A stretch of 64,000 bases of DNA, taken from Parvibaculaceae bacterium Mf 1.05b.01 (lineage in GTDB: Bacteria > Pseudomonadota > Alphaproteobacteria > Parvibaculales > Parvibaculaceae). The notes under the pieces are model-generated. The model searched no databases and was not told the origin of the DNA. It was given only the letters and a program-made list of their open reading frames with translations. Positions 1 through 64,000 of this stretch are shown in pieces. Numbering within the stretch: the stretch's first letter is position 1; each line of letters opens with the position of its first letter. The stretch spans positions 1,488,001 to 1,552,000 of the forward strand of contig BAOK01000001.1 in assembly GCA_000509225.1 (NCBI GenBank), given 5' to 3'. The position numbers and the translations under genes were made by a program.

Positions 1-630
1 TGTGTGGCCTGCCGCTTCAATCAATACGATGCCAGGCGCCAGAGCCATCATGCCGTCATATGAAAGCGGCTCATAATCCTCAAGAGCGCCATCTGGATAG
101 TGCACATCCCCCCACTTTTCCGGATAGGCCAGCTGCAGGTCAGTCAAGCGCACCCGATCCAGCAACGCGATCGCGTCGGGGTGTGCCACAGCCCCACCCA
201 CATGGTCATAATGTTCGTGTGTGAAGACAATCTGATTTGCACTGCTCAACGCACTCATCAGGCGAGCATAGGAATCGTCGTCGAAAAAGGCGGCTCCGCC
301 GCCGATCGCAGCCTGGTCCTTGCTCATGGCGGCATCAATCATGACATGCCCATCCGCATAGACGACCTGATAAGCATAGATTGGCAATTGATGTGGCGCC
401 CAGCTCCAACCGGTGATCACCGCTGCGCCGGGGAACTCAATCCCGACCGGTGCCTCCGTATTCACTCTCGTAGGCAGCGGGCCCTCAATGCTGCTGCTGA
501 GCGTGCGAACCTTGTCCAGATCGATTGAATAGAGAGACTCATCAACGTCGCTCATCTGCAGCAGTGCGATGTAGTAGCCAAGACCACCAAGAACCAAAAT
601 AGCCAGAACAACCGCGCCAAGCTTTTTCAT
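1..630 (-). CDS. Metallo-beta-lactamase-fold hydrolase, 3' part missing (runs off window)
   Basis: The minus-strand frame is open from an ATG at 628-630 to the window edge, giving 210 codons without a stop, so the C-terminus lies outside. The protein starts with a short lysine-containing n-region and a hydrophobic segment (about residues 4-24), suggesting export or inner-membrane anchoring. Residues 138-143 read HEHYDH followed by VGG, the zinc-binding HxHxDH motif of the metallo-beta-lactamase fold. The family covers many hydrolases and the substrate cannot be read from sequence. It lies 28 bp beyond holC on the same strand and could be co-transcribed with pepA-holC. Confidence 0.8.
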   Translation of the reverse strand, partial: MKKLGAVVLAILVLGGLGYYIALLQMSDVDESLYSIDLDKVRTLSSSIEGPLPTRVNTEAPVGIEFPGAAVITGWSWAPHQLPIYAYQVVYADGHVMIDAAMSKDQAAIGGGAAFFDDDSYARLMSALSSANQIVFTHEHYDHVGGAVAHPDAIALLDRVRLTDLQLAYPEKWGDVHYPDGALEDYEPLSYDGMMALAPGIVLIEAAGHT

Positions 631-658
631 AATTTTACTCCCCCATTGCGCCTCTCAC

Positions 659-1108
659 TCAGGCTTTCTTTTCCCAGCCACCGGCGTCGTTTTGCTGCCA
701 GTAGGTTACATCATGACCACCTTCGCTCAGGGTCTTCCAATGACCGCGCGCAGCCCCCACGGCTTCGTCGTCGCGGCCATCGAACATCAGCACACAGCGT
801 TCATACGGCCCGATTTCGCCAGGCACCGCACCATCCACCAGGAACAGAACATCGGCCCCATTTGGGTTTTCGCCCGTACTTGTCAGCGCCACTGGTTGCT
901 TCTCCAAAGGTCCATCTTCCTCAGTCCCATGAGGCAGGAAAGCGTCATCGCTATAGGTCCACAAGGCACCATTCAGAGCGTCGAGGCGCTCGGAATTGCC
1001 AACCTGGACCACGGCTTTCCAGCCCCGCTCCAGGCTGCGCTCCAAGAGCGTTGGCAGCACCTGTTCGAGCGATGTTTGCTGCAGGTGATAAAAAAGAACC
1101 TCGGTCAA
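659..1108 (-). CDS. holC: DNA polymerase III chi subunit
   Basis: The 149-residue protein matches HolC, the clamp-loader accessory subunit that links the replicase to SSB. It begins MTEVLFYHL and contains the usual '[14 protein letters not shown]' helix, with 'DDAFLPHG' and 'VLFLVDGA' segments; this is the normal family length. Its ATG overlaps the pepA stop by 4 bp, so it is translated from the pepA message by coupling, and pepA-holC adjacency is common in alphaproteobacteria. Assignment is by family recognition; no catalytic residues apply. Confidence 0.88.
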
Positions 1109-2601
1109 TTTTCGTAGTGGTCAGCGACCAGCTTGTTGAGTAACCGCACGCCATAGCCAGAGCCCCAACTTGTATTGATCGCGCTCGCTGGCGAATTCAT
1201 CGCTGTGCCGGCAATATCAATATGTGCCCAAGGACGACCGTCGACAAAGCGCTGCAGGAATTGCGCGGCCGTAATGGAGCCCCCATAGCGGCTGCCCACA
1301 TTCTTCATGTCAGCAAATTTCGAATTGATCATCTTGTCGTAGGGCTCGCCCATAGGAAGACGCCAGACCTTTTCATTGACCGACTGACCTGATGTCGTGA
1401 GCTGTTCGCTCAGTTCATCATTGTTGGAGAAGAGGCCTGCATATTCCTGGCCGAGCGCCACCATAATGGCGCCCGTCAGCGTTGCCAGATCAATCATGAA
1501 CTTCGGATCAAATTTGTCCTGTGTGTACCAAAGGGCATCTGCCAGGACGAGACGACCTTCTGCATCTGTGTTGATCACTTCAATCGTCTGGCCATCTGCC
1601 GCCGTCACAATATCACCTGGGCGCTGTGCTCCAGCGTCTGGCATGTTTTCAACCAGGCCAATCACGCCAACTGCATTGACCGGTGCTTTCCGTGCTGCCA
1701 ATGCGTGCATGAGACCGGTCACACAGGCAGCGCCGCCCATGTCCCCTTTCATGTCTTCCATACCTGCGCCCGGTTTTAGTGAGATGCCGCCTGTGTCGAA
1801 GCACACGCCCTTGCCAACAAAAGCGACAGGGGCCTCACCCTTTTCGCCACCCATCCATTGCATGGTAACAAGCTGGCTTTCCCGCACAGAGCCTTGCCCA
1901 ACGCCGAGCAGCGCACCCATGCCTAGCTTCTGCATGGCTTTTTCGCCCAGCACGTCCACCTTCACGCCAAGCTTTGTGAGTTCTTTCGCACGACCTGCAA
2001 ACTCGCTGGGATGAAGTATGTTGGCTGGCTCATTGACCAGATCGCGCGCCAGGCAAACGCCATCCGCGATCTTGCCCAACGGTGAAAAGTGCCGCCGCGC
2101 CTGGGTGGTTACGGCGGACATGATTGTTACTTTATTGAGCTTGTTTTTTGCCGGCGCCGGACGCTTTTTCTTGGTCTGGTATCTGTCAAATTTGTAGCCC
2201 CGCAATTTCGCCCCAAATCCCAGATGAGCACCAGCTTCTTCTTCGCTCACCGATGAGCCCTTTACCGGGTCGATAGCGACAGCGATGGTTTTGTCGGCCG
2301 TTTTGTCGAGATGGCCCACCAGGGAGCCACCGAGGGTTTCATATGTTGCAGGAGTGATTTTTTCGGGTTTGCCCAGTCCCACCAGAACGACGCGCGCGGC
2401 TGAGATACCTTTCGGCGCGATAAGATCAATCATCTGCCCCTTCGTTCCTTTGAACTCGGCCCCTTTGATTGCGCGCTTTAAAGCACCACCCGTCTTTTTG
2501 TCGATTTCCGCCGCGCGGCCGCCCAGGGGCTTGCCTTCGACTGCAAACACGGCCACTGCCCCTGTTTTGGGCAAGGAAAAGTCGGCAAAAGTCACATTCA
2601 T
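1105..2601 (-). CDS. pepA: Leucyl aminopeptidase (M17 family)
   Basis: 498 residues, full length for the family. The C-terminal catalytic domain carries [10 protein letters not shown] (about 268-277) and the M17 signature [14 protein letters not shown] (about 344-357), which supply the two-metal site and catalytic residues. It removes N-terminal residues from peptides in the cytoplasm; some PepA proteins also bind DNA, but nothing here shows that. The ATG at 2601 is preceded by an AAGGGA ribosome-binding site. It heads a minus-strand unit with holC and is divergent from lptF. Confidence 0.95.
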
Positions 2602-2691
2602 GGATCGGGTCCCTTTGGTTTTCGCTTTTCTTCACGTCATTTCTGGCATTTTTGGCCGAATTTTGCTGAATTCTGCGCCTTCCCAGAAAGG

Positions 2692-2719
2692 TTAAAATGG
2701 ATTAACCATTCATTCTTAA
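2692..2719. promoter_or_regulatory. TTAA-rich cluster in pepA/lptF divergent region (possible CtrA-type site)
   Basis: The 198 bp between pepA and lptF contain three TTAA tetramers at 2692-2695, 2702-2705 and 2716-2719, the second within TTAACCAT. Alphaproteobacterial CtrA binds TTAA-N7-TTAA and half-sites resembling TTAACCAT. The spacings here are 6 and 10 rather than 7, so this is suggestive only. It could equally be an AT-rich promoter region. Confidence 0.25.
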
Positions 2720-2799
2720 CATGCAAGCTATCCTAGTGTGAATTCGGGGCCTAGCGCCTTTTCGCATCGCAGCTTCTAAGACTTAAGGACGACACGCGG

Positions 2800-3966
2800 A
2801 TGATGAGCGGCTTCACCCGCTATATACTTTGGCAGGCGACGGGCCCGCTATTGCTGGCGACCCTTGCACTCACAGGGATCATCTGGCTGACCCAGGCATT
2901 GCGGCTGCTTGATGTGATCATCGCCCAAGGACAGGGTGCCGGGACCTACTTTTTCCTAACATTGCTTTCCATCCCCAGCGTGCTCACTCTCGTGCTGCCA
3001 ATTTCGCTGTTCATCGGGGTGCTCTATTCACTTCATCGGCTATATTCAGACAGCGAGCTGGTCGTGATGTTTTCCGCCGGAATCAGTCGTTGGGGAGTTG
3101 CCAAACCGCTGCTGATGCTCACAGCGCTGGTGAGCGTGGCAATCATGGTCCTGAGCATTTACATCGCGCCTGCCGGCCTGCGGGAGGTCAAGAAGCGGCT
3201 CTATGAAATCCGTGCTGATTTCGCCTCTGCGATGATACGTGAAGGTGCTTTTAACAATCCTATCAATGGGCTCACCGTCTATGTTCGCAACAGAAAGCTG
3301 AACGGGACGATAGAAGGCATTCTCGTGCACGACAATCGGGACCCCGTCGAACCCGTTACCTATATGGCCGAAACCGGGAATATGGTGTTCTCAAACAGTG
3401 GCCCGCGTCTGGTAATGTTCAATGGAAACATCCAGAGGGCCAGTAACGCCGATGGGGAAACATCCCTCAGTCTGCTTTATTTCGATAAGTACACCTACGA
3501 TCTCAGCCAGTTCACCTCGGGCACATCTACGCAGTATTACGAAGGTCGGGAACGCTACCTGACGGATCTTTTGTGGCCGGACCCAGATGATGTCTATGCG
3601 GCAAACTATCGACCCCGGCTTCTTGCAGAAGCGCATGACCGTCTCGCGGGTATTCTCTACCCGTTCATGCTGACCTTTATCGCACTGGCTAGCCTGATTT
3701 CTGCAGAGTTCAACCGGCGGGGTTATGCATTCCGCTTGGGGGTTGCTGCTGTGCTCGCGCTCGGCGCACGTCTCGTTTCGCTCGTCCTATTCAGCACCAC
3801 CGTGACTTACACTGAAGCGGCTCTTGCAATGTATCTGTTTCCGCTCACGATTTGTGGCATTGCCGCGGCGTCGATTTCCGGCGTGCGGATCGGTCGTGTG
3901 TTGAGACAAGTTCGTGCAATGATCCCGACTCGATCCCAGACAACCGCCCGCGGCGGGAGCACCTGA
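2800..3966 (+). CDS. lptF: LPS export ABC transporter permease LptF
   Basis: 388 residues of the YjgP/YjgQ family. With LptG and the LptB ATPase it extracts lipopolysaccharide from the inner membrane and feeds it to the periplasmic bridge. The architecture is typical: N-terminal membrane helices (roughly residues 10-120), a periplasmic beta-jellyroll (about 130-270) and C-terminal helices. An upstream AAGGACG supports the ATG at 2800. lptG follows after 5 bp and lptD is next, so the local operon covers both ends of the LPS path. Confidence 0.93.
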   Translation: MMSGFTRYILWQATGPLLLATLALTGIIWLTQALRLLDVIIAQGQGAGTYFFLTLLSIPSVLTLVLPISLFIGVLYSLHRLYSDSELVVMFSAGISRWGVAKPLLMLTALVSVAIMVLSIYIAPAGLREVKKRLYEIRADFASAMIREGAFNNPINGLTVYVRNRKLNGTIEGILVHDNRDPVEPVTYMAETGNMVFSNSGPRLVMFNGNIQRASNADGETSLSLLYFDKYTYDLSQFTSGTSTQYYEGRERYLTDLLWPDPDDVYAANYRPRLLAEAHDRLAGILYPFMLTFIALASLISAEFNRRGYAFRLGVAAVLALGARLVSLVLFSTTVTYTEAALAMYLFPLTICGIAAASISGVRIGRVLRQVRAMIPTRSQTTARGGST

Positions 3967-3971
3967 ATCTC

Positions 3972-5069
3972 ATGCATCTTTCCTGGACATTTTCACGATA
4001 TTTCAGCCGTCAGTTTCTTTCTGCGGTGGGCGTCTCTTTTCTTATCTGTCTCGCCATCATTTTCCTCGCTGACTTTGTTGAACTGCTTCGACGAACCTCC
4101 ACCAAAGATCATGTCAGCATTGGAATCGTTGTCTCGATGGCGCTGCTGCGCCTTCCAAGTCTTGGTTGGGAAGTCATGCCGTTTGCTGTGCTCATTGGCG
4201 GTATGGCTTCGCTGCTCCGGCTTAATCGCAGTCAAGAATTGGTGGTTGCGCGCGCAGCGGGAGTGTCAGCCTGGCAGTTTCTTATGCCCGCTGTATTGGT
4301 CGCGTTCGTCATCGGCGTGGTTGCCGTGACCGTTTACAACCCCGTTGCTGCTGCGATGGTTTCTCAATTCGGGCAGTTAGAGAGTAAATTCATCAAAGGA
4401 CGTGCAAGCCTTCTGTCGGTCGCTCAAACGGGATTCTGGCTTCGCGAGTCGGATGAAAACGGCAAATCTGTTGTCCACGCCCTGAGGGGAAGCAGCACCG
4501 ACGGGATCGCACTGCAGGACGTGATCATTTTCCGCTACACAAGCGACAATGTGTTTGCCGGACGCCTGGATGCCTCGAGTGCTGATCTGCGACCTGGTTA
4601 CTGGCAGTTGAAAGACGTTTGGCTGGCTGAACCATCAGGGCAGCCAAAATTTCATGAAAACTATCAGCTGGCCACAGAGCTTAAGCCAGAGCGCGTGCAT
4701 GAAAGCTTCAACAGACCAGAAACCATCTCCTTTTGGGATCTGCCTCAGTTCATCGAACTCGCTGAGGAGGCCGGTTTTTCGGCAAGGCAGCATCGCATCC
4801 ATTTTCACTCCCTTCTCGCAAGTCCGATCTTGTTCGCAACAATGGTTCTGGTCGCGGCAACCTTTTCTATGCGCATTTCCCGCCTTGGGGGTGTGGGCCA
4901 GCTTGTCGTCGCCGCCATTTTTGCTGGTTTTATGCTGTTTTTTCTCACACGGCTCTCCCTCGCCTTCGGCAGCTCCGGCATCATTCCTCCAATTCTGGCG
5001 GCATGGGCGCCAGCATTGATCGCTATGCTTCTGGGCCTTTCTGCGCTTTTCCACCTAGAAGACGGTTGA
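3972..5069 (+). CDS. lptG: LPS export ABC transporter permease LptG
   Basis: The frame is open from 3852, but the ATG at 3972, just after the lptF stop, gives the correct N-terminus (MHLSWTFSRYFSRQFL) and a 365-residue protein of normal length. It is the second YjgP/YjgQ permease, with N-terminal membrane helices, a central periplasmic domain and C-terminal helices from about residue 265. It pairs with LptF in the LptB2FG complex at the inner membrane. Tight spacing implies translational coupling. Confidence 0.93.
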   Translation: MHLSWTFSRYFSRQFLSAVGVSFLICLAIIFLADFVELLRRTSTKDHVSIGIVVSMALLRLPSLGWEVMPFAVLIGGMASLLRLNRSQELVVARAAGVSAWQFLMPAVLVAFVIGVVAVTVYNPVAAAMVSQFGQLESKFIKGRASLLSVAQTGFWLRESDENGKSVVHALRGSSTDGIALQDVIIFRYTSDNVFAGRLDASSADLRPGYWQLKDVWLAEPSGQPKFHENYQLATELKPERVHESFNRPETISFWDLPQFIELAEEAGFSARQHRIHFHSLLASPILFATMVLVAATFSMRISRLGGVGQLVVAAIFAGFMLFFLTRLSLAFGSSGIIPPILAAWAPALIAMLLGLSALFHLEDG

Positions 5070-5182
5070 ATCGGCAGAAAATCAGCAAAAGTACCGGAGA
5101 AGGTCTGCAAGAGATTTCGATAGTCTGATAGACATTGTGTGATGAGATGCGTTGGGGGACAGGTGCGTTGCGACGAGCGGGG

Positions 5183-7384
5183 ATGATTGTTTTGAGTTGG
5201 CTGCATTTCATTGGTGCCCGGCATTGCGCATGGTTTTTCGCAACCATTCTATTGTTCATTTCCAATAGTGTTTCCGCAGCTGATATCGAACCAGGCGGCG
5301 ACGTCCTGATGCAGGCTGATGAGCTGTCTTACGATCAGGAAACACAAACAGTCACAGCGACGGGTGACGTTGAGGTAGCTTACGGCGACCGCATCATGAC
5401 CGCCGATAAGATGACCTACAATGAAGCGACGGGGGTTGTGGTAGCCACTGGCAATGTCGTCCTGCTTGAGCCGAGCGGAGATGTGATCTTTGCGGAACGG
5501 GCTGAGCTTGCTGACGAGTTGCGCGATGGTGTGGTCGACACTCTTCAAGTTTTGATGGCAGACAAGTCACGCCTTGCCGGGACCGAAGCGCAACGGCGTA
5601 ACGGGAATGTTACGACTGTCTACAAAGGGGTCTTCAGTCCTTGTGAAGTCTGTGCGGAAGAGGGAAAGACCACTCCCCTCTGGCAGATAAAAGCGTTCCG
5701 TGTGATCCATAATCAGGAAGAACAGAGGATCATTTACGAAGACGCCTTCTTTGAACTCTTTGGAATTCCGATTGCCTATGTACCGTTCTTTTCGCACCCG
5801 GACCCAACCATCGAGAGACAGTCTGGCTTCCTAGCACCTTCGTTTGGCAATTCGAGTGATCTTGGGACCTTTCTCAGCGTCCCCTATTATTGGGCCATCT
5901 CAGATCACATTGATGCGACTATCGCTCCAACCTACATGACCAAGGAAGGTGTTTTGTTTGAGGTTGAATACCGACAGGCATTGGAAAGCGGGTCCTTCGA
6001 GGCAGATGTAGCCGCCATTTGGCCCGATGCTGAACCTGTTGCGGGCACCCCAGCGGACGAAAATTTCCGAGGCAGCTTGTTTGCCCATGGAGATTTTCAG
6101 ATTGATAACGAATGGAGTTGGGGCTTTGAGAGCCAACTAACCTCTGACGATACCTTCCTTAGGCGATTCAACATCTCAGATGAAACGGATCTCACCAGCA
6201 CCGCTTACGTCAAAGCTGAAAACGGCCGAAACCTCTTCACCGCTGAGGGCTTTTACTTTCAAGGCCTGCTCTCTACGGACAATCCACGTCAGACACCAGT
6301 GATCGCACCTCTGATGAACTACCATCATGAATTTGGTGGGCAGGTTTTGGGTGGCACGACAGCCCTTGACGTTAATGCCATGATCTTGAACCGAAACGAT
6401 GGGGCGGACTCCCGGCGACTTTCTGTGGACCTAGGATGGGATGCGGAAACCATCACTTCAACTGGAGAGGTTTATTCATTTTTCGCCAACATGCGCGGCG
6501 ATCTGTACCACACCGACAATGTCATTTTGGACAATGCACAGGTGTCGACCCCCACGACGGTGGCGCGTGCCTTGCCGACCGTGGGCGCAGAGTGGCGCTT
6601 CCCACTGGTCCGTCACGGCGGAACAACACGGCAGCTGATTGAACCCATTGTCCAGTTGATTTATGCCCCAAACACAGGCGATCGAGACGAAATACCAGAT
6701 GAGGACTCACTGAGCTTCGAGTTTGATACGTCCAATCTTTTCGATGCCAGCCGCTTTGCCGGATTGGATCGATGGGAAGGCGGGTCCCGCGCGAATGTCG
6801 GCTTTCGTGCGTCAATTTTTGGTGAAGACGGAGGCGCAGCCTCGCTTGAGTTCGGCCAGACATATCGGCTGCGAGAAAATAATACATTTGACAGCGCGTC
6901 GGGTCTGAGGGATCAGGAATCTGACTATGTTGGTCGCATCTCTCTCAACCCCTCCGATAGCTTCTCGATCGACCATCGCTTCCGGCTGGACAAGGATGAC
7001 TTCACATTTAGGCGCAACGAAGTTGACGCGATCGCCATTTGGGGACCTTTGTCAGGATCTATGGGGTATGCCTTCTTCGATCAGAGCCTGTCTGCGGCAC
7101 TGGGCGAGCGCGAAGAGTTGACCGCATCCGCCGCTTACCGATTGACTGATTATTGGACTATCTCAGGCTCAACACGACGGGATATTGAGGGCAGTCAAAC
7201 GCTAAACAATTCCATGAATATAGGTTATGCAGATGAGTGTATGACCGTCGGTTTGGGCTTTTCGCAGTCCTTCACCCGGGACCGAGACATTGAGCCGGAG
7301 AATTCAATCATATTCTCTATTGTGCTTAAGCATCTGGGCGGGACCCAATTCACCAGCGCATTGGGGGCGAATTCAGGGAGTTAA
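5183..7384 (+). CDS. lptD: LPS-assembly outer-membrane protein LptD
   Basis: The protein has an N-terminal OstA/LptA-like jellyroll (GDVLMQADELSYD onward) followed by a long beta-barrel domain, the layout of the LptD translocon that inserts LPS into the outer leaflet. I prefer the ATG at 5183 because it gives a standard signal peptide ending near SNSVSA/ADI; the frame is open from 5135 and in-frame ATGs at 5135 and 5147 are possible, none with a strong ribosome-binding site. The product is about 733 residues. It follows lptF-lptG and precedes surA, the chaperone needed for barrel assembly. Confidence 0.92.
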   Translation: MIVLSWLHFIGARHCAWFFATILLFISNSVSAADIEPGGDVLMQADELSYDQETQTVTATGDVEVAYGDRIMTADKMTYNEATGVVVATGNVVLLEPSGDVIFAERAELADELRDGVVDTLQVLMADKSRLAGTEAQRRNGNVTTVYKGVFSPCEVCAEEGKTTPLWQIKAFRVIHNQEEQRIIYEDAFFELFGIPIAYVPFFSHPDPTIERQSGFLAPSFGNSSDLGTFLSVPYYWAISDHIDATIAPTYMTKEGVLFEVEYRQALESGSFEADVAAIWPDAEPVAGTPADENFRGSLFAHGDFQIDNEWSWGFESQLTSDDTFLRRFNISDETDLTSTAYVKAENGRNLFTAEGFYFQGLLSTDNPRQTPVIAPLMNYHHEFGGQVLGGTTALDVNAMILNRNDGADSRRLSVDLGWDAETITSTGEVYSFFANMRGDLYHTDNVILDNAQVSTPTTVARALPTVGAEWRFPLVRHGGTTRQLIEPIVQLIYAPNTGDRDEIPDEDSLSFEFDTSNLFDASRFAGLDRWEGGSRANVGFRASIFGEDGGAASLEFGQTYRLRENNTFDSASGLRDQESDYVGRISLNPSDSFSIDHRFRLDKDDFTFRRNEVDAIAIWGPLSGSMGYAFFDQSLSAALGEREELTASAAYRLTDYWTISGSTRRDIEGSQTLNNSMNIGYADECMTVGLGFSQSFTRDRDIEPENSIIFSIVLKHLGGTQFTSALGANSGS

Positions 7385-7489
7385 GACGCCTCTCCTGTTG
7401 ATCCAGCGGGCGAAAATTGTATTGTGGGACCACTACTTAGCGGCGCTTCCGTCGTGTTTTTTGAGGCTGTTTCCCTGATTGAGAAATTG

Positions 7490-8803
7490 ATGACCCAAGT
7501 GTCCCAGCGTGCCAACTTACTGACAGCAAACAAGATCACCGCAGCTTTTTTTCAGCTGCTGCTCGCTGTCGGACTCATTTGCTCATTGTCTGTCCAACCA
7601 GCGCGTGCGGCTGGCGAGGTGCTCGGTATAGCAGCCATCGTAAACGATGCGGTTATCTCGAAATATGATCTCGACCAACGTGTCCGTCTTGTTGTTGCCA
7701 CGTCGGGTCTTCAACCGACTCGGGAAAACATCGAACGCATCCGTGAACAGGTTCTTCGGTCACTCGTAGACGAGAAGCTGCAAATGCAGGAAGCAGAGCG
7801 ACTCGAATTGGAAGTCGACGATGAAGAAGTTGATGAATCGATTACTGGCATAGCCCAACGCGCCGGGATGACATCTGAGGAGATCGTAGAATATCTTGAC
7901 GAAAGCGGCGTAAATGAAGCGGCCCTCAGAACGCAGATCACGGCCGATGTCGCATGGAACCGCGTTATCGGCGCCCGCTTTGCACCATTGGTACAGATTG
8001 GCGACGACGAAATTGATGAAACACTGGCCCGCATTAACAGCGATGCCAGCCAAGTTCAATTCCAGCTCGCGGAGATTTATCTGAGCTTCGACAATCCCAG
8101 TCAGGAACGTGAGATGGCGCAAGGCGCTCAGCGCTTGGTGGAACAATTGAGAGCGGGCGCGCCTTTCCCAAATGTTGCTCAACAATTCAGCCAGGCAGCC
8201 TCTGCGGCAAGTGGCGGCGATATTGGATGGGTATCAGAAAGTCAGTTGGCACCCCAGATTGCGGAAGCGGTTGCGCGTTTGGATATAGGAACCGTGTCCA
8301 ACCCAATCAGATCCCTGAATGGCTTCTATATTATGCAGTTGCGCTCCAAACGGCAGGGCCTTGGACCTAATCCGCTGGAGACACGTTTCCAAATCATCCA
8401 AGTCGTCTTCGCGCTCGCTCCTGACGCACCAGAGCGAGCTCTGCAGGCTCGGGTGGCCCACGCGAACAAGTTCAGGGCCGAGTTTAGGACATGTTCGGGT
8501 GCCGTAGAGCAGATCAAAGAGTTTCCTGCCGCCCAACTCAGCCAACCATCCACATTGACGGCGGCTCAGCTCCGAAACCCAATGCGTGACCAATTGTTGC
8601 AAACCGAGGCCGGTACGGTCGTCCCCATCGGTCGGACAGAGCGTGGAATCGAAGCCTTGATTGTTTGTGACCGCAAAGATGATGTCGGCAACCAGCCAAC
8701 ACGGGACTCCATTGAAAATACGCTTTTCAATCAGGAAGTCTCCATGATGGCCCGGCGACATCTGCGCGATCTACGTCGCGACGCCGTTATCGAATACCGG
8801 TAA
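7490..8803 (+). CDS. surA: Periplasmic chaperone / peptidyl-prolyl isomerase SurA
   Basis: From the ATG at 7490 the product is 437 residues with a signal peptide ending near VQPARA/AGE. A SurA N-terminal domain follows (AIVNDAVISKYDLDQRV, a conserved block), then a parvulin-type rotamase segment with GGDIGWVSESQL and a C-terminal region. The frame extends upstream to a GTG at 7424, but that would bury the signal peptide. SurA escorts outer-membrane beta-barrels such as LptD through the periplasm, which fits its position between lptD and pdxA. Confidence 0.9.
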   Translation: MTQVSQRANLLTANKITAAFFQLLLAVGLICSLSVQPARAAGEVLGIAAIVNDAVISKYDLDQRVRLVVATSGLQPTRENIERIREQVLRSLVDEKLQMQEAERLELEVDDEEVDESITGIAQRAGMTSEEIVEYLDESGVNEAALRTQITADVAWNRVIGARFAPLVQIGDDEIDETLARINSDASQVQFQLAEIYLSFDNPSQEREMAQGAQRLVEQLRAGAPFPNVAQQFSQAASAASGGDIGWVSESQLAPQIAEAVARLDIGTVSNPIRSLNGFYIMQLRSKRQGLGPNPLETRFQIIQVVFALAPDAPERALQARVAHANKFRAEFRTCSGAVEQIKEFPAAQLSQPSTLTAAQLRNPMRDQLLQTEAGTVVPIGRTERGIEALIVCDRKDDVGNQPTRDSIENTLFNQEVSMMARRHLRDLRRDAVIEYR

Positions 8804-8843
8804 CCCTCATCTCGCCTTTTGGGGCCTAGCCTTTGGGAGGCCG

Positions 8844-9866
8844 ATGATGTCTTTCGATGATGCAACCTCCATTGGCCCACTCGCGGTGACCATGGGAGAC
8901 CCTGCTGGAATCGGTGGCGACATTCTTTTGGCGGCTTGGGCGCAAGCGCATGAAACTGCCTTGCCACCTTTCTTTGTGATTGATGATCCCGACCGCCTGG
9001 GCGATCTCGCCAATCGGCTGGGTCTGGATGTTCCCATCCAAATCATCTCATCGCCCGGTGAAACCATCAGCATTTTTTCAAGTGCTTTGCCTGTGCTTCC
9101 TCAACCACTCGCCGTGTCAGCGGAATCAGGCAAACTGAACGGGCGTAACGCGCCAAGTGTCATTGCATCGCTCAAACGTGCGTTAGAGCTCACTCTGAAC
9201 GGCGAAGCTGCGGGCATTGTCACAAACCCGATCCACAAACAAACGCTCTATGCAGAAGGATTTGAGCACCCAGGACACACCGAATTTCTCGCCGAGGCGA
9301 CGGGGGGAACGCCGGTGATGATGCTGTCCTGTCCCGGCCTCCGGGTTGTACCGGTTACAATCCATATTCCGCTGGCTGATGTTGCAGATCAACTGACGAG
9401 CGACCTCATCGTTTCAAGAGGTCGCACGCTGGCTGCTGCATTGGAACGCGATTTCGGATTGGCGCATCCTCGCATTGCCGTTGCTGCGCTCAACCCTCAC
9501 GCTGGAGAGAATGGGGCAATTGGATCGGAAGAAGCTCAACTCATTGCGCCCGCCGTTCAGATGCTTTGTGATACTGGCATCAATGCCACGGGACCTTTCC
9601 CCGCGGACACGATGTTTCATGCAGAAGCGCGGCGCGGATATGACGCCGTGCTCGCCATGTATCACGATCAAGCCCTGATCCCCCTCAAAACCATCGATTT
9701 CGACAATGGTGTGAACACGACATTGGGTCTGCCCATTGTGCGCACGTCGCCAGATCATGGCACGGCCTGCGACATCGCCGGAACCGGTAAAGCGAACCCA
9801 AGCAGCTTTATCGCGGCATTGCGCCAGGCAAGCGCCATCGCTGCCCACCGTGCGATAGCTGCATGA
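8844..9866 (+). CDS. pdxA: 4-hydroxythreonine-4-phosphate dehydrogenase
   Basis: 340 residues with the PdxA hallmarks: [11 protein letters not shown] near the N-terminus, [10 protein letters not shown] with the substrate-binding lysine region, HPGHTEFLA, and the late [12 protein letters not shown] and RTSPDHGTA blocks that supply metal-binding histidines. It oxidises 4-phosphohydroxy-threonine in pyridoxal-phosphate synthesis. ATGs at 8844 and 8847 are both possible. The stop overlaps the ksgA start by 4 bp (ATGA), a coupling seen in many proteobacteria. Confidence 0.95.
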
Positions 9867-10714
9867 GCGACGCTGACGGTCTTCCTCCCCTACGCGAGGT
9901 CCTGGCGACACATGGATTGAACGCCAAAAAGTCTTTGGGTCAGAACTTCCTGTTAGACCTCAATCTCACGGGACGCATCGCGCGGACCGCTGGACCGCTT
10001 GAGGATGTAACTGTTCTGGAAATCGGACCTGGCCCCGGCGGTCTGACGCGGGCTCTTCTGTCCGAAGGTGCTGGCAAGGTGGTGGCGATTGAGCGCGATG
10101 ACCGCTGTTTAGCGGCCTTGCAAGAAATCTCAGATGCCTATCCCCAGCGCCTCACAATTGTCGAAGGAGACGCTCTCCAGCTTGATCACAAGAGCCTTGT
10201 CGCCGGGTCTGTCCGGATTGTTGCCAACCTGCCTTACAATATTGCGACTCCCTTGCTCACGGATTGGCTGGAGACTGAGCCCTGGCCGCCCTGGTTCAAA
10301 AGCCTGACCCTGATGTTCCAGAAAGAGGTCGCTGAGCGGATTGTGGCGCAGCCTGGCAGCAAAGCCTATGGACGGCTCTCCATCCTGGCGCAGTGGCGGT
10401 GTACCGCTCAGAAAATCTTCGACGTCGACCGTATGGCCTTCACACCACCACCCAAGGTAACCTCGTCCATCGTCCATCTGGAGCCGCGAGCAATGCCCTT
10501 AGCGGAAGCCGGTATTGGCGATCTGCAGCGGGTTGTCAAAGCAGCGTTTGGTCAGAGGCGAAAAATGGTGCGGGCGAGCCTCAAGGCGCTGGCGGTTGAT
10601 CCACTCGCCCTTTGCGAGATGGCAGGCGTCGACTCGTCGGCCCGTGCTGAAAAACTCTCTATTGAGGAGTTTGCGGCTCTTGCGCGTGCTTATGCCACCC
10701 TGAAACGGAGTTGA
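9863..10714 (+). CDS. ksgA: 16S rRNA dimethyladenosine transferase (A1518/A1519)
   Basis: 283 residues with the SAM-binding block [14 protein letters not shown], the acidic [10 protein letters not shown] strand and the catalytic NLPY motif ([11 protein letters not shown]), all typical of RsmA/KsgA. The N-terminal SLGQNFLLD is also diagnostic. It dimethylates two adjacent adenines in the 3' hairpin of 16S rRNA during late 30S assembly. Its start codon lies inside the pdxA stop, so the two are co-translated. Confidence 0.95.
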
Positions 10715-10783
10715 GCCGACCCTCTCCCCGTGCCACATTGCGCCCAACAAATTTGGGCAATCAAGCCAAACAGGGAACGCATC

Positions 10784-11833
10784 ATGAAATCTGAAGCCAT
10801 TGTCGAATATGGAGCCCCTCTGCAGTCTGTAGAGAGCGACCTCCCCACGCCTGAGGGCGCACAAGTCCTTCTCAAAGTTACCCATTGCGGTGTTTGTCAC
10901 TCAGACGTACACCTGCATGACGGGCATTTCGACATGGGTGGCGGCAATAAGCTCGATGTGCGCGGCGGTCGGAAACTCCCCTTCACACTCGGTCATGAGA
11001 TTGAAGGCGAAGTGATCGCTGTTGGACCCGACGCTGAAGGTGTCGCAGTTGGGGACCAGCGCGTTGCTTATCCATGGATTGGATGTGGTGATTGCCCGAC
11101 CTGCCGACGCGGTGAAGAGCACCTTTGCAACAAACCGCAAAATCTCGGCATTCAGGTCGCTGGTGGATATTCTACCCATGCCCTCGTGCCGCACCCACGT
11201 TACCTGCTAGATTATGCAGGTGTCACCAAAGGCCTCGCCGCAACCTATATGTGTTCTGGCCTCACGGCCTACTCCGCGATGAAAAAGCTCGGCGACATCA
11301 GCCCCGAAGAGCGGGTTGCCGTTGTCGGCCTCGGCGGTGTCGGCATGATGGGTTTGCAGTTCGCCAAGACACTCTTCGACGCGGCCCCAATCGGTGCTGA
11401 TGTTGATGAGAACAAGCTGCAGGCCGCCATGGGATCTGGGGCACACGCTGTCTACAACCCAAAAGACGATGACGCGATCAAGAAGGTTCTCGCCGACACC
11501 AATGGCGGCGTCCCTGCCGCTGTCGACTTTGTCGGCTCTGAGTCATCCCTGCAGTTTGCCTCCTCCATCGTGCGCAAAGGCGGTCAGGTGATCGTCGTCG
11601 GGCTCTTCGGTGGTGGCTTCTCCATGCCGATCCCCATGTTCCCCATGCGAGCAATCAGCATCGGCGGTTCTTATGTGGGCTCGCTTCAGGAAACCATTGA
11701 TATGATGGAGCTGGTGAAAGCCGGTGAAATCGATCCGATCCCCGTTGAAGAACGTCCGCTCAACCAGGCAACGAAATCGCTTGATGATTTGCGCACTGGC
11801 GGTGTCATGGGGCGGGTTGTTCTGAAACCTTAA
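10784..11833 (+). CDS. Zinc-dependent alcohol dehydrogenase
   Basis: 349 residues from the ATG at 10784; the frame is open from 10730 but the upstream part is not family-like. Catalytic zinc ligands are in HCGVCHSDVH, with GHEIEGEV following, and a structural zinc lobe is visible as GCGDCPTCRRGEEHLC. The Rossmann fold has GLGGVGMMG and an acidic residue after beta-2 (ADVDENK), suggesting NAD rather than NADP. It belongs to the medium-chain dehydrogenase superfamily near the AdhA/AdhP type; the natural substrate is unknown. It is 69 bp after ksgA and probably has its own promoter. Confidence 0.88.
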   Translation: MKSEAIVEYGAPLQSVESDLPTPEGAQVLLKVTHCGVCHSDVHLHDGHFDMGGGNKLDVRGGRKLPFTLGHEIEGEVIAVGPDAEGVAVGDQRVAYPWIGCGDCPTCRRGEEHLCNKPQNLGIQVAGGYSTHALVPHPRYLLDYAGVTKGLAATYMCSGLTAYSAMKKLGDISPEERVAVVGLGGVGMMGLQFAKTLFDAAPIGADVDENKLQAAMGSGAHAVYNPKDDDAIKKVLADTNGGVPAAVDFVGSESSLQFASSIVRKGGQVIVVGLFGGGFSMPIPMFPMRAISIGGSYVGSLQETIDMMELVKAGEIDPIPVEERPLNQATKSLDDLRTGGVMGRVVLKP

Positions 11834-11948
11834 GCAATAGCGCCCGGTTTTAGCTCTCGCTAAAACTGGGCCATGGTTTCTTTTCTCGTCGCGTTTCCGG
11901 ACAGAAAACCGACAAGTCAGATTGGGCACTTTTCTTGGAAACGCATCC

Positions 11949-12593
11949 ATGATCCGTATCTGGGGACGCGCCAGCGCTTTCAATCTTCAAAAGGCTTATT
12001 GGGCCTTGTTGGAGACGGGTCAACCTTACGAACGACTTGATGCGGGCGGTGACTTTGGGGGCCTCGATAGCCCTGACTTCCTCGCCCACAATCCCAATGG
12101 GCGCATCCCCGTCATTGATGATAATAGGTTTGTGCTTTGGGAAAGTCAGGCCATTGTTCGCTATCTCAGCGAACTCTATGCGCCTGCCCTGGTCCCCACG
12201 AATGTGCAAGATCGCGCTCTTGCTGCACAATGGATGGATTGGGCACAGACCAATCTTTTGCCAGCTGCATTAGATCTTTTCTGGGGTGGCGTGCGCACAC
12301 CGAAAGAAAAGCAAGATGCCGCCTTTGTCGACCAAGCGCTCAGGCAAACAATTTCGGCACTTTCCCTGCTCGACAAAGAACTCGGAACCCATGCCTATCT
12401 CGTGGGCGACAGCTTTTCGCTGGCCGACATACCGGCCGGAACCTGCCTCTATCGCTTCTTCGAGATGGAAGGTATTGAGCGCCCTGACCTGCCAAACGTC
12501 GCCAGCTGGTACGATCGGCTCACAGCACGCCCTGCCTACCAGCAAGCCGTAATGGTGCCGTTTGATGATCTGATCGGAAAAGAAAGCTTCTAA
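11949..12593 (+). CDS. Glutathione S-transferase family protein
   Basis: 214 residues from the ATG at 11949 (MIRIWGRASAFNLQK). The N-terminal thioredoxin-like domain carries the NPNGRIPVIDD turn with the cis-proline and the ESQAIVRYLS glutathione-binding motif. The C-terminal all-alpha domain contains GDSFSLADIPAG, the GST N-capping box region. It probably conjugates or reduces electrophiles in the cytoplasm; substrate unknown. Its stop overlaps the convergent gmk stop by 4 bp, leaving no room for a shared terminator. Confidence 0.87.
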   Translation: MIRIWGRASAFNLQKAYWALLETGQPYERLDAGGDFGGLDSPDFLAHNPNGRIPVIDDNRFVLWESQAIVRYLSELYAPALVPTNVQDRALAAQWMDWAQTNLLPAALDLFWGGVRTPKEKQDAAFVDQALRQTISALSLLDKELGTHAYLVGDSFSLADIPAGTCLYRFFEMEGIERPDLPNVASWYDRLTARPAYQQAVMVPFDDLIGKESF

Positions 12594-13228
12594 AGCGCCT
12601 GCTGGAGCTGCTGAACGAAGGTGCGCAGGCCCACTCGCCGTTCCCGGCGAACGCGTTCGGCTACAAGGATAGCGGTCAGTTCCTTAAGCGCTTTCTCCAC
12701 GTCATCATTGACGATGATGTAGTCATATTCTGCATAGTGGCTGATCTCATCAGATGCCTTCGCCATACGCCCCGCGACCACATCCGGCGGATCCTGCGCG
12801 CGCGTATTCAGGCGTTTCTCCAACTCATGACCGCTTGGTGGCAGGATAAAGACCTTCACAAGATCGTTGGACGCGGATTCTTCCAGCTGTTGTGTACCCT
12901 GCCAGTCAATATCAAACATGACATCACGCCCAGCAGATAGCGCCTCTTCGACGGGCCCTTTTGGGGTGCCGTAATAATTATCAAAGACCTTGGCATGTTC
13001 GAGGAACTCGCCTTTGTTGCGCATGACACCAAAATCTTCGGTGGTCAGGAAATGGTAGTCCTTACCATCTTGCTCGCCCGGACGTGGCTTACGGGTGGTG
13101 GCGGAAACCGACATAGTGATCTCGCCGTCACTCTCCAGCAGTCGCCGGGACAAAGTGGTTTTCCCGGCACCTGATGGTGAGGAGAGCACAAGCATCAATC
13201 CCCGGCGATGAATATCAATTTCGCTCAT
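12590..13228 (-). CDS. gmk: Guanylate kinase
   Basis: 212 residues with the P-loop SSPSGAGKTTLSR near the N-terminus, the GMP-binding block RKPRPGEQDGKDYHF, and the lid and C-terminal helices of guanylate kinases. It phosphorylates GMP to GDP, downstream of guaB and guaA elsewhere in the window. The start overlaps the yicC stop by 4 bp. It is the last gene of the fabD-to-gmk minus-strand series. Confidence 0.96.
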   Translation of the reverse strand: MSEIDIHRRGLMLVLSSPSGAGKTTLSRRLLESDGEITMSVSATTRKPRPGEQDGKDYHFLTTEDFGVMRNKGEFLEHAKVFDNYYGTPKGPVEEALSAGRDVMFDIDWQGTQQLEESASNDLVKVFILPPSGHELEKRLNTRAQDPPDVVAGRMAKASDEISHYAEYDYIIVNDDVEKALKELTAILVAERVRRERRVGLRTFVQQLQQAL

Positions 13229-14127
13229 TCGACGTTTTGCACCTGTTCTTTCAATTGGTCGATCACCGCTTTGAGGTCGAGGCCCATACGGGTGAGGTCA
13301 TTATCCGCGGCCTTTGCACAGAGCGTATTGGCTTCCCGGTTAAACTCCTGGGTCAGAAAATCAAGTCGGCGTCCCACCGGTTCGTCGCTGGCAGCGAGGT
13401 CGCGTGCCTGCGCAACGTGGGCGGTCAGTCTGTCCAGTTCCTCGCGCACATCTGCCTTCGTCGCCAGCAGCGCCGCCTCCTGCGCCAGACGATCCTCTGG
13501 CAGTGAGGGTGAAGCGTCCAGAAGCTCGGCTACCTGGTCTTTAAGGCGTTTGCGGAAGGCCTCTGTGCCTCCGGCCGGAGATTTAGCGGCTTCGTTCGTC
13601 AACGCCTCGATCCGATCTATTTGACCCTTCACGATCTGATCAAGTTTCTGACCTTCGTCCTGACGGGCCTTCGCCAGTGCGATGGCCAGTTCAGCGAAAG
13701 ACGCTGTCAGCGCCGCGCGCAGCGCGTTCTCATCTGCTTCATCCTCCTCAACATCGGCTGTTTCCAGCACGCCCCGGATAGAGAGCAATCCATCCGTGGT
13801 CGGTGGTGCTACTTCCGCGCCCTGCTCCGCTGCCACCTCTGACACCTTCTTACTTGCAAGCAATAGATCGCGCAGCATCGTGTCATTCACGCGGACGGTC
13901 GTTTCAGCTGCTGACTTATCCATCTGAAGGGCGGCCTGGCAATTGCCTCGCTTGATCGCTTTGCCAAGTTCATCGCGCAATGTGGCTTCCAAATCTTCGA
14001 ACCCAGATGGCAGACGAAAGCGGCAGTCGAGCCCCTTCCCGTTCACGCTTCTTATTTCCCAATGCCATCGGTAAGCACCATGATTGCCCTCGGTACGGGC
14101 AAAGCCGGTCATGCTCTTCAAGGCCAT
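13225..14127 (-). CDS. YicC/YloC family endoribonuclease
   Basis: 300 residues with the YicC opening (MALKSMTGFARTEG), the RSVNGKGLDCRFRLP block, and the C-terminal GRRLDFLTQEFNREANTLCAKA and GLDLKAVIDQLKEQVQNVE motifs that define the family. E. coli YicC is reported as an endoribonuclease acting on small RNAs. yicC-gmk adjacency is widespread in alphaproteobacteria and the genes overlap by 4 bp here. A 79 bp gap separates it from mltG. Confidence 0.92.
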   Translation of the reverse strand: MALKSMTGFARTEGNHGAYRWHWEIRSVNGKGLDCRFRLPSGFEDLEATLRDELGKAIKRGNCQAALQMDKSAAETTVRVNDTMLRDLLLASKKVSEVAAEQGAEVAPPTTDGLLSIRGVLETADVEEDEADENALRAALTASFAELAIALAKARQDEGQKLDQIVKGQIDRIEALTNEAAKSPAGGTEAFRKRLKDQVAELLDASPSLPEDRLAQEAALLATKADVREELDRLTAHVAQARDLAASDEPVGRRLDFLTQEFNREANTLCAKAADNDLTRMGLDLKAVIDQLKEQVQNVE

Positions 14128-14206
14128 AGAAACATCCTCAGATTGGGAATCAACAAGTGCACTAAGCGTGTTGCAGGCAGTATAGCAATGCTCGGCTTAT
14201 TGTTCT

Positions 14207-15343
14207 CTATTGACGCCGAGAGCGCTCAATCCGGCGCCATTTGGCGACATTTCGATTATGTTCGGCGAGTGTCTTCGAAAACACATGGCCGCCTGTGCCG
14301 TCCGCGACGAAATAGAGGTCACTGGTTGTTGGCGGATTAAGCACCGCAGCAATTGAAGCCTCACCTGGGTTGGCAATTGGTGCCGGGGGCAGACCATCAA
14401 TCTGGTACGTATTATAAGCCGTCTTCCGATCGATTTCCGACCTGCGAATGGGGCGCCCAAGCGGCCCCTGGCCCTTTGTAATGCCATAGATGATCGTCGG
14501 GTCGGATTGCAGCCGCATGCCGCGTCTCAGGCGGTTGATGAAAACGGCAGCCACACGGGGCCGTTCCGCTGCAACACCGGTTTCTTTTTCGACTATTGAA
14601 GCCAAAACCACGGCTTCCTCAATTGAGGTGATCGGCAGATTTTCCGCGCGCTGATCCCAGAGTCGCTCAACCACTTCAACATGAGCCGCTTTCATTTGCG
14701 CAATGATGTCTGCACGGCTTGTGCCTCTGGTGAAGAGATAGGTTTCCGGCAGCAATGCGCCTTCTGCAGGGACATCCGGCATCTCCCCAATGAGCACTGG
14801 ATCGGCAGCGATGATCTGCATTGCTTCCCAGCTGGTCAGACCCTCCGCCAGAGTGAGCTTGTGCAGGATCGACTTTCCTTCGCGGAGAATATTCGCGATA
14901 TCGGCCATGCTCGCGTTTGCTGGCACAAGATACTCGCCCGCTTTCAAGGTGGCTTCTCTGTCCACCACCTGCAGCGCAATCCGGAAGATCAAGGCATCGG
15001 TAATGAGCCCCTGGCCTTCAAGCTGCGCGGCTGCCTTGTTAAGACCTGTGCCTCTTTCCAGCAGGAAGACACTGGCCGCCTCGGCTGGCCCCTCGCGCTC
15101 GAACTGGTCTTTGGCGTAGTAGAAAGCGCCAACCGCGGTCCCTGCAACCACAAGGATCCCCGCCAGGCCAAAGATCAGAGCCCAACGCAGCCATCGCCGT
15201 GGCGATTTTGGATCACCGGGTGCCCGGTCATCAGCGTCAGCAGGCGTCTTGTCGTCTGCCGGGCTCTCTTCAGACGTCACACCATCATGGGCTTCGGCTT
15301 CCGCAGAAACCTCTGGCTTTGGGTCGTCCGGCGTATTGCTCAA
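14207..15343 (-). CDS. mltG: Endolytic peptidoglycan transglycosylase MltG
   Basis: 378 residues: a charged, proline/acid-rich cytoplasmic N-terminus (about 1-48), one membrane segment (about 51-75), then a periplasmic LysM-like region and a YceG catalytic domain. ASIVEKET contains the catalytic glutamate, and LQSDPTIIYG, TAYNTY and GLPPAPIANPG are family signatures. MltG cleaves nascent glycan strands and influences their length. Its ATG overlaps the fabF stop by 4 bp, linking wall synthesis to fatty-acid synthesis in one message. Confidence 0.94.
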   Translation of the reverse strand: MSNTPDDPKPEVSAEAEAHDGVTSEESPADDKTPADADDRAPGDPKSPRRWLRWALIFGLAGILVVAGTAVGAFYYAKDQFEREGPAEAASVFLLERGTGLNKAAAQLEGQGLITDALIFRIALQVVDREATLKAGEYLVPANASMADIANILREGKSILHKLTLAEGLTSWEAMQIIAADPVLIGEMPDVPAEGALLPETYLFTRGTSRADIIAQMKAAHVEVVERLWDQRAENLPITSIEEAVVLASIVEKETGVAAERPRVAAVFINRLRRGMRLQSDPTIIYGITKGQGPLGRPIRRSEIDRKTAYNTYQIDGLPPAPIANPGEASIAAVLNPPTTSDLYFVADGTGGHVFSKTLAEHNRNVAKWRRIERSRRQ

Positions 15344-16605
15344 GCGTCAACTTTTTTCATGACAAGAGACGCATTGGTTCCACCAAATCCAAATGAGTTG
15401 GTCAGCACTGCGTTCACGGGTTTTTTACGGGCCTTGAGCGGGACCAGATCCATATCCGTTTCAACGGATGGATTTTCCAGATTGATGGTCGGCGGCACAA
15501 TATTGTCCCGCATCGCAAGGATCGAGAAAATAGCCTCGACCGCCCCTGCCGCGCCCAACAAGTGACCGATAGAAGATTTGGTCGACGACATGGACATGGT
15601 CTCGATCGAATTCCCGAAGAGGCGTGATACCGCGCCGAGCTCAATCTCGTCTCCCAAAGGCGTCGACGTGCCATGTGCGTTTACATAATCAATGTCCGCG
15701 ACACCAAGGCCTGAATGTCCAAGCGCCATCTGCATTGACCGGAAACCACCGTCCCCATCGGAAGCCGGCGCTGTGATGTGATAGGCATCGCCAGAAAGAC
15801 CATAGCCGGAAACCTCTGCATAGATTGTCGCGCCGCGTGCCTTTGCGTGCTCATACTCTTCCAGAACAACAACGCCTGAACCTTCGCCCATAACGAAGCC
15901 ATCACGGCCTTCATCATACGGACGGGATCCTTTTTCCGGTGTGTCGTTGTATCCGGTCGAAAGTGCCCGACAGGCAGCAAAGCCCGCAATACCCAGACGG
16001 CTGATGGCGGATTCAGCACCGCCAGCGACCATCACGTCGGCGTCGCCGAACATGATCAGACGGGATGCATCGCCAATCGCATGGGCGCCAGTCGAACAAG
16101 CTGTCACCACCGAATGGTTAGGCCCTTTAAGGCCATATTTAATGGACACATACCCGGAGGCCAGATTAATCAGGCGACCTGGAATGAAGAATGGGCTTAC
16201 CCGCCGCGGACCTTTGTCGCGAAGCGTAATGGCTGCTTCTTCGATGCCAGGAAGGCCGCCAATACCGGACCCGATCATCACACCAGTGCGGCATTGCTCT
16301 TCGTGGCTTTTTGGTTCCCATCCGCTGTCCTTGATCGCCTGCTCTGCAGCTGACAAGGCATAGATGATGAATTCGTCGATCCGCTTGGCTTCTTTTGGCT
16401 CGACCCAATCGTCCTGGATAAAGGCCCCCTCACCTTCGCGAGGAACCTCACAGGCGATCTTGCAGGGCAGATCACTTGTATCGAACTTTGAGATCATGCC
16501 AGCGCCGGACTCGCCGTCTAGGACGCGTTTCCAGGTGGTGTCGACGCCACACCCAAGCGGTGTGACCATTCCCATGCCTGTAACAACAACACGACGCATT
16601 CGCAT
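15340..16605 (-). CDS. fabF: 3-oxoacyl-[acyl-carrier-protein] synthase II
   Basis: 421 residues, standard KAS II length. The nucleophilic cysteine is in VVTACSTGAHAIG and the two histidines in NAHGTSTPLGD and SSIGHLLGAAG, completing the Cys-His-His triad. It elongates acyl-ACP by condensation with malonyl-ACP. The start could be either of two methionines (MRMRRVVVTG). It follows acpP, its carrier protein, on the same strand across a 191 bp gap with a terminator-like hairpin. Confidence 0.96.
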   Translation of the reverse strand: MRMRRVVVTGMGMVTPLGCGVDTTWKRVLDGESGAGMISKFDTSDLPCKIACEVPREGEGAFIQDDWVEPKEAKRIDEFIIYALSAAEQAIKDSGWEPKSHEEQCRTGVMIGSGIGGLPGIEEAAITLRDKGPRRVSPFFIPGRLINLASGYVSIKYGLKGPNHSVVTACSTGAHAIGDASRLIMFGDADVMVAGGAESAISRLGIAGFAACRALSTGYNDTPEKGSRPYDEGRDGFVMGEGSGVVVLEEYEHAKARGATIYAEVSGYGLSGDAYHITAPASDGDGGFRSMQMALGHSGLGVADIDYVNAHGTSTPLGDEIELGAVSRLFGNSIETMSMSSTKSSIGHLLGAAGAVEAIFSILAMRDNIVPPTINLENPSVETDMDLVPLKARKKPVNAVLTNSFGFGGTNASLVMKKVDA

Positions 16606-16740
16606 ACACTCCTGGTTCTTTAGCCAAGCTGAGTTGGATAAACTTCGGTCAACGGGACACCGTTCCCGTCAATATTTTATTGCATATTCTTGTCCGAAAA
16701 CCGCGGACACTCTTCGGGAATATGCTCTAAGCCTACGCTG

Positions 16741-16780
16741 AAAAGACAACGGGCGCATGCACCCATTGGATGCAGCGCCC
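16741..16780 (-). terminator. Terminator-like hairpin downstream of acpP
   Basis: Reading the minus strand past the acpP stop, GGGCGC-TGCATCC and GGGTGCA-(T)-GCGCCC pair across a 3-nt loop, giving about 13 bp with one bulge, followed by GTTGTCTTTT. It sits 17 bp after acpP and before fabF, so it probably lets abundant acpP mRNA end early while some transcription reads into fabF. The T-tract is imperfect. Confidence 0.6.
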
Positions 16781-16796
16781 GACATCGTTAATTCGA

Positions 16797-17030
16797 TTAG
16801 GAATTCGCGCTGATGAACTTTACAGCGTCGCCAACGGTCAGAATGGTTTCTGCCGCATCGTCCGGAATTTCAACGCCGAACTCTTCTTCAAAAGCCATGA
16901 CCAGCTCGACATTGTCGAGGCTGTCTGCGCCAAGGTCATCGATGAAGCTTGCGTTTTCTTGCACCTTGTCGGCTTCACAACCGAGATGCTCAACAACGAT
17001 TTTCTTCACGCGCTCTGCAATGTCACTCAT
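16797..17030 (-). CDS. acpP: Acyl carrier protein
   Basis: 77 residues, highly acidic, with the [11 protein letters not shown] motif; Ser37 is the 4'-phosphopantetheine attachment site. It carries growing acyl chains for FabD, FabG and FabF encoded around it, and for lipid A synthesis. A GAGGAC ribosome-binding site precedes the ATG. About 300 bp separate it from fabG, room for its own promoter, which fits the need for much more ACP than enzyme. Confidence 0.97.
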
Positions 17031-17329
17031 GTTCTGTCCTCAGATCCTTCGTGTTCTTCCCCGGCGCTCTCGCCCAGGATTGTTTGCTGGCACCTTGCTG
17101 GCACCGGATGGCTGGCCTCGCGCAGACGCGCTTGGAAACTCGTGTGGTGGGTGAGGTTTAGCGCCTCATCTTCTCCCTGTTACCACGTGGCGGCTGTTCT
17201 GGCCTCTTCACGCCGCTTTCGCAAGTAAAAATCGCCGGTTAGGTAACACACTTTTTGGCCCTACGCCAGTTTTCACACCAGAGAAAACAAGCGAATTGCA
17301 CATGTCTAAGCCGTTGATTTTGCTTGCCT

Positions 17330-18067
17330 TTAAATCATGATCATGCCGCCGTTGACATGAATTGTCTGGCCCGTGACGTAGGCGGCTTCTTCTGAGGCCA
17401 AATAGAGCACGCTGGCGGCGATTTCATCTCCTGAGCCCATACGGCCCATGGGAATCATTCCATTTACGCGTTCCTGCTGACCTTCATCCAATGCGTCGGT
17501 CATGGCTGTCGCGATGAAGCCTGGCGCCACACAATTGGCGGTGACATTTCTGGAGGCGACCTCCTGAGCAATCGACTTGGTCATGCCGGTCACACCTGCC
17601 TTCGAGGCGGCGTAATTGGCCTGGCCAGGGTTCCCCATGGTGCCCACAACAGACGTGATTGAGATGATACGGCCCCAACGGCGTTTCATCATGCCCCGCA
17701 TGGAGGCTCGCGCCAGACGGAAGGAGGCGGTCAGATTGACCGCCAGAACGGCGTCCCACTCTTCGTCCTTCATGCGCATGAAGATGTTGTCCTTGGTGAC
17801 GCCAGCATTGTTCACCAGAATATCAAGCTGCCCCATGGCCTCTTCCGCCTGCTTGGGCAGGGCGTCCACAGCCGCGCTGTCGCTCAGGTTGCAGGGCAGG
17901 ATATGTGCCCGCTCGCCGAGCTCTGCAGCGACTGCTTCCAGCGCCTCAACCCGCGTTCCGGAGAGCGCCACTGTCGCCCCCTGAGCGTGGAGCGTTTTGG
18001 CGACGGCGGATCCGATGCCACCAGAAGCGCCTGTCACCAGCGCGGTTTTTCCGGTTAGATCAAACAT
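17330..18067 (-). CDS. fabG: 3-oxoacyl-[acyl-carrier-protein] reductase
   Basis: 245-residue short-chain dehydrogenase with TGASGGIG (about 13-20), NNAG, and the Ser-Tyr-Lys catalytic set (ITSVVGT, then NYAASKAG). The C-terminal ETA/VTGQTIHVNGG block is FabG-like. Position between fabD and acpP identifies it as the NADPH-dependent ketoacyl-ACP reductase of fatty-acid synthesis rather than a generic SDR. Confidence 0.95.
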   Translation of the reverse strand: MFDLTGKTALVTGASGGIGSAVAKTLHAQGATVALSGTRVEALEAVAAELGERAHILPCNLSDSAAVDALPKQAEEAMGQLDILVNNAGVTKDNIFMRMKDEEWDAVLAVNLTASFRLARASMRGMMKRRWGRIISITSVVGTMGNPGQANYAASKAGVTGMTKSIAQEVASRNVTANCVAPGFIATAMTDALDEGQQERVNGMIPMGRMGSGDEIAASVLYLASEEAAYVTGQTIHVNGGMIMI

Positions 18068-18105
18068 GAGTATCTCCTTGAGCTTTCCCGCTCAACTATT
18101 TGAAA

Positions 18106-19047
18106 TCAAAGGGTTTCGAGAAATGATGTTATGTCTGCAGGCGTGCCAATAGCGGCGCCCCCAACGGACTTGTCGATACGCCGCGTAAGGCCAGTCAGCA
18201 CTTTGCCAGCGCCTGTTTCAACCAGTTCGGTTACGCCCTGGGCAGCCAGATATTTAACGCTCTCACGCCACCGCACCATGCCTGTTACCTGCTCAACGAG
18301 GAGCTTGCGGATCTGATCCGGGTCAGACACGGCAGAGGCCGTCACATTGGCAACCACCGGCACGGACGGCGCTTTCATGTCCACGCTTGCCAGCGCCTCA
18401 GCCATGGCGTCGGCCGCGGGCTGCATCAGGGCGCAATGGAATGGGGCACTCACGGGCAGAAGCATCGCCCGCTTCGCGCCCTTCTCCTTGGCGAGCACGG
18501 CAGCGCGCTCGACGGCCGCCTTAGAGCCTGAAATCACGACCTGGCCGTCGGCATTGTCATTGGCAGCAGAGCAGACTTCGTCGCCTGCAGCTTCGGCAGC
18601 CACAGCTTGGGCATCCTCGAAAGAGAGGCCTAACATTGCGGCCATGGCGCCCTCGCCAACCGGCACCGCTGCCTGCATGGCTTTACCCCGGGTTTTGAGC
18701 AGACGGGCTGTGTCTGCCAATGTGAAAGTCCCAGCAGCTGCCAGAGCGGAATATTCGCCCAGCGAATGGCCAGCAACGAAACTCGCTTTATCTGCCAAAG
18801 ACCAGCCCCCTTCGCTCTCCAGAGTGCGCATCACGGCGACCGAGACCGCCATCAATGCTGGCTGGGCATTTTCGGTCAGGGTTAGCTCATCTTCCGGGCC
18901 GCCCCACATGAGGGCCATCAGATCCTGGCTCAACGCGTCGTTTACTTCGTCAAAGACGGCTTTAGCGGCTGGAAAGGCATCTGCCAGTTCCTTGCCCATG
19001 CCAACTGCCTGAGATCCCTGCCCTGGAAAGGTAAATGCCCGTGTCAT
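18106..19047 (-). CDS. fabD: Malonyl-CoA:ACP transacylase
   Basis: 313 residues. It has the N-terminal FPGQGSQ oxyanion motif, the nucleophile elbow GHSLGEYSAL and the catalytic histidine in APFHCALM. It loads malonate onto ACP to start each elongation round. It heads the fabD-fabG-acpP-fabF-mltG-yicC-gmk series, 38 bp ahead of fabG. The upstream 170 bp, shared with the divergent lipoprotein gene, presumably hold its promoter, but I do not see a convincing one. Confidence 0.96.
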   Translation of the reverse strand: MTRAFTFPGQGSQAVGMGKELADAFPAAKAVFDEVNDALSQDLMALMWGGPEDELTLTENAQPALMAVSVAVMRTLESEGGWSLADKASFVAGHSLGEYSALAAAGTFTLADTARLLKTRGKAMQAAVPVGEGAMAAMLGLSFEDAQAVAAEAAGDEVCSAANDNADGQVVISGSKAAVERAAVLAKEKGAKRAMLLPVSAPFHCALMQPAADAMAEALASVDMKAPSVPVVANVTASAVSDPDQIRKLLVEQVTGMVRWRESVKYLAAQGVTELVETGAGKVLTGLTRRIDKSVGGAAIGTPADITSFLETL

Positions 19048-19217
19048 GCGTCCCCGCCTTATTCTTTGTCATGCTTGACCCTTAAAACCCGTGAAATAGG
19101 GCCAAAGTCAGGCGGACAGAGATACAGGGTGGCTCAGGGGAGTCAAGGCGACGATCCAGGTTGACCACCATTCGGTCACGTGCATTCTAAAATGCATCGT
19201 TTGATACGGAGATTAGA

Positions 19218-20150
19218 ATGGTTGAATTGACAAAACCATTAGGCCGCATTCTTCCAGTAGCGCTGTGTTTGTTGGCGCCGCTTACACTTACCGGGTGTGC
19301 CATTGGCGGATTCGCAGCGATGGCTACCGACGCTGCAATTCGGCCCGATCACCCAAAAATCATACCTGTCTCGGACCAGTTTAAAGATCTATGCTCAAAG
19401 GATGGTGGCCTAACGATATCCCGAAAGGTCATCGGCGAGCATGGTTTTCTTCACTTGCCCAGCAAAGCAGTAGACGAACAGGGCCATGAACAAGTCACCT
19501 CCTACAACCTGTCATTCCGCAACTACGCATTGTCATTTCGCTATGACTTCTCCGAAAAAAATGCTCAGCGATATTTCCAGAACTATGCGCCCATGAGAGC
19601 TGATGGGACCCCGTTTGAATTCATAGAAACGCTCAACCCTGAATATGATGTTCGATACCCTCAAAGACACTATGGAACTCCTTTGCGCAGCGACTATTTC
19701 GAGGGTTTTGTTGTTAAACGAAGAGTGGAACGGCCATCGACAAGGTGCGACGAGCACGACCGCGTATTCCCATCTGCGCAGCTAGGTAACCCCCAATATT
19801 GTATTTCATATGAACGCTCCGCTGCTCCCCAGGCCCGTTTCGCCCGCCAAGTAAAGGTCCTAGACCTAGGAATCGGCCCCGGCGTCGCGTCAGGGTCTAA
19901 GGCCAGAATAAAACGAGAAGAAGTACGTTTCTTCGAGATTGCTACCGATCAAACCGTCGCCAAGATGGTGCAGTATTTCTACATTGTGCCTTACACCCAT
20001 CATTCGATCGCATATGCCAACATGTTCCAAGAAAGGTGGAGGACGGGTGCTTCATGTGGAGGCTTAAACTCAACAATTGCTCCAGTCCTCACGGCAGAAC
20101 AATGGAATCCCGCCGTCGAGCTTAGTTTGATGGGAATCGCAGCAGAATAG
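19218..20150 (+). CDS. Hypothetical lipoprotein
   Basis: 310 residues. The N-terminus is a lipoprotein signal peptide with lipobox LTGC (Cys27), so the protein should be lipid-anchored in the cell envelope. The rest has no motif I recognise; it contains several cysteines (DLCSKDGG, STRCDEHD, YCISYE, ASCGGLN) that could form disulfides in the periplasm. It stands alone between fabD and the rpsF operon with its own upstream region (a TTGACC at 19161 could be a -35), and its codon use looks more AT-rich than its neighbours. No function is proposed. Confidence 0.72.
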   Translation: MVELTKPLGRILPVALCLLAPLTLTGCAIGGFAAMATDAAIRPDHPKIIPVSDQFKDLCSKDGGLTISRKVIGEHGFLHLPSKAVDEQGHEQVTSYNLSFRNYALSFRYDFSEKNAQRYFQNYAPMRADGTPFEFIETLNPEYDVRYPQRHYGTPLRSDYFEGFVVKRRVERPSTRCDEHDRVFPSAQLGNPQYCISYERSAAPQARFARQVKVLDLGIGPGVASGSKARIKREEVRFFEIATDQTVAKMVQYFYIVPYTHHSIAYANMFQERWRTGASCGGLNSTIAPVLTAEQWNPAVELSLMGIAAE

Positions 20151-20164
20151 AACGCCGAAAACCC

Positions 20165-20192
20165 TTGCGTCCGGCCTTTTCCTGACTATAGT
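20165..20192 (+). promoter_or_regulatory. Sigma70-type promoter for the rpsF operon
   Basis: TTGCGT at 20165-20170 and TATAGT at 20187-20192 are separated by 16 bp, a good vegetative promoter. It lies 200 bp before rpsF, so transcription would start near 20199 and leave a long leader. No other comparable element is seen before rpsF. Confidence 0.6.
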
Positions 20193-20198
20193 GCGCCG

Positions 20199-20392
20199 CT
20201 TCAGAGAGGCCCCGGTTGGGGGCTGAAGGAAGCGTCACGCTTAAGGGCTGACAGGAGAGTTCTCCGCGCTTCCGGTGTCTCCGCTTCTTTGATGCACCTT
20301 TAGAGCCTTCCGGGGCTCAAAGGGGGCTTTGCGCCGGGGTCCGAATTTGAGCGACGTCTTCAGACGCATCGCTTAGAGAAAGGAAGGCCGAT
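20199..20392 (+). promoter_or_regulatory. Structured rpsF leader, candidate S6:S18 autoregulatory RNA
   Basis: The leader can fold: GGAAGCG (20228-20234) pairs with CGCTTCC (20267-20273) around an inner GGAG-AGTT-CTCC hairpin (20254-20265), and GAGCC-TTCCGG-GGCTC forms a hairpin at 20303-20318 with CCG exposed in its loop. Many bacteria regulate rpsF-rpsR by an S6:S18 leader RNA that displays a CCG trinucleotide. The match is by position and the CCG, not by covariance. An AGAAAGGAAGG ribosome-binding region ends the leader. Confidence 0.4.
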
Positions 20393-20905
20393 ATGCCTCT
20401 TTATGAGCATGTCTTTATTTCGCGCCAGGATGTGAGCGCGCAGCAGGTTGAAAACCTGACGGAGCAGTTCTCCAACATCATCACCGAAAATGGTGGCACC
20501 ATCGCAAAGAGCGAATATTGGGGTCTGAAAAACCTTGCCTACAAGGTGAAGAAGAACCGCAAAGGCCACTACCAGCTTTTGAACATTGATGCGCCCCATG
20601 CAGCGGTTGCTGAGATGGAACGTCAGATGGGCCTGAACGAAGATGTTCTGCGCGTCCTGACACTACGTGTTGATGAACATGAAGAAGGCCCATCAGCAAT
20701 GATGCAGAGCCGCAACGACCGTGGCCGTGGTGGCCGAGGCGATCGTGATCGTGGAGATCGCGGCGGCTTCCGTGGCGGTGACCGTGGCCCTCGTGAAGAT
20801 AGGGGACCACGTGAAGATCGCGCGCCCCGCGAAGACCGCGCGCCGCGTGAAGCTGCAGCTGCCGAAGCTGCTCCTGCCGCTGCTGTTGAGGAGAAAAGCG
20901 AATGA
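20393..20905 (+). CDS. rpsF: 30S ribosomal protein S6 with repetitive Arg/Asp tail
   Basis: 170 residues. The first ~100 are standard S6 ([51 protein letters not shown]). Beyond about residue 104 is a low-complexity tail of RGD/RGG units and repeated PREDR(G/A) segments ending in Ala/Glu. Extended S6 tails are common in alphaproteobacteria, though this one is long. S6 binds S18 on the 30S platform. The stop overlaps the rpsR ATG by 4 bp. Confidence 0.95.
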
Positions 20906-21147
20906 GTGTCCCACAAACAGCCGCTCGTCGGCCTTTCTTCCGCCGTCGCAAGACATGTCCTTTCTCTGGCTCCAACGCGCCAAAGATTGACTACAAGGAC
21001 ACGAAACTGCTGCAGCGTTATGTGTCTGAGCGCGGCAAGATCGTGCCAAGCCGGATCACAGCCGTATCAGCTAAAAAGCAGCGTGAGCTTGCTCGTGCGA
21101 TCAAGCGTGCCCGCTTCCTCGCATTGCTGCCTTACCTGATCAGCTAA
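20902..21147 (+). CDS. rpsR: 30S ribosomal protein S18
   Basis: 81 residues of canonical S18: [15 protein letters not shown], then [30 protein letters not shown] and the C-terminal [11 protein letters not shown]. It pairs with S6, encoded immediately upstream with a 4-bp overlap, ensuring equal synthesis. A strong intrinsic terminator follows within 10 bp. Confidence 0.97.
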
Positions 21148-21155
21148 AATTTCCC

Positions 21156-21193
21156 GGCCGGGCAGACGGCAACGTTTCTGCCCGGCCTTTTTT
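21156..21193 (+). terminator. Strong intrinsic terminator after rpsR
   Basis: GGCCGGGCAG (21156-21165) pairs perfectly with CTGCCCGGCC (21178-21187) over a 12-nt loop and is followed by six T residues. It lies inside the gene series rpsF-rpsR-DUF2232-rplI, so it should reduce or stop read-through into the last two genes. Confidence 0.9.
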
Positions 21194-21227
21194 GTCGACG
21201 TTTCGTAATCGCCTCGGAGATCTTCCC

Positions 21228-22301
21228 ATGCCGCCATATTGGGCCATCGGTGTTGGGGCCGGTCTTGCCGGGGCGTTGCTGTTTCTAACAGCCGGTGTCG
21301 GCTCGCCCATTCTGGGCCTCCCGCTCTTTTTTGCCGCCCTTCCTGTTTTCCTGGCAGGTCTCGGCTGGGGCTCAAGATCGGCCCTCATTGCCTCCGTGAC
21401 GGGATTCGTCGTTCTCTCATCCACCTCCAGCTTTACCGCCGGACTTGTGTTTCTGGTGGCAGATGGCCTGGCAGTCGCCTGGCTCGTCCATCTTGCCCTT
21501 TTGCATCACACGGAAACAGCTCCGCGCCTAACGCCTGCAGACGCCGCTCGATTGGCGCGCAAAGGCGAAACAGCCGAGGCTGAGACCGCTGCCCCTGAAG
21601 AAGATAAAGAATCCAAAGAACCTGCCGTCACAGAATGGTATCCGGCAGGCGCGCTGGCGGTCTGGACCGCACTTATCGCGGTCGGTGTCCTGGTTGTGTC
21701 CGGCCTCTCAACAATGGCTATGGGCGTCGAGGGAGGCCTTGAAGGGGCGCTGAGGATACTTTTGGCGGAAGACCTTATTGAGGGTCGTGCAATTGAAGCA
21801 GGGCTTCGAGAGCTCGGTCTCAGTGCCGACCCTGAGCGGATCCTCAGCCTCATTGTGATCGCCCTGCCCGCCTTTGTGGTCATGGCCTGGAGCCTGCTCA
21901 CCTTAGGGAATATGTGGCTCGCACAGGTCATTCTAGAGCGTTCTGGCCACAACCTGCGGCCAACCCCGACCCTACTGGATATTGAGTATCCGCCTTTCCT
22001 TCTGGCCCTCTTTCTGTCAGCGCTGATCCTGTCGCTCATCCCCGGTTCTGCGGCCCAATTGGGGGGTGCGATCATGATTGCGTTGCTTGTCCCATATTTT
22101 CTGTTGGGTCTGGCGGTAATCCATGCTATTTCGCGCGCTTGGACGGCCCGGATCGCACTTCTGGGCGTTTTTTATGTTTTGCTGATTTTTACCGGATGGC
22201 TGATCGTACCGGTCTGCCTGATCGGACTCGCGGAACCCTGGGCTGCCTTGCGCGCCCGGTTCGCACAATCTGAGGCCCCGACGGGCAAGGAGATAAGTTA
22301 A
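21228..22301 (+). CDS. DUF2232-like integral membrane protein
   Basis: 357 residues from the ATG at 21228 ([12 protein letters not shown]); the frame is open further up but that would run through the terminator. Many hydrophobic segments are visible (about 5-30, 35-55, 70-95, then 145-170 and four or more in the C-terminal half), interrupted by an acidic Ala/Glu loop near residues 110-135. Membrane proteins of the DUF2232/YybS type sit between rpsR and rplI in many alphaproteobacteria; the role is unknown. Its stop shares one base with the rplI ATG, so the two are coupled. Confidence 0.8.
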
Positions 22302-22921
22302 TGGAAGTGGTTCTTCTGGAGCGAATTGAAAAGCTCGGACAGATGGGCGATGTGGTTCAGGTCAAAGACGGGTATGCCCGCAACTTCCTGCTGCCACGTG
22401 GCAAAGCATTGCGCGCCAACAAAGACAACCTCTCACGCTTCGAAGCAGATCGCGCTCAGCTGGAAGCTCGCAATCTTGAGCTGAAGAAAGAAGCTGAAGC
22501 GGTTCATGACAAGCTTGAAGGCTATTCAATCATTGTGATCCGCCAGGCTGGTGAGTCAGGTCAGCTTTACGGCTCTGTTTCTCCTCGCGATATTGCCGAG
22601 GGTTTGACCGAAGGTGGCTTCTCCGTTGCACGTGGACAGGTTGTTCTGGCAGCACCGATCAAAACACTCGGCCTTTACGATGTTGCCGTGAAGCTTCATC
22701 CAGAAGTGACATCAACTGTTATTGTGAATGTTGCCCGCACAGAAGAAGAAGCTGAAGCACAGGCACGCGGCGAAGACATCAACGCCATGAACGACGATGA
22801 TGATGACGAGTTGGATGCCAGTGAATTCTTCGAAGAAGATGCGGCGCCAGAGCTTGAAGATGATGCAGCCGAAGAAACGGACGCATCCGCAGCAGAAGAA
22901 GCTGAAAAGCCTGCTGAATAA
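22301..22921 (+). CDS. rplI: 50S ribosomal protein L9 with acidic tail
   Basis: 206 residues. The N-terminal domain has the L9 signature ([28 protein letters not shown]), then the long connecting helix and the C-terminal RNA-binding domain ([14 protein letters not shown]). From about residue 163 a very acidic extension rich in Asp, Glu and Ala follows; extended L9 tails occur in alphaproteobacteria. It shares a base with the upstream membrane-protein stop and is followed by a terminator. Confidence 0.96.
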
Positions 22922-22944
22922 ACATCTTTTGGTCTATCTGTTTG

Positions 22945-22971
22945 AAAAAGGGCGCTTGTGCGCCCTTTTTT
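22945..22971 (+). terminator. Intrinsic terminator after rplI
   Basis: GGGCGC (22950-22955) and GCGCCC (22960-22965) form a stem with a TTGT loop, extended by AAAAA against the six T residues that follow. It closes the rpsF-rplI transcription unit. Confidence 0.88.
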
Positions 22972-23154
22972 GTTGCCTAAGAGTCGCGCTACGGTCTTGA
23001 TCTAGCGCGGAATACGCCCTTCAATACTTATCCCAGTGGTTCGTCGTTTAGGGGCGCAGGTCGGCAATCTTCGGATTGGTTCCTAGCAAATGACATTCGA
23101 CAGCCAAATGACGGGAAAAGCGCTGTCGGCCACCTGAAGTTCAGGAGGCGAAAT

Positions 23155-24396
23155 ATGTTTGCGTTTGTACTTGATCGATTGATTTCACACGGCAACCTGA
23201 CGCTGGTCGATGCGTCGGGAGATGCTCGCCATTTTGGCGACGGCACCGGCACGCCTGTCACCATGCGACTCCATAAGAGAAATCTGGAATGGGGACTGGG
23301 GCTTAACCCCTATCTGAAGCTTGGCGAGGCGTACATGGATGGAACGCTCACCATCGACGCTCCCGCGCGCATCTATGATGCGCTCGACATCATCCTTTCA
23401 AATGTCGGCATCGCCTGGGCCCACCCACTGGCCAAGCTCGTCGGACGTATCAGGCGGGCTAAGCGGCGGATTGATCAGTTCAACCCGGTCAGCAGAGCCC
23501 GAGCCAATGTTGCCCACCATTATGATCTGGATGCGGGGCTCTATGATCTCTTCCTGGATACAGACAAGCAATATTCCTGCGGCTATTTTGAGACGCCCGA
23601 CACGGGTCTTGAGGCTGCCCAGCTTGCCAAGAAACGTCATATTGCGGCGAAACTGGACCTTTCCCCAGAGACCCACGTTCTGGACATAGGCTGCGGCTGG
23701 GGCGGCATGGCCCTTTACATCGCCCAGGAGACCGGCGCCCGCGTCACCGGCGTCACCTTGAGCGAAGAACAGCACAAAATCGCGACCGAGAGAGCCGCTC
23801 TTGCCGGTCTCTCAGACCGTGTCCAATTTCGCCTTCAGGACTATCGGGAGGTCGACGAGACATTTGACCGGATCGTCTCTGTCGGCATGTATGAGCATGT
23901 TGGCGTGCATCATTATGATGAGTTTGCTGCCAAGGTTCACGCGCTTCTCAACCCTCGTGGCGTCGCACTGATTCACACGATCGGTCGTCTAGATGAACCG
24001 GGTGCCACAAACCCCTGGATCGCGAAATACATTTTCCCAGGCGGTTACATTCCGGCGCTGAGTGAAGTCGCGCCAACACTGGAACGCCACCAATTGCTAT
24101 TGTCTGATCTGGAGGTGTTGCGATTGCATTATGCGTCAACGCTACGACATTGGCGCAACCGATTCCTCGCGCGGTGGGATGATGCGGTCGCACTCTATGA
24201 CGCGCGGTTTGCCCGCATGTGGGAATTTTATCTCGCCGGGTCAGAGACCTCTTTTCGTCATGAGGGCATGGTCGTGTTTCAGTTCCAACTCACAAAGGAG
24301 ATCGACACCGTCCCCCTCACCCGTGACTATATCTCTGATTGGGAACGAGACCATTGCGACCCGCTTGTCCAGAAAAAAAGTGTTTCGGGCGGCTGA
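23155..24396 (+). CDS. cfa: Cyclopropane-fatty-acyl-phospholipid synthase family protein
   Basis: 413 residues. The N-terminal lipid-binding region leads to NVAHHYDLDAGLYDLFLD, the substrate-recognition block of CFA synthases, then the SAM-binding motif VLDIGCGWGGMALYIA (about 180) and SVGMYEHVGVHHYDEF. It probably transfers a methylene from SAM to unsaturated phospholipid acyl chains, protecting the membrane in stationary phase. An AGGAGG ribosome-binding site precedes the ATG. Some alphaproteobacteria carry several paralogues with other SAM-dependent lipid modifications, so the exact reaction is not certain. Confidence 0.88.
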   Translation: MFAFVLDRLISHGNLTLVDASGDARHFGDGTGTPVTMRLHKRNLEWGLGLNPYLKLGEAYMDGTLTIDAPARIYDALDIILSNVGIAWAHPLAKLVGRIRRAKRRIDQFNPVSRARANVAHHYDLDAGLYDLFLDTDKQYSCGYFETPDTGLEAAQLAKKRHIAAKLDLSPETHVLDIGCGWGGMALYIAQETGARVTGVTLSEEQHKIATERAALAGLSDRVQFRLQDYREVDETFDRIVSVGMYEHVGVHHYDEFAAKVHALLNPRGVALIHTIGRLDEPGATNPWIAKYIFPGGYIPALSEVAPTLERHQLLLSDLEVLRLHYASTLRHWRNRFLARWDDAVALYDARFARMWEFYLAGSETSFRHEGMVVFQFQLTKEIDTVPLTRDYISDWERDHCDPLVQKKSVSGG

Positions 24397-24517
24397 TAAC
24401 ACAATGACCTAAACCCTCTGCCTAGATTTGTCCCCGTTTTCCACAGGTAGTAAAAATAGTTTCGCGAATCGCAAGCGTTCGCTTTCTTGGCTCCGTTCAT
24501 TGACGTAAAACGGATGC

Positions 24518-26023
24518 ATGGAAAGTATGCTGCCTGCATTTGACGAACTGGAAACCGGCCCCGACGCTGGTGACGAAGAATATCGCGTCGCGCCTCATAA
24601 TATTGAGGCTGAGCAGGCTTTGCTTGGTGCAATCCTGATCAATAATGATTCGTTCGATCGCATCGCCTCCTTTCTGGAGGTTGCCCATTTTTATGAGCCT
24701 CTTCACGCACGCATCTTTGAGGCTGTCTCGAAGCTGATTTCCGGCGGCCATATTGCAACGCCTGTCACGCTCAAAAGCTATTTTGATCAGGACGAAGCGC
24801 TGCAGGAAGTCGGCGGTGCACAATACCTCGCCCGTCTTGCCGGTGCCGCAACGACGATCATCAATGTCGCCGAGTATGGACGCACGATTTATGACCTTGC
24901 GGTCCGTCGCGACCTGATCCGCGTTGGTGAGGAAATTCATAACCGCGCCTTTGACGCAAGTGTCGATGATCCGCCATCCGCTCAGATCATGGATGCCGAG
25001 CAGTCTCTCTACAGCCTTGCGGAGAAAGGCAAGTATGAGGGCGGCTTTCAGAGTTTTTCTGACTCCATGCGCATGGCCGTGGACATGGCGGCAGCGGCCT
25101 ACGAACGTGATGGTGGCCTGTCTGGCATCTCGACCGGCTTGCGAGATCTGGACGAACAGATGGGCGGGCTTCAACCCTCCGACCTGATCATTGTTGCGGG
25201 TCGTCCTTCCATGGGGAAGACAGCGCTTGCCACCAATATCGCGTTCAACGTGGCCAAAAACTACAAGGCTGAGCATCACACGGACGGCACGGTCGAAGTC
25301 AAAGACGGTGCGATTGTCGGCTTCTTTTCCCTTGAAATGTCGTCCGAGCAATTGGCGACACGCCTGCTTGCAGAACAATCCCGTGTGCCGTCCGGCAAAA
25401 TCAGACGTGGTAAAATTGACGAGAACGAGTGGCACCAATTCGTGGACGCCAGCCGCGAGCTGGAAGGCATCCCGCTCTATATTGACGACACAGGTGGTCT
25501 CAACATCGCCTCTCTCGCCGCTCGGGCGCGAAAGCTCAAGCGGCAACGCGGGCTTGGCCTGATCGTGGTCGACTATATCCAGCTGCTATCAGGGTCTGGG
25601 CGGGCAAGCGATAACCGCGTGCAAGAAGTCACCGAAATTACAACCGGGCTCAAAGCGCTGGCGAAAGAGCTCAACGTTCCGATCATGGCGCTCTCGCAAT
25701 TGTCACGTCAGGTTGAATCGCGGGATGATAAACGTCCTCAACTCTCAGACCTGCGTGAATCAGGATCGATTGAGCAGGATGCGGACGTTGTGACGTTTGT
25801 GTTCCGGGAAGAATATTATGTCTCGCGCCGAGAGCCTTCTGAGGGCACGCCTGAGCATCTTCAATGGCAAACCGACATGGAGCAGGTTTTCGGTAAAGCG
25901 GAAGTCATTATCGGCAAGCAGCGTCACGGTCCGACCGGAACCGTACGATTGCAATTCGAAGCGGAGATTACGCGCTTTAGCGACCTTGCCGACAGTGATC
26001 GTCTCCCTGATTATATGGAGTGA
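24518..26023 (+). CDS. dnaB: Replicative DNA helicase DnaB
   Basis: 501 residues with the N-terminal DnaG-binding domain (APHNIEAEQALLGAIL), a linker, and the RecA-like ATPase domain: Walker A GRPSMGKTALATN (about 227-239), FFSLEMSSEQL, and Walker B LGLIVVDYIQLL. No intein or interruption is visible. It unwinds DNA ahead of the replication fork. alr begins at the base after its stop. A DnaA-box-like TTTTCCACA lies at 24437-24445 upstream. Confidence 0.96.
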   Translation: MESMLPAFDELETGPDAGDEEYRVAPHNIEAEQALLGAILINNDSFDRIASFLEVAHFYEPLHARIFEAVSKLISGGHIATPVTLKSYFDQDEALQEVGGAQYLARLAGAATTIINVAEYGRTIYDLAVRRDLIRVGEEIHNRAFDASVDDPPSAQIMDAEQSLYSLAEKGKYEGGFQSFSDSMRMAVDMAAAAYERDGGLSGISTGLRDLDEQMGGLQPSDLIIVAGRPSMGKTALATNIAFNVAKNYKAEHHTDGTVEVKDGAIVGFFSLEMSSEQLATRLLAEQSRVPSGKIRRGKIDENEWHQFVDASRELEGIPLYIDDTGGLNIASLAARARKLKRQRGLGLIVVDYIQLLSGSGRASDNRVQEVTEITTGLKALAKELNVPIMALSQLSRQVESRDDKRPQLSDLRESGSIEQDADVVTFVFREEYYVSRREPSEGTPEHLQWQTDMEQVFGKAEVIIGKQRHGPTGTVRLQFEAEITRFSDLADSDRLPDYME

Positions 26024-27229
26024 ATGGTTTTGCCGTCCGACAGCACTCCCCAAGGGCCAAGAGCCGGTAGGAGGTTTGGGGCCGATCAGGGGTTAGGGGC
26101 TGAAGAGATAGACACGGCTCGCGCAGCCGCATCCAGCGGAACTCTCACCATCAATCTGGATGCCATTGCGGACAATTATCGCCTGATTCAATCCGAAACG
26201 AAGGCAGAGGTGAGCGCCTGCGTGAAGGCAGACGGGTATGGGCTTGGTCTCGTACCGGTTGCGCGCACGCTTTCTGACGCCGGCTGTTTGACGTTCTTTG
26301 TCGCCACAGCCCTAGAGGGGGCGGAGCTGCGTTCCGTTCTCCCCAAAGCGACGATTTATGTGTTGAACGGTCTCTATGAAGGGTCTGAGACCCTCTTCGA
26401 AGCCGAAGACCTCCGCCCCTGCCTCTCCAGTCTGGAAGAAGTGCGTGACTGGGCTTCTTACTGCGGCCAAACCGGACCGCTGCCTGCAGCCCTCCATACA
26501 GACACAGGCATTCATCGCCTCGGGATACAAGCTCATGATCTTGCTGCGGTGGCAGATCTCGCGCCTTCATTTGAGACTGATCTGGTGATGAGTCACCTGG
26601 CGTGCGCAGATAATGCGGATCATCCTTTGAACGATGAACAGCAAAAGAGTTTCGATAGCCTGCGGACTCAGCTCCCGGACGCCCCGTCCAGCCTCGCCAA
26701 CACGGCTGGCATTCTGCTCGGGTCCCGGTTTCACTACGATCTCGTTCGACCCGGCATTGGCCTTTACGGCACGAACCCCTTTCCCAATCCGGGCCACCCT
26801 TTCCATCCTGTTGTGACCCTGACCTCTCGCATCATGCAGGTGAAATCCATCGAGACCGGCGCTCAGGTCGGTTACGGCGCCACCTTCACAGCGCAACGCC
26901 CTACCCGGATCGCCACCATCGCTAGCGGCTATGCAGACGGGTACTTCCGGGCGCTTAGCAGCCCGGACGGCAGTGGTGCCTCTGTGACGATTGACGGTCA
27001 TCCCGCTCCGGTCATTGGTCGGGTTTCCATGGATATGATCACCGTCGATGTGACCGATCTGCCACCGGATGTCCCAAAACGGGGATGTTTCGCAGAATTG
27101 ATTGGAAAATCCGTCACGGTGGGGGATCTTGCCCGGGCAGCAGGCACTGTTGGTTACGAAGTGCTTACGCGTTTGGGGTATCGATATCACCGGACGTACA
27201 CTTCATCGGTTGGAATCAGTGCTGACTGA
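26024..27229 (+). CDS. alr: Alanine racemase
   Basis: 401 residues, beginning immediately after the dnaB stop. The PLP-binding lysine is Lys68 in CVKADGYGLG. Family blocks include HTDTGIHRLGI, SLANTAGIL, RPGIGLYGTNP, GYADGYFR and VSMDMITVDV. It supplies D-alanine for peptidoglycan. The first ~38 residues are a charged extension before the barrel begins, longer than usual; an internal start is possible but no better candidate is evident. dnaB-alr linkage is common in proteobacteria. Confidence 0.93.
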   Translation: MVLPSDSTPQGPRAGRRFGADQGLGAEEIDTARAAASSGTLTINLDAIADNYRLIQSETKAEVSACVKADGYGLGLVPVARTLSDAGCLTFFVATALEGAELRSVLPKATIYVLNGLYEGSETLFEAEDLRPCLSSLEEVRDWASYCGQTGPLPAALHTDTGIHRLGIQAHDLAAVADLAPSFETDLVMSHLACADNADHPLNDEQQKSFDSLRTQLPDAPSSLANTAGILLGSRFHYDLVRPGIGLYGTNPFPNPGHPFHPVVTLTSRIMQVKSIETGAQVGYGATFTAQRPTRIATIASGYADGYFRALSSPDGSGASVTIDGHPAPVIGRVSMDMITVDVTDLPPDVPKRGCFAELIGKSVTVGDLARAAGTVGYEVLTRLGYRYHRTYTSSVGISAD

Positions 27230-27262
27230 TAGATTTAAGACTGGGGCAGAGGGAGCATAAGT

Positions 27263-28036
27263 TTGAATCCGCTGGCGATAATCGGCAATGTTGTGATCAC
27301 GGCTCTCGGCGAAACCGGGCGACTGTCCCTATTCACCTGGAGAGCTGTCACCCATATCCTTCGTCCGCCCCTGTATTGGCGGCTGATCGGTCAGCAAATG
27401 ATGCGGATTGGATATTTCTCCCTACCCGTCGTTGCCCTAACGGCTTTCTTCACTGGCGGCGTGTTGGCTCTGCAAATCTATTATGGCAGCGACCAGTTTA
27501 ACTCTGAGAGCATCGTTGCGACGATTGTGGCACTTGGTATCACTCGGGAACTTGGACCCGTTCTGGGCGGCCTGATGGTTGCCGGGCGCGCAGCAGCGGC
27601 CATTGCCGCAGAGCTTGGGACCATGCGTGTCACCGAACAAATTGATGCGCTCTCAACCCTGTCGACCAACCCTTTCAAATATCTGGTCGTGCCCCGCGTC
27701 ATCGCTGCGGTTATCACGCTGCCAGCCCTTGTCTTCATAGGAGATGTGATCGGCATTTTCGGGGGGTTTGTGGTTGGCACACAAACGCTCGACTTCAATG
27801 CCGGCGTCTATATCAAGACCACGGTCGATTTTCTGGAGCTTGATGACATTACCTCTGGTCTCATCAAGTCAGCGATTTTTGGTTTCATTATCGCCATGAT
27901 GGGCTGCTACCAGGGTTTTCATAGCCGCGGCGGTGCACAAGGTGTCGGACGCGCAACAACAAACGCTGTTGTCTCCTCTTCCATTCTTATTCTTGCGGCG
28001 AACTATGTGATGACGTCGCTTTTCTTCTCGTCTTAA
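27263..28036 (+). CDS. mlaE: MlaE-family lipid ABC transporter permease
   Basis: 257 residues starting at a TTG codon (27263) with a GGGAG ribosome-binding site. The MlaE family is recognised from GGVLALQIYYG, the ITRELGPVLGGLMVAGRAAAAIAAELGTM region (the conserved EQIDAL helix follows) and the C-terminal helices. With the MlaF ATPase encoded next, it moves phospholipids between inner and outer membrane. MlaD/MlaC/MlaB partners are not in this window, so the complex may be completed elsewhere. Confidence 0.9.
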   Translation: MNPLAIIGNVVITALGETGRLSLFTWRAVTHILRPPLYWRLIGQQMMRIGYFSLPVVALTAFFTGGVLALQIYYGSDQFNSESIVATIVALGITRELGPVLGGLMVAGRAAAAIAAELGTMRVTEQIDALSTLSTNPFKYLVVPRVIAAVITLPALVFIGDVIGIFGGFVVGTQTLDFNAGVYIKTTVDFLELDDITSGLIKSAIFGFIIAMMGCYQGFHSRGGAQGVGRATTNAVVSSSILILAANYVMTSLFFSS

Positions 28037-28046
28037 GGCTGGACCC

Positions 28047-28838
28047 ATGAATATTTCTGTACCGGCTAAAGACATTAAGATTGAGCTGAAGAACGTTCAC
28101 AAGCGGTTCGGCAAAAAGATTGTTCTTCACGACCTTTCCCTGACCATTCCCAAAGGCAAGTCGCTTGTGGTGATTGGCGGATCGGGCAGCGGCAAATCTG
28201 TCATGCTCAAGAGTATCCTGGGCATCATTCGCCCGGAAAAAGGCAGCATCAAAGTTGATGGGAAAGATGTCACCAAGCTCTCTACCAGTGAGCGGGAAAA
28301 GACGCTTCGGAAGTTTGGTATGTTGTTTCAAAATGCCGCCCTTTTTGACAGCCTTCCGGTCTGGGAGAATGTCGCCTTCGGCCTTATTCAGGGCCGCAAT
28401 ATGAAACGCAAAGACGCCAAGGAAATTGCGCTGGAGAAGCTGGGTCAGGTTGGTCTGACAACAGAGATTGGCGATCTTTATCCGGCGGAACTTTCCGGCG
28501 GCATGCAGAAACGCGTTGGTCTGGCCCGCGCCATTGCGACAGACCCGGAAATCATCTTTTTCGACGAGCCGACAACTGGCCTTGATCCCATTATGGCTGA
28601 TGTGATCAACGACCTGATCGTCAACAGCGTTCAAAAACTCGGCGCGACAGCCCTTTCCATCACTCATGACATGGCAAGTGCGCGAAAGATCGCCGATTAC
28701 ATTGCGATGATCTATAAAGGTGAGATCATCTGGGCGGGTACCCGTGACGAAGTCGATAATAGCGGCAATGAGTATGTGGATCAGTTCATCCACGGTCGCG
28801 CTGACGGGCCCATCAAGATGGATGTGTTGAAACCTTGA
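28047..28838 (+). CDS. mlaF: MlaF-family ABC transporter ATP-binding protein
   Basis: 263 residues with Walker A GGSGSGKSV, Q-loop FQNAALFDSLPVWENV, signature LSGGMQKRV, and Walker B IIFFDEPTTGLDP. The FDSL(P/T)VWENV block is characteristic of MlaF-type ATPases. It energises the MlaE permease encoded 10 bp upstream. radA follows after 43 bp on the same strand. Confidence 0.93.
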   Translation: MNISVPAKDIKIELKNVHKRFGKKIVLHDLSLTIPKGKSLVVIGGSGSGKSVMLKSILGIIRPEKGSIKVDGKDVTKLSTSEREKTLRKFGMLFQNAALFDSLPVWENVAFGLIQGRNMKRKDAKEIALEKLGQVGLTTEIGDLYPAELSGGMQKRVGLARAIATDPEIIFFDEPTTGLDPIMADVINDLIVNSVQKLGATALSITHDMASARKIADYIAMIYKGEIIWAGTRDEVDNSGNEYVDQFIHGRADGPIKMDVLKP

Positions 28839-28881
28839 TGGCCATATCTCACGCGCCGTCTCTCAACCTGTAAGGAAGACC

Positions 28882-30294
28882 GTGGCAAAAGCCCGCCGTC
28901 AATTTGTTTGCCAATCCTGCGGCGCGCAGACGCCGCGCTGGGCCGGTCGTTGCGACGGCTGCGGTGAGTGGAACACGATCTCCGAAGAAGTCGCGGAAAG
29001 CTCCGGCGTGGCCGGTGGTCCTGCCAAGGCCAGTTCGACAAAAAAGGGGCGTCAGATTGCTTTGGTGCCGCTAGCTGGCGAGGCAACAGAAACACCACGC
29101 CGCAGCACAGGTTTGAAAGAGTTTGACCGCGTGCTGGGCGGTGGTCTGGTGCCAGGCTCTGCGGTTCTGGTCGGCGGTGATCCGGGCATTGGCAAATCCA
29201 CGCTCCTTCTTCAAGCCATGGCGCGTCTGGCGAATAGTGGCGCGGAAACGGTCTATATTTCCGGCGAGGAAGCGATTGATCAAGTGCGTATGCGTGCGCT
29301 CCGGCTTGGCCTTTCTGACGCCCCGGTTGCGCTCGGCGCAGAGACCAACCTTCGTGATATTCTGGCCACGCTGAAAGATGGCCCAACGCCTGATGCCATC
29401 GTCATTGATTCTGTTCAGACCATGTGGACCGATACGCTTGAATCAGCGCCAGGAACAGTCTCCCAAGTTCGAGCGACGGCTCAGGAACTCACTCGTTTTG
29501 CCAAGCGCTCGGGGGCGGCGATGATCATTGTGGGCCACATCACGAAAGATGGGCAGATTGCCGGCCCCAAGGTGATGGAGCACATGGTCGACACGGTGCT
29601 TTATTTTGAGGGCGAGCGGGGCCACCATTTCCGCATTCTTCGCGCGGTGAAGAATCGGTTTGGCCCGGCAAACGAAATCGGTGTCTTCGAAATGGCGGAA
29701 GGTGGCCTGCTGGAAGTTGAAAACCCCTCGGCGCTCTTCATCGGTGAACGCGATCGGGAAGCGAGCGGCGCGGCTGTCTTTGCCGGCATTGAAGGCACGC
29801 GGCCGGTTCTTGTCGAAATCCAGGCTCTTGTTGCACAAAGCGCCCTCGGCACCCCGAGACGCGCAGTGATCGGTTGGGACAGTGGACGACTTTCCATGGT
29901 GCTCGCCGTGCTTGAAGCGCGTTGCGGGCTCTCAATCGGTAATCAGGATGTTTACCTCAATGTGGCCGGTGGCTTAAGGATCGGAGAGCCGGCAGCCGAC
30001 CTCGCTGTCGCGGGCGCCCTTATCTCCTCCTTATCAGGCCTGTCGATCCCTCCCGATACGGTTCTCTTTGGTGAAATATCTCTTTCAGGATCGCTTCGTC
30101 CGGTCAGCCAGATGGAAGCACGGCTCAAAGAGGCCGAGAAACTCGGCTTTAAACACGCCATTCTGCCAAAAGCGGCGGGGCGACAGAAACCGTCTGCCGG
30201 CAAGATGAAGCTCACAGAACTGGAAGACCTTGGCGATTTGATTGCCAAACTGTCGACTGGTGGGGCTTCTGCGCCACAAGCCCGTGAAGCATAA
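28882..30294 (+). CDS. radA: DNA repair protein RadA
   Basis: 470 residues from a GTG at 28882 (ribosome-binding site AAGGA). The N-terminal C4 zinc finger (CQSCGAQTPRWAGRCDGC), the Walker A GGDPGIGKSTLL, the RadA-specific KNRFG motif (AVKNRFGPANEIG) and the C-terminal Lon-like domain (AVAGALISSLSGLSIP; GEISLSGSLRPV) appear in order. RadA is a DnaB-like helicase promoting branch migration in recombination. It heads radA-cvpA-purF-SDR. Confidence 0.95.
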   Translation: MAKARRQFVCQSCGAQTPRWAGRCDGCGEWNTISEEVAESSGVAGGPAKASSTKKGRQIALVPLAGEATETPRRSTGLKEFDRVLGGGLVPGSAVLVGGDPGIGKSTLLLQAMARLANSGAETVYISGEEAIDQVRMRALRLGLSDAPVALGAETNLRDILATLKDGPTPDAIVIDSVQTMWTDTLESAPGTVSQVRATAQELTRFAKRSGAAMIIVGHITKDGQIAGPKVMEHMVDTVLYFEGERGHHFRILRAVKNRFGPANEIGVFEMAEGGLLEVENPSALFIGERDREASGAAVFAGIEGTRPVLVEIQALVAQSALGTPRRAVIGWDSGRLSMVLAVLEARCGLSIGNQDVYLNVAGGLRIGEPAADLAVAGALISSLSGLSIPPDTVLFGEISLSGSLRPVSQMEARLKEAEKLGFKHAILPKAAGRQKPSAGKMKLTELEDLGDLIAKLSTGGASAPQAREA

Positions 30295-30362
30295 GGTGAC
30301 CCAGGCCGCCATGAGCGTTAGACTGGCCCCATGTGGCGTTCGAGTTGGGGGACAGACCCGTC

Positions 30363-31007
30363 ATGACCCTTTTTGATATTGCAGTCATCGCGATCATGAT
30401 TGTTTCCGGCCTGTTGGCCATGGTGCGAGGCTTTGCCAGCGAGGTCTTGTCGATCCTTGCCTGGGTTGTCGCTGCCCTTGCCGCCCTCCTCCTTTATCCG
30501 CTGCTCATCCCGCTCGTACAGACCGTCGCTGAACCTTATTGGCTCGCGCTTACCATTTCAGCTGCAGGGATCTTCGTTGTCGTTTACATCGCCATCTCGG
30601 CCCTCACCTATCGATGGACAGACCGGGCGCATGGCGGCGAGATCGGCTTCCTTGACCGGTCACTGGGCTTTATTTTTGGCGTATTTCGGGGACTTCTTGT
30701 CGTTGCCATCGCCTTCCTGCTCTTCACCTGGCTTGTTCCGGATCGGGAAGACCGACCGAAATGGATTGCCGATGCGCGCCTTTTGCCCCTGGTGGACTTT
30801 GTCGCAGGCGGGCTTTCCTCCTTGGCGGCGCAGCAATCAACAGCGCCAACGGAGCCTTTCTTTACGCCTGAAGGGCGGCGCACCTCACCTCCTGCAGGTT
30901 CGGGGACAGAAGAGCCGAAATCAGACACTGACAGCGACGATACGACAGGGTATAAGCCTTCCGAACGGAGGGGGCTCGACCAACTTTTCGAAGCCACACA
31001 GGAATAA
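30363..31007 (+). CDS. cvpA: CvpA family membrane protein
   Basis: 214 residues from the ATG at 30363 (MTLFDIAVIAIMIVSG); a longer frame exists from a GTG but adds unrelated residues. Four hydrophobic helices fill the first ~130 residues (MVRGFASEVLSILAWVVA is the family block), then a hydrophilic Ser/Pro/Glu-rich tail. CvpA is linked to colicin V production and envelope stress in enterobacteria, and lies next to purF in most proteobacteria, as here. The molecular function is unsettled. Confidence 0.88.
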   Translation: MTLFDIAVIAIMIVSGLLAMVRGFASEVLSILAWVVAALAALLLYPLLIPLVQTVAEPYWLALTISAAGIFVVVYIAISALTYRWTDRAHGGEIGFLDRSLGFIFGVFRGLLVVAIAFLLFTWLVPDREDRPKWIADARLLPLVDFVAGGLSSLAAQQSTAPTEPFFTPEGRRTSPPAGSGTEEPKSDTDSDDTTGYKPSERRGLDQLFEATQE

Positions 31008-31022
31008 AGGACGATCACCCAG

Positions 31023-32588
31023 ATGTCCGAGACAGGTTCCAAGAACGGTTCCACGACAGATTCATTCGGCTCCAGAGCCACACCTCAAATGCAGCACAGC
31101 ACACCAGAGCATGGTGAAGGTGCCAATGTCATTCTGGACAGCCATGATGAGCTTTATGCAGATCGACTGCGCGAAGAATGCGGTGTCTTTGGCATATTCG
31201 GCCATCCCGATGCAGCTGCGCTAACCGCGCTTGGCATGCACGCGTTGCAGCACCGCGGCCAGGAAGCTGCCGGGCTCGTTTCCTTTGACGGGGAGCATTT
31301 CCACTCTGAACGACGCATGGGCCTTGTGGGTGATCATTTCACCAGCGCCAAGATGATGGATCGACTGGCCGGTACTGGGGCCATCGGACATGTGCGCTAT
31401 TCGACCACTGGTGGAACCATCTTACGCAATGTTCAGCCTCTATTTGCTGACCTGTGGGGTGGCGGCTTCGCCATTGCCCATAATGGCAACCTGACCAACG
31501 CGCTGACATTGCGCGACGACCTCGTGCGCTCCGGTGCTATCTTCCAGTCAACATCCGACACGGAAGTCATCCTGCAGTTGGTCGCCCGTGGGCGGCACGA
31601 CCGCACAACAAACCGCTTTGTTGATGCGCTCCGACAAATTCAAGGTGCCTACGCCCTGGTTGCCCTTACAAACAAAAAGCTGATTGGAGCGCGCGATCCG
31701 CTTGGCATCCGTCCGCTGATCCTGGGCGAGCTTGATGGGGCTCCTATCCTCACATCCGAAACGGTCGCGCTCGACATTATTGGCGCCAGCTTTGTTCGCG
31801 AGATCGAACCCGGCGAGGTGATTGTTGCAACCAAAGACGGGATTGAAAGCCTCCATCCTTTCCCGCCTATGCAGCCGCGGCCTTGCGTGTTCGAATATAT
31901 CTACTTCGCCCGTCCCGACAGCGTTGTTGGCGGTCAGAGCGTATACAATGTCCGCCGCCGGACCGGTGAAGAGCTTGCCCGAGAGTCGCATGTCGATGCG
32001 GATGTTGTCATTCCGGTTCCGGACTCTGGGGTCCCGGCGGCCATTGGCTATGCAGCGGAAGCCAAAATTCCGTTTGAGCTTGGTATTATTCGCAACCACT
32101 ATGTGGGCCGTACGTTTATCGAACCCACCCAGCACATTCGCGCGCTCGGTGTGCGCTTGAAGCACAATGCGAACAAGGCACTTGTTGAGGGCAAACGGAT
32201 CATCCTGGTTGACGATAGTATCGTGCGTGGGACGACGTCTGCGAAGATTGTCAAAATGATGTATGAAGCTGGCGCCAAGGAAGTGCATATGCGCATTTCC
32301 AGCCCACCCATCACACATCCAGATTTTTACGGCATCGATACGCCCGACCGGGACCAGTTGCTCGCCGCGAATTATGATCTGGAAGGCATGCGCAACTATA
32401 TCGGTGTCGACAGTCTGGCGTTTGTGTCCGTCGATGGTCTCTATCGCGCGCTCGGGTTTGAAGGCCGCGACAATGACAATCCGCAATTCGCCGATCACTA
32501 TTTCACCGGTGACTACCCAACGGCGCTTATCGATCATCAACAAGAAAAACGTTCCGCCCAGCTGTCACTGCTGACGGAAATCGCTTAA
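31023..32588 (+). CDS. purF: Amidophosphoribosyltransferase
   Basis: 521 residues. After a variable ~50-residue N-terminus the Ntn nucleophile Cys53 appears in REECGVFGIFG; in many relatives a propeptide precedes this cysteine and is removed. The glutaminase domain has ALQHRGQEAAG and GHVRYSTTG, and the PRPP-binding site is IILVDDSIVRGTTS. It makes 5-phosphoribosylamine, the first committed step of purine synthesis, and is normally feedback-inhibited by purine nucleotides. Confidence 0.96.
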   Translation: MSETGSKNGSTTDSFGSRATPQMQHSTPEHGEGANVILDSHDELYADRLREECGVFGIFGHPDAAALTALGMHALQHRGQEAAGLVSFDGEHFHSERRMGLVGDHFTSAKMMDRLAGTGAIGHVRYSTTGGTILRNVQPLFADLWGGGFAIAHNGNLTNALTLRDDLVRSGAIFQSTSDTEVILQLVARGRHDRTTNRFVDALRQIQGAYALVALTNKKLIGARDPLGIRPLILGELDGAPILTSETVALDIIGASFVREIEPGEVIVATKDGIESLHPFPPMQPRPCVFEYIYFARPDSVVGGQSVYNVRRRTGEELARESHVDADVVIPVPDSGVPAAIGYAAEAKIPFELGIIRNHYVGRTFIEPTQHIRALGVRLKHNANKALVEGKRIILVDDSIVRGTTSAKIVKMMYEAGAKEVHMRISSPPITHPDFYGIDTPDRDQLLAANYDLEGMRNYIGVDSLAFVSVDGLYRALGFEGRDNDNPQFADHYFTGDYPTALIDHQQEKRSAQLSLLTEIA

Positions 32589-32602
32589 GAGCAGACCAGA
32601 TT

Positions 32603-33313
32603 ATGGCAGGACGACTTGCAGACAAGCTCGCGCTGATTACAGGCGCGTCACGTGGAATTGGCCGGGCGGTCGCGCTTGCTATGGCCGCTGAAGGGGCTCA
32701 CGTCATTCTGGTGGCCCGCACTGTCGGCGCTCTGGAAGAAGTCGACGATGAAATCCAGAAAGCAGGTGGGACGGCGACGCTTGTTCCTCTCGATCTTACG
32801 GATTTTGATGCGATTGACCGCTTGGGTGGCACGATCTTCGAGCGTTGGGGCAAGCTTGATATCCTGGTTGGCAATGCGGGCATCCTCGGGCCACTGACAC
32901 CGACCGGTCACATCTCGCCAGACGACTGGGACAAGACCTTCGCCGTCAATGTCACCACGAATTACCGCCTGATCCGCTCACTAGATCCCCTGCTGCAAAG
33001 GGCGGAAGCGGGGCGCGCTGTCTTTGTAACTTCCGGCGCAGCACAAAAATGCCGCCCGTTCTGGGGTGCCTACTCCGTCTCAAAAGCGGCCCTTGAAGCC
33101 CTGGTCAAGACCTGGGCTCACGAGGTAGAGAAGACGGAACTGCGCATCAATATGGTGAGCCCTGGTCCCATCGCGACCAAGATGCGGGCGAAAGCCATGC
33201 CGGGGGAAGACCCTGAGACGCTCCGAAGACCAGAAGATATTGCGCCACTCTTCCTTGATCTGGTGAGTGAGGGGTGCACGCGCCACGGTGAGGTTGTTTC
33301 CTTTCAGGCTTAG
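32603..33313 (+). CDS. Short-chain dehydrogenase/reductase downstream of purF
   Basis: 236 residues with TGASRGIG (about 13-20), VGNAG in place of NNAG, catalytic Ser in VTSGAAQ and YSVSK. An SDR of this kind follows purF in many alphaproteobacteria, 14 bp apart here, so co-transcription is likely, but its substrate is not established. The C-terminus is short (GEVVSFQA) compared with FabG-type SDRs. An imperfect hairpin follows its stop. Confidence 0.85.
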   Translation: MAGRLADKLALITGASRGIGRAVALAMAAEGAHVILVARTVGALEEVDDEIQKAGGTATLVPLDLTDFDAIDRLGGTIFERWGKLDILVGNAGILGPLTPTGHISPDDWDKTFAVNVTTNYRLIRSLDPLLQRAEAGRAVFVTSGAAQKCRPFWGAYSVSKAALEALVKTWAHEVEKTELRINMVSPGPIATKMRAKAMPGEDPETLRRPEDIAPLFLDLVSEGCTRHGEVVSFQA

Positions 33314-33316
33314 GGC

Positions 33317-33353
33317 TGGCTTGGGGACTGGCCCAAAGCTGGTACCCAAGCCA
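33317..33353. repeat. 9-bp inverted repeat after the purF-linked SDR
   Basis: TGGCTTGGG (33317-33325) and CCCAAGCCA (33345-33353) are perfect complements across a 19-nt loop. There is no T-tract, so it is not a classic intrinsic terminator; it may stabilise the 3' end of the purF-SDR message. The rest of the 175 bp up to the next gene shows nothing else I can support. Confidence 0.5.
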
Positions 33354-33488
33354 ACCGGACATGCCTTGTCATTCGACATGAGCATCCTTACTTTAGTCGT
33401 CTCAATCGCGACAACTTCAAGCTTAAGGAAAAGGACGATGGACAAATAGGCCGAGCATAAGGAATTCCTCTTGCCGGAGATTTGATCC

Positions 33489-35084
33489 ATGCCACCATTT
33501 TTGGTTGCAGGCGATACGCTCGCCTATCTGTTGCCTGATGGCACAGACCTTTTTTCAAACATCACTTTTTCAATCGGACCTCGCCAGCGGGTTGCCCTTG
33601 TCGGCCACAATGGCAGCGGCAAGTCGAGCCTTGCTCGATTGCTTGTGGAGGAGAGTGTGCCTTCGCGAGGTCACCTCACAGTTCACGGGCAGATTTCCCT
33701 GCTGGCGCAGGACGCCGCGCCCCCGCGGGATTTGCGGATCGTCGACTATCTGCAAGTTGGGACGAAGTTCGACGCGCTGACACGATCCAATGCGGGGACC
33801 GCAACAGCGGACGACCTATCCCTCATTGCTGACGACTGGGGCCTTGAAGATGCCCTCCATCGAAAGCTTCAGAAGGTGGGTTTGGGGTACATGTCGCCAA
33901 TGCGCTTGATCACGAATCTCAGTGGCGGCGAATGGCTAAGAGTGCAAATCCTCGGTGTCCAACAGTCTAACCCCGACCTTCTCATTCTGGATGAACCGTC
34001 CAACCATTTGGATCAGGACGGTCGCGCTTGGCTTGAGACCTGGCTGCGCGATGCGCCTTTCGCCTGGCTGCTCATCTCTCATGACCGCCATTTACTCGCC
34101 TTGCCCGATCAAATTTGGGAGCTCACGCCAACCGGTCTCGATGTTTATGGCGGCAATTACGCCCACTACCTCGCCGAAAAAACAACCCACCAGCAAGCGG
34201 CAATCACACGTGTTGCCCATGCGAAGCAGGCGGAACGACAGGCGCAACGAGACCAACAAGTGGCTCGTGAACGTCTGAAACAAAAGGCAGCCAAAGGGCG
34301 CAGGGAGCGCAGCAAAGGAAGTCAGCCGAAAATCGTTCTAGATGGTCGAATGGCGCGGAGCCAGCATACAGCCAGCCGACTTACCCAGATCAAACATGCC
34401 CGCCTGTCGGCCGCTGAAGACCGGGTTGCCACAGCCCAGGCTCAGGTTCAGGAAACAACCCCTGTCCTGTTTGATGCCGGTGCCAGTGAAGTACATTCTC
34501 ACCAGCCGGTGCTCGACATAGAGAGACTTTGTTTTGGCTATGGTGCCCGGACACTTCTGAACCAATTCAACCTGGCGGTCAGAGGGCCACAATGTCTCCA
34601 CCTGGCCGGGGAAAATGGCAGCGGCAAATCAACACTTCTGGATCTGATCGCCGGGCGGAAGATGCCAAACAAGGGCACAGTGACCTGCAGGGTCCCTATC
34701 GGCTATTTGCTGCAACGAGAAGATCACGGGCCCGAGGCAACGCCCCTTGACCGCTGCATCGCCTATCGCCCCGGTTGGCAAGAGACGGACATCCGAACGA
34801 GCCTCGCCCGTGCTGGTCTGCGTCGGGAGAAAGCGGTGACAGCATTCGATCTGCTCAGCGCAGGAGAACGCTTGCGCGCCGATCTTGTACGCCTGCTCAA
34901 TTGTCCAGAGCCTGCTCAACTCCTCCTGTTGGATGAACCGAGCAATCATTTAGATATTGATGCATTAGAAGCACTAGAGGCCGCGCTCAGAACCTATCGC
35001 GGCGCGCTCATATTTACGTCGCACGACCCTGTTTTTGTCGAGAGCATGACTGCGTCTGATGTCGTACAGCTGGTGCCAGGCTAG
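33489..35084 (+). CDS. ABC-F family ATPase
   Basis: 531 residues with two ATPase domains and no membrane segments. Domain 1: GHNGSGKSS, signature LSGGEWLRV, Walker B LLILDEPSNHLDQ. A basic linker of about residues 235-300 follows. Domain 2: GENGSGKST, an atypical signature LLSAGERLR, Walker B LLLLDEPSNHLDI. ABC-F proteins bind the ribosome and act in translation, some giving antibiotic resistance; the subfamily here is unclear. Its stop codon lies inside the der-tail repeat at 35081-35098. Confidence 0.88.
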   Translation: MPPFLVAGDTLAYLLPDGTDLFSNITFSIGPRQRVALVGHNGSGKSSLARLLVEESVPSRGHLTVHGQISLLAQDAAPPRDLRIVDYLQVGTKFDALTRSNAGTATADDLSLIADDWGLEDALHRKLQKVGLGYMSPMRLITNLSGGEWLRVQILGVQQSNPDLLILDEPSNHLDQDGRAWLETWLRDAPFAWLLISHDRHLLALPDQIWELTPTGLDVYGGNYAHYLAEKTTHQQAAITRVAHAKQAERQAQRDQQVARERLKQKAAKGRRERSKGSQPKIVLDGRMARSQHTASRLTQIKHARLSAAEDRVATAQAQVQETTPVLFDAGASEVHSHQPVLDIERLCFGYGARTLLNQFNLAVRGPQCLHLAGENGSGKSTLLDLIAGRKMPNKGTVTCRVPIGYLLQREDHGPEATPLDRCIAYRPGWQETDIRTSLARAGLRREKAVTAFDLLSAGERLRADLVRLLNCPEPAQLLLLDEPSNHLDIDALEALEAALRTYRGALIFTSHDPVFVESMTASDVVQLVPG

Positions 35085-35098
35085 CCCAGCTTGCGCTT
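35081..35098 (-). repeat. Duplicate of der 3' end (left copy)
   Basis: On the minus strand this reads AAG CGC AAG CTG GGC TAG, i.e. KRKLG-stop, the same peptide that ends Der. It matches 36186-36203 at 16 of 18 positions; both differences are silent (AAG/AAA lysine, TAG/TAA stop). It also contains the plus-strand stop of the ABC-F gene. Confidence 0.65.
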
Positions 35099-35190
35099 AA
35101 GCAGATTGTCGGAGGATTGAAATCGGTAAACTTCGGCGGGATACGCTGGCGTCAGTCCACAGTCTCGCCCTTGGGCGAATGTTTTGAGTG

Positions 35191-36105
35191 CTAAAGAACA
35201 CCGCACCCTTCGGCAAAGTGCTTTCCAAAGTCTGTAAACTGCACTTGCATATTGATTTGCTTGCCGGATCCATGTTGGGAGAAAATCTGCTCAGGCGGAG
35301 ATTTCTGCCTTTCTGCAATCTCTTGTGTCTCTCGAAGGCTCTCATAGAACTCGCCGAGTGTCTGAGCTAAATCCTGTTCACTACGAAGATTTGGCCTAAA
35401 GGGAGACAGGCTATGGAATTGGTGAACGGACGTTTTCTCAATAATGCCTTGCCTCATTAGATTGTCGGCCCAACTCGGTGATCCCATTTTGGCCAAACCG
35501 TAGCCTTCGGCTTTGTCCTGAATGGCGGCAACTGCCCGTTTTTGAAGCTCCGCATTCCTCTTTTGGATCTCCTTTGCCTCGGGCGTAACACTCATTATGT
35601 CTATGGAACCAAATTTCTCTGCACTCGCCTCTAGGTCTGCTTTCGTCCGCTGGATGAAGGCAAGTAGATCTATGATCTTCGCATCCATTGGTGAGAGGCT
35701 TTCAAGGATACTGATATACGGGCGCTCAGCTTCCGTTTCAGCGTCCGGCTTGAGGGCCCTAGCGAAGAGCCCCGACCACATATCCCGAACACTCTCATCA
35801 CTGGCCAGTGACATGCCATTCAACAGCAAATAAAGCTCTTCCTCTTTTGGTGGTGTGATGTCCTTCATGTCCACCCCGTCGGCATCAAGCTTCGCTCGAA
35901 CCTCTTCCATACCTAGTCTGGCGTTCAACTCACGTTTGTGCCTCACGCGGTCTCCGAGAATACCAATACCATCCGCAACAAGATCACCCACTGTTTCAGC
36001 GGGTTTCCGAAGTAGGCCTCGGATTACATCGCCGAGAGCCGCATCGATCCCTTTGCCAATAATCTCATCATTTGAAGTTTCTGGACTTCCACCTTCGCTT
36101 GCCAT
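35191..36105 (-). CDS. Abi-alpha (DUF4393)-like protein, candidate phage-defence gene
   Basis: 304 residues from the ATG at 36105, which has a GGAGG ribosome-binding site; a TTG at 36117 also opens the frame. The N-terminal half has the hydrophobic LVADGIGILGDRVRHKRELN block, then residues 104-118 (ESVRDMWSGLFARAL) and 131-148 (ISILESLSPMDAKIIDLL), the pattern of Abi-alpha/DUF4393 proteins associated with abortive infection. The C-terminal third is coiled and charged, without known motifs. It is alone between direct repeats of the der 3' end. The defence role is inferred from the family and from its mobile-looking setting. Confidence 0.65.
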   Translation of the reverse strand: MASEGGSPETSNDEIIGKGIDAALGDVIRGLLRKPAETVGDLVADGIGILGDRVRHKRELNARLGMEEVRAKLDADGVDMKDITPPKEEELYLLLNGMSLASDESVRDMWSGLFARALKPDAETEAERPYISILESLSPMDAKIIDLLAFIQRTKADLEASAEKFGSIDIMSVTPEAKEIQKRNAELQKRAVAAIQDKAEGYGLAKMGSPSWADNLMRQGIIEKTSVHQFHSLSPFRPNLRSEQDLAQTLGEFYESLRETQEIAERQKSPPEQIFSQHGSGKQINMQVQFTDFGKHFAEGCGVL

Positions 36106-36185
36106 GCCGTCCTCCAAATTACATCTCTTGCCTCAGCAATCTCGAAACAAGGGCCCGCGACAGATTTGGTAAGGCACAAGCAGGT

Positions 36186-36203
36186 TTAGCCCAGTTTGCG
36201 CTT
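36186..36203 (-). repeat. der 3' end in the functional gene (right copy)
   Basis: This is the genuine KRKLG-stop end of der. It forms a direct repeat with 35081-35098, 1,105 bp away, with two silent transitions. It would correspond to one attachment site of the proposed insertion. Confidence 0.65.
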
Positions 36204-37604
36204 GCTCGCCTTCGCCGCGAATGGGTTATCGCGTTTGCGCATGTTCAGCCGGATCGGAACGCCCCGCAGATCAAATTCTTCCCGGAGCGTGTTCACAAGA
36301 TAGCGCTTGTAAGATGTCGGCACTTCGTGCGCCCGGCTTGAGAAAATCGCGAAGGTCGGAGGACGACTTTTCACCTGCGTTGCATAGCGCAATGTGACCG
36401 GCCGGCCCCTTGATGCGGGTGGCGGGTTTTTTGACGAGGTAATGCTCAACCACTTATTCAGTTTGGCTGTCGGAATGCGTGCGTTCCAGATGCTGTGGAT
36501 TTCTTCTATCTTTGGCATCAATTTCTCAACGCCTTTCCCCGTCAATGCGGAGAAGGTGACGATGGGCACGCCACGGACCTGTGGCAGCAGGCGCCCTAAT
36601 TTCTCCTTCAGGTCTTCCATGGTCGCCTGGGGTGTTTCCACCAGGTCCCACTTGTTGACCGCGATGACGAGCGCTCGTCCCTCCTGTTCAACCAGATCTG
36701 TGATGTGCAGATCCTGTTTTTCGAAGGGAATGGTCGCATCGATCAGAATAACGACAACCTCTGCAAAGCGAACAGCCCTCAGAGCATCCGCCGCTGAGAG
36801 TTTTTCAAGCTTCTTCGTCACCCGAGCGCGACGTCTGAGCCCCGCCGTGTCATGCAGCTTCACGCGACGCCCACGCCACTCCCACTCGACGCCGATGGAG
36901 TCCCGGGTAATGCCTGCTTCCGGCCCGGTGAGCATCCGGTCCTCACCCAGCAATTGATTGATTAAGGTGGACTTCCCGGCATTGGGGCGTCCCACCACGG
37001 CGACACGCAAGGGTGTTTCAAGATCAGGCTCATAAGGAGCGTCGGGATCGAAACCCTCGTCACTTTCCAATGCGTCCTCGATCGCCTGATTGGCTTCGGA
37101 TTCTTCAAATGCCCGCGCAAAGGGCAGCAGCGCGTCATATAGATCGCCCAACCCTTCGCCATGTTCTGCCGACAGCGGCAGAGGCGCGCCCAGCCCCAAT
37201 TCATAGGCTTCCATTCGCCCTGCCTCACCGGCACCGCCTTCGCACTTGTTAGCAGCCAGAATGACCGGGGTTTCCACTTTTCTCAGAAGCTGGGAAAAAT
37301 AGGCATCAGCTGGGGTGATCCCAGCTCGCGCGTCAACGAGGAGAAGACAGACATCGGCTTCTGAAATTGCCAGCTCCGTGCCCCGTTGCATCCGTGCTTC
37401 CAGAACATCGCCTTTGGCGTCTTCAAGCCCGGCTGTATCAACGATCGTAAACTCAATGTCTGCGATGCTCGCGTCACCTTCTCGGCGATCTCGGGTCACG
37501 CCAGGCGTGTCGTCGACAAGCGCGAGCTTCTTTCCAACCAGGCGGTTGAATAGAGTCGATTTGCCCACATTGGGGCGGCCGACAATGGCAAGTTTAAACG
37601 GCAT
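36186..37604 (-). CDS. der: Ribosome biogenesis GTPase Der (EngA)
   Basis: 472 residues with tandem G domains. Domain 1 has [19 protein letters not shown] and NKCE; domain 2 has [17 protein letters not shown] and NKWD. A C-terminal KH-like domain follows ([21 protein letters not shown]). Between the domains is an acidic stretch ([17 protein letters not shown]). Der is essential for 50S assembly. The C-terminal codons are duplicated downstream at 35081-35098. bamB lies 71 bp upstream on the same strand, the usual order. Confidence 0.96.
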
Positions 37605-37675
37605 TGGTTTCCCGTCCGCCTTTCACAGCGGTTTCAGACATGTCTGGGCCACTGGGGCCCGTAACACCTGAGCTA

Positions 37676-39010
37676 CTACTTCAACGCAACGATACGTGCA
37701 TCGTCGGTCAATACAAAGAGCGTTTCATTGGCCAGAATTGGCGGCACAAACACAGCGTCCGGCAGTTCAATTCGGCCCAGTTCCTCACCGGAATATGGCG
37801 ACAAGGACACGGCTTCACCGAGAGACGATACAAGAACCAAGCGATCGCCTGCGAGCACAGGTCCACTCCACTCGATCGGACCATCACGGTCTTCCTCGTC
37901 CTCAAAGCGCTCCAGCTTCTGTATCCAGCGAATACGACCATCGCGCCTTGAGAGAGCCACAACTTCTGCGTCCAGTGTCACCACAAAGATGAAGCCGCCA
38001 GCCACCCAAGGGGTCTGTGTGCCTGCAATGTTGCGTGTCCAAACGCGCTCGCCCGTTCGAATATCAATGGAAACTGCCCGGCCCGAATGGCTGACCGCAT
38101 AAACCCGACCTCTGTCGATCACAGGGCGTCCGGCAATATCGTTGAGTTCCGTCAGAGACGTCACATTACCTGTTCGCGTGAGGCTGTCTGACCAAAGCGA
38201 GTTGCCATTTTCAACGCGCAGCGCATAGAGCTCCCCAGAGGAATAGGGCACCACCACGATAGAACCTGACACTGCCGGAGACGTGGCGGCCAAAATCCCA
38301 GCGCTTTCAACAATCCCACGGTGTCGCCAGAGAACAGACCCATCTTCGGTGTTCAGGCAAATCATCTGATTGTCTGATGTGATGGTGAACATGCGGCCAC
38401 CATTCACGGTTGGTGCGGCCCGGAACGGTGTTCCAAGTTCACTCCGCCAGATGATCTCACCGGTTCCTGCATCGAGCGCAATCGCCTCACCAAACCCGGT
38501 CGTGACAAACAGCCTGCCGCTCTCAAATGCTACACCGCCACCGCGACCTTCATCAGCGTCTTCATCTTCTGGCGCAAGCTCTGCTTCCCAGGCTTCATCG
38601 CCGGTCGTTGAATTAAATGCCCGCACAACTGTCTCTGTATCCAGAACATAAACCTGTCCGGCAGCCGTGACTGGCGCCGTGGCAAGCTCAGTGGACCCGC
38701 TCGAACCTGACCCGGCATTGCTGCTCCACAGGACATCCAGAGAGCCTGACGCCTGCAGATGGTGCATCGCGTTATCTGCATAACCGCCCGGCTGAGGCCA
38801 GTCTTCGTTCACGTAGGGACGTGGAAGAACAACTTCCAAAGAGGCCAACCGGGGGTCCGCTTCCAGCTTCCGCTCAAGCGCCATAACAGAAATGCGCTCG
38901 CCTGGGATTGTCTCTTTGTCATCTGATGAGACCAGGTCGCCGATGGTGTCGCATCCCGCCAATGATACGGCCGCAACCAGCCCCAATGTCGCCATACGCC
39001 ATGTTGTCAT
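37676..39010 (-). CDS. bamB: Outer-membrane assembly lipoprotein BamB
   Basis: 444 residues. Residues 1-20 are a lipoprotein signal with lipobox LAGC. The rest is an eight-bladed PQQ-type beta-propeller with repeated blade motifs (VYVLDTETVVRAFNSTTGDEAWE, GEIIWRSELG, GSVLWRHRG, GERVWTRNI, GRIRWIQKL). BamB helps BamA insert barrels such as LptD. The ATG overlaps the stop of the upstream TPR gene by 4 bp; the bamB-der order matches other proteobacteria. Confidence 0.93.
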   Translation of the reverse strand: MTTWRMATLGLVAAVSLAGCDTIGDLVSSDDKETIPGERISVMALERKLEADPRLASLEVVLPRPYVNEDWPQPGGYADNAMHHLQASGSLDVLWSSNAGSGSSGSTELATAPVTAAGQVYVLDTETVVRAFNSTTGDEAWEAELAPEDEDADEGRGGGVAFESGRLFVTTGFGEAIALDAGTGEIIWRSELGTPFRAAPTVNGGRMFTITSDNQMICLNTEDGSVLWRHRGIVESAGILAATSPAVSGSIVVVPYSSGELYALRVENGNSLWSDSLTRTGNVTSLTELNDIAGRPVIDRGRVYAVSHSGRAVSIDIRTGERVWTRNIAGTQTPWVAGGFIFVVTLDAEVVALSRRDGRIRWIQKLERFEDEEDRDGPIEWSGPVLAGDRLVLVSSLGEAVSLSPYSGEELGRIELPDAVFVPPILANETLFVLTDDARIVALK

Positions 39011-39747
39011 TGCGCTTCTCCCGCTGGTTCTGCTGAGGTTGCCGGTGCATCGGCCTCTGGGACGTTTTCAGACGCCTCCATTGGAGTGGTTTCTACCGCA
39101 GACACATGGGGTGCAATCAGGGCAAGCATCACGTGAGCCCGGTCTCTGACACCAGGTGTGGCTGTCTGATCACCAACAATGCTCTGAAAAAAGCTTTGCG
39201 CCTGAGCATATTTCTGCTCCGCAAAAGCGGCCATGCCCAAGGCCTCTCTCGCTGGGTTACGCCAAGGCTCATCATTTTCAGCCAGAGGCACGAGACGTAT
39301 CGCCAGATCATCAAAACTTGTCCGACCGACCAACAAGGTGCCTGATTTGACCTTTGCAAGGTCTCTTAAAATATCATCTGCACCGCTTTCTGCTGCGACG
39401 GCATCATAAGCCGCGATTGCCGCATCAACTTCGCCGGCATCAGCAAGCGCGCCTGCAGCTCTCAGCCTCGCAAGTGCCGCATATCCGCTCGGCGACCGGT
39501 CTGCTAAACTGCTGAAAATACCCGCCGCATCGGCCCCTTCCTGGGTTGCCTCTGCGATCGCGGTTGCAAATGCCTTGGAGGCTTCCTCAGCCTGAGACTG
39601 CGAATAGGCACGCCACCCAACGATCAGACTGGTCAGGGCAATTATGCCAACCACAAAGCCGATCAGATAGATACCGTATTTGTCCCAAAGCTGCTGTAGA
39701 CGGTCGCGGCGAATGTCTTCTTCGACTTCGCGAAAAATGTCGGCCAA
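39007..39747 (-). CDS. YfgM-like tetratricopeptide membrane protein
   Basis: 246 residues: a short cytoplasmic start (MADIFREVEEDIRRDRLQQLW), one membrane helix (about 27-47, YLIGFVVGIIALTSLIVGWRA), then TPR-like helices in the periplasm and a Pro/Ala/Glu tail. The opening is typical of TPR_21/YfgM proteins that associate with the SecYEG translocon and periplasmic chaperones. It overlaps bamB by 4 bp, consistent with envelope protein export. Confidence 0.85.
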   Translation of the reverse strand: MADIFREVEEDIRRDRLQQLWDKYGIYLIGFVVGIIALTSLIVGWRAYSQSQAEEASKAFATAIAEATQEGADAAGIFSSLADRSPSGYAALARLRAAGALADAGEVDAAIAAYDAVAAESGADDILRDLAKVKSGTLLVGRTSFDDLAIRLVPLAENDEPWRNPAREALGMAAFAEQKYAQAQSFFQSIVGDQTATPGVRDRAHVMLALIAPHVSAVETTPMEASENVPEADAPATSAEPAGEAQ

Positions 39748-39891
39748 GAATAGTCTCCGAAGTAGGTCGAGGCGTCTGCCTGAATGGCAGCCCCGATGGC
39801 GGTCTTGCGGCCGTAAAGTAACGTCAATTCAATGACTTGCCAACCGCCCTTACCACCACAAATGGGACGGATGACGAATTAGTTTAACGGC

Positions 39892-40716
39892 TCAATCAAC
39901 CTTCTTCATGGCGTATGTGTGCTCTTTGGCTGGAAACGCCCGACCACGTACCTCATCGGCGTAGGCCTCCGCGGCACCGGCAATCGCCGCGCCGAGGGTC
40001 GCGAACTCCTTAACGAATTTCGGCGGCTTGGGAGAGAGGCCCAGCATGTCTTCCAGCACCAGAATCTGGCCATCGCAGGCAGCAGACGCACCAATACCGA
40101 TTGTAGGAATGCTGATCTGTCCCGAGATTTTCGCGGCGAGCGGCTCTGCCATCCCTTCGAGAACAACGGCAAAGGCACCGGATTCGGAGATAACGAGGGC
40201 ATCGTTCTCAATCTCAGCCCAGTCTTCCTCAACCCGGCCTTGAGTCTTAAAGCCGCCCATCACATTGGTACTCTGAGGTGTCAGGCCGATATGAGCCATC
40301 ACGGGGATGCCCCGCTCGCTCAGATATTTGATCGTGGGGCCCATACGCGCGCCCCCTTCCAGCTTCACAGCGGTGCAGCCGGTCTCTTTGATGATCCGAC
40401 AGGCATTGCGGAACGCGATTTCTGGCGATTCTTCGTAGGAGCCAAACGGCATATCCACCACGACCAGGGCCCGCTCGGTCCCGCGCACCACGGCCGCACC
40501 ATGCGCGATCATCATGTCGATGGTCACACCCAGCGTGTTCTCCATGCCGTACATGACCATGCCGAGGCTATCGCCGACCAAAAGGAAGTCGACATAAGGG
40601 TCAATGTAGCGCGCTGTATGCGCGTGATAGGCAGTCAATGACACAATGGGTGTGTTGCCCTTGCGGGCCATGATTTCTGGAACCGTAATGCGCTTGATCT
40701 TGGTGTGAACCGACAT
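39892..40716 (-). CDS. panB: 3-methyl-2-oxobutanoate hydroxymethyltransferase
   Basis: 274 residues from the ATG at 40716, which has a GGAGG ribosome-binding site; the frame runs upstream to 40848 but that part is not PanB. Signatures: [44 protein letters not shown] and [15 protein letters not shown]. It uses methylene-tetrahydrofolate to make ketopantoate for pantothenate and CoA. No panC is adjacent, so the pathway genes are dispersed here. Confidence 0.95.
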
Positions 40717-40890
40717 GGGTACGACCTCCAATTGTGACCGCATTTCACCCAACGGGGCACCGGGGGCGGTCATTGCCCCTGCCATATGGGGCAATATGAG
40801 GCCTTGGTCAAGCGTAGCGGGACACCCTTTTTTCTCTAACGTTTTCAATGGTTTAAAGCATATTTTTGTTAACTTTTTGCCCCGCTTGGG

Positions 40891-41667
40891 TCATGTTTTG
40901 CTGATTGAGACACCCCCATCCACCAACATAGCTGTGCCAGTCACAAAGGATGAGGCATCTGACGCCAGGAAAAGAGCCGCATCAGCCTGCTCGTGTGGCT
41001 CTGAAATTCGCTTCAGCGCATGCATCTCTCGAACGAATTCACGCATCTCGTCTGTGTTGGCCATGACGTCTGCCATCGCTGTTTGGGTACCGCCGGGAAG
41101 CAGGGCGTTGGAACGAATGCCCTGTGCACCATACTCAACCGCAAGGGATTTCATGAGGCCTATCATCCCGGCCTTACTCGCTGCATAGGCCGCAACGCCC
41201 GGCATCGCCACAGTGTAGCCGACAAATGAACTGACAAAGACGATTGACCCTGCACCCCGTTCGAGCATTGCCGGGATCTGATGTTTGGCACCAAGAAACG
41301 CGCTGGTGAGGTTTGTTGCAAGCACCAAGTCCCACTGATCATGGCCCAAATCGATCACCGGTCCCATGGGCCCAAGCGTTCCGGCGGCATTTATGGCGAT
41401 ATCCAAACCGCCAAAGTCCAAACGGGCGCATTCCACCAGGTCCCTCGAAAACGCCTCCTCTTTGGCGTCTCCGGCGACCGCCCTTGCTCTTCCGCCATTT
41501 GTTTCAATTTCGGAGACCAGGATGTCGAGCTCAACCTGACGTCTCGCGCCTACGACCACCGCCGCTCCTTCCGATGCGAGCCTCAGTGCTGTCGCGCGCC
41601 CAATGCCGGAACTCGCTCCCGTCACAATGGCCACCTTGCCTTCACATGATTTGTCTCTGATCACCAT
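40891..41667 (-). CDS. Short-chain dehydrogenase/reductase
   Basis: 258 residues with TGASSGIG (about 16-23), INAAG, VSSFVGYTVAMPG and YAASKAG, a complete classical SDR active site. The C-terminal FVTGTAMLVDGG is typical. An Arg after beta-2 (GARRQVE) hints at NADP. The substrate is unknown; it stands alone with 174 bp to panB and 105 bp to the next gene, at the start of the accessory region. Confidence 0.85.
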   Translation of the reverse strand: MVIRDKSCEGKVAIVTGASSGIGRATALRLASEGAAVVVGARRQVELDILVSEIETNGGRARAVAGDAKEEAFSRDLVECARLDFGGLDIAINAAGTLGPMGPVIDLGHDQWDLVLATNLTSAFLGAKHQIPAMLERGAGSIVFVSSFVGYTVAMPGVAAYAASKAGMIGLMKSLAVEYGAQGIRSNALLPGGTQTAMADVMANTDEMREFVREMHALKRISEPHEQADAALFLASDASSFVTGTAMLVDGGVSISKT

Positions 41668-41772
41668 CTAGCCTTCTCCCTGAATTGCGTTGGCGCAATC
41701 TAGAGAGACCGGCAAGACACAGCTCGCCGCTTTCGGCCTTTCAATGGACAAACAGGTGAGAGTGAGGCGGGT

Positions 41773-42573
41773 TTAGTGGACCTGACTATCAGGCGGGCTC
41801 GCCGCACTCTGCCCGGAGAGCACCAAATCTCTGTACATGACGGAGAGAATGGCGACGGAAATGATCTGCCCGAAAACGCCAAGCACCGCGCCGCCAATAA
41901 CCCCGACCACTGGACCCATGACCAGAGCGACGATCCCAACAAGAATGCTGACAATAATAGCGACCGCCAAGAGCGCCAGTATGTTGAGAATGTGCGCCCC
42001 GAAGATGCGCAGCACATTGTCTTGTGTGGCGTCCAGAATCGCACGGGCGTCAACGGCTGCATCGGTTGCTACGGCCGGAAGAAGCAGAGAGAGACGCAGC
42101 GCATAGGCCAGCCCCGCAACCATCAGCACCAGGCCAACAGGGATCGCGAAAACTGACAGAGCCGTTCCCGCCCCAACAACCATAACCAGCACACCTGGAA
42201 CAACCAGAAGAGATAAGAAGATGGAGGTCAGCATGAAGCGGGCTTCACGACGGCCAAACTTGAAATAGAGAGCAGAAGAACTTGTTTCACCTAGCAGGAT
42301 GAACCGATGCCATGCCACTGCGATGATGGGCCACAAAAACAAACCGAGGAGAGTGACTGCGGCTGCCTGCCAGCCCCAGCTGGCCTGGAACATGGCTTCG
42401 ATATCTGAGGGGTCAATCTCTTCAGTGATCGATTGAACTGATAGTGAGTGGAGAACATTTGCCGCAATGTAGACCACGACGGGTGCCCAGACGAGTTTCA
42501 CCATATCACCAAAGTGAGACCAGGCGCCTTTGTACGACTCCGTCACCGTCCCTACTATGTCGAGCTTTGCCAT
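41773..42573 (-). CDS. Integral membrane protein, about six helices
   Basis: 266 residues with hydrophobic segments near 27-44, 69-92, 113-135, 140-165, 190-215 and 218-245. No catalytic motif is seen. The opening resembles bacterial membrane proteins of unknown function with a 'DIVGTVTESYKGAW' amphipathic start, and 'LGETSSSALYFKFGRREARF' is a short charged loop. It starts 24 bp after the TPR protein stop on the same strand, so the two are probably one operon. Confidence 0.72.
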   Translation of the reverse strand: MAKLDIVGTVTESYKGAWSHFGDMVKLVWAPVVVYIAANVLHSLSVQSITEEIDPSDIEAMFQASWGWQAAAVTLLGLFLWPIIAVAWHRFILLGETSSSALYFKFGRREARFMLTSIFLSLLVVPGVLVMVVGAGTALSVFAIPVGLVLMVAGLAYALRLSLLLPAVATDAAVDARAILDATQDNVLRIFGAHILNILALLAVAIIVSILVGIVALVMGPVVGVIGGAVLGVFGQIISVAILSVMYRDLVLSGQSAASPPDSQVH

Positions 42574-42597
42574 ATACCGTCCCCTGCCCCTATGTCT

Positions 42598-43146
42598 CTA
42601 TTGGCTGTCTGATTGTCCGCTTGCACCCGACGCCTCAGCGCGCTCGCGGAATTCTTTATCCTCCGGACTGATTTCATGCGCGCGCAAAAAATCACGACGC
42701 GCGTTCTCTGCATCGCCCATTGCTTCAAACAGAAGGCCACGAACATAGAAGGCTGCCGGGTTTTCCGGGTTTAGCTCGATCGAGCGATTGATGTCGCTCA
42801 TCGCCTCTTCAGGCCTATTCAACTCACGGTAGGCATTGGCGCGATTTGAAAAGAGCAATGCATCGCCGGGCGACAGTTCCAGTGCGGACGAATAATCCAC
42901 AACAGCCATTGCCAGATTGCCGGTGTTTTTGTACGCAACCCCGCGATTGAGCAGTGCGACAACCATGTCGCCCCGCTCCAGGTCGCCCGATTGAATAGCT
43001 CTGCTGCAATAGTAAATGGCAAGCTTCATGTCGCCGCCGCGGAACTGCTCGTAGCAATTATTGTTGTCTTCCACGCCATTTGCGTGAACGCCACTGACAG
43101 AGCCAAGCAACGCTCCAACAATCACCAAACCCTGCATTCCACGCAT
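42598..43146 (-). CDS. Exported tetratricopeptide-repeat protein
   Basis: 182 residues. A signal peptide occupies about 1-22 (cleavage near VHA/NGV; Met4 could be the real start). Three TPR units follow: ALLNRGVAYKNTGNLAMAVVDYSSAL, then LLFSNRANAYRELNRPEEAM and AAFYVRGLLFEAMGDAENAR, each with the usual small/aromatic spacing. Such proteins scaffold periplasmic interactions; the partner is unknown but a membrane protein is encoded directly downstream. Confidence 0.82.
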   Translation of the reverse strand: MRGMQGLVIVGALLGSVSGVHANGVEDNNNCYEQFRGGDMKLAIYYCSRAIQSGDLERGDMVVALLNRGVAYKNTGNLAMAVVDYSSALELSPGDALLFSNRANAYRELNRPEEAMSDINRSIELNPENPAAFYVRGLLFEAMGDAENARRDFLRAHEISPEDKEFRERAEASGASGQSDSQ

Positions 43147-43215
43147 GCCACTTCCTTCACCACAACCAATCTTGGCGAAAGACTACCCGCCTTTAGGGAG
43201 CGTGGGAACAGCCTG

Positions 43216-43623
43216 TCAGCGGGAAAATGCTTCTACAGCAACAGCGGTGTTCATGAAATCGCGAAAACGCGACCACTTGCCGTCCGCCATCGTAATCACG
43301 TGAACAAAATCCGACTTGATCGTGCCCCTTGTTGCCTTTGGCGTGAGATGCAGGTGTCCAGTGACAATCACCTTGTCCTTGTCTGCCAGAAACTCTTCCG
43401 GCTCAAACACATGAATGTCTACTGAGGAGAGAACCGTCTCAAAGAAGGATCTGGCTTCATCTCGTCCCTTGTAGGTCCCGGCATAGGGAATAATGTCTTC
43501 AGGACCGTAGAACTCGATCAGGATGTCGTCATTTACAAATTCAAGTATGCGTGGGACGTCTCCTGCGCCAAAGGCTTCAAAGAGTTTTTGCGTCTGGGTG
43601 ATGTTCAGGTCTTTATCCATCAC
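43216..43623 (-). CDS. SnoaL/NTF2-like protein
   Basis: 135 residues of the SnoaL-like ketosteroid-isomerase fold: [25 protein letters not shown], then the [19 protein letters not shown] turn and a beta-rich C-terminus. Such proteins act as isomerases, hydrolases or binding partners. The ATG overlaps the P450 stop by 4 bp, so both are made together and the protein may process the P450 product. Confidence 0.82.
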
Positions 43624-44867
43624 GCGGCCTCCGCTGTATTGCGGACGAACCGCAGAACCAATCGCTCAAATCCATGATTTAGAAGGCTCGCTGTCTGCGG
43701 CACCGGAAAGGACCCGCCAAACAGGACCTCGTCGCCGCGAGCCAAAACACCCTCCAACAATACGCGGGCTTCCAGCTTTGCCAGCGCTGACCCAAGACAA
43801 TGGTGAATGCCCAAGCCCAGCGTGAGCTGCTTGTTGAGATTGGGTCTGTCCATGTCGAACCGACCCGGGTCTGGAAACACGTTGGGGTCATGATTGGCGG
43901 CGGCAAAGAAGAGCGCCACCCAATCACCCTTTCTGATATCGGCATCGCCAACCCGTACGTCCTGCGTTGCTATCCTGAACAGACGTTGCGGGGGTCCCGA
44001 ATGACGCAGCGTTTCATCGATGAAGGCCCCTAGCAGCGAAGCATCATCTTGTAGCCGATGATGGACATCCTTCATCGTCGCCAGATTGTAAAGAAGGTTC
44101 CCTATCAGGAAGGTTGTGGTTTCAGCGCCCGCAACAACCAAGGTGATGCAGAAACGGATAACCTCTTCTACTGAGAGTTTTTCTCCGTCTGCTTCTGCCT
44201 CAAGGAGTGCGCGCATCAGGCAATCTGGCACAGCCTCCCCTGCTGCGAGAGTGCTCGCCATGGCAGAGACTTTTTCAACAAAATAGGCCGCAAGCTCTTC
44301 ATTGCTCGCCTGACGCTGCTCTGCCGTCAAATCGGCTGACAGCATAAAGGCGGTCGCCCAATGACGAAATCGATCTGCATCAGCGCGTGGCAACCCAAGC
44401 AGGTGCACCATGACACGCGCAGGTAGGACTGATGCCAACTGCTCCATCACATCGACATCTTTCGGGCCAAGCCCGCTCAATAATTCTTCCACGATTGCCC
44501 GCACAGCGGGTGCTTCCCCCTCCATACGTTTGCGTGAAAACGCCAGATTGACGATCCCCCGCAGGCGGTCATGCTCTGGATTATCGTGATTGACCAACAT
44601 GAGGGTTGGCGCAGACGACGCCTCTTGCAAGGGGTCGCGCGAGGAGAAGGTGCGATGGTCGCGCGCCGCAGCCGCTACATGATCGTAGGAAAGGAGCACC
44701 CAGGCGGACACCGGCTCATCCTGGCCCGGCACAGTTCCAGGTGGATAGTCTGCATATCCCTTCACCGGACACACCGCCCTCAATCGATCGTAAAGTGGGT
44801 ACGGGTCTGCGATGGTTGACGGCGCAGTAAGACGCGCCAAATCAGCTGCGATTTCGGATGCGTTCAT
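43620..44867 (-). CDS. Cytochrome P450
   Basis: 415 residues, a soluble bacterial P450. The I-helix has AGAETTT with the acid/Thr pair for oxygen activation, the K-helix has ETLR, and the haem-binding loop is GLGIHHCLG with the cysteine ligand; the usual first Phe of this loop is Leu here. It hydroxylates an unknown hydrophobic substrate and needs external ferredoxin and reductase, which are not nearby. It is divergent from a MarR-type regulator with a symmetrical sequence between them. Confidence 0.92.
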
Positions 44868-44894
44868 CTTTTCCTCCCCGAGATGATCTTTTAA

Positions 44895-44923
44895 TTTACA
44901 TCATAAATTATTTCTCATGTAAA
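44895..44923. promoter_or_regulatory. Inverted repeat between P450 and MarR genes, candidate operator
   Basis: TTTACAT (44895-44901) and ATGTAAA (44917-44923) form a perfect dyad across 15 AT-rich bases, so half-sites are about two helical turns apart. It lies in the only AT-rich patch of the 127 bp divergent promoter region. The adjacent MarR protein is the obvious candidate ligand, controlling both directions. Confidence 0.5.
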
Positions 44924-44994
44924 CTTTTAAAGCCTGACGAATTGGCAAGACCGGCTTAGACTCATCAGAAAGGCCCAAGGGATTCGCGATATTC

Positions 44995-45495
44995 ATGTCT
45001 AAGGACAATACAAAAGCACGGACTGAACAAGCCCCGGCCGACGCAGCGCGACGCTTTCTCGAGTTTTATTATCCAATCCACTACAAAGCCGGATTGCGCG
45101 TTGAGGATTCCATGCGCGCTGGCGAGATAGGACGTCATCAGGTCGCCATTTTGTGGTTGATCCACTCGGAAGGCACCGATGGGCGGCTAATGAACCGGAA
45201 AGACATCGAAAGACATCTAGGAGCCTGGTTCGAGATCTCAGGAGCTGCGATCACCAAAGCCATCCGGAGCATGGCCAGCGAACCTCTATCGCTTCTGACT
45301 GTGGAAGAAGCCGCTCATTCCGGCCGCGAGAAAGTCGTTACCCTTACGCGGGCCGGAGAAAAGTTCGTGGATGGCATGATCAAACGTGGTGACGCCTTTA
45401 TTCAACGCATCATCGAGACGATGACTGACGAAGAGATCAATCAGGGTCTCCACTTTTTTCAGCGAATCTCTGATGTGATTGATGATCTGCGGTAG
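44995..45495 (+). CDS. MarR-family transcriptional regulator
   Basis: 166 residues with a winged-helix core: IGRHQVAILWLIHSE, the recognition region FEISGAAITKAIRSMAS, and the wing VTLTRAGEKFVDGMIKRG. N- and C-terminal helices would form the dimer. It is transcribed away from the P450-SnoaL pair and probably represses it until a ligand is present. The N-terminus is charged and not conserved. Confidence 0.82.
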   Translation: MSKDNTKARTEQAPADAARRFLEFYYPIHYKAGLRVEDSMRAGEIGRHQVAILWLIHSEGTDGRLMNRKDIERHLGAWFEISGAAITKAIRSMASEPLSLLTVEEAAHSGREKVVTLTRAGEKFVDGMIKRGDAFIQRIIETMTDEEINQGLHFFQRISDVIDDLR

Positions 45496-45507
45496 GTGGT
45501 GATGCAT

Positions 45508-45660
45508 TTATTGCGATTGGTCGACCATATTGTCGACGGCCGCTTTTAGCTCGTCGTCAGAGCAATCGAAGCACGGTCCTTCAACTGGCCTTCCGTTGAA
45601 GCCGTCGTTAGTGCTTGTGTTCAGGATATCAATGCCTTTACCGACCAACGGTTGGCCCGG
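45508..45660 (-). pseudogene. Cytochrome c5-type gene remnant (C-terminal 50 codons)
   Basis: Reading the minus strand from 45660 gives an open frame ending TAA at 45508, with GKGIDILNTSTNDGFNG and then CFDCSDDELKAAVDNMVDQS. This closely resembles the end of cytochrome c5 family proteins (the GF.G.P..G..DCSD.E.KAAV.YMV pattern). The haem-binding CxxCH half is absent: the frame abuts the LysR stop codon directly, in the same frame. It is therefore a truncated remnant with no start, not a functional haem protein. Confidence 0.75.
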
Positions 45661-46548
45661 CTAGTTTTTCGCCTCTGCGACTAACCAGGAGATAAAATCC
45701 CTGACCTTTATTGAATCCTTCCTTTCCGCACTGCAAAGACTGCAATAGGCCAAACCTTCGAAATGAATTTCAGGGCGGTAGGGCTGCAACCAGCGGCGCG
45801 AAACGACATACCCCGCGAGTACGTCGCTCAGCAGGATTAATCCTTGTCCCGCAAGACCTGCTTGAAGCACTTCGTGTTCATGCAGGAATTCCCGAAACGC
45901 CGCCTTTTTTGGCGGCTGCATATCTCCAGCTGCGAACCAGTCTACCCAGCTGGCCCGCTTTAAGTTCTTTTCCACCCATGCAGTGCTAATGAATTGCGCT
46001 TCCGACAAGTCTTGCAACCGTTCAATGTATTCGGCGGATCCATACGCCATGAATCTTTCCTTCAAGGCGAGCGGGCTGTCCAGCTCAGAGACACCATCGC
46101 TGCCGTATCGAATGGCAACATCTACAGTCTTATCGCGGCGAAAATCGACCCGTTCCGTCGATGAGATCGTCTTTACATTTACATCCGGATACTGCGCCTC
46201 GAATGACCCGATCCGAGGCGCAAGCCAAAGCGCCGCGAAGGCCGGTGTCGCGGAAATTGTAAGCGTTTTTTCTGATAGGCTAAGCGCATCGAGCGTGGTT
46301 TCAATGCGCGAGAAGGCTGACGCGGTCGCCTCAGACAGTTCCCGTCCTGCCGCGGTCAATGAAACCTGCCGTGTTCCCCTCACGAACAGCGCCACACCAA
46401 TCTGCGCTTCCAATCCTCGAATGTGATGAGAGACAGCGGTCGCTGACACGTTCAATACTTCTGCTGCATCCTTAAAACTGCCAAGCCGCGCTGCGGCATC
46501 AAACGCTCGAAGTGCAGTCAGGGAAGGCATCGGCACGGCGGACTCCAA
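45661..46548 (-). CDS. LysR-family regulator (GcvA-like)
   Basis: 295 residues: N-terminal helix-turn-helix (LRAFDAAARLGSFKDAAEVLNVSATAVSHHIRGLE) and a substrate-binding domain. The 'AVSHHI' recognition helix and length are GcvA-like. It is divergent from the azoreductase gene and probably regulates it. Its stop codon abuts a cytochrome c5 remnant; the last residues AEAKN look normal but the junction suggests a rearrangement. Confidence 0.88.
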   Translation of the reverse strand: MESAVPMPSLTALRAFDAAARLGSFKDAAEVLNVSATAVSHHIRGLEAQIGVALFVRGTRQVSLTAAGRELSEATASAFSRIETTLDALSLSEKTLTISATPAFAALWLAPRIGSFEAQYPDVNVKTISSTERVDFRRDKTVDVAIRYGSDGVSELDSPLALKERFMAYGSAEYIERLQDLSEAQFISTAWVEKNLKRASWVDWFAAGDMQPPKKAAFREFLHEHEVLQAGLAGQGLILLSDVLAGYVVSRRWLQPYRPEIHFEGLAYCSLCSAERKDSIKVRDFISWLVAEAKN

Positions 46549-46561
46549 GATGAGAAAAACT

Positions 46562-46573
46562 TATCTATAGATA
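46562..46573. promoter_or_regulatory. 12-bp palindrome upstream of LysR
   Basis: TATCTATAGATA is a perfect palindrome 14 bp upstream of the LysR start. It could be an autoregulatory LysR site or part of the promoter. Confidence 0.4.
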
Positions 46574-46597
46574 CCAAAACTGTATTTGTCATTGGCC

Positions 46598-46642
46598 AAT
46601 AAAAGCACAAAATTTCCATCTCGTCGTCACTATGCTTTTATT
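46598..46642. promoter_or_regulatory. 10-bp inverted repeat upstream of azoreductase
   Basis: AATAAAAGCA (46598-46607) and TGCTTTTATT (46633-46642) are perfect complements over 25 bases, in the divergent region of the LysR and azoreductase genes. Spacing suits two protein-binding half-sites rather than a transcript hairpin. Confidence 0.45.
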
Positions 46643-46701
46643 TTACTCATCTGTTTTCAAAACGGCCCCCATCGCGACCCCACAAACAGGAGCGTACAGT
46701 C

Positions 46702-47352
46702 ATGCCTTCTCTATTGCGAATTGATGCAAGTCCGCGTCAAACAAAATCTCTCACCCGAATGTTGAGCAATCAATTTCTTTCCGCGTGGAAAAGTACTGGC
46801 GTTGGCCTGGAGGTTATGCCGCGAGATGTGGGCTTGCACCCACCCGCTGCGATCTCCGAAAGCTGGATCGATGCCGCCTTCACGTCAGAAGATGCACGTT
46901 CAGCCGCACAGATTGCCCAGCTCGAATCCTCTGAAGTTTTCATAGATGAAGTACAGCGTGCTGACCTAATTCTAATCGCTACGCCCATGTACAATTATGG
47001 CATGCCAGCTGCTCTAAAAGCCTGGATCGATCAGGTCGTGCGAATCAACAAGACCTTCTCCTTCGATCTTGCGCGAGGCGACCGGCCGCTCGAACCGACA
47101 CTTGATGGCAAGACTCTCGTGCTTCTCACCGCATCTGGCGAATTTGGATTTGGCCCCGGCGAACTGAACGGTGACGCAGGGCACCTCGTTCCCCATATCC
47201 GCACTGTTTCAAAGTATCTGGGGGCGGGCGATCTACGCCATATCGGCATTGAGTATCAGGAATTTGGTGATGATCGCTTCGAAAAATCGAAGACTGAGGC
47301 TATCGCAAATGTTGAAGCCCTGTCCGCTCAGCTTGCTGAGCGTCACAGGTAG
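46702..47352 (+). CDS. azoR: FMN-dependent NADH-azoreductase family protein
   Basis: 216 residues of flavodoxin-like fold: LLRIDASPRQTKSLTR (FMN phosphate loop), LILIATPMYNYGMPAALKAWIDQVV (diagnostic MYN region) and LLTASGEFGFGP. AzoR-type enzymes reduce azo dyes and quinones, probably as quinone detoxification. It is divergent from a LysR regulator, the common arrangement. Its stop is 20 bp from the outermost guaA-tail copy and convergent to it. Confidence 0.88.
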   Translation: MPSLLRIDASPRQTKSLTRMLSNQFLSAWKSTGVGLEVMPRDVGLHPPAAISESWIDAAFTSEDARSAAQIAQLESSEVFIDEVQRADLILIATPMYNYGMPAALKAWIDQVVRINKTFSFDLARGDRPLEPTLDGKTLVLLTASGEFGFGPGELNGDAGHLVPHIRTVSKYLGAGDLRHIGIEYQEFGDDRFEKSKTEAIANVEALSAQLAERHR

Positions 47353-47371
47353 AACCTCCTAGATCAGGCAA

Positions 47372-47488
47372 TCATTCCCACTCCATGGTGCCGGGGGTTT
47401 GGACGTCACGTCATAGACAATATGGTTGATGCCACGGATCTCATTGATTGCGCGACCTGAGAAACGAGTGTTCGAAGGGACAATATTC
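47372..47488 (-). pseudogene. Decayed duplicate of guaA 3' end (outer copy)
   Basis: The minus strand encodes [18 protein letters not shown] and, before it, TRFSGR, matching the end of GuaA. Relative to the working gene it has a 12-bp (four-codon) deletion and a one-base loss in a run of C near the end that shifts the frame past the stop. It begins at the TCATTCCCACTC end shared by all three copies. It is not functional. Confidence 0.8.
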
Positions 47489-47580
47489 GGCCGCGGACCA
47501 ACGCGACCGATAGTGAGCGGGGCATCTACAAAGAAGTTGCATGATCCTCTGACAACAAGCAAAGCCATTCACCTTGCCAG

Positions 47581-48405
47581 CTAGTAGGCTGCCTCAATGG
47601 CGGCGACGGTGTTTTCCGTGTTGTCGACATCGCTGGCGATCATCCGGAAATTGGTGAGCGCTGCATTGTAGCCATTATAGAATGGTGTGATTGCCCCAGC
47701 CGTCGCGTCCGTCACAACCATGATTTCGAACCCTTGTTCAGCGAGTTCACGCATATGAGATTCTGTACACAGGTTGGCGGACATGCCCGCTAGGACGATC
47801 TTGGAGATGCCGGCTTTGCGGAGTTGCAGGACCAAATCGTTTGTTTCGGGTCCATAGATTTTGTGAGGGCTTGTCACGACAGTTTTACCATTGTTGATGT
47901 ATGGCTTGTACTGCTCCAGCCAGTCAGAACCAGAGCCCTCAAATCCCTCTACTGTTAATTGACCCGGACGATCAAACATCCTGATTGTATGCATCACGAC
48001 CTCAAGCGTGCCTTCGTGCTGCCATTTGTGATCAGTTGGAAAATAGTAATGCGGTGAAATAAACATCGGCATGCCTTCGGCGTCTGCTGTTTTCATCAGC
48101 GCCTCAAGGTTCTCGACCACGCCGTTAGCGCGAACACTCTCACCTACCACAGCCCAGGCCACACCATCTTCGGACAGAAAATCATTCTGCGGATCGGTGA
48201 TGACCAGTGCCGTCTTGCCTGGTTCGATGTCGAAGCCTGGTGCTGGTAGTCCATCCTTGATCGGAGGCAGGTGAGCGGTCGCCGCCCGAGATGTTTCGTC
48301 TGCATTGGCCGGACCGCTGAGGTAAGCGGCGAGCGCAAGAACACCTGCCGCGAGAACCAGGGAGTGATTTGCGCCTTGGGCAATTCTGTGCATGAATTGT
48401 TTCAT
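47581..48405 (-). CDS. Exported isochorismatase-family cysteine hydrolase
   Basis: 274 residues. A signal peptide (about 1-35, cleavage near GPANA/DE) is unusual for this mostly cytoplasmic family. The mature part has TALVITDPQNDF with the first catalytic Asp, a Lys region around SPHKIYGPETNDL, and the nucleophile Cys in LAGMSANLCTESHMRELAEQG. The active site (Asp-Lys-Cys) appears complete. It would hydrolyse an amide or enol ether in the periplasm; substrate unknown. It is divergent from the LysR gene within the guaA insertion. Confidence 0.85.
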   Translation of the reverse strand: MKQFMHRIAQGANHSLVLAAGVLALAAYLSGPANADETSRAATAHLPPIKDGLPAPGFDIEPGKTALVITDPQNDFLSEDGVAWAVVGESVRANGVVENLEALMKTADAEGMPMFISPHYYFPTDHKWQHEGTLEVVMHTIRMFDRPGQLTVEGFEGSGSDWLEQYKPYINNGKTVVTSPHKIYGPETNDLVLQLRKAGISKIVLAGMSANLCTESHMRELAEQGFEIMVVTDATAGAITPFYNGYNAALTNFRMIASDVDNTENTVAAIEAAY

Positions 48406-48490
48406 TGATTGTCTCCGATCTCATCACACTGTTGGATGCATGTGAGTTTCTGGAATCGGCGTTGTTTAACAATATCGATTTCGGCAAGCT

Positions 48491-48513
48491 ATTGATGACA
48501 AGCCGTCATCAAT
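48491..48513. promoter_or_regulatory. Perfect 9-bp dyad at the isochorismatase/LysR divergent promoter
   Basis: ATTGATGAC (48491-48499) and GTCATCAAT (48505-48513) flank a 5-bp spacer, 14 bp before the LysR start. Its symmetry and position suit the binding site of the adjacent LysR protein, which would control both genes. Confidence 0.55.
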
Positions 48514-48527
48514 TGAGGGGGTGGAGA

Positions 48528-49457
48528 ATGGATCCTATTGGCGAACTCGCCGTATTTGTCGAAGTTGTTCGCAGCGGCAGTTTTGTTGGCGCTTCTCGTG
48601 AGCTGGGCATCACGTCGTCTGGCGTGAGCCGGAAAATCAATCGGTTTGAAGACAGGCTGGGCGTTCGATTATTTAATCGAACCACGCGGTCGATTTCTTT
48701 AACCGAAGCTGGCGAAGTCCTGTTCGAACAAAGCGAACACATCCTTGACTCGATCAGAGCGGCCGAAGATATCGCGATGGACCTGAGTGGGAAACCGCGC
48801 GGGCAATTGAGGATCGCTGCATCTGCTGCCTTGTCCGTTGGCGTGATCATGCCTTTCCTCAAGACATTCACCGAGAAATTCAGTGACATCATCACCACGA
48901 CAGTTCAGGCTGATGGAGGTGTGGACATCATGTCAGATCGTATTGATGTCGCGCTGGTCTTTGAACGCCCATCGGAATCATCTTTCATCATTCGCAAAGT
49001 GATTGATGACCCATGGATCGTTTGTGCAGCGCCTGACTATTTGAAACGGTTCGGCAAACCAGAAACGCCCGATGACTTAAAAAATCACCGATGTCTCACT
49101 ATCAATGCGCGTGACCGTACAACCGACCGATGGGAATTCGATATTGACGGTGAAACGAAATCCTTTGCCGTCGAAAGCGCACATTCAGGTATCGGTTTAG
49201 CACTGCGGGAGGCCGCCCTCCAGGGTGTCGGTATCGTGAGGCTTGCGCACTTTCTTGTCTGTCAGGACGTGTTGGATGGCCGCCTCGTCCCTCTCCTTGC
49301 GCAGTACGCCCCAGCGTGTGAGCGCGCCATCTATGCCGTTTACTCTGACCGCAAATATTTGCCGTCAAAGGTCCGTGTTTTTGTCGACGAGCTTCAAGAG
49401 CATGTGATCGACACGATGATCCAGCCCTATCCGAGAGGGGAGATGCCCGAAGTTTAG
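48528..49457 (+). CDS. LysR-family regulator
   Basis: 309 residues from the ATG at 48528 (GTGGAG ribosome-binding site); the frame is open from 48405 but the extra residues would cover the dyad. The helix-turn-helix (LAVFVEVVRSGSFVGASRELGITSSGVSRKINRFEDRLGVRLFNRTTR) and the substrate-binding domain are DmlR/AaeR-like. It probably regulates the divergent exported hydrolase, making a self-contained cargo unit. Confidence 0.88.
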   Translation: MDPIGELAVFVEVVRSGSFVGASRELGITSSGVSRKINRFEDRLGVRLFNRTTRSISLTEAGEVLFEQSEHILDSIRAAEDIAMDLSGKPRGQLRIAASAALSVGVIMPFLKTFTEKFSDIITTTVQADGGVDIMSDRIDVALVFERPSESSFIIRKVIDDPWIVCAAPDYLKRFGKPETPDDLKNHRCLTINARDRTTDRWEFDIDGETKSFAVESAHSGIGLALREAALQGVGIVRLAHFLVCQDVLDGRLVPLLAQYAPACERAIYAVYSDRKYLPSKVRVFVDELQEHVIDTMIQPYPRGEMPEV

Positions 49458-49518
49458 GTTTCGGCAGCTTCCAGTTGGTGTGACGTCCTGCGCGCAGATT
49501 TGCAGATGCACAGTGGCA

Positions 49519-49600
49519 TCATTCCCACTCGATGGTCCCGGGTGGTTTCGACGTCACATCATAAACAACGCGGTTGATGCCCCGCACCTCATTGATGATC
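49519..49600 (-). pseudogene. Duplicate of guaA 3' end with intact reading frame (middle copy)
   Basis: The minus strand encodes [15 protein letters not shown] followed by [11 protein letters not shown] and TGA, identical in protein to the working GuaA tail over 26 residues. At DNA level I count 11 differences in 82 bp, all silent. Homology ends abruptly at about 49600. It has no start and is not a gene; it looks like the guaA tail of a different allele left by an insertion. Confidence 0.85.
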
Positions 49601-50230
49601 TTCGATAAGCGAAAGCCACAAGGCTCTAGGAACTCCCATCATAACCAGTGCGCTTAGTGGTTACACTAAACAGGAATCCAATTATAATTGTCGTGCGCCT
49701 TACGTCCGCACTTCAAACACGTCGCGAATAAACCGGGCTCTGAATCTTTTCCATCGCGGGACCAAGGTACCTTCGAGACTTCAGCATATCGCGTTTTCGC
49801 ACATCTGCCTTTGCAAAGGACCTGGACCAGCCGAGAACGAGGAGTACTCTCAGCATATTTCGGTATTCGCAATATACGAGTCCTTTCGACGATGGTGGTG
49901 CGGGCGGAGGGGGCTAGCCCACCTCCTTGTGACTCTCTTGGTCCAAACTAATCTGTCTAGGAGGCTTCAACTGCCCACATACGCTCACGACCCTACTAAG
50001 GGACCCGCAGAATCACTCGATCACGCACGCACTTAAAAATTACGAGCATTAACACCTCCAATCCGGTTGCAAAAACCAAGTCTGCAAGCCCCGGAAAGGT
50101 CGTGGCGCACGCAACAGTTGCCAGTGCTCCCATCAAGACCAGCCCCTTCCGGGCCAAGCTCAATGAACACAAATACAAAATAGAGGTTTTAGGGAAAATT
50201 TCCAGACATTCTTCAGCTACACTAGATGTC
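49601..50230. mobile_element. Proposed guaA-3' insertion II (about 630 bp)
   Basis: The segment lies between the middle guaA-tail copy and the working guaA stop. It is gene-poor: one possible small gene (49666-49872) and, on the minus strand at about 49996-50133, a frame for a short hydrophobic peptide (MGALATVACATTFPG) that I do not call. No integrase or transposase is present. It may be the remnant of a larger element. Confidence 0.5.
49666..49872 (-). CDS. Possible small zinc-ribbon protein
   Basis: A 68-codon frame from a TTG. The protein has two cysteine pairs, CKGRC (Cys20, Cys24) and CLKC (Cys52, Cys55), followed by GRKAHDNYNW, which looks like a small zinc-binding fold. There is no clear ribosome-binding site and no ATG. 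It is the only coding candidate in insertion II. I cannot name the family. Confidence 0.4.
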   Translation of the reverse strand: MRIPKYAESTPRSRLVQVLCKGRCAKTRYAEVSKVPWSRDGKDSEPGLFATCLKCGRKAHDNYNWIPV

Positions 50231-51778
50231 TCATTCCCACTCAATTGTCCCCGGCGGCTTAGACGTGACATCATAGACAACACGGTTGATGCCGCGGACC
50301 TCATTGATGATCCGTGTTGAAACGCGACCTAAGAACGAATGTTCAAAGGGATAGTAATCAGCCGTCATGCCGTCCGTTGACGTAACAGCTCGGAGTGCAC
50401 AGACATAGTCATAGGTCCGGCTATCTCCCATGACGCCCACTGAACGCACAGGCAACAGCACCGCAAAAGCCTGCCAGATCTCGTCATAAAATCCTGCCTT
50501 GCGGATCTCATCCAGATAGACCGCATCAGCCTTTTGCAAAATATCCACTTTCTCGCGTGTGATTTCGCCAGGAATACGGATCGCCAAGCCTGGTCCCGGG
50601 AACGGGTGGCGCCCGACAAAGGTTTCAGGCAGGCCCAGTTCACGCCCCAGGATGCGCACTTCATCTTTGAAAAGCTCACGAAGTGGTTCCACAAGCTTCA
50701 TATTCATGCGTTCGGGCAGGCCGCCCACATTGTGATGGCTTTTGATTGTGACGCTCGGCCCCCCGGTGAAGGAGACGCTTTCAATCACATCCGGATAGAG
50801 CGTGCCCTGAGCCAGGAAGTCTGCCCCACCGATCTTCTTTGCTTCTTCGTCAAACACATCGATGAAGGTCGAGCCAATAATCTTCCGCTTCTTTTCAGGG
50901 TCAGACACACTCTCAAGCTTACCGAGGAAGAGATCGCGTGCATCTGCATGAACAAGCGGGATGTTGTAATGATCGCGGAAGAGAGTGACGACCTCGTCAG
51001 CCTCTCCTGCCCGCATCACACCTGTGTCGACAAAGACGCATTGCAGCTGATCGCCGATGGCTTCATGAAGCAGCACCGCGACAACAGAGGAATCGACGCC
51101 GCCAGAAAGACCACAGATTACACGGCCTGTACCGACCTGCTCACGCACCTTGGCGATTTCGGTTTCTTTGAACGCCGCCATGGTCCAGTCGCCCTGGCAC
51201 CCGGCAATTTTGTGGGTGAAGTTTTTCAGAAGGTCAGCGCCACATGGTGTGTGTACAACTTCTGGGTGGAACTGAACCGCGTAGAACTTTCGCGCTTCGT
51301 CGGCAATGGCGGCGTAAGGTGCGCCTTCTGAAACCGCGACGGTTTTAAAGCCTTCGGGAAGTTCAACCACCCGGTCGCCATGGCTCATCCAGACCTGTTC
51401 TTTGTCGCCCGCCTTGAGGACTCCCTCAAACAGCGCGCAGTCTTCGATGACTTCAATATCGGCACGCCCAAATTCCTGATGGTCATGAGCGTCAACGCGC
51501 CCCCCCAGCTGGGCACACATTGTCTGTTCGCCATAGCAGATGCCCAGGACCGGCACCCCCGCCGTGAACACCGCCTCGGGAGCCCGTGGTGTATCGGTCC
51601 CCGTTACGCTCGCCGGACCACCAGACAAGATAATCGCCTTCGGATCAAAGGTCTTGAGCGCTTCTGCTGCGGAGTTGAAGGGAACGATCTCACTATAGAC
51701 GCCACTTTCACGCACGCGGCGGGCAATGAGCTGGGTTACCTGGCTGCCAAAATCAATAATCAGAATACGGTCGGTCAT
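50231..51778 (-). CDS. guaA: GMP synthase (glutamine-hydrolysing)
   Basis: 515 residues, complete. The glutaminase domain has Cys81 in [10 protein letters not shown] and the His/Glu of [10 protein letters not shown]; the ATP pyrophosphatase domain has the PP-loop [11 protein letters not shown]; the C-terminal dimerisation domain ends GTIEWE. It converts XMP to GMP, after GuaB. The 3' end is duplicated twice downstream (49519, 47372), marking it as an insertion site, but the gene itself is intact. Confidence 0.97.
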
Positions 51779-51857
51779 GCGGCTCTACTGATGGTCAGAG
51801 AAATATGGGTAAGGGACTCACCATCCCCGGTCGATTGAGTCAAGCAAGTGCACGCCG

Positions 51858-53150
51858 TCATTCAACGCGCTCCAGAATGACGGCGAAAAACCCGTCTGTG
51901 TCGGTGCTGTGCGGGGTCAGACGCAAACGAGGTCCCTCAGCCGCAGCGGGCATGATTTCCCCCTCGGGCCAGTTCGCCCGCCAGTCGCGTTCCTGAAACA
52001 TCGTAATCTCTTTCAAGAAGGCATCGATCTGCGCGTCGTTCTCACTGGGCAAAATAGAGCAGGTCACATAGATGAGCCTCCCGCCGGGCCGTACCAGACG
52101 CGCGCCGCGGATCAAGACCTCAATCTGGGCGGCACGATAGGCATCCAGCTTCTCAGGCGTAATCTGCCAGCGGGCTTCAGGCTGGCGGCGCCAGGCGCCG
52201 GTGCCCGAACATGGTGCATCCACAAATACGCAATCAACGAGGCCTTCAAGATCTTCCAGGTCCGGATCAGCGGCGTTGGGATCAAATGGGCGCAAGCGCC
52301 GCGTCTCAATCGTCCCTGCCCCCGCACGGTCTGCGCGCGGCTTTAGACGCCCGAGACGCCGCGGGTCGGTGTCACAAGCAATCACAGAACCCTCACCCGA
52401 CAGCATCGCGGACAAAGCCAGGGCCTTGCCGCCGGCACCCGCACAGAGGTCGACCACACGCTCGCCGGGTTGAACACCTGAAATCATGCAGGTGAGCTGA
52501 GATCCCAGGTCCTGAATCTCAACGAGCCCCTCATTGTAAGTCTTGGTATGTGTGACGCGGGCTTTGCTTTTAGATCGCAGTGCCCAAGGCGACGCCTCAC
52601 AGGGGTCCGTTTCGATATTCTCAGTCGCCAGGCGTTCCTGAACTTCCGAGCGTGTTGCCTTCAGCGAGTTTACTCTCAGGTCCACAGGTGCGCGCGTATT
52701 CAGCGCAGCAAGCTCGACCTCGAGCTGTTCGCCAAATGCACTCTGAAGCTCTGGCAGCAGCCATTCGGGAACGTTCATACGCACATGGTCGGGCGCATTT
52801 TCCAATCGCGCAGGCAGACCGGCCAGCGCATCTGTCTCGGTCACGGTCAACGGAACGGGTGCGAACTTCGCACCATCGAACAAACCATGAAGCTCATCTG
52901 GCGACAGCCCATCCTCAATCGTCAAAGATGCCTGAACGAGAGACCGGGGCGTTGTGCTGTCCGCAGCAAAGCTATAGAGGGCGCGATTTCGCAGCACGTC
53001 AAACACGCGGGCCTGGATCGCGGCACGGTCTTTTGACCCTGCATAGCGGTTGGCCTTCGCCCAGGCAGCAGACACTCTGTCCGCCATTTTTCCCTTCGCG
53101 ATGTCACCGAGAATTTCAATAGCTGCAGAAAGGCGGGCGGCAGGTGTCAT
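51858..53150 (-). CDS. rsmB: 16S rRNA m5C methyltransferase RsmB
   Basis: 430 residues. An N-terminal NusB-like RNA-binding domain (about 1-140) precedes the RsmB/NOP2 methyltransferase domain: ERVVDLCAGAGGKALAL binds SAM, FVDAPCSGTGAWRRQPEARW and VTCSILPSEN contain the two conserved cysteines, one the catalytic nucleophile. It methylates C967 of 16S rRNA. It lies between guaA and guaB, an arrangement seen in related alphaproteobacteria. Confidence 0.92.
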   Translation of the reverse strand: MTPAARLSAAIEILGDIAKGKMADRVSAAWAKANRYAGSKDRAAIQARVFDVLRNRALYSFAADSTTPRSLVQASLTIEDGLSPDELHGLFDGAKFAPVPLTVTETDALAGLPARLENAPDHVRMNVPEWLLPELQSAFGEQLEVELAALNTRAPVDLRVNSLKATRSEVQERLATENIETDPCEASPWALRSKSKARVTHTKTYNEGLVEIQDLGSQLTCMISGVQPGERVVDLCAGAGGKALALSAMLSGEGSVIACDTDPRRLGRLKPRADRAGAGTIETRRLRPFDPNAADPDLEDLEGLVDCVFVDAPCSGTGAWRRQPEARWQITPEKLDAYRAAQIEVLIRGARLVRPGGRLIYVTCSILPSENDAQIDAFLKEITMFQERDWRANWPEGEIMPAAAEGPRLRLTPHSTDTDGFFAVILERVE

Positions 53151-53171
53151 AAATGTCTTCTGTTTTTAGGG

Positions 53172-54650
<1,479 letters not shown>

Positions 54651-54761
54651 CTACAGCGGGATAGTGATGTTGGCGCTGGTGTGTAACACCAGATCGGAGA
54701 ATTGCAAAGGACGATATTGTGACTCAGCCTTGCATAATTCAGGGGACACGGGTGCCCCGCT

Positions 54762-55505
54762 CTAGACCTCGCCTTCGTCCACTTCCTGGCGGCCTCGGAA
54801 GCCGGTTGCCAGCACATACATTTCCGAAGAATCGGCGCGGCTGGCAGCCGGTTTCACATGGCGTACCACCTTGAAATCCTGCTTCAGCATGCGCAAAAGC
54901 TCTTGTTCCGCGCCGCCCTGCAGCACTTTGGCGCAATAAGTGCCGCCCTCGCATAAAACATCGTGAGCAAACTGCGCTGCTGCTTCGGCCAGCGCCATGA
55001 TCCGCAGGTGGTCGGTCTGCTTGTGACCCATGGAGGCCGCCGCCATATCCGACAGAACGACGTCTGCCTCCCCACCCAGCCATTCTTTCACCTTGATATC
55101 GGCATCTTCCTCCAGAAAATCGAGCACATATAGGTCCGCGCCAGGAATCGCATCAACCTCCTGAAGGTCAATGCCCACAACTTTGCCCCCTGTTCCGGAT
55201 GGGCCCTTATCGGAACCCGTCCGTGCAACCGAGACTTGGGTCCAGCCACCAGGGGCCGCGCCAAGGTCGACGATCCGGCCGCCTTTTTTGAGGAAATGGA
55301 ATTTGTCGTCCATTTCCGTGAGCTTGAAGGCCGCGCGTGAGCGATAGCCCTCTTCCTTCGCACGGGTGACATAGGGGTCATTCAGCTGACGTTCGAGCCA
55401 CAGTTTGGACGAGAGCTTGCGCCCCCGCGCGGTTTTCACCCGCTCGCGCAGATTACGCCGACCGCCTTTGCGGCTGGACCCGCCTTTGTCAGCTTTCTCA
55501 CTCAT
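54762..55505 (-). CDS. rlmE: 23S rRNA 2'-O-methyltransferase RlmE
   Basis: 247 residues with the K-D-K-E set of FtsJ enzymes: [16 protein letters not shown], the SAM motif [14 protein letters not shown], the catalytic Asp in [17 protein letters not shown] and the final Lys in [11 protein letters not shown]. It methylates U2552 of 23S rRNA late in 50S assembly. The N-terminus is basic ([19 protein letters not shown]). It is 9 bp after ppx, so probably co-transcribed. Confidence 0.94.
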
Positions 55506-55514
55506 ATTCGCTGC

Positions 55515-56846
55515 TCATGACTGTGTTTCTCCAGCAGAAGGAGAGCCACCCTGATTTGCCTGTGATTTCCGCCTGCGCCGTCTTCTGCGGCGGCGTCGAC
55601 CCGCGCTCCCGCGTGTTTGATCAGCTTCCATCAAAGAAAACAAGATGCCTTCTCTCAGCCCCCTATCGGCCACCCGCAGTCGGTCAGCAGGCCAGGCCTG
55701 AGATATGGCGTCCAAAATCGCGCAGCCTGCCAGCACCAGATCGGCCCGCTCCTGCCCGACGCAGGCATGCGCTGCGCGTTCTGCCAAGGTCATGCCCAAC
55801 AGGGTTTCCGTTACTTTCGACACTTCATCAAGGCTCACCCAGGCGCCATCGACTTGCGCCCTGTCGTAACGCTTCAGCCCCAGATGAACACCGGCGATGG
55901 TCGTCACCGTCCCTGATGTTCCGAGCAGATGGAACCGCTTTTCGGCACATTCTCTACCCGCAAGGCGGTGTTTGAACGGTGCCAGGCGTTCTGCCACATC
56001 GGCGACCATGTCCCGATAGAGCGCTTCAGAGACCTCATCGCCGCCGTAGGTTTCCGCCAGTGTCACCACACCACACGGCAAGCTTGTCCAATCGAGAATT
56101 TCTGGCTTGGGCTTGTCTTCATGGTGCACCCACATGAGTTCGGTGCTGCCGCCCCCAATATCAAACACCAATGCCGCAGCATGTTCGGGGTCCAGGAGTG
56201 GTGCGCATCCTCCAACCGCCAGCTGGGCTTCATCGGCGGTAGAGACAATATCGAGCTCAATGCCTGTTTCCTGCTGAACACGGGCAATAAAATCCATGCC
56301 GTTTGCCGCCGTGCGACAGGCTTCTGTTGCTATTGACCGCGCACGCGTGACGCCCCTGCGTTTCATTTTGTCAGCGCAGATTTTCAGCGCCGCAGCAGCC
56401 CGATTCATCGCGTCATCGCTCAGCTGCCCTGTAGACGCCAGTCCCTCACCCAAACGTACAATGCGGGAATAGGCATCAATCACCCGGAAGCCATCGCGAC
56501 TTCTTTTAGCGACAAGCAAGCGGCAATTGTTGGTGCCTAAGTCGATGGCTGCATAGACCGGCGGATCTTTGGGAATAGCAGGTTTGGGCTGCGCCGGATG
56601 GGCGGCTTGAGGTTCAGGTGCCTGTTTTTGCTCGTTGGCGGACACCTCGATGGCATCATTGTTTGCCTTCTTGCGGCGTCGGCGCCGACGTCTTCGTTTT
56701 TTTGGTTGGGGGGCCTCATCGCGCGCCGCACCCATGCCGGGCGTTTGCCCAGCGACCGCGTTTGATCCCTCCACAGGTCCCGCATCCGACCGAGATGCCG
56801 CTGCCTCCCCCGAAGCAGCCTGGGACCGATCTCCCGTATCCGTCAC
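55515..56846 (-). CDS. Ppx/GppA family phosphatase with basic tails
   Basis: 443 residues. The core has AAIDLGTNNCRLLVAK (phosphate-binding), the acidic/glycine block VFDIGGGSTELMW and LLGTSGTVTTIAG, all typical of exopolyphosphatase/guanosine pentaphosphatase enzymes. Both ends are unusually basic: residues 49-60 are Lys/Arg only, and about 414-425 is another run of arginines. The family hydrolyses polyphosphate or pppGpp in the stringent response; the exact substrate cannot be told. Confidence 0.9.
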   Translation of the reverse strand: MTDTGDRSQAASGEAAASRSDAGPVEGSNAVAGQTPGMGAARDEAPQPKKRRRRRRRRKKANNDAIEVSANEQKQAPEPQAAHPAQPKPAIPKDPPVYAAIDLGTNNCRLLVAKRSRDGFRVIDAYSRIVRLGEGLASTGQLSDDAMNRAAAALKICADKMKRRGVTRARSIATEACRTAANGMDFIARVQQETGIELDIVSTADEAQLAVGGCAPLLDPEHAAALVFDIGGGSTELMWVHHEDKPKPEILDWTSLPCGVVTLAETYGGDEVSEALYRDMVADVAERLAPFKHRLAGRECAEKRFHLLGTSGTVTTIAGVHLGLKRYDRAQVDGAWVSLDEVSKVTETLLGMTLAERAAHACVGQERADLVLAGCAILDAISQAWPADRLRVADRGLREGILFSLMEADQTRGSAGRRRRRRRRRRKSQANQGGSPSAGETQS

Positions 56847-57011
56847 ATCGATCCACCTGGGAATACGGCCCGTACAACGCGATCTGCGCCTTGTTCGCCC
56901 GTCTCAACCAGGGTCCTTTAATCGTTAGTTGGGGCAAGCCTAGCAGGTTCAGCCGGACGAAGGAATGATTGGTTTTATGACGTTGGTCGCAACCTTCTAG
57001 ATGTTTAGATG

Positions 57012-57614
57012 TTAGGCAAGACCCGCAATCAGGGTTTTGACCATGCTCCGGTTGAGAACCTCTTGGTCGGCATAGTCCCAACCGTCAATGTTGATTGGCA
57101 AAGCAAGTGCACCGTGAACTCCCATCCAGAGCGTCTGCGCCATAATTCCTGCGTCACCCCGCCTAAACAGCCCCGCCTTCTGCCCGTCGCCAATGGCATC
57201 CCTCAAAACAGTAAAGAGCGGAAGGCCCTCAAGATTTTCCCGCCGCGGAGAATCCTCCTGACGAGGGCGAACAAATAGAAGGGCTTCCCGGAAAATTTCT
57301 GGCTGCGCAAGGGCAAACGCCTGATACCGCTGTAGTATTCGGTCGATCCGCTTCTCAGGATCCTTGCTTTTTCTTGATATTTCTACCATTTCGCGAACGA
57401 CCTGGGCCACCGGCTCGTACCATATGGCTTCAATCAACCGATGACGGTTCGTGTAGTAGAAATAGATCCGTGACGGTGAGACGCCTACGCGTTTCGCCAC
57501 TTCCCGGATCGACACCGCGTCAAAGCCGCCCTCCTTAAATAGTTCGAATGCCGCACCGCGGATCCGCTTGCGCATATTGGTAAACTGTTCTTCGCTCAGC
57601 GTAGGTCTACCCAT
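57012..57614 (-). CDS. TetR-family regulator
   Basis: 200 residues from the ATG at 57614 (MGRPTLSEEQ), preferred because TetR proteins of this type start so; the frame is open to 57650. The helix-turn-helix is FDAVSIREVAKRVGVSPSRIYFYYTNRHRLIEAIW. The C-terminal ligand domain is variable. It is on the same strand as the COQ4-like gene, 51 bp away, and may control it. About 165 bp to ppx show no further feature. Confidence 0.88.
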   Translation of the reverse strand: MGRPTLSEEQFTNMRKRIRGAAFELFKEGGFDAVSIREVAKRVGVSPSRIYFYYTNRHRLIEAIWYEPVAQVVREMVEISRKSKDPEKRIDRILQRYQAFALAQPEIFREALLFVRPRQEDSPRRENLEGLPLFTVLRDAIGDGQKAGLFRRGDAGIMAQTLWMGVHGALALPINIDGWDYADQEVLNRSMVKTLIAGLA

Positions 57615-57665
57615 AACACCCCAGATCACCGGCCGCTCATCAGCCAGCATCTCCCTCTCATTCCC

Positions 57666-58391
57666 TCAAGCGACCGCTGGTATAGGTTCGCGTAAATTAA
57701 GTTGGTACTGCGTGCGGATTTCATCTAGCGGGCGCTCCAACATCGTCTCCCATTTCGCAAACTGTATGTTCTTCGCCCGCCGGCCATATCGCCAACCTTC
57801 GCTGATTGCGTCCATCATCGGTTGGATGGCATCCGGGTCCAGTAAAGTCATGCGTGTTGTGGTTACTGACATCCACATGCCGAAATACGGAAAGCGTATC
57901 TGGGCCAGACAGAATGCCTGGAGTGCTATTTCTCCAAAGCCGGTTGGCTCATAGCCTGTGAGAACATGCAACAGGTCGTGAATCTGAAATCCGCGGATAA
58001 TCGCGTAATGCAATTCTGGGGGCATCCGATCAAGACTGCCCTTGCCCGCCAGTGCATCGTGTAGCGATTTGTAGTTCACCGCGAGGTTCTTCTCGAGGCC
58101 ATTGTCAACGATGAAATGGTAATATTCTCGTCCCAGAGTATTCCGTGGCAACTCCTTGAGGTCATCCAGATCAAGTGTGTCTGAGAAGTAATGTTCCTCC
58201 AAAAACGCCTTTTGGTTTGGCAGCTTTTTGAAATCTGACAGATAGCTTTCTATGACGTCGTCAGGCGCATACTGCCACCACTGATTGAATAACAAATGCA
58301 CACCATGTTCTTGCGGGTCATCAAACGTTTTCAACAATTCGGCAGCAAAGTCTCGATCGAGTCTGGGTTTAAGCGCTTGGATATCCTGCAT
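57666..58391 (-). CDS. COQ4-like ubiquinone biosynthesis family protein
   Basis: 241 residues from the ATG at 58391, which has a GGAG ribosome-binding site (the frame extends to 58457). The COQ4 family motif is HDLLHVLTGY (138-147), with the conserved His/Asp zinc ligands, preceded by PPELHYAIIRGFQIHD. COQ4 organises the ubiquinone-synthesis complex in eukaryotes; recent work ties it to oxidative decarboxylation of a ring intermediate. Alphaproteobacteria have several COQ4 relatives, some linked to catabolism. The exact role is uncertain. Confidence 0.78.
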   Translation of the reverse strand: MQDIQALKPRLDRDFAAELLKTFDDPQEHGVHLLFNQWWQYAPDDVIESYLSDFKKLPNQKAFLEEHYFSDTLDLDDLKELPRNTLGREYYHFIVDNGLEKNLAVNYKSLHDALAGKGSLDRMPPELHYAIIRGFQIHDLLHVLTGYEPTGFGEIALQAFCLAQIRFPYFGMWMSVTTTRMTLLDPDAIQPMMDAISEGWRYGRRAKNIQFAKWETMLERPLDEIRTQYQLNLREPIPAVA

Positions 58392-58672
58392 GTGGCATCT
58401 CCGGACAGAGAATTTAAAGAACGCGTTCTTTTTACGCCACACCCAGCTTGGTCGCAACCTTGTTTCGAGACCGCAAACCTCTCCTCGACCAAACCCATAT
58501 GATGCAATTCAACTGTGATCACGTTGACAGGGCTTGAAACTCAAGGAGCATTCCACTAAACGTGCGATCCAGAAGACTATCGCCGAAGCGGAGATACGAC
58601 GTTTGCGGGAACAGGCATGGCACCAAAGCTCCAGACCTTGTGATAAACTCTCGCCTAACACACAGATTCTAT

Positions 58673-58746
58673 TGGGGAATCGTCTAATGGTAGGACGCCT
58701 GACTCTGACTCAGGTAGTCTAGGTTCGAATCCTAGTTCCCCAGCCA
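58673..58746 (+). tRNA. tRNA-Gln (anticodon CTG)
   Basis: The acceptor stem TGGGGAA pairs with TTCCCCA (58736-58742), followed by discriminator G and an encoded CCA. The anticodon stem CCTGA/TCAGG encloses the loop CTCTGAC, so the anticodon is CTG (Gln, codon CAG). The T-arm GGTTCGAATCC is normal. The 3' end is not repeated nearby, so no insertion has used it here. The 280 bp between it and the COQ4-like gene hold no convincing gene. Confidence 0.95.
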
Positions 58747-58790
58747 ATTTTCATCCCGTGCCTTGATATTCTTGCCACCAAATATGAGGC

Positions 58791-59534
58791 CTAGCCTGCC
58801 GTTCTTGATGTTTCCTGCGCATAAAGCGCTGGCAAGAGGTCAGACAGGTACCCCATCTCCTCAATGGCGTGGGTCATGAGTGCCGTCGCCGACTGTTCGT
58901 CCAGCAGGATGTATCGCGCGAGCGCTGTGTTGCCCACAATGCCCTCGATCGAGGTCACCGCTTCGTTCCCGTCCCGGCGGGCGACATGTCCCATCCAGAA
59001 ATTGCTGCGCATCTCCGCCCCCCACGGGGTGTCGCGCACCACATGACACATTTTCGCGACATAGATCGGTTCTTCCAAAAGCCCCGCCCGTGCGCAGAGG
59101 ACAAATGCTCCATCTTCTAATTCAGGAAGTGGCCCCAATATTTGCTCCGGCGGCACAAACTGGATCCGGAGCTTCTGCATTTCACCGCCAATATATTCAT
59201 GGACGAGGTGACTTGCGCCCACGATCTCGCCAGGGACTTTGTTTTCCCAGTCCATCCAGACATGGGCCGTTGGGTGCCACCAGGAATAGTGCTCACTCGT
59301 CTGAAGGAAATCCGTGAACCACCACGACACCATGTCAGCTTTGACATCTGGCATGCGCGTCAGGGCGGACACGTGATAGGTCCCGTCGGCCAAGCGCTCC
59401 ACACCTGTTTCAAGCCGGTCATAACCCGGCGCAAGCGCGTCATCCGGATTGATGCTGTTGCCAAACGGCACCCAGCCCCAAAGGGCGATCACGAGTGCCG
59501 CGCCTGCCAAAACCCCTATCGCCTTTTTCATCAT
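58791..59534 (-). CDS. DAPG/phloretin hydrolase-like protein, membrane-anchored or exported
   Basis: 247 residues from the ATG at 59534 (AAAGG ribosome-binding site). A hydrophobic segment at about 4-22 suggests a signal or anchor. The mature part has SWWFTDFLQTSEHYSWWHPTAHVWMDW, SHLVHEYIGGEMQKLRIQFVPP and RSNFWMGHV, the conserved His/Glu zinc-site blocks of PhlG/DAPG hydrolases that cleave C-C bonds in acylphloroglucinols. Cellular location outside the cytoplasm is unusual for PhlG. The substrate is unknown; a divergent metallo-hydrolase and TetR gene are adjacent. Confidence 0.75.
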   Translation of the reverse strand: MMKKAIGVLAGAALVIALWGWVPFGNSINPDDALAPGYDRLETGVERLADGTYHVSALTRMPDVKADMVSWWFTDFLQTSEHYSWWHPTAHVWMDWENKVPGEIVGASHLVHEYIGGEMQKLRIQFVPPEQILGPLPELEDGAFVLCARAGLLEEPIYVAKMCHVVRDTPWGAEMRSNFWMGHVARRDGNEAVTSIEGIVGNTALARYILLDEQSATALMTHAIEEMGYLSDLLPALYAQETSRTAG

Positions 59535-59576
59535 TGAACCTTTCTGTCTGGACATATGCATTTTATTCCATGTATA

Positions 59577-59609
59577 TAGAATTTACCAGTTTTTTCTACG
59601 ATCATAGAA
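59577..59609. promoter_or_regulatory. TTCTA/TAGAA dyad in divergent promoter, candidate TetR operator
   Basis: TTCTA-CGATCA-TAGAA at 59594-59609 is a 16-bp dyad (14 of 16 symmetrical), with another TAGAA half-site at 59577-59581. It lies in the AT-rich 112 bp between the DAPG-hydrolase-like gene and the plus-strand metallo-hydrolase. The TetR gene two positions downstream is a candidate binder. Confidence 0.4.
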
Positions 59610-59646
59610 TTATGGTGCAAGACCCTGAAAACCGAAGGATGTTCCG

Positions 59647-60693
59647 ATGAAAAACTCCCGAATTCTTTACATTTTTGGCGCTTGCGCAGGTTTGGCAGTG
59701 CTCGCTTTCATCCTCCTCACCACCAATGCTGCGATTTTGGTGAACTGGACCATTGAGCGAGGTGTGCAGGGTGGAGTCGCCTCTCAGGATATTTCTCCCA
59801 CCCGTTTCGAATTGATCTTTTGCGGTACTGGCACGCCTCAGTTTTTCCCGGATCGCTCCCAACCCTGCCTCGGCGTTATTGCGGCTGGAAAGTTCTTCCT
59901 GTTTGACGCCGGTCAGAATGCATCCCGGCAATTGAATGCGACAGCCTCTCCCTTCACCAAGCTAGAGACTGTTTTCCTCACTCACCTGCATTCCGATCAT
60001 ATGTCTGGTGTCGCCGACGTGCTGCACAGCAGCTGGTTGATGGGACGACAGCATGATGTGAGCGTTGTGGGCCCTCCTGGCACGCAACAACTTCTCGATG
60101 GCATTCATCAGGGTTATTCAAACGATATTGAGGAACGTCAGCGCGTTCTTGGCGTCGAATATCTGGAAACCACTGTGAAGCTCGGCCAAGCAAGGGAGGT
60201 GATCATCGACAATGAAGAAGCTGTGGTGGTCTACGATGCAGATGGTCTGGTGGTGGAGGCCTTCCGGGTGGATCATCCTGATTGGCCCTATGCTTATGGC
60301 TACAGGATCACCTTTGGGGGCAAGACGGTCGTGGTGAGTGGCGATACCAAATATACGCCCGCCATCGCCAACCATGCTCAGGGCACCGACATGCTGATCC
60401 ACGAAGCGGTTAATCTCGACATGATGGAACAGATTGCGTCGGCACTGCGCGAGTTTGGCGGGCCTGTTGACCCTGACAGGCTTGCACTTATCAGCGCCGT
60501 CCACACACCAACCCTGGAAGTTGCCCGTGTGGCGAAAGAGGCGAACGTCGAGACACTTGTGCTCACGCACCTCATTCCGCCGATCCCCGCAAATTTCGTT
60601 GCCGAACAGCATTACAGCAGCGGCATGGATGAAATCTTTCAGGGCGAGCTTGTGATGGCCCGAGACGGACTGCACATCACGCTGATAGAGTAA
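59647..60693 (+). CDS. Metallo-beta-lactamase-fold hydrolase (arylsulfatase/RNase Z-like)
   Basis: 348 residues with an N-terminal hydrophobic segment (about 7-33). The zinc site is HLHSDH (His113, His115, Asp117, His118), then VVVSGDTKY and the late LTHLIPP, the arrangement of RNase Z-like and arylsulfatase-type hydrolases. Exported location fits a role on an external ester rather than on tRNA. It is the first gene of a likely operon with TetR and a CapA-like gene, and divergent from the DAPG-hydrolase-like gene. Confidence 0.85.
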   Translation: MKNSRILYIFGACAGLAVLAFILLTTNAAILVNWTIERGVQGGVASQDISPTRFELIFCGTGTPQFFPDRSQPCLGVIAAGKFFLFDAGQNASRQLNATASPFTKLETVFLTHLHSDHMSGVADVLHSSWLMGRQHDVSVVGPPGTQQLLDGIHQGYSNDIEERQRVLGVEYLETTVKLGQAREVIIDNEEAVVVYDADGLVVEAFRVDHPDWPYAYGYRITFGGKTVVVSGDTKYTPAIANHAQGTDMLIHEAVNLDMMEQIASALREFGGPVDPDRLALISAVHTPTLEVARVAKEANVETLVLTHLIPPIPANFVAEQHYSSGMDEIFQGELVMARDGLHITLIE

Positions 60694-60726
60694 AGTCATC
60701 GGCGTCAATCAAGGCATAAATTCAGT

Positions 60727-61374
60727 ATGGCACAGACTTCTTCGGAACGATCTCGCGGTCGCCCCCGCTTAGAAAAATCAGATGATTTGCGGCGTGCTAT
60801 CCTCAACGCCGCGGTTGATCTGTTCGGTGCCCGCGGCTTTGATGGTGTCTCTTTAAGTCAGATCGCCACGGAGGTTGGCGCCGATGTTGCCCTCACGCGC
60901 TACTATTTTGGTTCAAAGCACGAAGTCTGGATAGCTGCGATTGCTCACCTGATTGAGCAGGTTGAGGCAGAAACCGACCGGCGCTCAGACACCGAAAAGA
61001 GCAGCTCTACCGACCAACTCAAAGTAGCGATTCAGGACTTCATCTCTGTCTCGGCCAAGTGGCCGCAACTCAGCCGGATCATTGTTTTCGACGGAGACAA
61101 GACGGACGAACGTGGCAAATATATCGCTCAGCATGTGGTCCGGCCCTTCTACAAACGAATGTCTAAGTTGATCCGTGGCGCAAAACTTGAAGGGACGATT
61201 CCAAATGTCTCTGAGCGGACCCTCTTTTTTATGATCACCCATGGCGGGTCGTTTCCCATGGCCCTCCCCGCGCTCACAAATTCATTTCCTGGCGGCGACA
61301 TCAAAACACAACGGGCGGTAATGGCACATGGAGACGCCATCATCGAGCTGATCTTCCACGCCAGCGCGACATGA
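60727..61374 (+). CDS. TetR-family regulator
   Basis: 215 residues with a clear N-terminal helix-turn-helix (AILNAAVDLFGARGFDGVSLSQIATEVGADVALTRYYFGSKHEVW). It follows the metallo-hydrolase by 33 bp and its stop overlaps the CapA-like ATG by 4 bp, so it is part of the same operon and likely autoregulated. Ligand unknown; an aromatic or polyketide-like substrate of the neighbouring hydrolases would be a reasonable guess. Confidence 0.88.
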   Translation: MAQTSSERSRGRPRLEKSDDLRRAILNAAVDLFGARGFDGVSLSQIATEVGADVALTRYYFGSKHEVWIAAIAHLIEQVEAETDRRSDTEKSSSTDQLKVAIQDFISVSAKWPQLSRIIVFDGDKTDERGKYIAQHVVRPFYKRMSKLIRGAKLEGTIPNVSERTLFFMITHGGSFPMALPALTNSFPGGDIKTQRAVMAHGDAIIELIFHASAT

Positions 61375-62621
61375 GCATCGGCAGCATACCAAGTCTGATC
61401 GCGCTAAGTGTGCTGTGTCTCTTCTCAATCCTTGCCCCCATGCAACGCGCTCTTGCCGACGAGAGGATCGACATTGTCGTCGTTGGCGACACGGGCTTTA
61501 ACAGTGCAGGCGCGCGGGTGATGCCTGAGGGCGGCTACAAGCAGGGACAGCTTGTCCGTATTGACGAGGCGCTCTCCGGCATCCGACATGAGCTTGAGGC
61601 CGACATTGTGTTGGCCAATCTCGAAACTGCCGTCATGACGCGAAACGATCTTCCCAGCGTCTCGAAACGTTTCACGTTCCGGACACATCCAGAAGCCATC
61701 GAGGCGTTTGTTGATGCTGGCATTAACGCGTTTTCATTGGCGAATAACCATGCACTCGATTATCGGCAGCGGGGCGCCGGCGAAACGCTCCTCCGTCTGG
61801 CAGACATGCGCACAAGCGGGCTGCTCGCGTATCCCGGTCTCGGGCGCACACGCGGAGAGGCCGCTGCCCCTCATCAATTTTCTGTCGCAGGAACGCAAGT
61901 CGCCATATCATCGATTGGCATTGGCGGTTGGGGGCTTCCGACAACAGGCTCTAGGGCTGGCATGCTCACCTATCCAAACGACTTTGAGGCCGTCAGCACA
62001 GCGCTGCGGGGAGCGAACGCACAGCTGCGCATCCTTGGAGTCCATTATGGGCGCGAGTTCCAACCGGCGACGTCAGAGGCAACCCGCGAGCGTTTTCGCT
62101 CTGCCATCGCGCGAGACGGTCTGACAATCATTGCCGGGCACCACAAACACATTGCGACCGGCGTGGAGATAGTAGAGATGCCAGAGGGTGGGATCGGCCT
62201 TATCTTCTACGGCCTCGGTAATTTTCTGCATCTGGGCATGCAGAATATGGGACGGCATGATCTCTGCCATGATTTTGGATTGTTGGGTCGCGTCCGACTG
62301 GCTCGTACAGATGACGGCAGCCTATCACTCGTCTCCGTTCGGGTGGTGGCTCTAACGGATATGCACCGCGCGACCAAGCCGTTACCTCCCAAACCTGCCG
62401 CTCTGCGGGTTGCAGTTCTCAATCATCTGTCCGCTCAGCTCGACGCACCGGAGACCGGTGCAATGGGCTTGCAGTTTCGCGTCCAGGGGGACGGCTCCGG
62501 GCTTTGGTGCAACCCACAAGCAGAGGGTGGCGCCTGTTCTGAGGCTACCGCTCCTGCTGCCGTTCCGCTGGCCATGGCCACACGAATTGCACGCGCCTGT
62601 CGCCGGGTTCTCACCCGCTAG
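61371..62621 (+). CDS. CapA/PgsA-family metallophosphatase-like exported protein
   Basis: 416 residues. A signal peptide (about 1-29) is followed by a CapA-like (PGA_cap) domain: VVVGDTGFNSAG, VLANLETAV, FSLANNHALDYR, GVHYGREFQP and IIAGHHKHIATGVEI, the calcineurin-like metal-binding series. In Bacillus CapA serves poly-gamma-glutamate export; in proteobacteria the substrate is mostly unknown. Cysteines near the end (WCNPQAEGGACSE) may form a disulfide. The stop overlaps the convergent amidohydrolase stop by 4 bp (CTAG). Confidence 0.85.
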   Translation: MSIGSIPSLIALSVLCLFSILAPMQRALADERIDIVVVGDTGFNSAGARVMPEGGYKQGQLVRIDEALSGIRHELEADIVLANLETAVMTRNDLPSVSKRFTFRTHPEAIEAFVDAGINAFSLANNHALDYRQRGAGETLLRLADMRTSGLLAYPGLGRTRGEAAAPHQFSVAGTQVAISSIGIGGWGLPTTGSRAGMLTYPNDFEAVSTALRGANAQLRILGVHYGREFQPATSEATRERFRSAIARDGLTIIAGHHKHIATGVEIVEMPEGGIGLIFYGLGNFLHLGMQNMGRHDLCHDFGLLGRVRLARTDDGSLSLVSVRVVALTDMHRATKPLPPKPAALRVAVLNHLSAQLDAPETGAMGLQFRVQGDGSGLWCNPQAEGGACSEATAPAAVPLAMATRIARACRRVLTR

Positions 62622-64000
62622 GTACCGCGTTCTCCAAGGACGTCTTCTGGCATTGCATGAATCCACGCTGCGATTTCCTGCAAATGCCCGCAAGGGTCGA
62701 CGTCGTGACAGCAGTGGCTTGCTTCCAGCGCGTCATGCGCAGGCTCCGGCACAGGCATGCGCCCCGTCTCGCCAAAGACAGAGGCGACGGATTTGCTCAA
62801 CATGGTGACTGCCCCTTCGAACACGACCCCCGCGACACGCACGTCTTTCAGACGGTCAACTCCTAAGTCAAACGGGTCATCTTCCAAGACGGCGAAATCA
62901 GCCTTCTTGCCAGCGACGATGGATCCAATCTCATCATCCATGCCGAGCGCAAAAGCGGCATCAATGGTGATGCCACGCAGAGCCTGCTCCAGGCTCAAAC
63001 GCTCTTCCGGTGATACCTGCTGGCCAGAACGGGTCACGCGTGCCCCGGCACACCAGGCGAGGAAGAGTGGCTCAAGCGGTGCCATCATAAAGTCTGAATG
63101 AAAAGAGACCTTCATATTGTTGCGCAAAATGGATTGAGCTCGCACGAGCTGCCCCCCCCGTTCAGGACCGAGATCAAGCTCCGAGAGCGTGTCTGACAGC
63201 GCGTGAATGTAATAAGGGTTTACGCTCGCGTGCGCCCCAAGAGCCGCCATACGCGTTGACTGGGCATTGGTGTGGAAACCCACATGATGCATCATAAAGC
63301 GATGATCGAACCGAGGCTTTGCATCCTGCGCCTGGGCCAGTGCATCAAGCACTGAGTCCATCCCCTTGTCCCCATTTACATGTACATGGATCTGATATCC
63401 CGCTTCCCAGAAATGCCTTACGCCGCCAGCCAGCACATCCGGTGTCATGATCCATTCGCCTTCATGCCCATCAGTATAGCCGGGCTCATTCATCTGCATG
63501 AGTGCAGAGAACATGGCGCCGTCAGCAAATAGCTTCACGGCTTTCAGAAAGCGCACGCGTCCCTCGTCTTTTCCAAGAAGCTCTTCCATTGCGCCTTGCC
63601 CCGCAGCAAAGTCGATCTCCGCATCCGGCGCCCCATTGCCACGTCCAGACGCCCGATTGCTGAAACCTCGTCCGTCAAAGACGTTCACGACCCGCATAGG
63701 CCGTTCTGGCTGCTCAATAACGGCATTAATGGCTGCTAGCTCAAAGTCTGGACTGATGGTGCCAAACAACATGTCCGCCGCAGTCGTGATACCTCCCTGA
63801 AGCATCAGATCGCAGGTGATGCCGAGGCCCTTGCGGTACCAGTCATCAGCTAACAGGGTCGACATGAGTTTGCCCATGACCATCATGTTGCCGGTTTCAA
63901 AAAAATGGCCTTGCGCAATATCAACCTGCGGATGATCGCCAACCACATCCTCTGTCAATCCAAGCGCCGCCATTGCGGCACTGTTCAAAAACGTCTCATG
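62618..64000 (-). CDS. Amidohydrolase (YtcJ-like), N-terminus beyond the window
   Basis: The minus-strand frame is open to the window edge at 64000, reading HETFLNSAAMAALGL, so the N-terminal metal-binding HxH is outside. Visible signatures of the amidohydrolase-3 type: VKLFADGAMFS with the Lys of the metal site, HVHVNGD, HHVGF and SFHSDFM, then the C-terminal GSIVAGKKADFAVLEDDPF. It hydrolyses an amide or related bond; the substrate is unknown. It is convergent with the CapA-like gene. Confidence 0.87.
   Translation of the reverse strand, partial: HETFLNSAAMAALGLTEDVVGDHPQVDIAQGHFFETGNMMVMGKLMSTLLADDWYRKGLGITCDLMLQGGITTAADMLFGTISPDFELAAINAVIEQPERPMRVVNVFDGRGFSNRASGRGNGAPDAEIDFAAGQGAMEELLGKDEGRVRFLKAVKLFADGAMFSALMQMNEPGYTDGHEGEWIMTPDVLAGGVRHFWEAGYQIHVHVNGDKGMDSVLDALAQAQDAKPRFDHRFMMHHVGFHTNAQSTRMAALGAHASVNPYYIHALSDTLSELDLGPERGGQLVRAQSILRNNMKVSFHSDFMMAPLEPLFLAWCAGARVTRSGQQVSPEERLSLEQALRGITIDAAFALGMDDEIGSIVAGKKADFAVLEDDPFDLGVDRLKDVRVAGVVFEGAVTMLSKSVASVFGETGRMPVPEPAHDALEASHCCHDVDPCGHLQEIAAWIHAMPEDVLGERGT

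What the first reader, a model, noticed from the sequence alone, without database searches (positions are those of the whole stretch)
45508..45660. Headless cytochrome c5 gene fused in frame to the stop of a LysR gene
Fifty codons of a cytochrome c5 C-terminus, without CxxCH, directly follow the LysR stop in the same frame. The breakpoint is exact at the stop codon. It marks a deletion or insertion that removed the front of the cytochrome gene, and suggests the LysR-azoreductase pair was inserted here. Stop read-through would make a fusion, though that is unlikely.
Basis: partly seen in the sequence, partly recalled or inferred. Interest (0 to 1): 0.5.

Follow-up and report, generated by a model that had tools for sequence, protein, structure and literature searches.

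The report
Broken cytochrome gene beside swapped genes
A 50-codon leftover of a small electron-carrier gene lies next to a regulator-enzyme gene pair that looks swapped in from a relative; it is a well-preserved but ordinary case of bacterial gene decay and gene replacement.

Summary
The fragment is real. On the minus strand, 45511-45660 plus stop 45508-45510 encodes the last 50 residues of a cytochrome c5, with no signal peptide and no CxxCH. Genus relative G001 keeps an intact 105-aa gene (CVACH) between a LysR gene and the same MarR-like gene; G002 and G003 hold it there with other lesions, so 1 of 4 copies is intact. An azoR-LysR pair was thus already its neighbour; it did not arrive by landing on the cytochrome gene. 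Trees conflict. The divergent block ends within 47579-47630 and 45489-45606. Best reading: the pair was replaced in place by a relative's allele, and a net deletion of 273-276 bp beheaded the cytochrome gene and probably made the present LysR stop. One event or two is undecided. The breakpoint cannot be fixed at the stop codon. Ordinary, neatly documented.

The parts
45508..45660 (-). remnant (50 codons and stop) of a cytochrome c5 gene; no signal peptide, no CxxCH, Met of the NGMP motif replaced by Arg; only start is a TTG at codon 5
   Evidence: intact homologue in G001
45645..45687 (-). zone in which the LysR-cytochrome junction must lie; includes the TAG 45661-45663; 273-276 bp net are missing here against G001-G003
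45661..46548 (-). LysR-type regulator, divergent allele (63-66% aa to G001-G003); ORF from TTG, an ATG lies six codons in
   Evidence: PF00126 5e-21 and PF03466 4e-19
46702..47352 (+). azoreductase-like flavodoxin-fold oxidoreductase (azoR), divergent allele (67% aa to G001-G003), divergently oriented from LysR
   Evidence: PF02525 1.1e-35; NCBIfam azoreductase models match only below their cut-offs
44995..45495 (+). MarR-like winged-helix gene, convergent native neighbour (94% aa to G003)
   Evidence: PF13463 0.0008, below its cut-off
45561..47597 (.). best-fitting divergent segment against G003 (34% differences inside, 14% outside); ends uncertain within 45489-45606 and 47579-47630

Best explanation
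The fragment is a dead remnant of a small periplasmic cytochrome c5 gene that lay between a LysR gene and a MarR-like gene in the ancestor of four genomes of this genus (placement shown by synteny). A net deletion of 273-276 bp removed the end of LysR with its stop, the intergenic region, the signal peptide and the CxxCH haem site, and joined the LysR frame to the middle of the cytochrome gene (shown by alignment); the present TAG is then a by-product of the join (inferred). The azoR-LysR pair beside it was exchanged in place for a divergent allele from an unsampled relative by recombination in the flanks (supported by identity, fourfold-site divergence and conflicting trees; donor not found). 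Whether one recombination with an illegitimate end did both, or the truncation came with the donor or arose on its own, is open. The remnant most likely does nothing.
For: Intact gene in G001 at the same place; G002 and G003 copies there with unshared lesions. Fragment is cytochrome c5-like. No other copy found in the own genome. Pair 63-67% aa to G001-G003 against 83-88% among these, fourfold-site differences 61-73% against 29-41%; flanking genes G000-G003 91-97% aa and 24-53% at fourfold sites. azoR+LysR tree rejects G000+G003 (AU p 0.003); flank DNA tree joins G000+G003 (100/100) and rejects G001+G002+G003 (p 0.005). One divergent segment. Remnant changes spread over codon positions as in neutral decay: positions 1+2 11/80 against 1/396 in MarR and the P450 start (Fisher 1.7e-8); third positions 5/19.
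Against: The flank protein tree does not reject G001+G002+G003 (p 0.07) and guaA is unresolved. The clades tested were chosen after seeing identities. No donor found. Remnant changes at positions 1+2 are as frequent as in azoR+LysR (11/80 against 131/870, p 0.87), and its first 50 bases are less like the relatives (32-36 of 50) than its last 95 (72-76 of 95), so part of it may belong to the foreign block. Junction not placed exactly.
Confidence: 0.8

Rival explanations
1. Only a local deletion happened; the azoR-LysR pair is native and simply evolved fast in this lineage.
For: Same place and orientation as in G001-G003; the genus copies are still its closest matches found (66-67% against at most 53% for LysR and 60% for azoR elsewhere).
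Against: Fourfold-site divergence is raised too (61-73%), not only protein divergence; tree conflict; the change of divergence is sharp at both ends.
Confidence: 0.13
2. The truncation already existed in the donor and came in with the exchanged block, by homologous recombination with the left end inside the remaining cytochrome sequence.
For: The best left end of the divergent block lies in or just beyond the remnant (45489-45606); the first 50 bases of the remnant are the more divergent part.
Against: Few sites; third-position changes of the remnant are fewer than in the foreign block (5/19 against 157/278, Fisher 0.016).
Confidence: 0.3
3. One reading: a LysR-azoreductase pair was newly inserted here and cut the cytochrome gene.
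For: The pair is foreign-like; 8 of 8 other MarR loci read, out of 26 further genomes with this MarR gene, lack pair and cytochrome.
Against: Three genus relatives have a homologous pair here beside a full-length or nearly full-length cytochrome gene.
Confidence: 0.03
4. The fragment is expressed: a 46-aa peptide from the TTG, or a LysR fusion by read-through.
For: The frame is open; a TTG-started 46-codon ORF exists.
Against: No signal peptide, no haem site, Met of the NGMP motif lost, changes spread over codon positions.
Confidence: 0.02

Closest known systems
Cytochrome c5 family (class I c-type; PDB 1cc5, 8smr chain L)
   Same: C-terminal half with the CxxC-S/T-DDEL(K/R)AAV stretch
   Different: No haem-binding CxxCH, no signal peptide, Met of NGMP replaced by Arg: not a working member
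Truncation pseudogene
   Same: Front removed by deletion; other lesions in two sister genomes
   Different: Nothing unusual except that the remaining frame happens to be open and in phase with LysR
Xenologous gene displacement in situ
   Same: A divergent allele sits at the same place between native flanks
   Different: Donor unknown; nearby junction with a truncated neighbour
Homology-facilitated illegitimate recombination (abstract start of PMC3240628 seen in the listing)
   Same: One homologous and one illegitimate end could give exchange and deletion at once
   Different: Not demonstrated here; two homologous ends are equally possible

Membership tests
Cytochrome c5 (functional member) | Sequence similarity to known cytochrome c5 | tested here: met
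   1cc5_A and 8smr_L, E 9.7e-7, residues 9-45 of 50; score control
Cytochrome c5 (functional member) | CxxCH haem-attachment motif | tested here: not met
   absent from the remnant; the only CxxCH on the minus strand of 45000-47500 is a CRCCH at 46126, inside the LysR gene and out of its frame
Cytochrome c5 (functional member) | Axial Met (recalled: the Met of the N-x-M-P stretch in class I cytochromes) | tested here: not met
   NGMP in G001-G003, NGRP in the window; the role of the Met is recalled, not from a call
Cytochrome c5 (functional member) | Export signal | tested here: not met
   lost with the front; present by eye in G001 (MMKTVLSGLLVLGLATTSSVANA)
Pseudogene | Intact orthologue at the same place in a relative | tested here: met
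   G001
Pseudogene | Relaxed constraint | tested here: met
   positions 1+2 changed 11/80 against 1/396 in native flank genes; 7/40, 4/40, 5/19 by codon position; small counts
Pseudogene | No expression | not testable with these tools
   needs RNA or protein data
Xenologous displacement in situ | Same position as the resident gene in relatives | tested here: met
Xenologous displacement in situ | Phylogeny in conflict with flanking genes | tested here: met
   the flank protein tree alone does not reject (p 0.07) and guaA is unresolved
Xenologous displacement in situ | Identified donor lineage | tested here: not met
   nothing outside the genus above 53% (LysR) or 60% (azoR) in 385 and 372 class-level genomes; plasmid collection all below 60%

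The most novel reading that the evidence does not exclude
The cytochrome c5 was a working partner of the resident azoR-LysR pair (an electron carrier under the same regulator). Its loss in 3 of the 4 genus copies at this place, each by a different lesion, and the exchange of the pair here reflect one shift in function, in which swapping the regulator-enzyme allele made the cytochrome dispensable.
Probability: 0.07. Interest if true: 0.4.

Novelty: new member of a known kind. Interest (0 to 1): 0.2.

Why it matters
It shows how a small sequence oddity resolves by comparing congeners: a gene remnant, different lesions of the same gene in sister genomes, and an exchanged neighbouring gene pair, all in one 2-kb slot between guaA and a MarR-like gene. 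For annotation, 45508-45660 should be called a pseudogene, and the LysR C-terminus here is not representative.

Tried and rejected
Pfam and NCBIfam on the fragment alone gave nothing; the solved-structure search and the intact homologue gave the identification. Search for a second copy in the genome: only the fragment itself at E<=0.001; the five PF13442 matches in the genome lie outside the window. Plasmid collection searched for the source of the pair: best matches of azoR (246 records) and LysR (4528 records) all below 60% identity. Cytochrome c5 near the azoR-LysR pairs of four genomes of other families: best E 0.053, so none by my threshold, in the 12-13 kb read around each. The genome-contig scan with the MarR-like protein gave three records, whose contig lengths equal those of G001, G005 and G004, and no strain of the window's own species. 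In one search the G003 cytochrome row was translated across its frameshift; its values (52-62%) are an artefact and are not used. Rows covering under 70% of the query were dropped. Two small ORFs between guaA copies (49666-49872, 49996-50304) have no Pfam hit. Paper search 'cytochrome c5' with 'pseudogene' (first 8 of 34 listed, listing only): none of those eight was evidently on this case; I make no wider claim about print.

Full report
What is there. The window is positions 1488001-1552000 of contig C2 of a 3.82-Mb, two-contig genome. On the minus strand a LysR gene (45661-46548) ends in TAG, and the next 50 codons in the same frame are open up to a stop at 45508-45510. The peptide matches the C-terminal half of cytochrome c5 (1cc5_A and 8smr_L, E 9.7e-7). 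Its score against the intact homologue is 175, while 5000 shuffles reach at most 53, and the other 914 stop-free stretches of at least 40 aa in the window score at most 53. The remnant has no CxxCH and no signal peptide, and its only usual start is a TTG at its fifth codon.

Relatives. A protein search of 61 genomes found the fragment's close relatives in three others of the genus: G001 65%, G002 70%, G003 64% identity; eight further genomes gave weaker hits (31-44%), and G004's lies on a different contig from its MarR-like gene. In G001-G003 the gene stands between a LysR gene and the convergent MarR-like gene, in the order guaA, azoR, LysR, cytochrome, MarR, P450; G003 has two further genes (isochorismatase-like and a second LysR) behind guaA. 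G001's gene is intact: 105 aa, signal-like start, CVACH, PF13442 at 1.1e-16. G002 has a frameshift in the signal peptide and an in-frame TAA; G003 has a frameshift in the middle. None of these lesions is in the remnant as far as it is kept, so the gene looks damaged separately in three of four genomes, with the reservation that G003's single indel could be a sequencing error. At eight other MarR loci that I read (L055-L062; 8 of the 26 further genomes with this gene) neither this LysR, azoR nor the cytochrome was found at E<=0.001.

The junction. Against G001, G002 and G003 the window lacks 275, 273 and 275 bp between LysR's last conserved codons and the middle of the cytochrome gene (alignment): LysR's tail and stop, the intergenic region, the signal peptide and the haem site. 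Split-alignment scoring accepts junctions spread from 45687 to 45645. The TAG lies in this zone, so 'exact at the stop codon' is not established; LysR's tail (AEAKN) is shorter than in the relatives and differs from them. The likely reading is that the stop is a by-product of the join.

The neighbours. Eight flanking genes are 91-97% identical (aa) to G003: guaA 97, second LysR 91, isochorismatase-like 92, MarR 94, P450 93, the 135-aa gene 97, the TPR gene 94, the membrane gene 94. The azoR and first LysR genes are only 63-67% identical to all three relatives, which share 83-88% among themselves; fourfold-site differences are 61-73% against 29-41%, and 24-53% for the flanking genes between G000 and G003. 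Trees: azoR+LysR puts G000 outside G001-G003 (96/98) and rejects G000+G003 (AU p 0.003). The DNA tree of five flanking genes joins G000 with G003 (100/100) and rejects G001+G002+G003 (AU p 0.005). The protein tree of the same genes points the same way but does not reject (p 0.07), and guaA is unresolved in both. I chose the tested groups after seeing the identities. A two-rate scan between G000 and G003 gives one divergent segment, 47597-45561, with 34% against 14% differences; its ends lie in 47579-47630 and 45489-45606.

One event or two. The remnant's own signal is mixed. Third-position changes are fewer than in azoR+LysR (5/19 against 157/278, Fisher 0.016) and not clearly more than in MarR and the P450 start (9/82, p 0.13), while positions 1 and 2 are changed far more than in those native genes (11/80 against 1/396, Fisher 1.7e-8) and as much as in azoR+LysR (131/870, p 0.87). 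Neutral decay of native DNA fits this best, on small counts. But its first 50 bases are less like the relatives (32-36 of 50) than its last 95 (72-76 of 95), and the best segment end lies in or just beyond it. So the truncation may have been made by the recombination itself (homology-facilitated illegitimate recombination is a known route; only the listing and abstract start of PMC3240628 were seen), may have come with the donor, or may be separate. I do not choose firmly.

Source of the pair. The divergently oriented azoR-LysR pair also stands in other alphaproteobacterial families: LysR at E<=1e-60 in 7 of 385 and azoR at E<=1e-45 in 16 of 372 class-level genomes, own genome and two genus relatives included in both. 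In the four genomes outside the genus with both (G161, G347, G066, G262) the genes are neighbours, without a cytochrome c5 near at E<=0.001. None is closer to the window's pair than the genus copies, so the donor was probably an unsampled member of or near the genus (inference).

Function. By family knowledge the intact gene would encode a small periplasmic electron carrier, and the pair a flavin-dependent oxidoreductase with its divergently transcribed regulator (families). The remnant has lost export, haem attachment and the Met of its NGMP motif, and most likely has no function.

Verdict. Observation largely right, interpretation half right, case ordinary: a truncation pseudogene next to a gene pair exchanged in place.

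Noticed in passing
window 50231-50312, 49519-49600, 47371-47452; L020:5512-5535: The 3' end of guaA (intact gene 50231-51778) is present three times (87% and about 62-76% like the true end), flanking a 0.6-kb stretch and the isochorismatase-like and second LysR genes; G003 has a 24-nt copy at the matching place. All copies keep GAGTGGGA, the 8-bp consensus reported for islands inserted at guaA 3' ends (passages of PMC7775301), so this looks like old insertion at guaA; no integrase was looked for beyond two small ORFs without Pfam hits.
   Followed up: partly
between MarR-like gene and guaA in L056 and L055: The same slot holds other genes in other relatives: by eye from the ORFs, an ArsR-like and an SRPBCC-like gene in G004 and a MaoC-like gene in G005; not checked with a family search.
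   Followed up: no
G001-G003, azoR and LysR (L018-L020): Among G001-G003 the pair differs less at fourfold sites (29-41%) than MarR does (58-63%), while its proteins differ more; the pair may have been exchanged among these lineages too.
   Followed up: no
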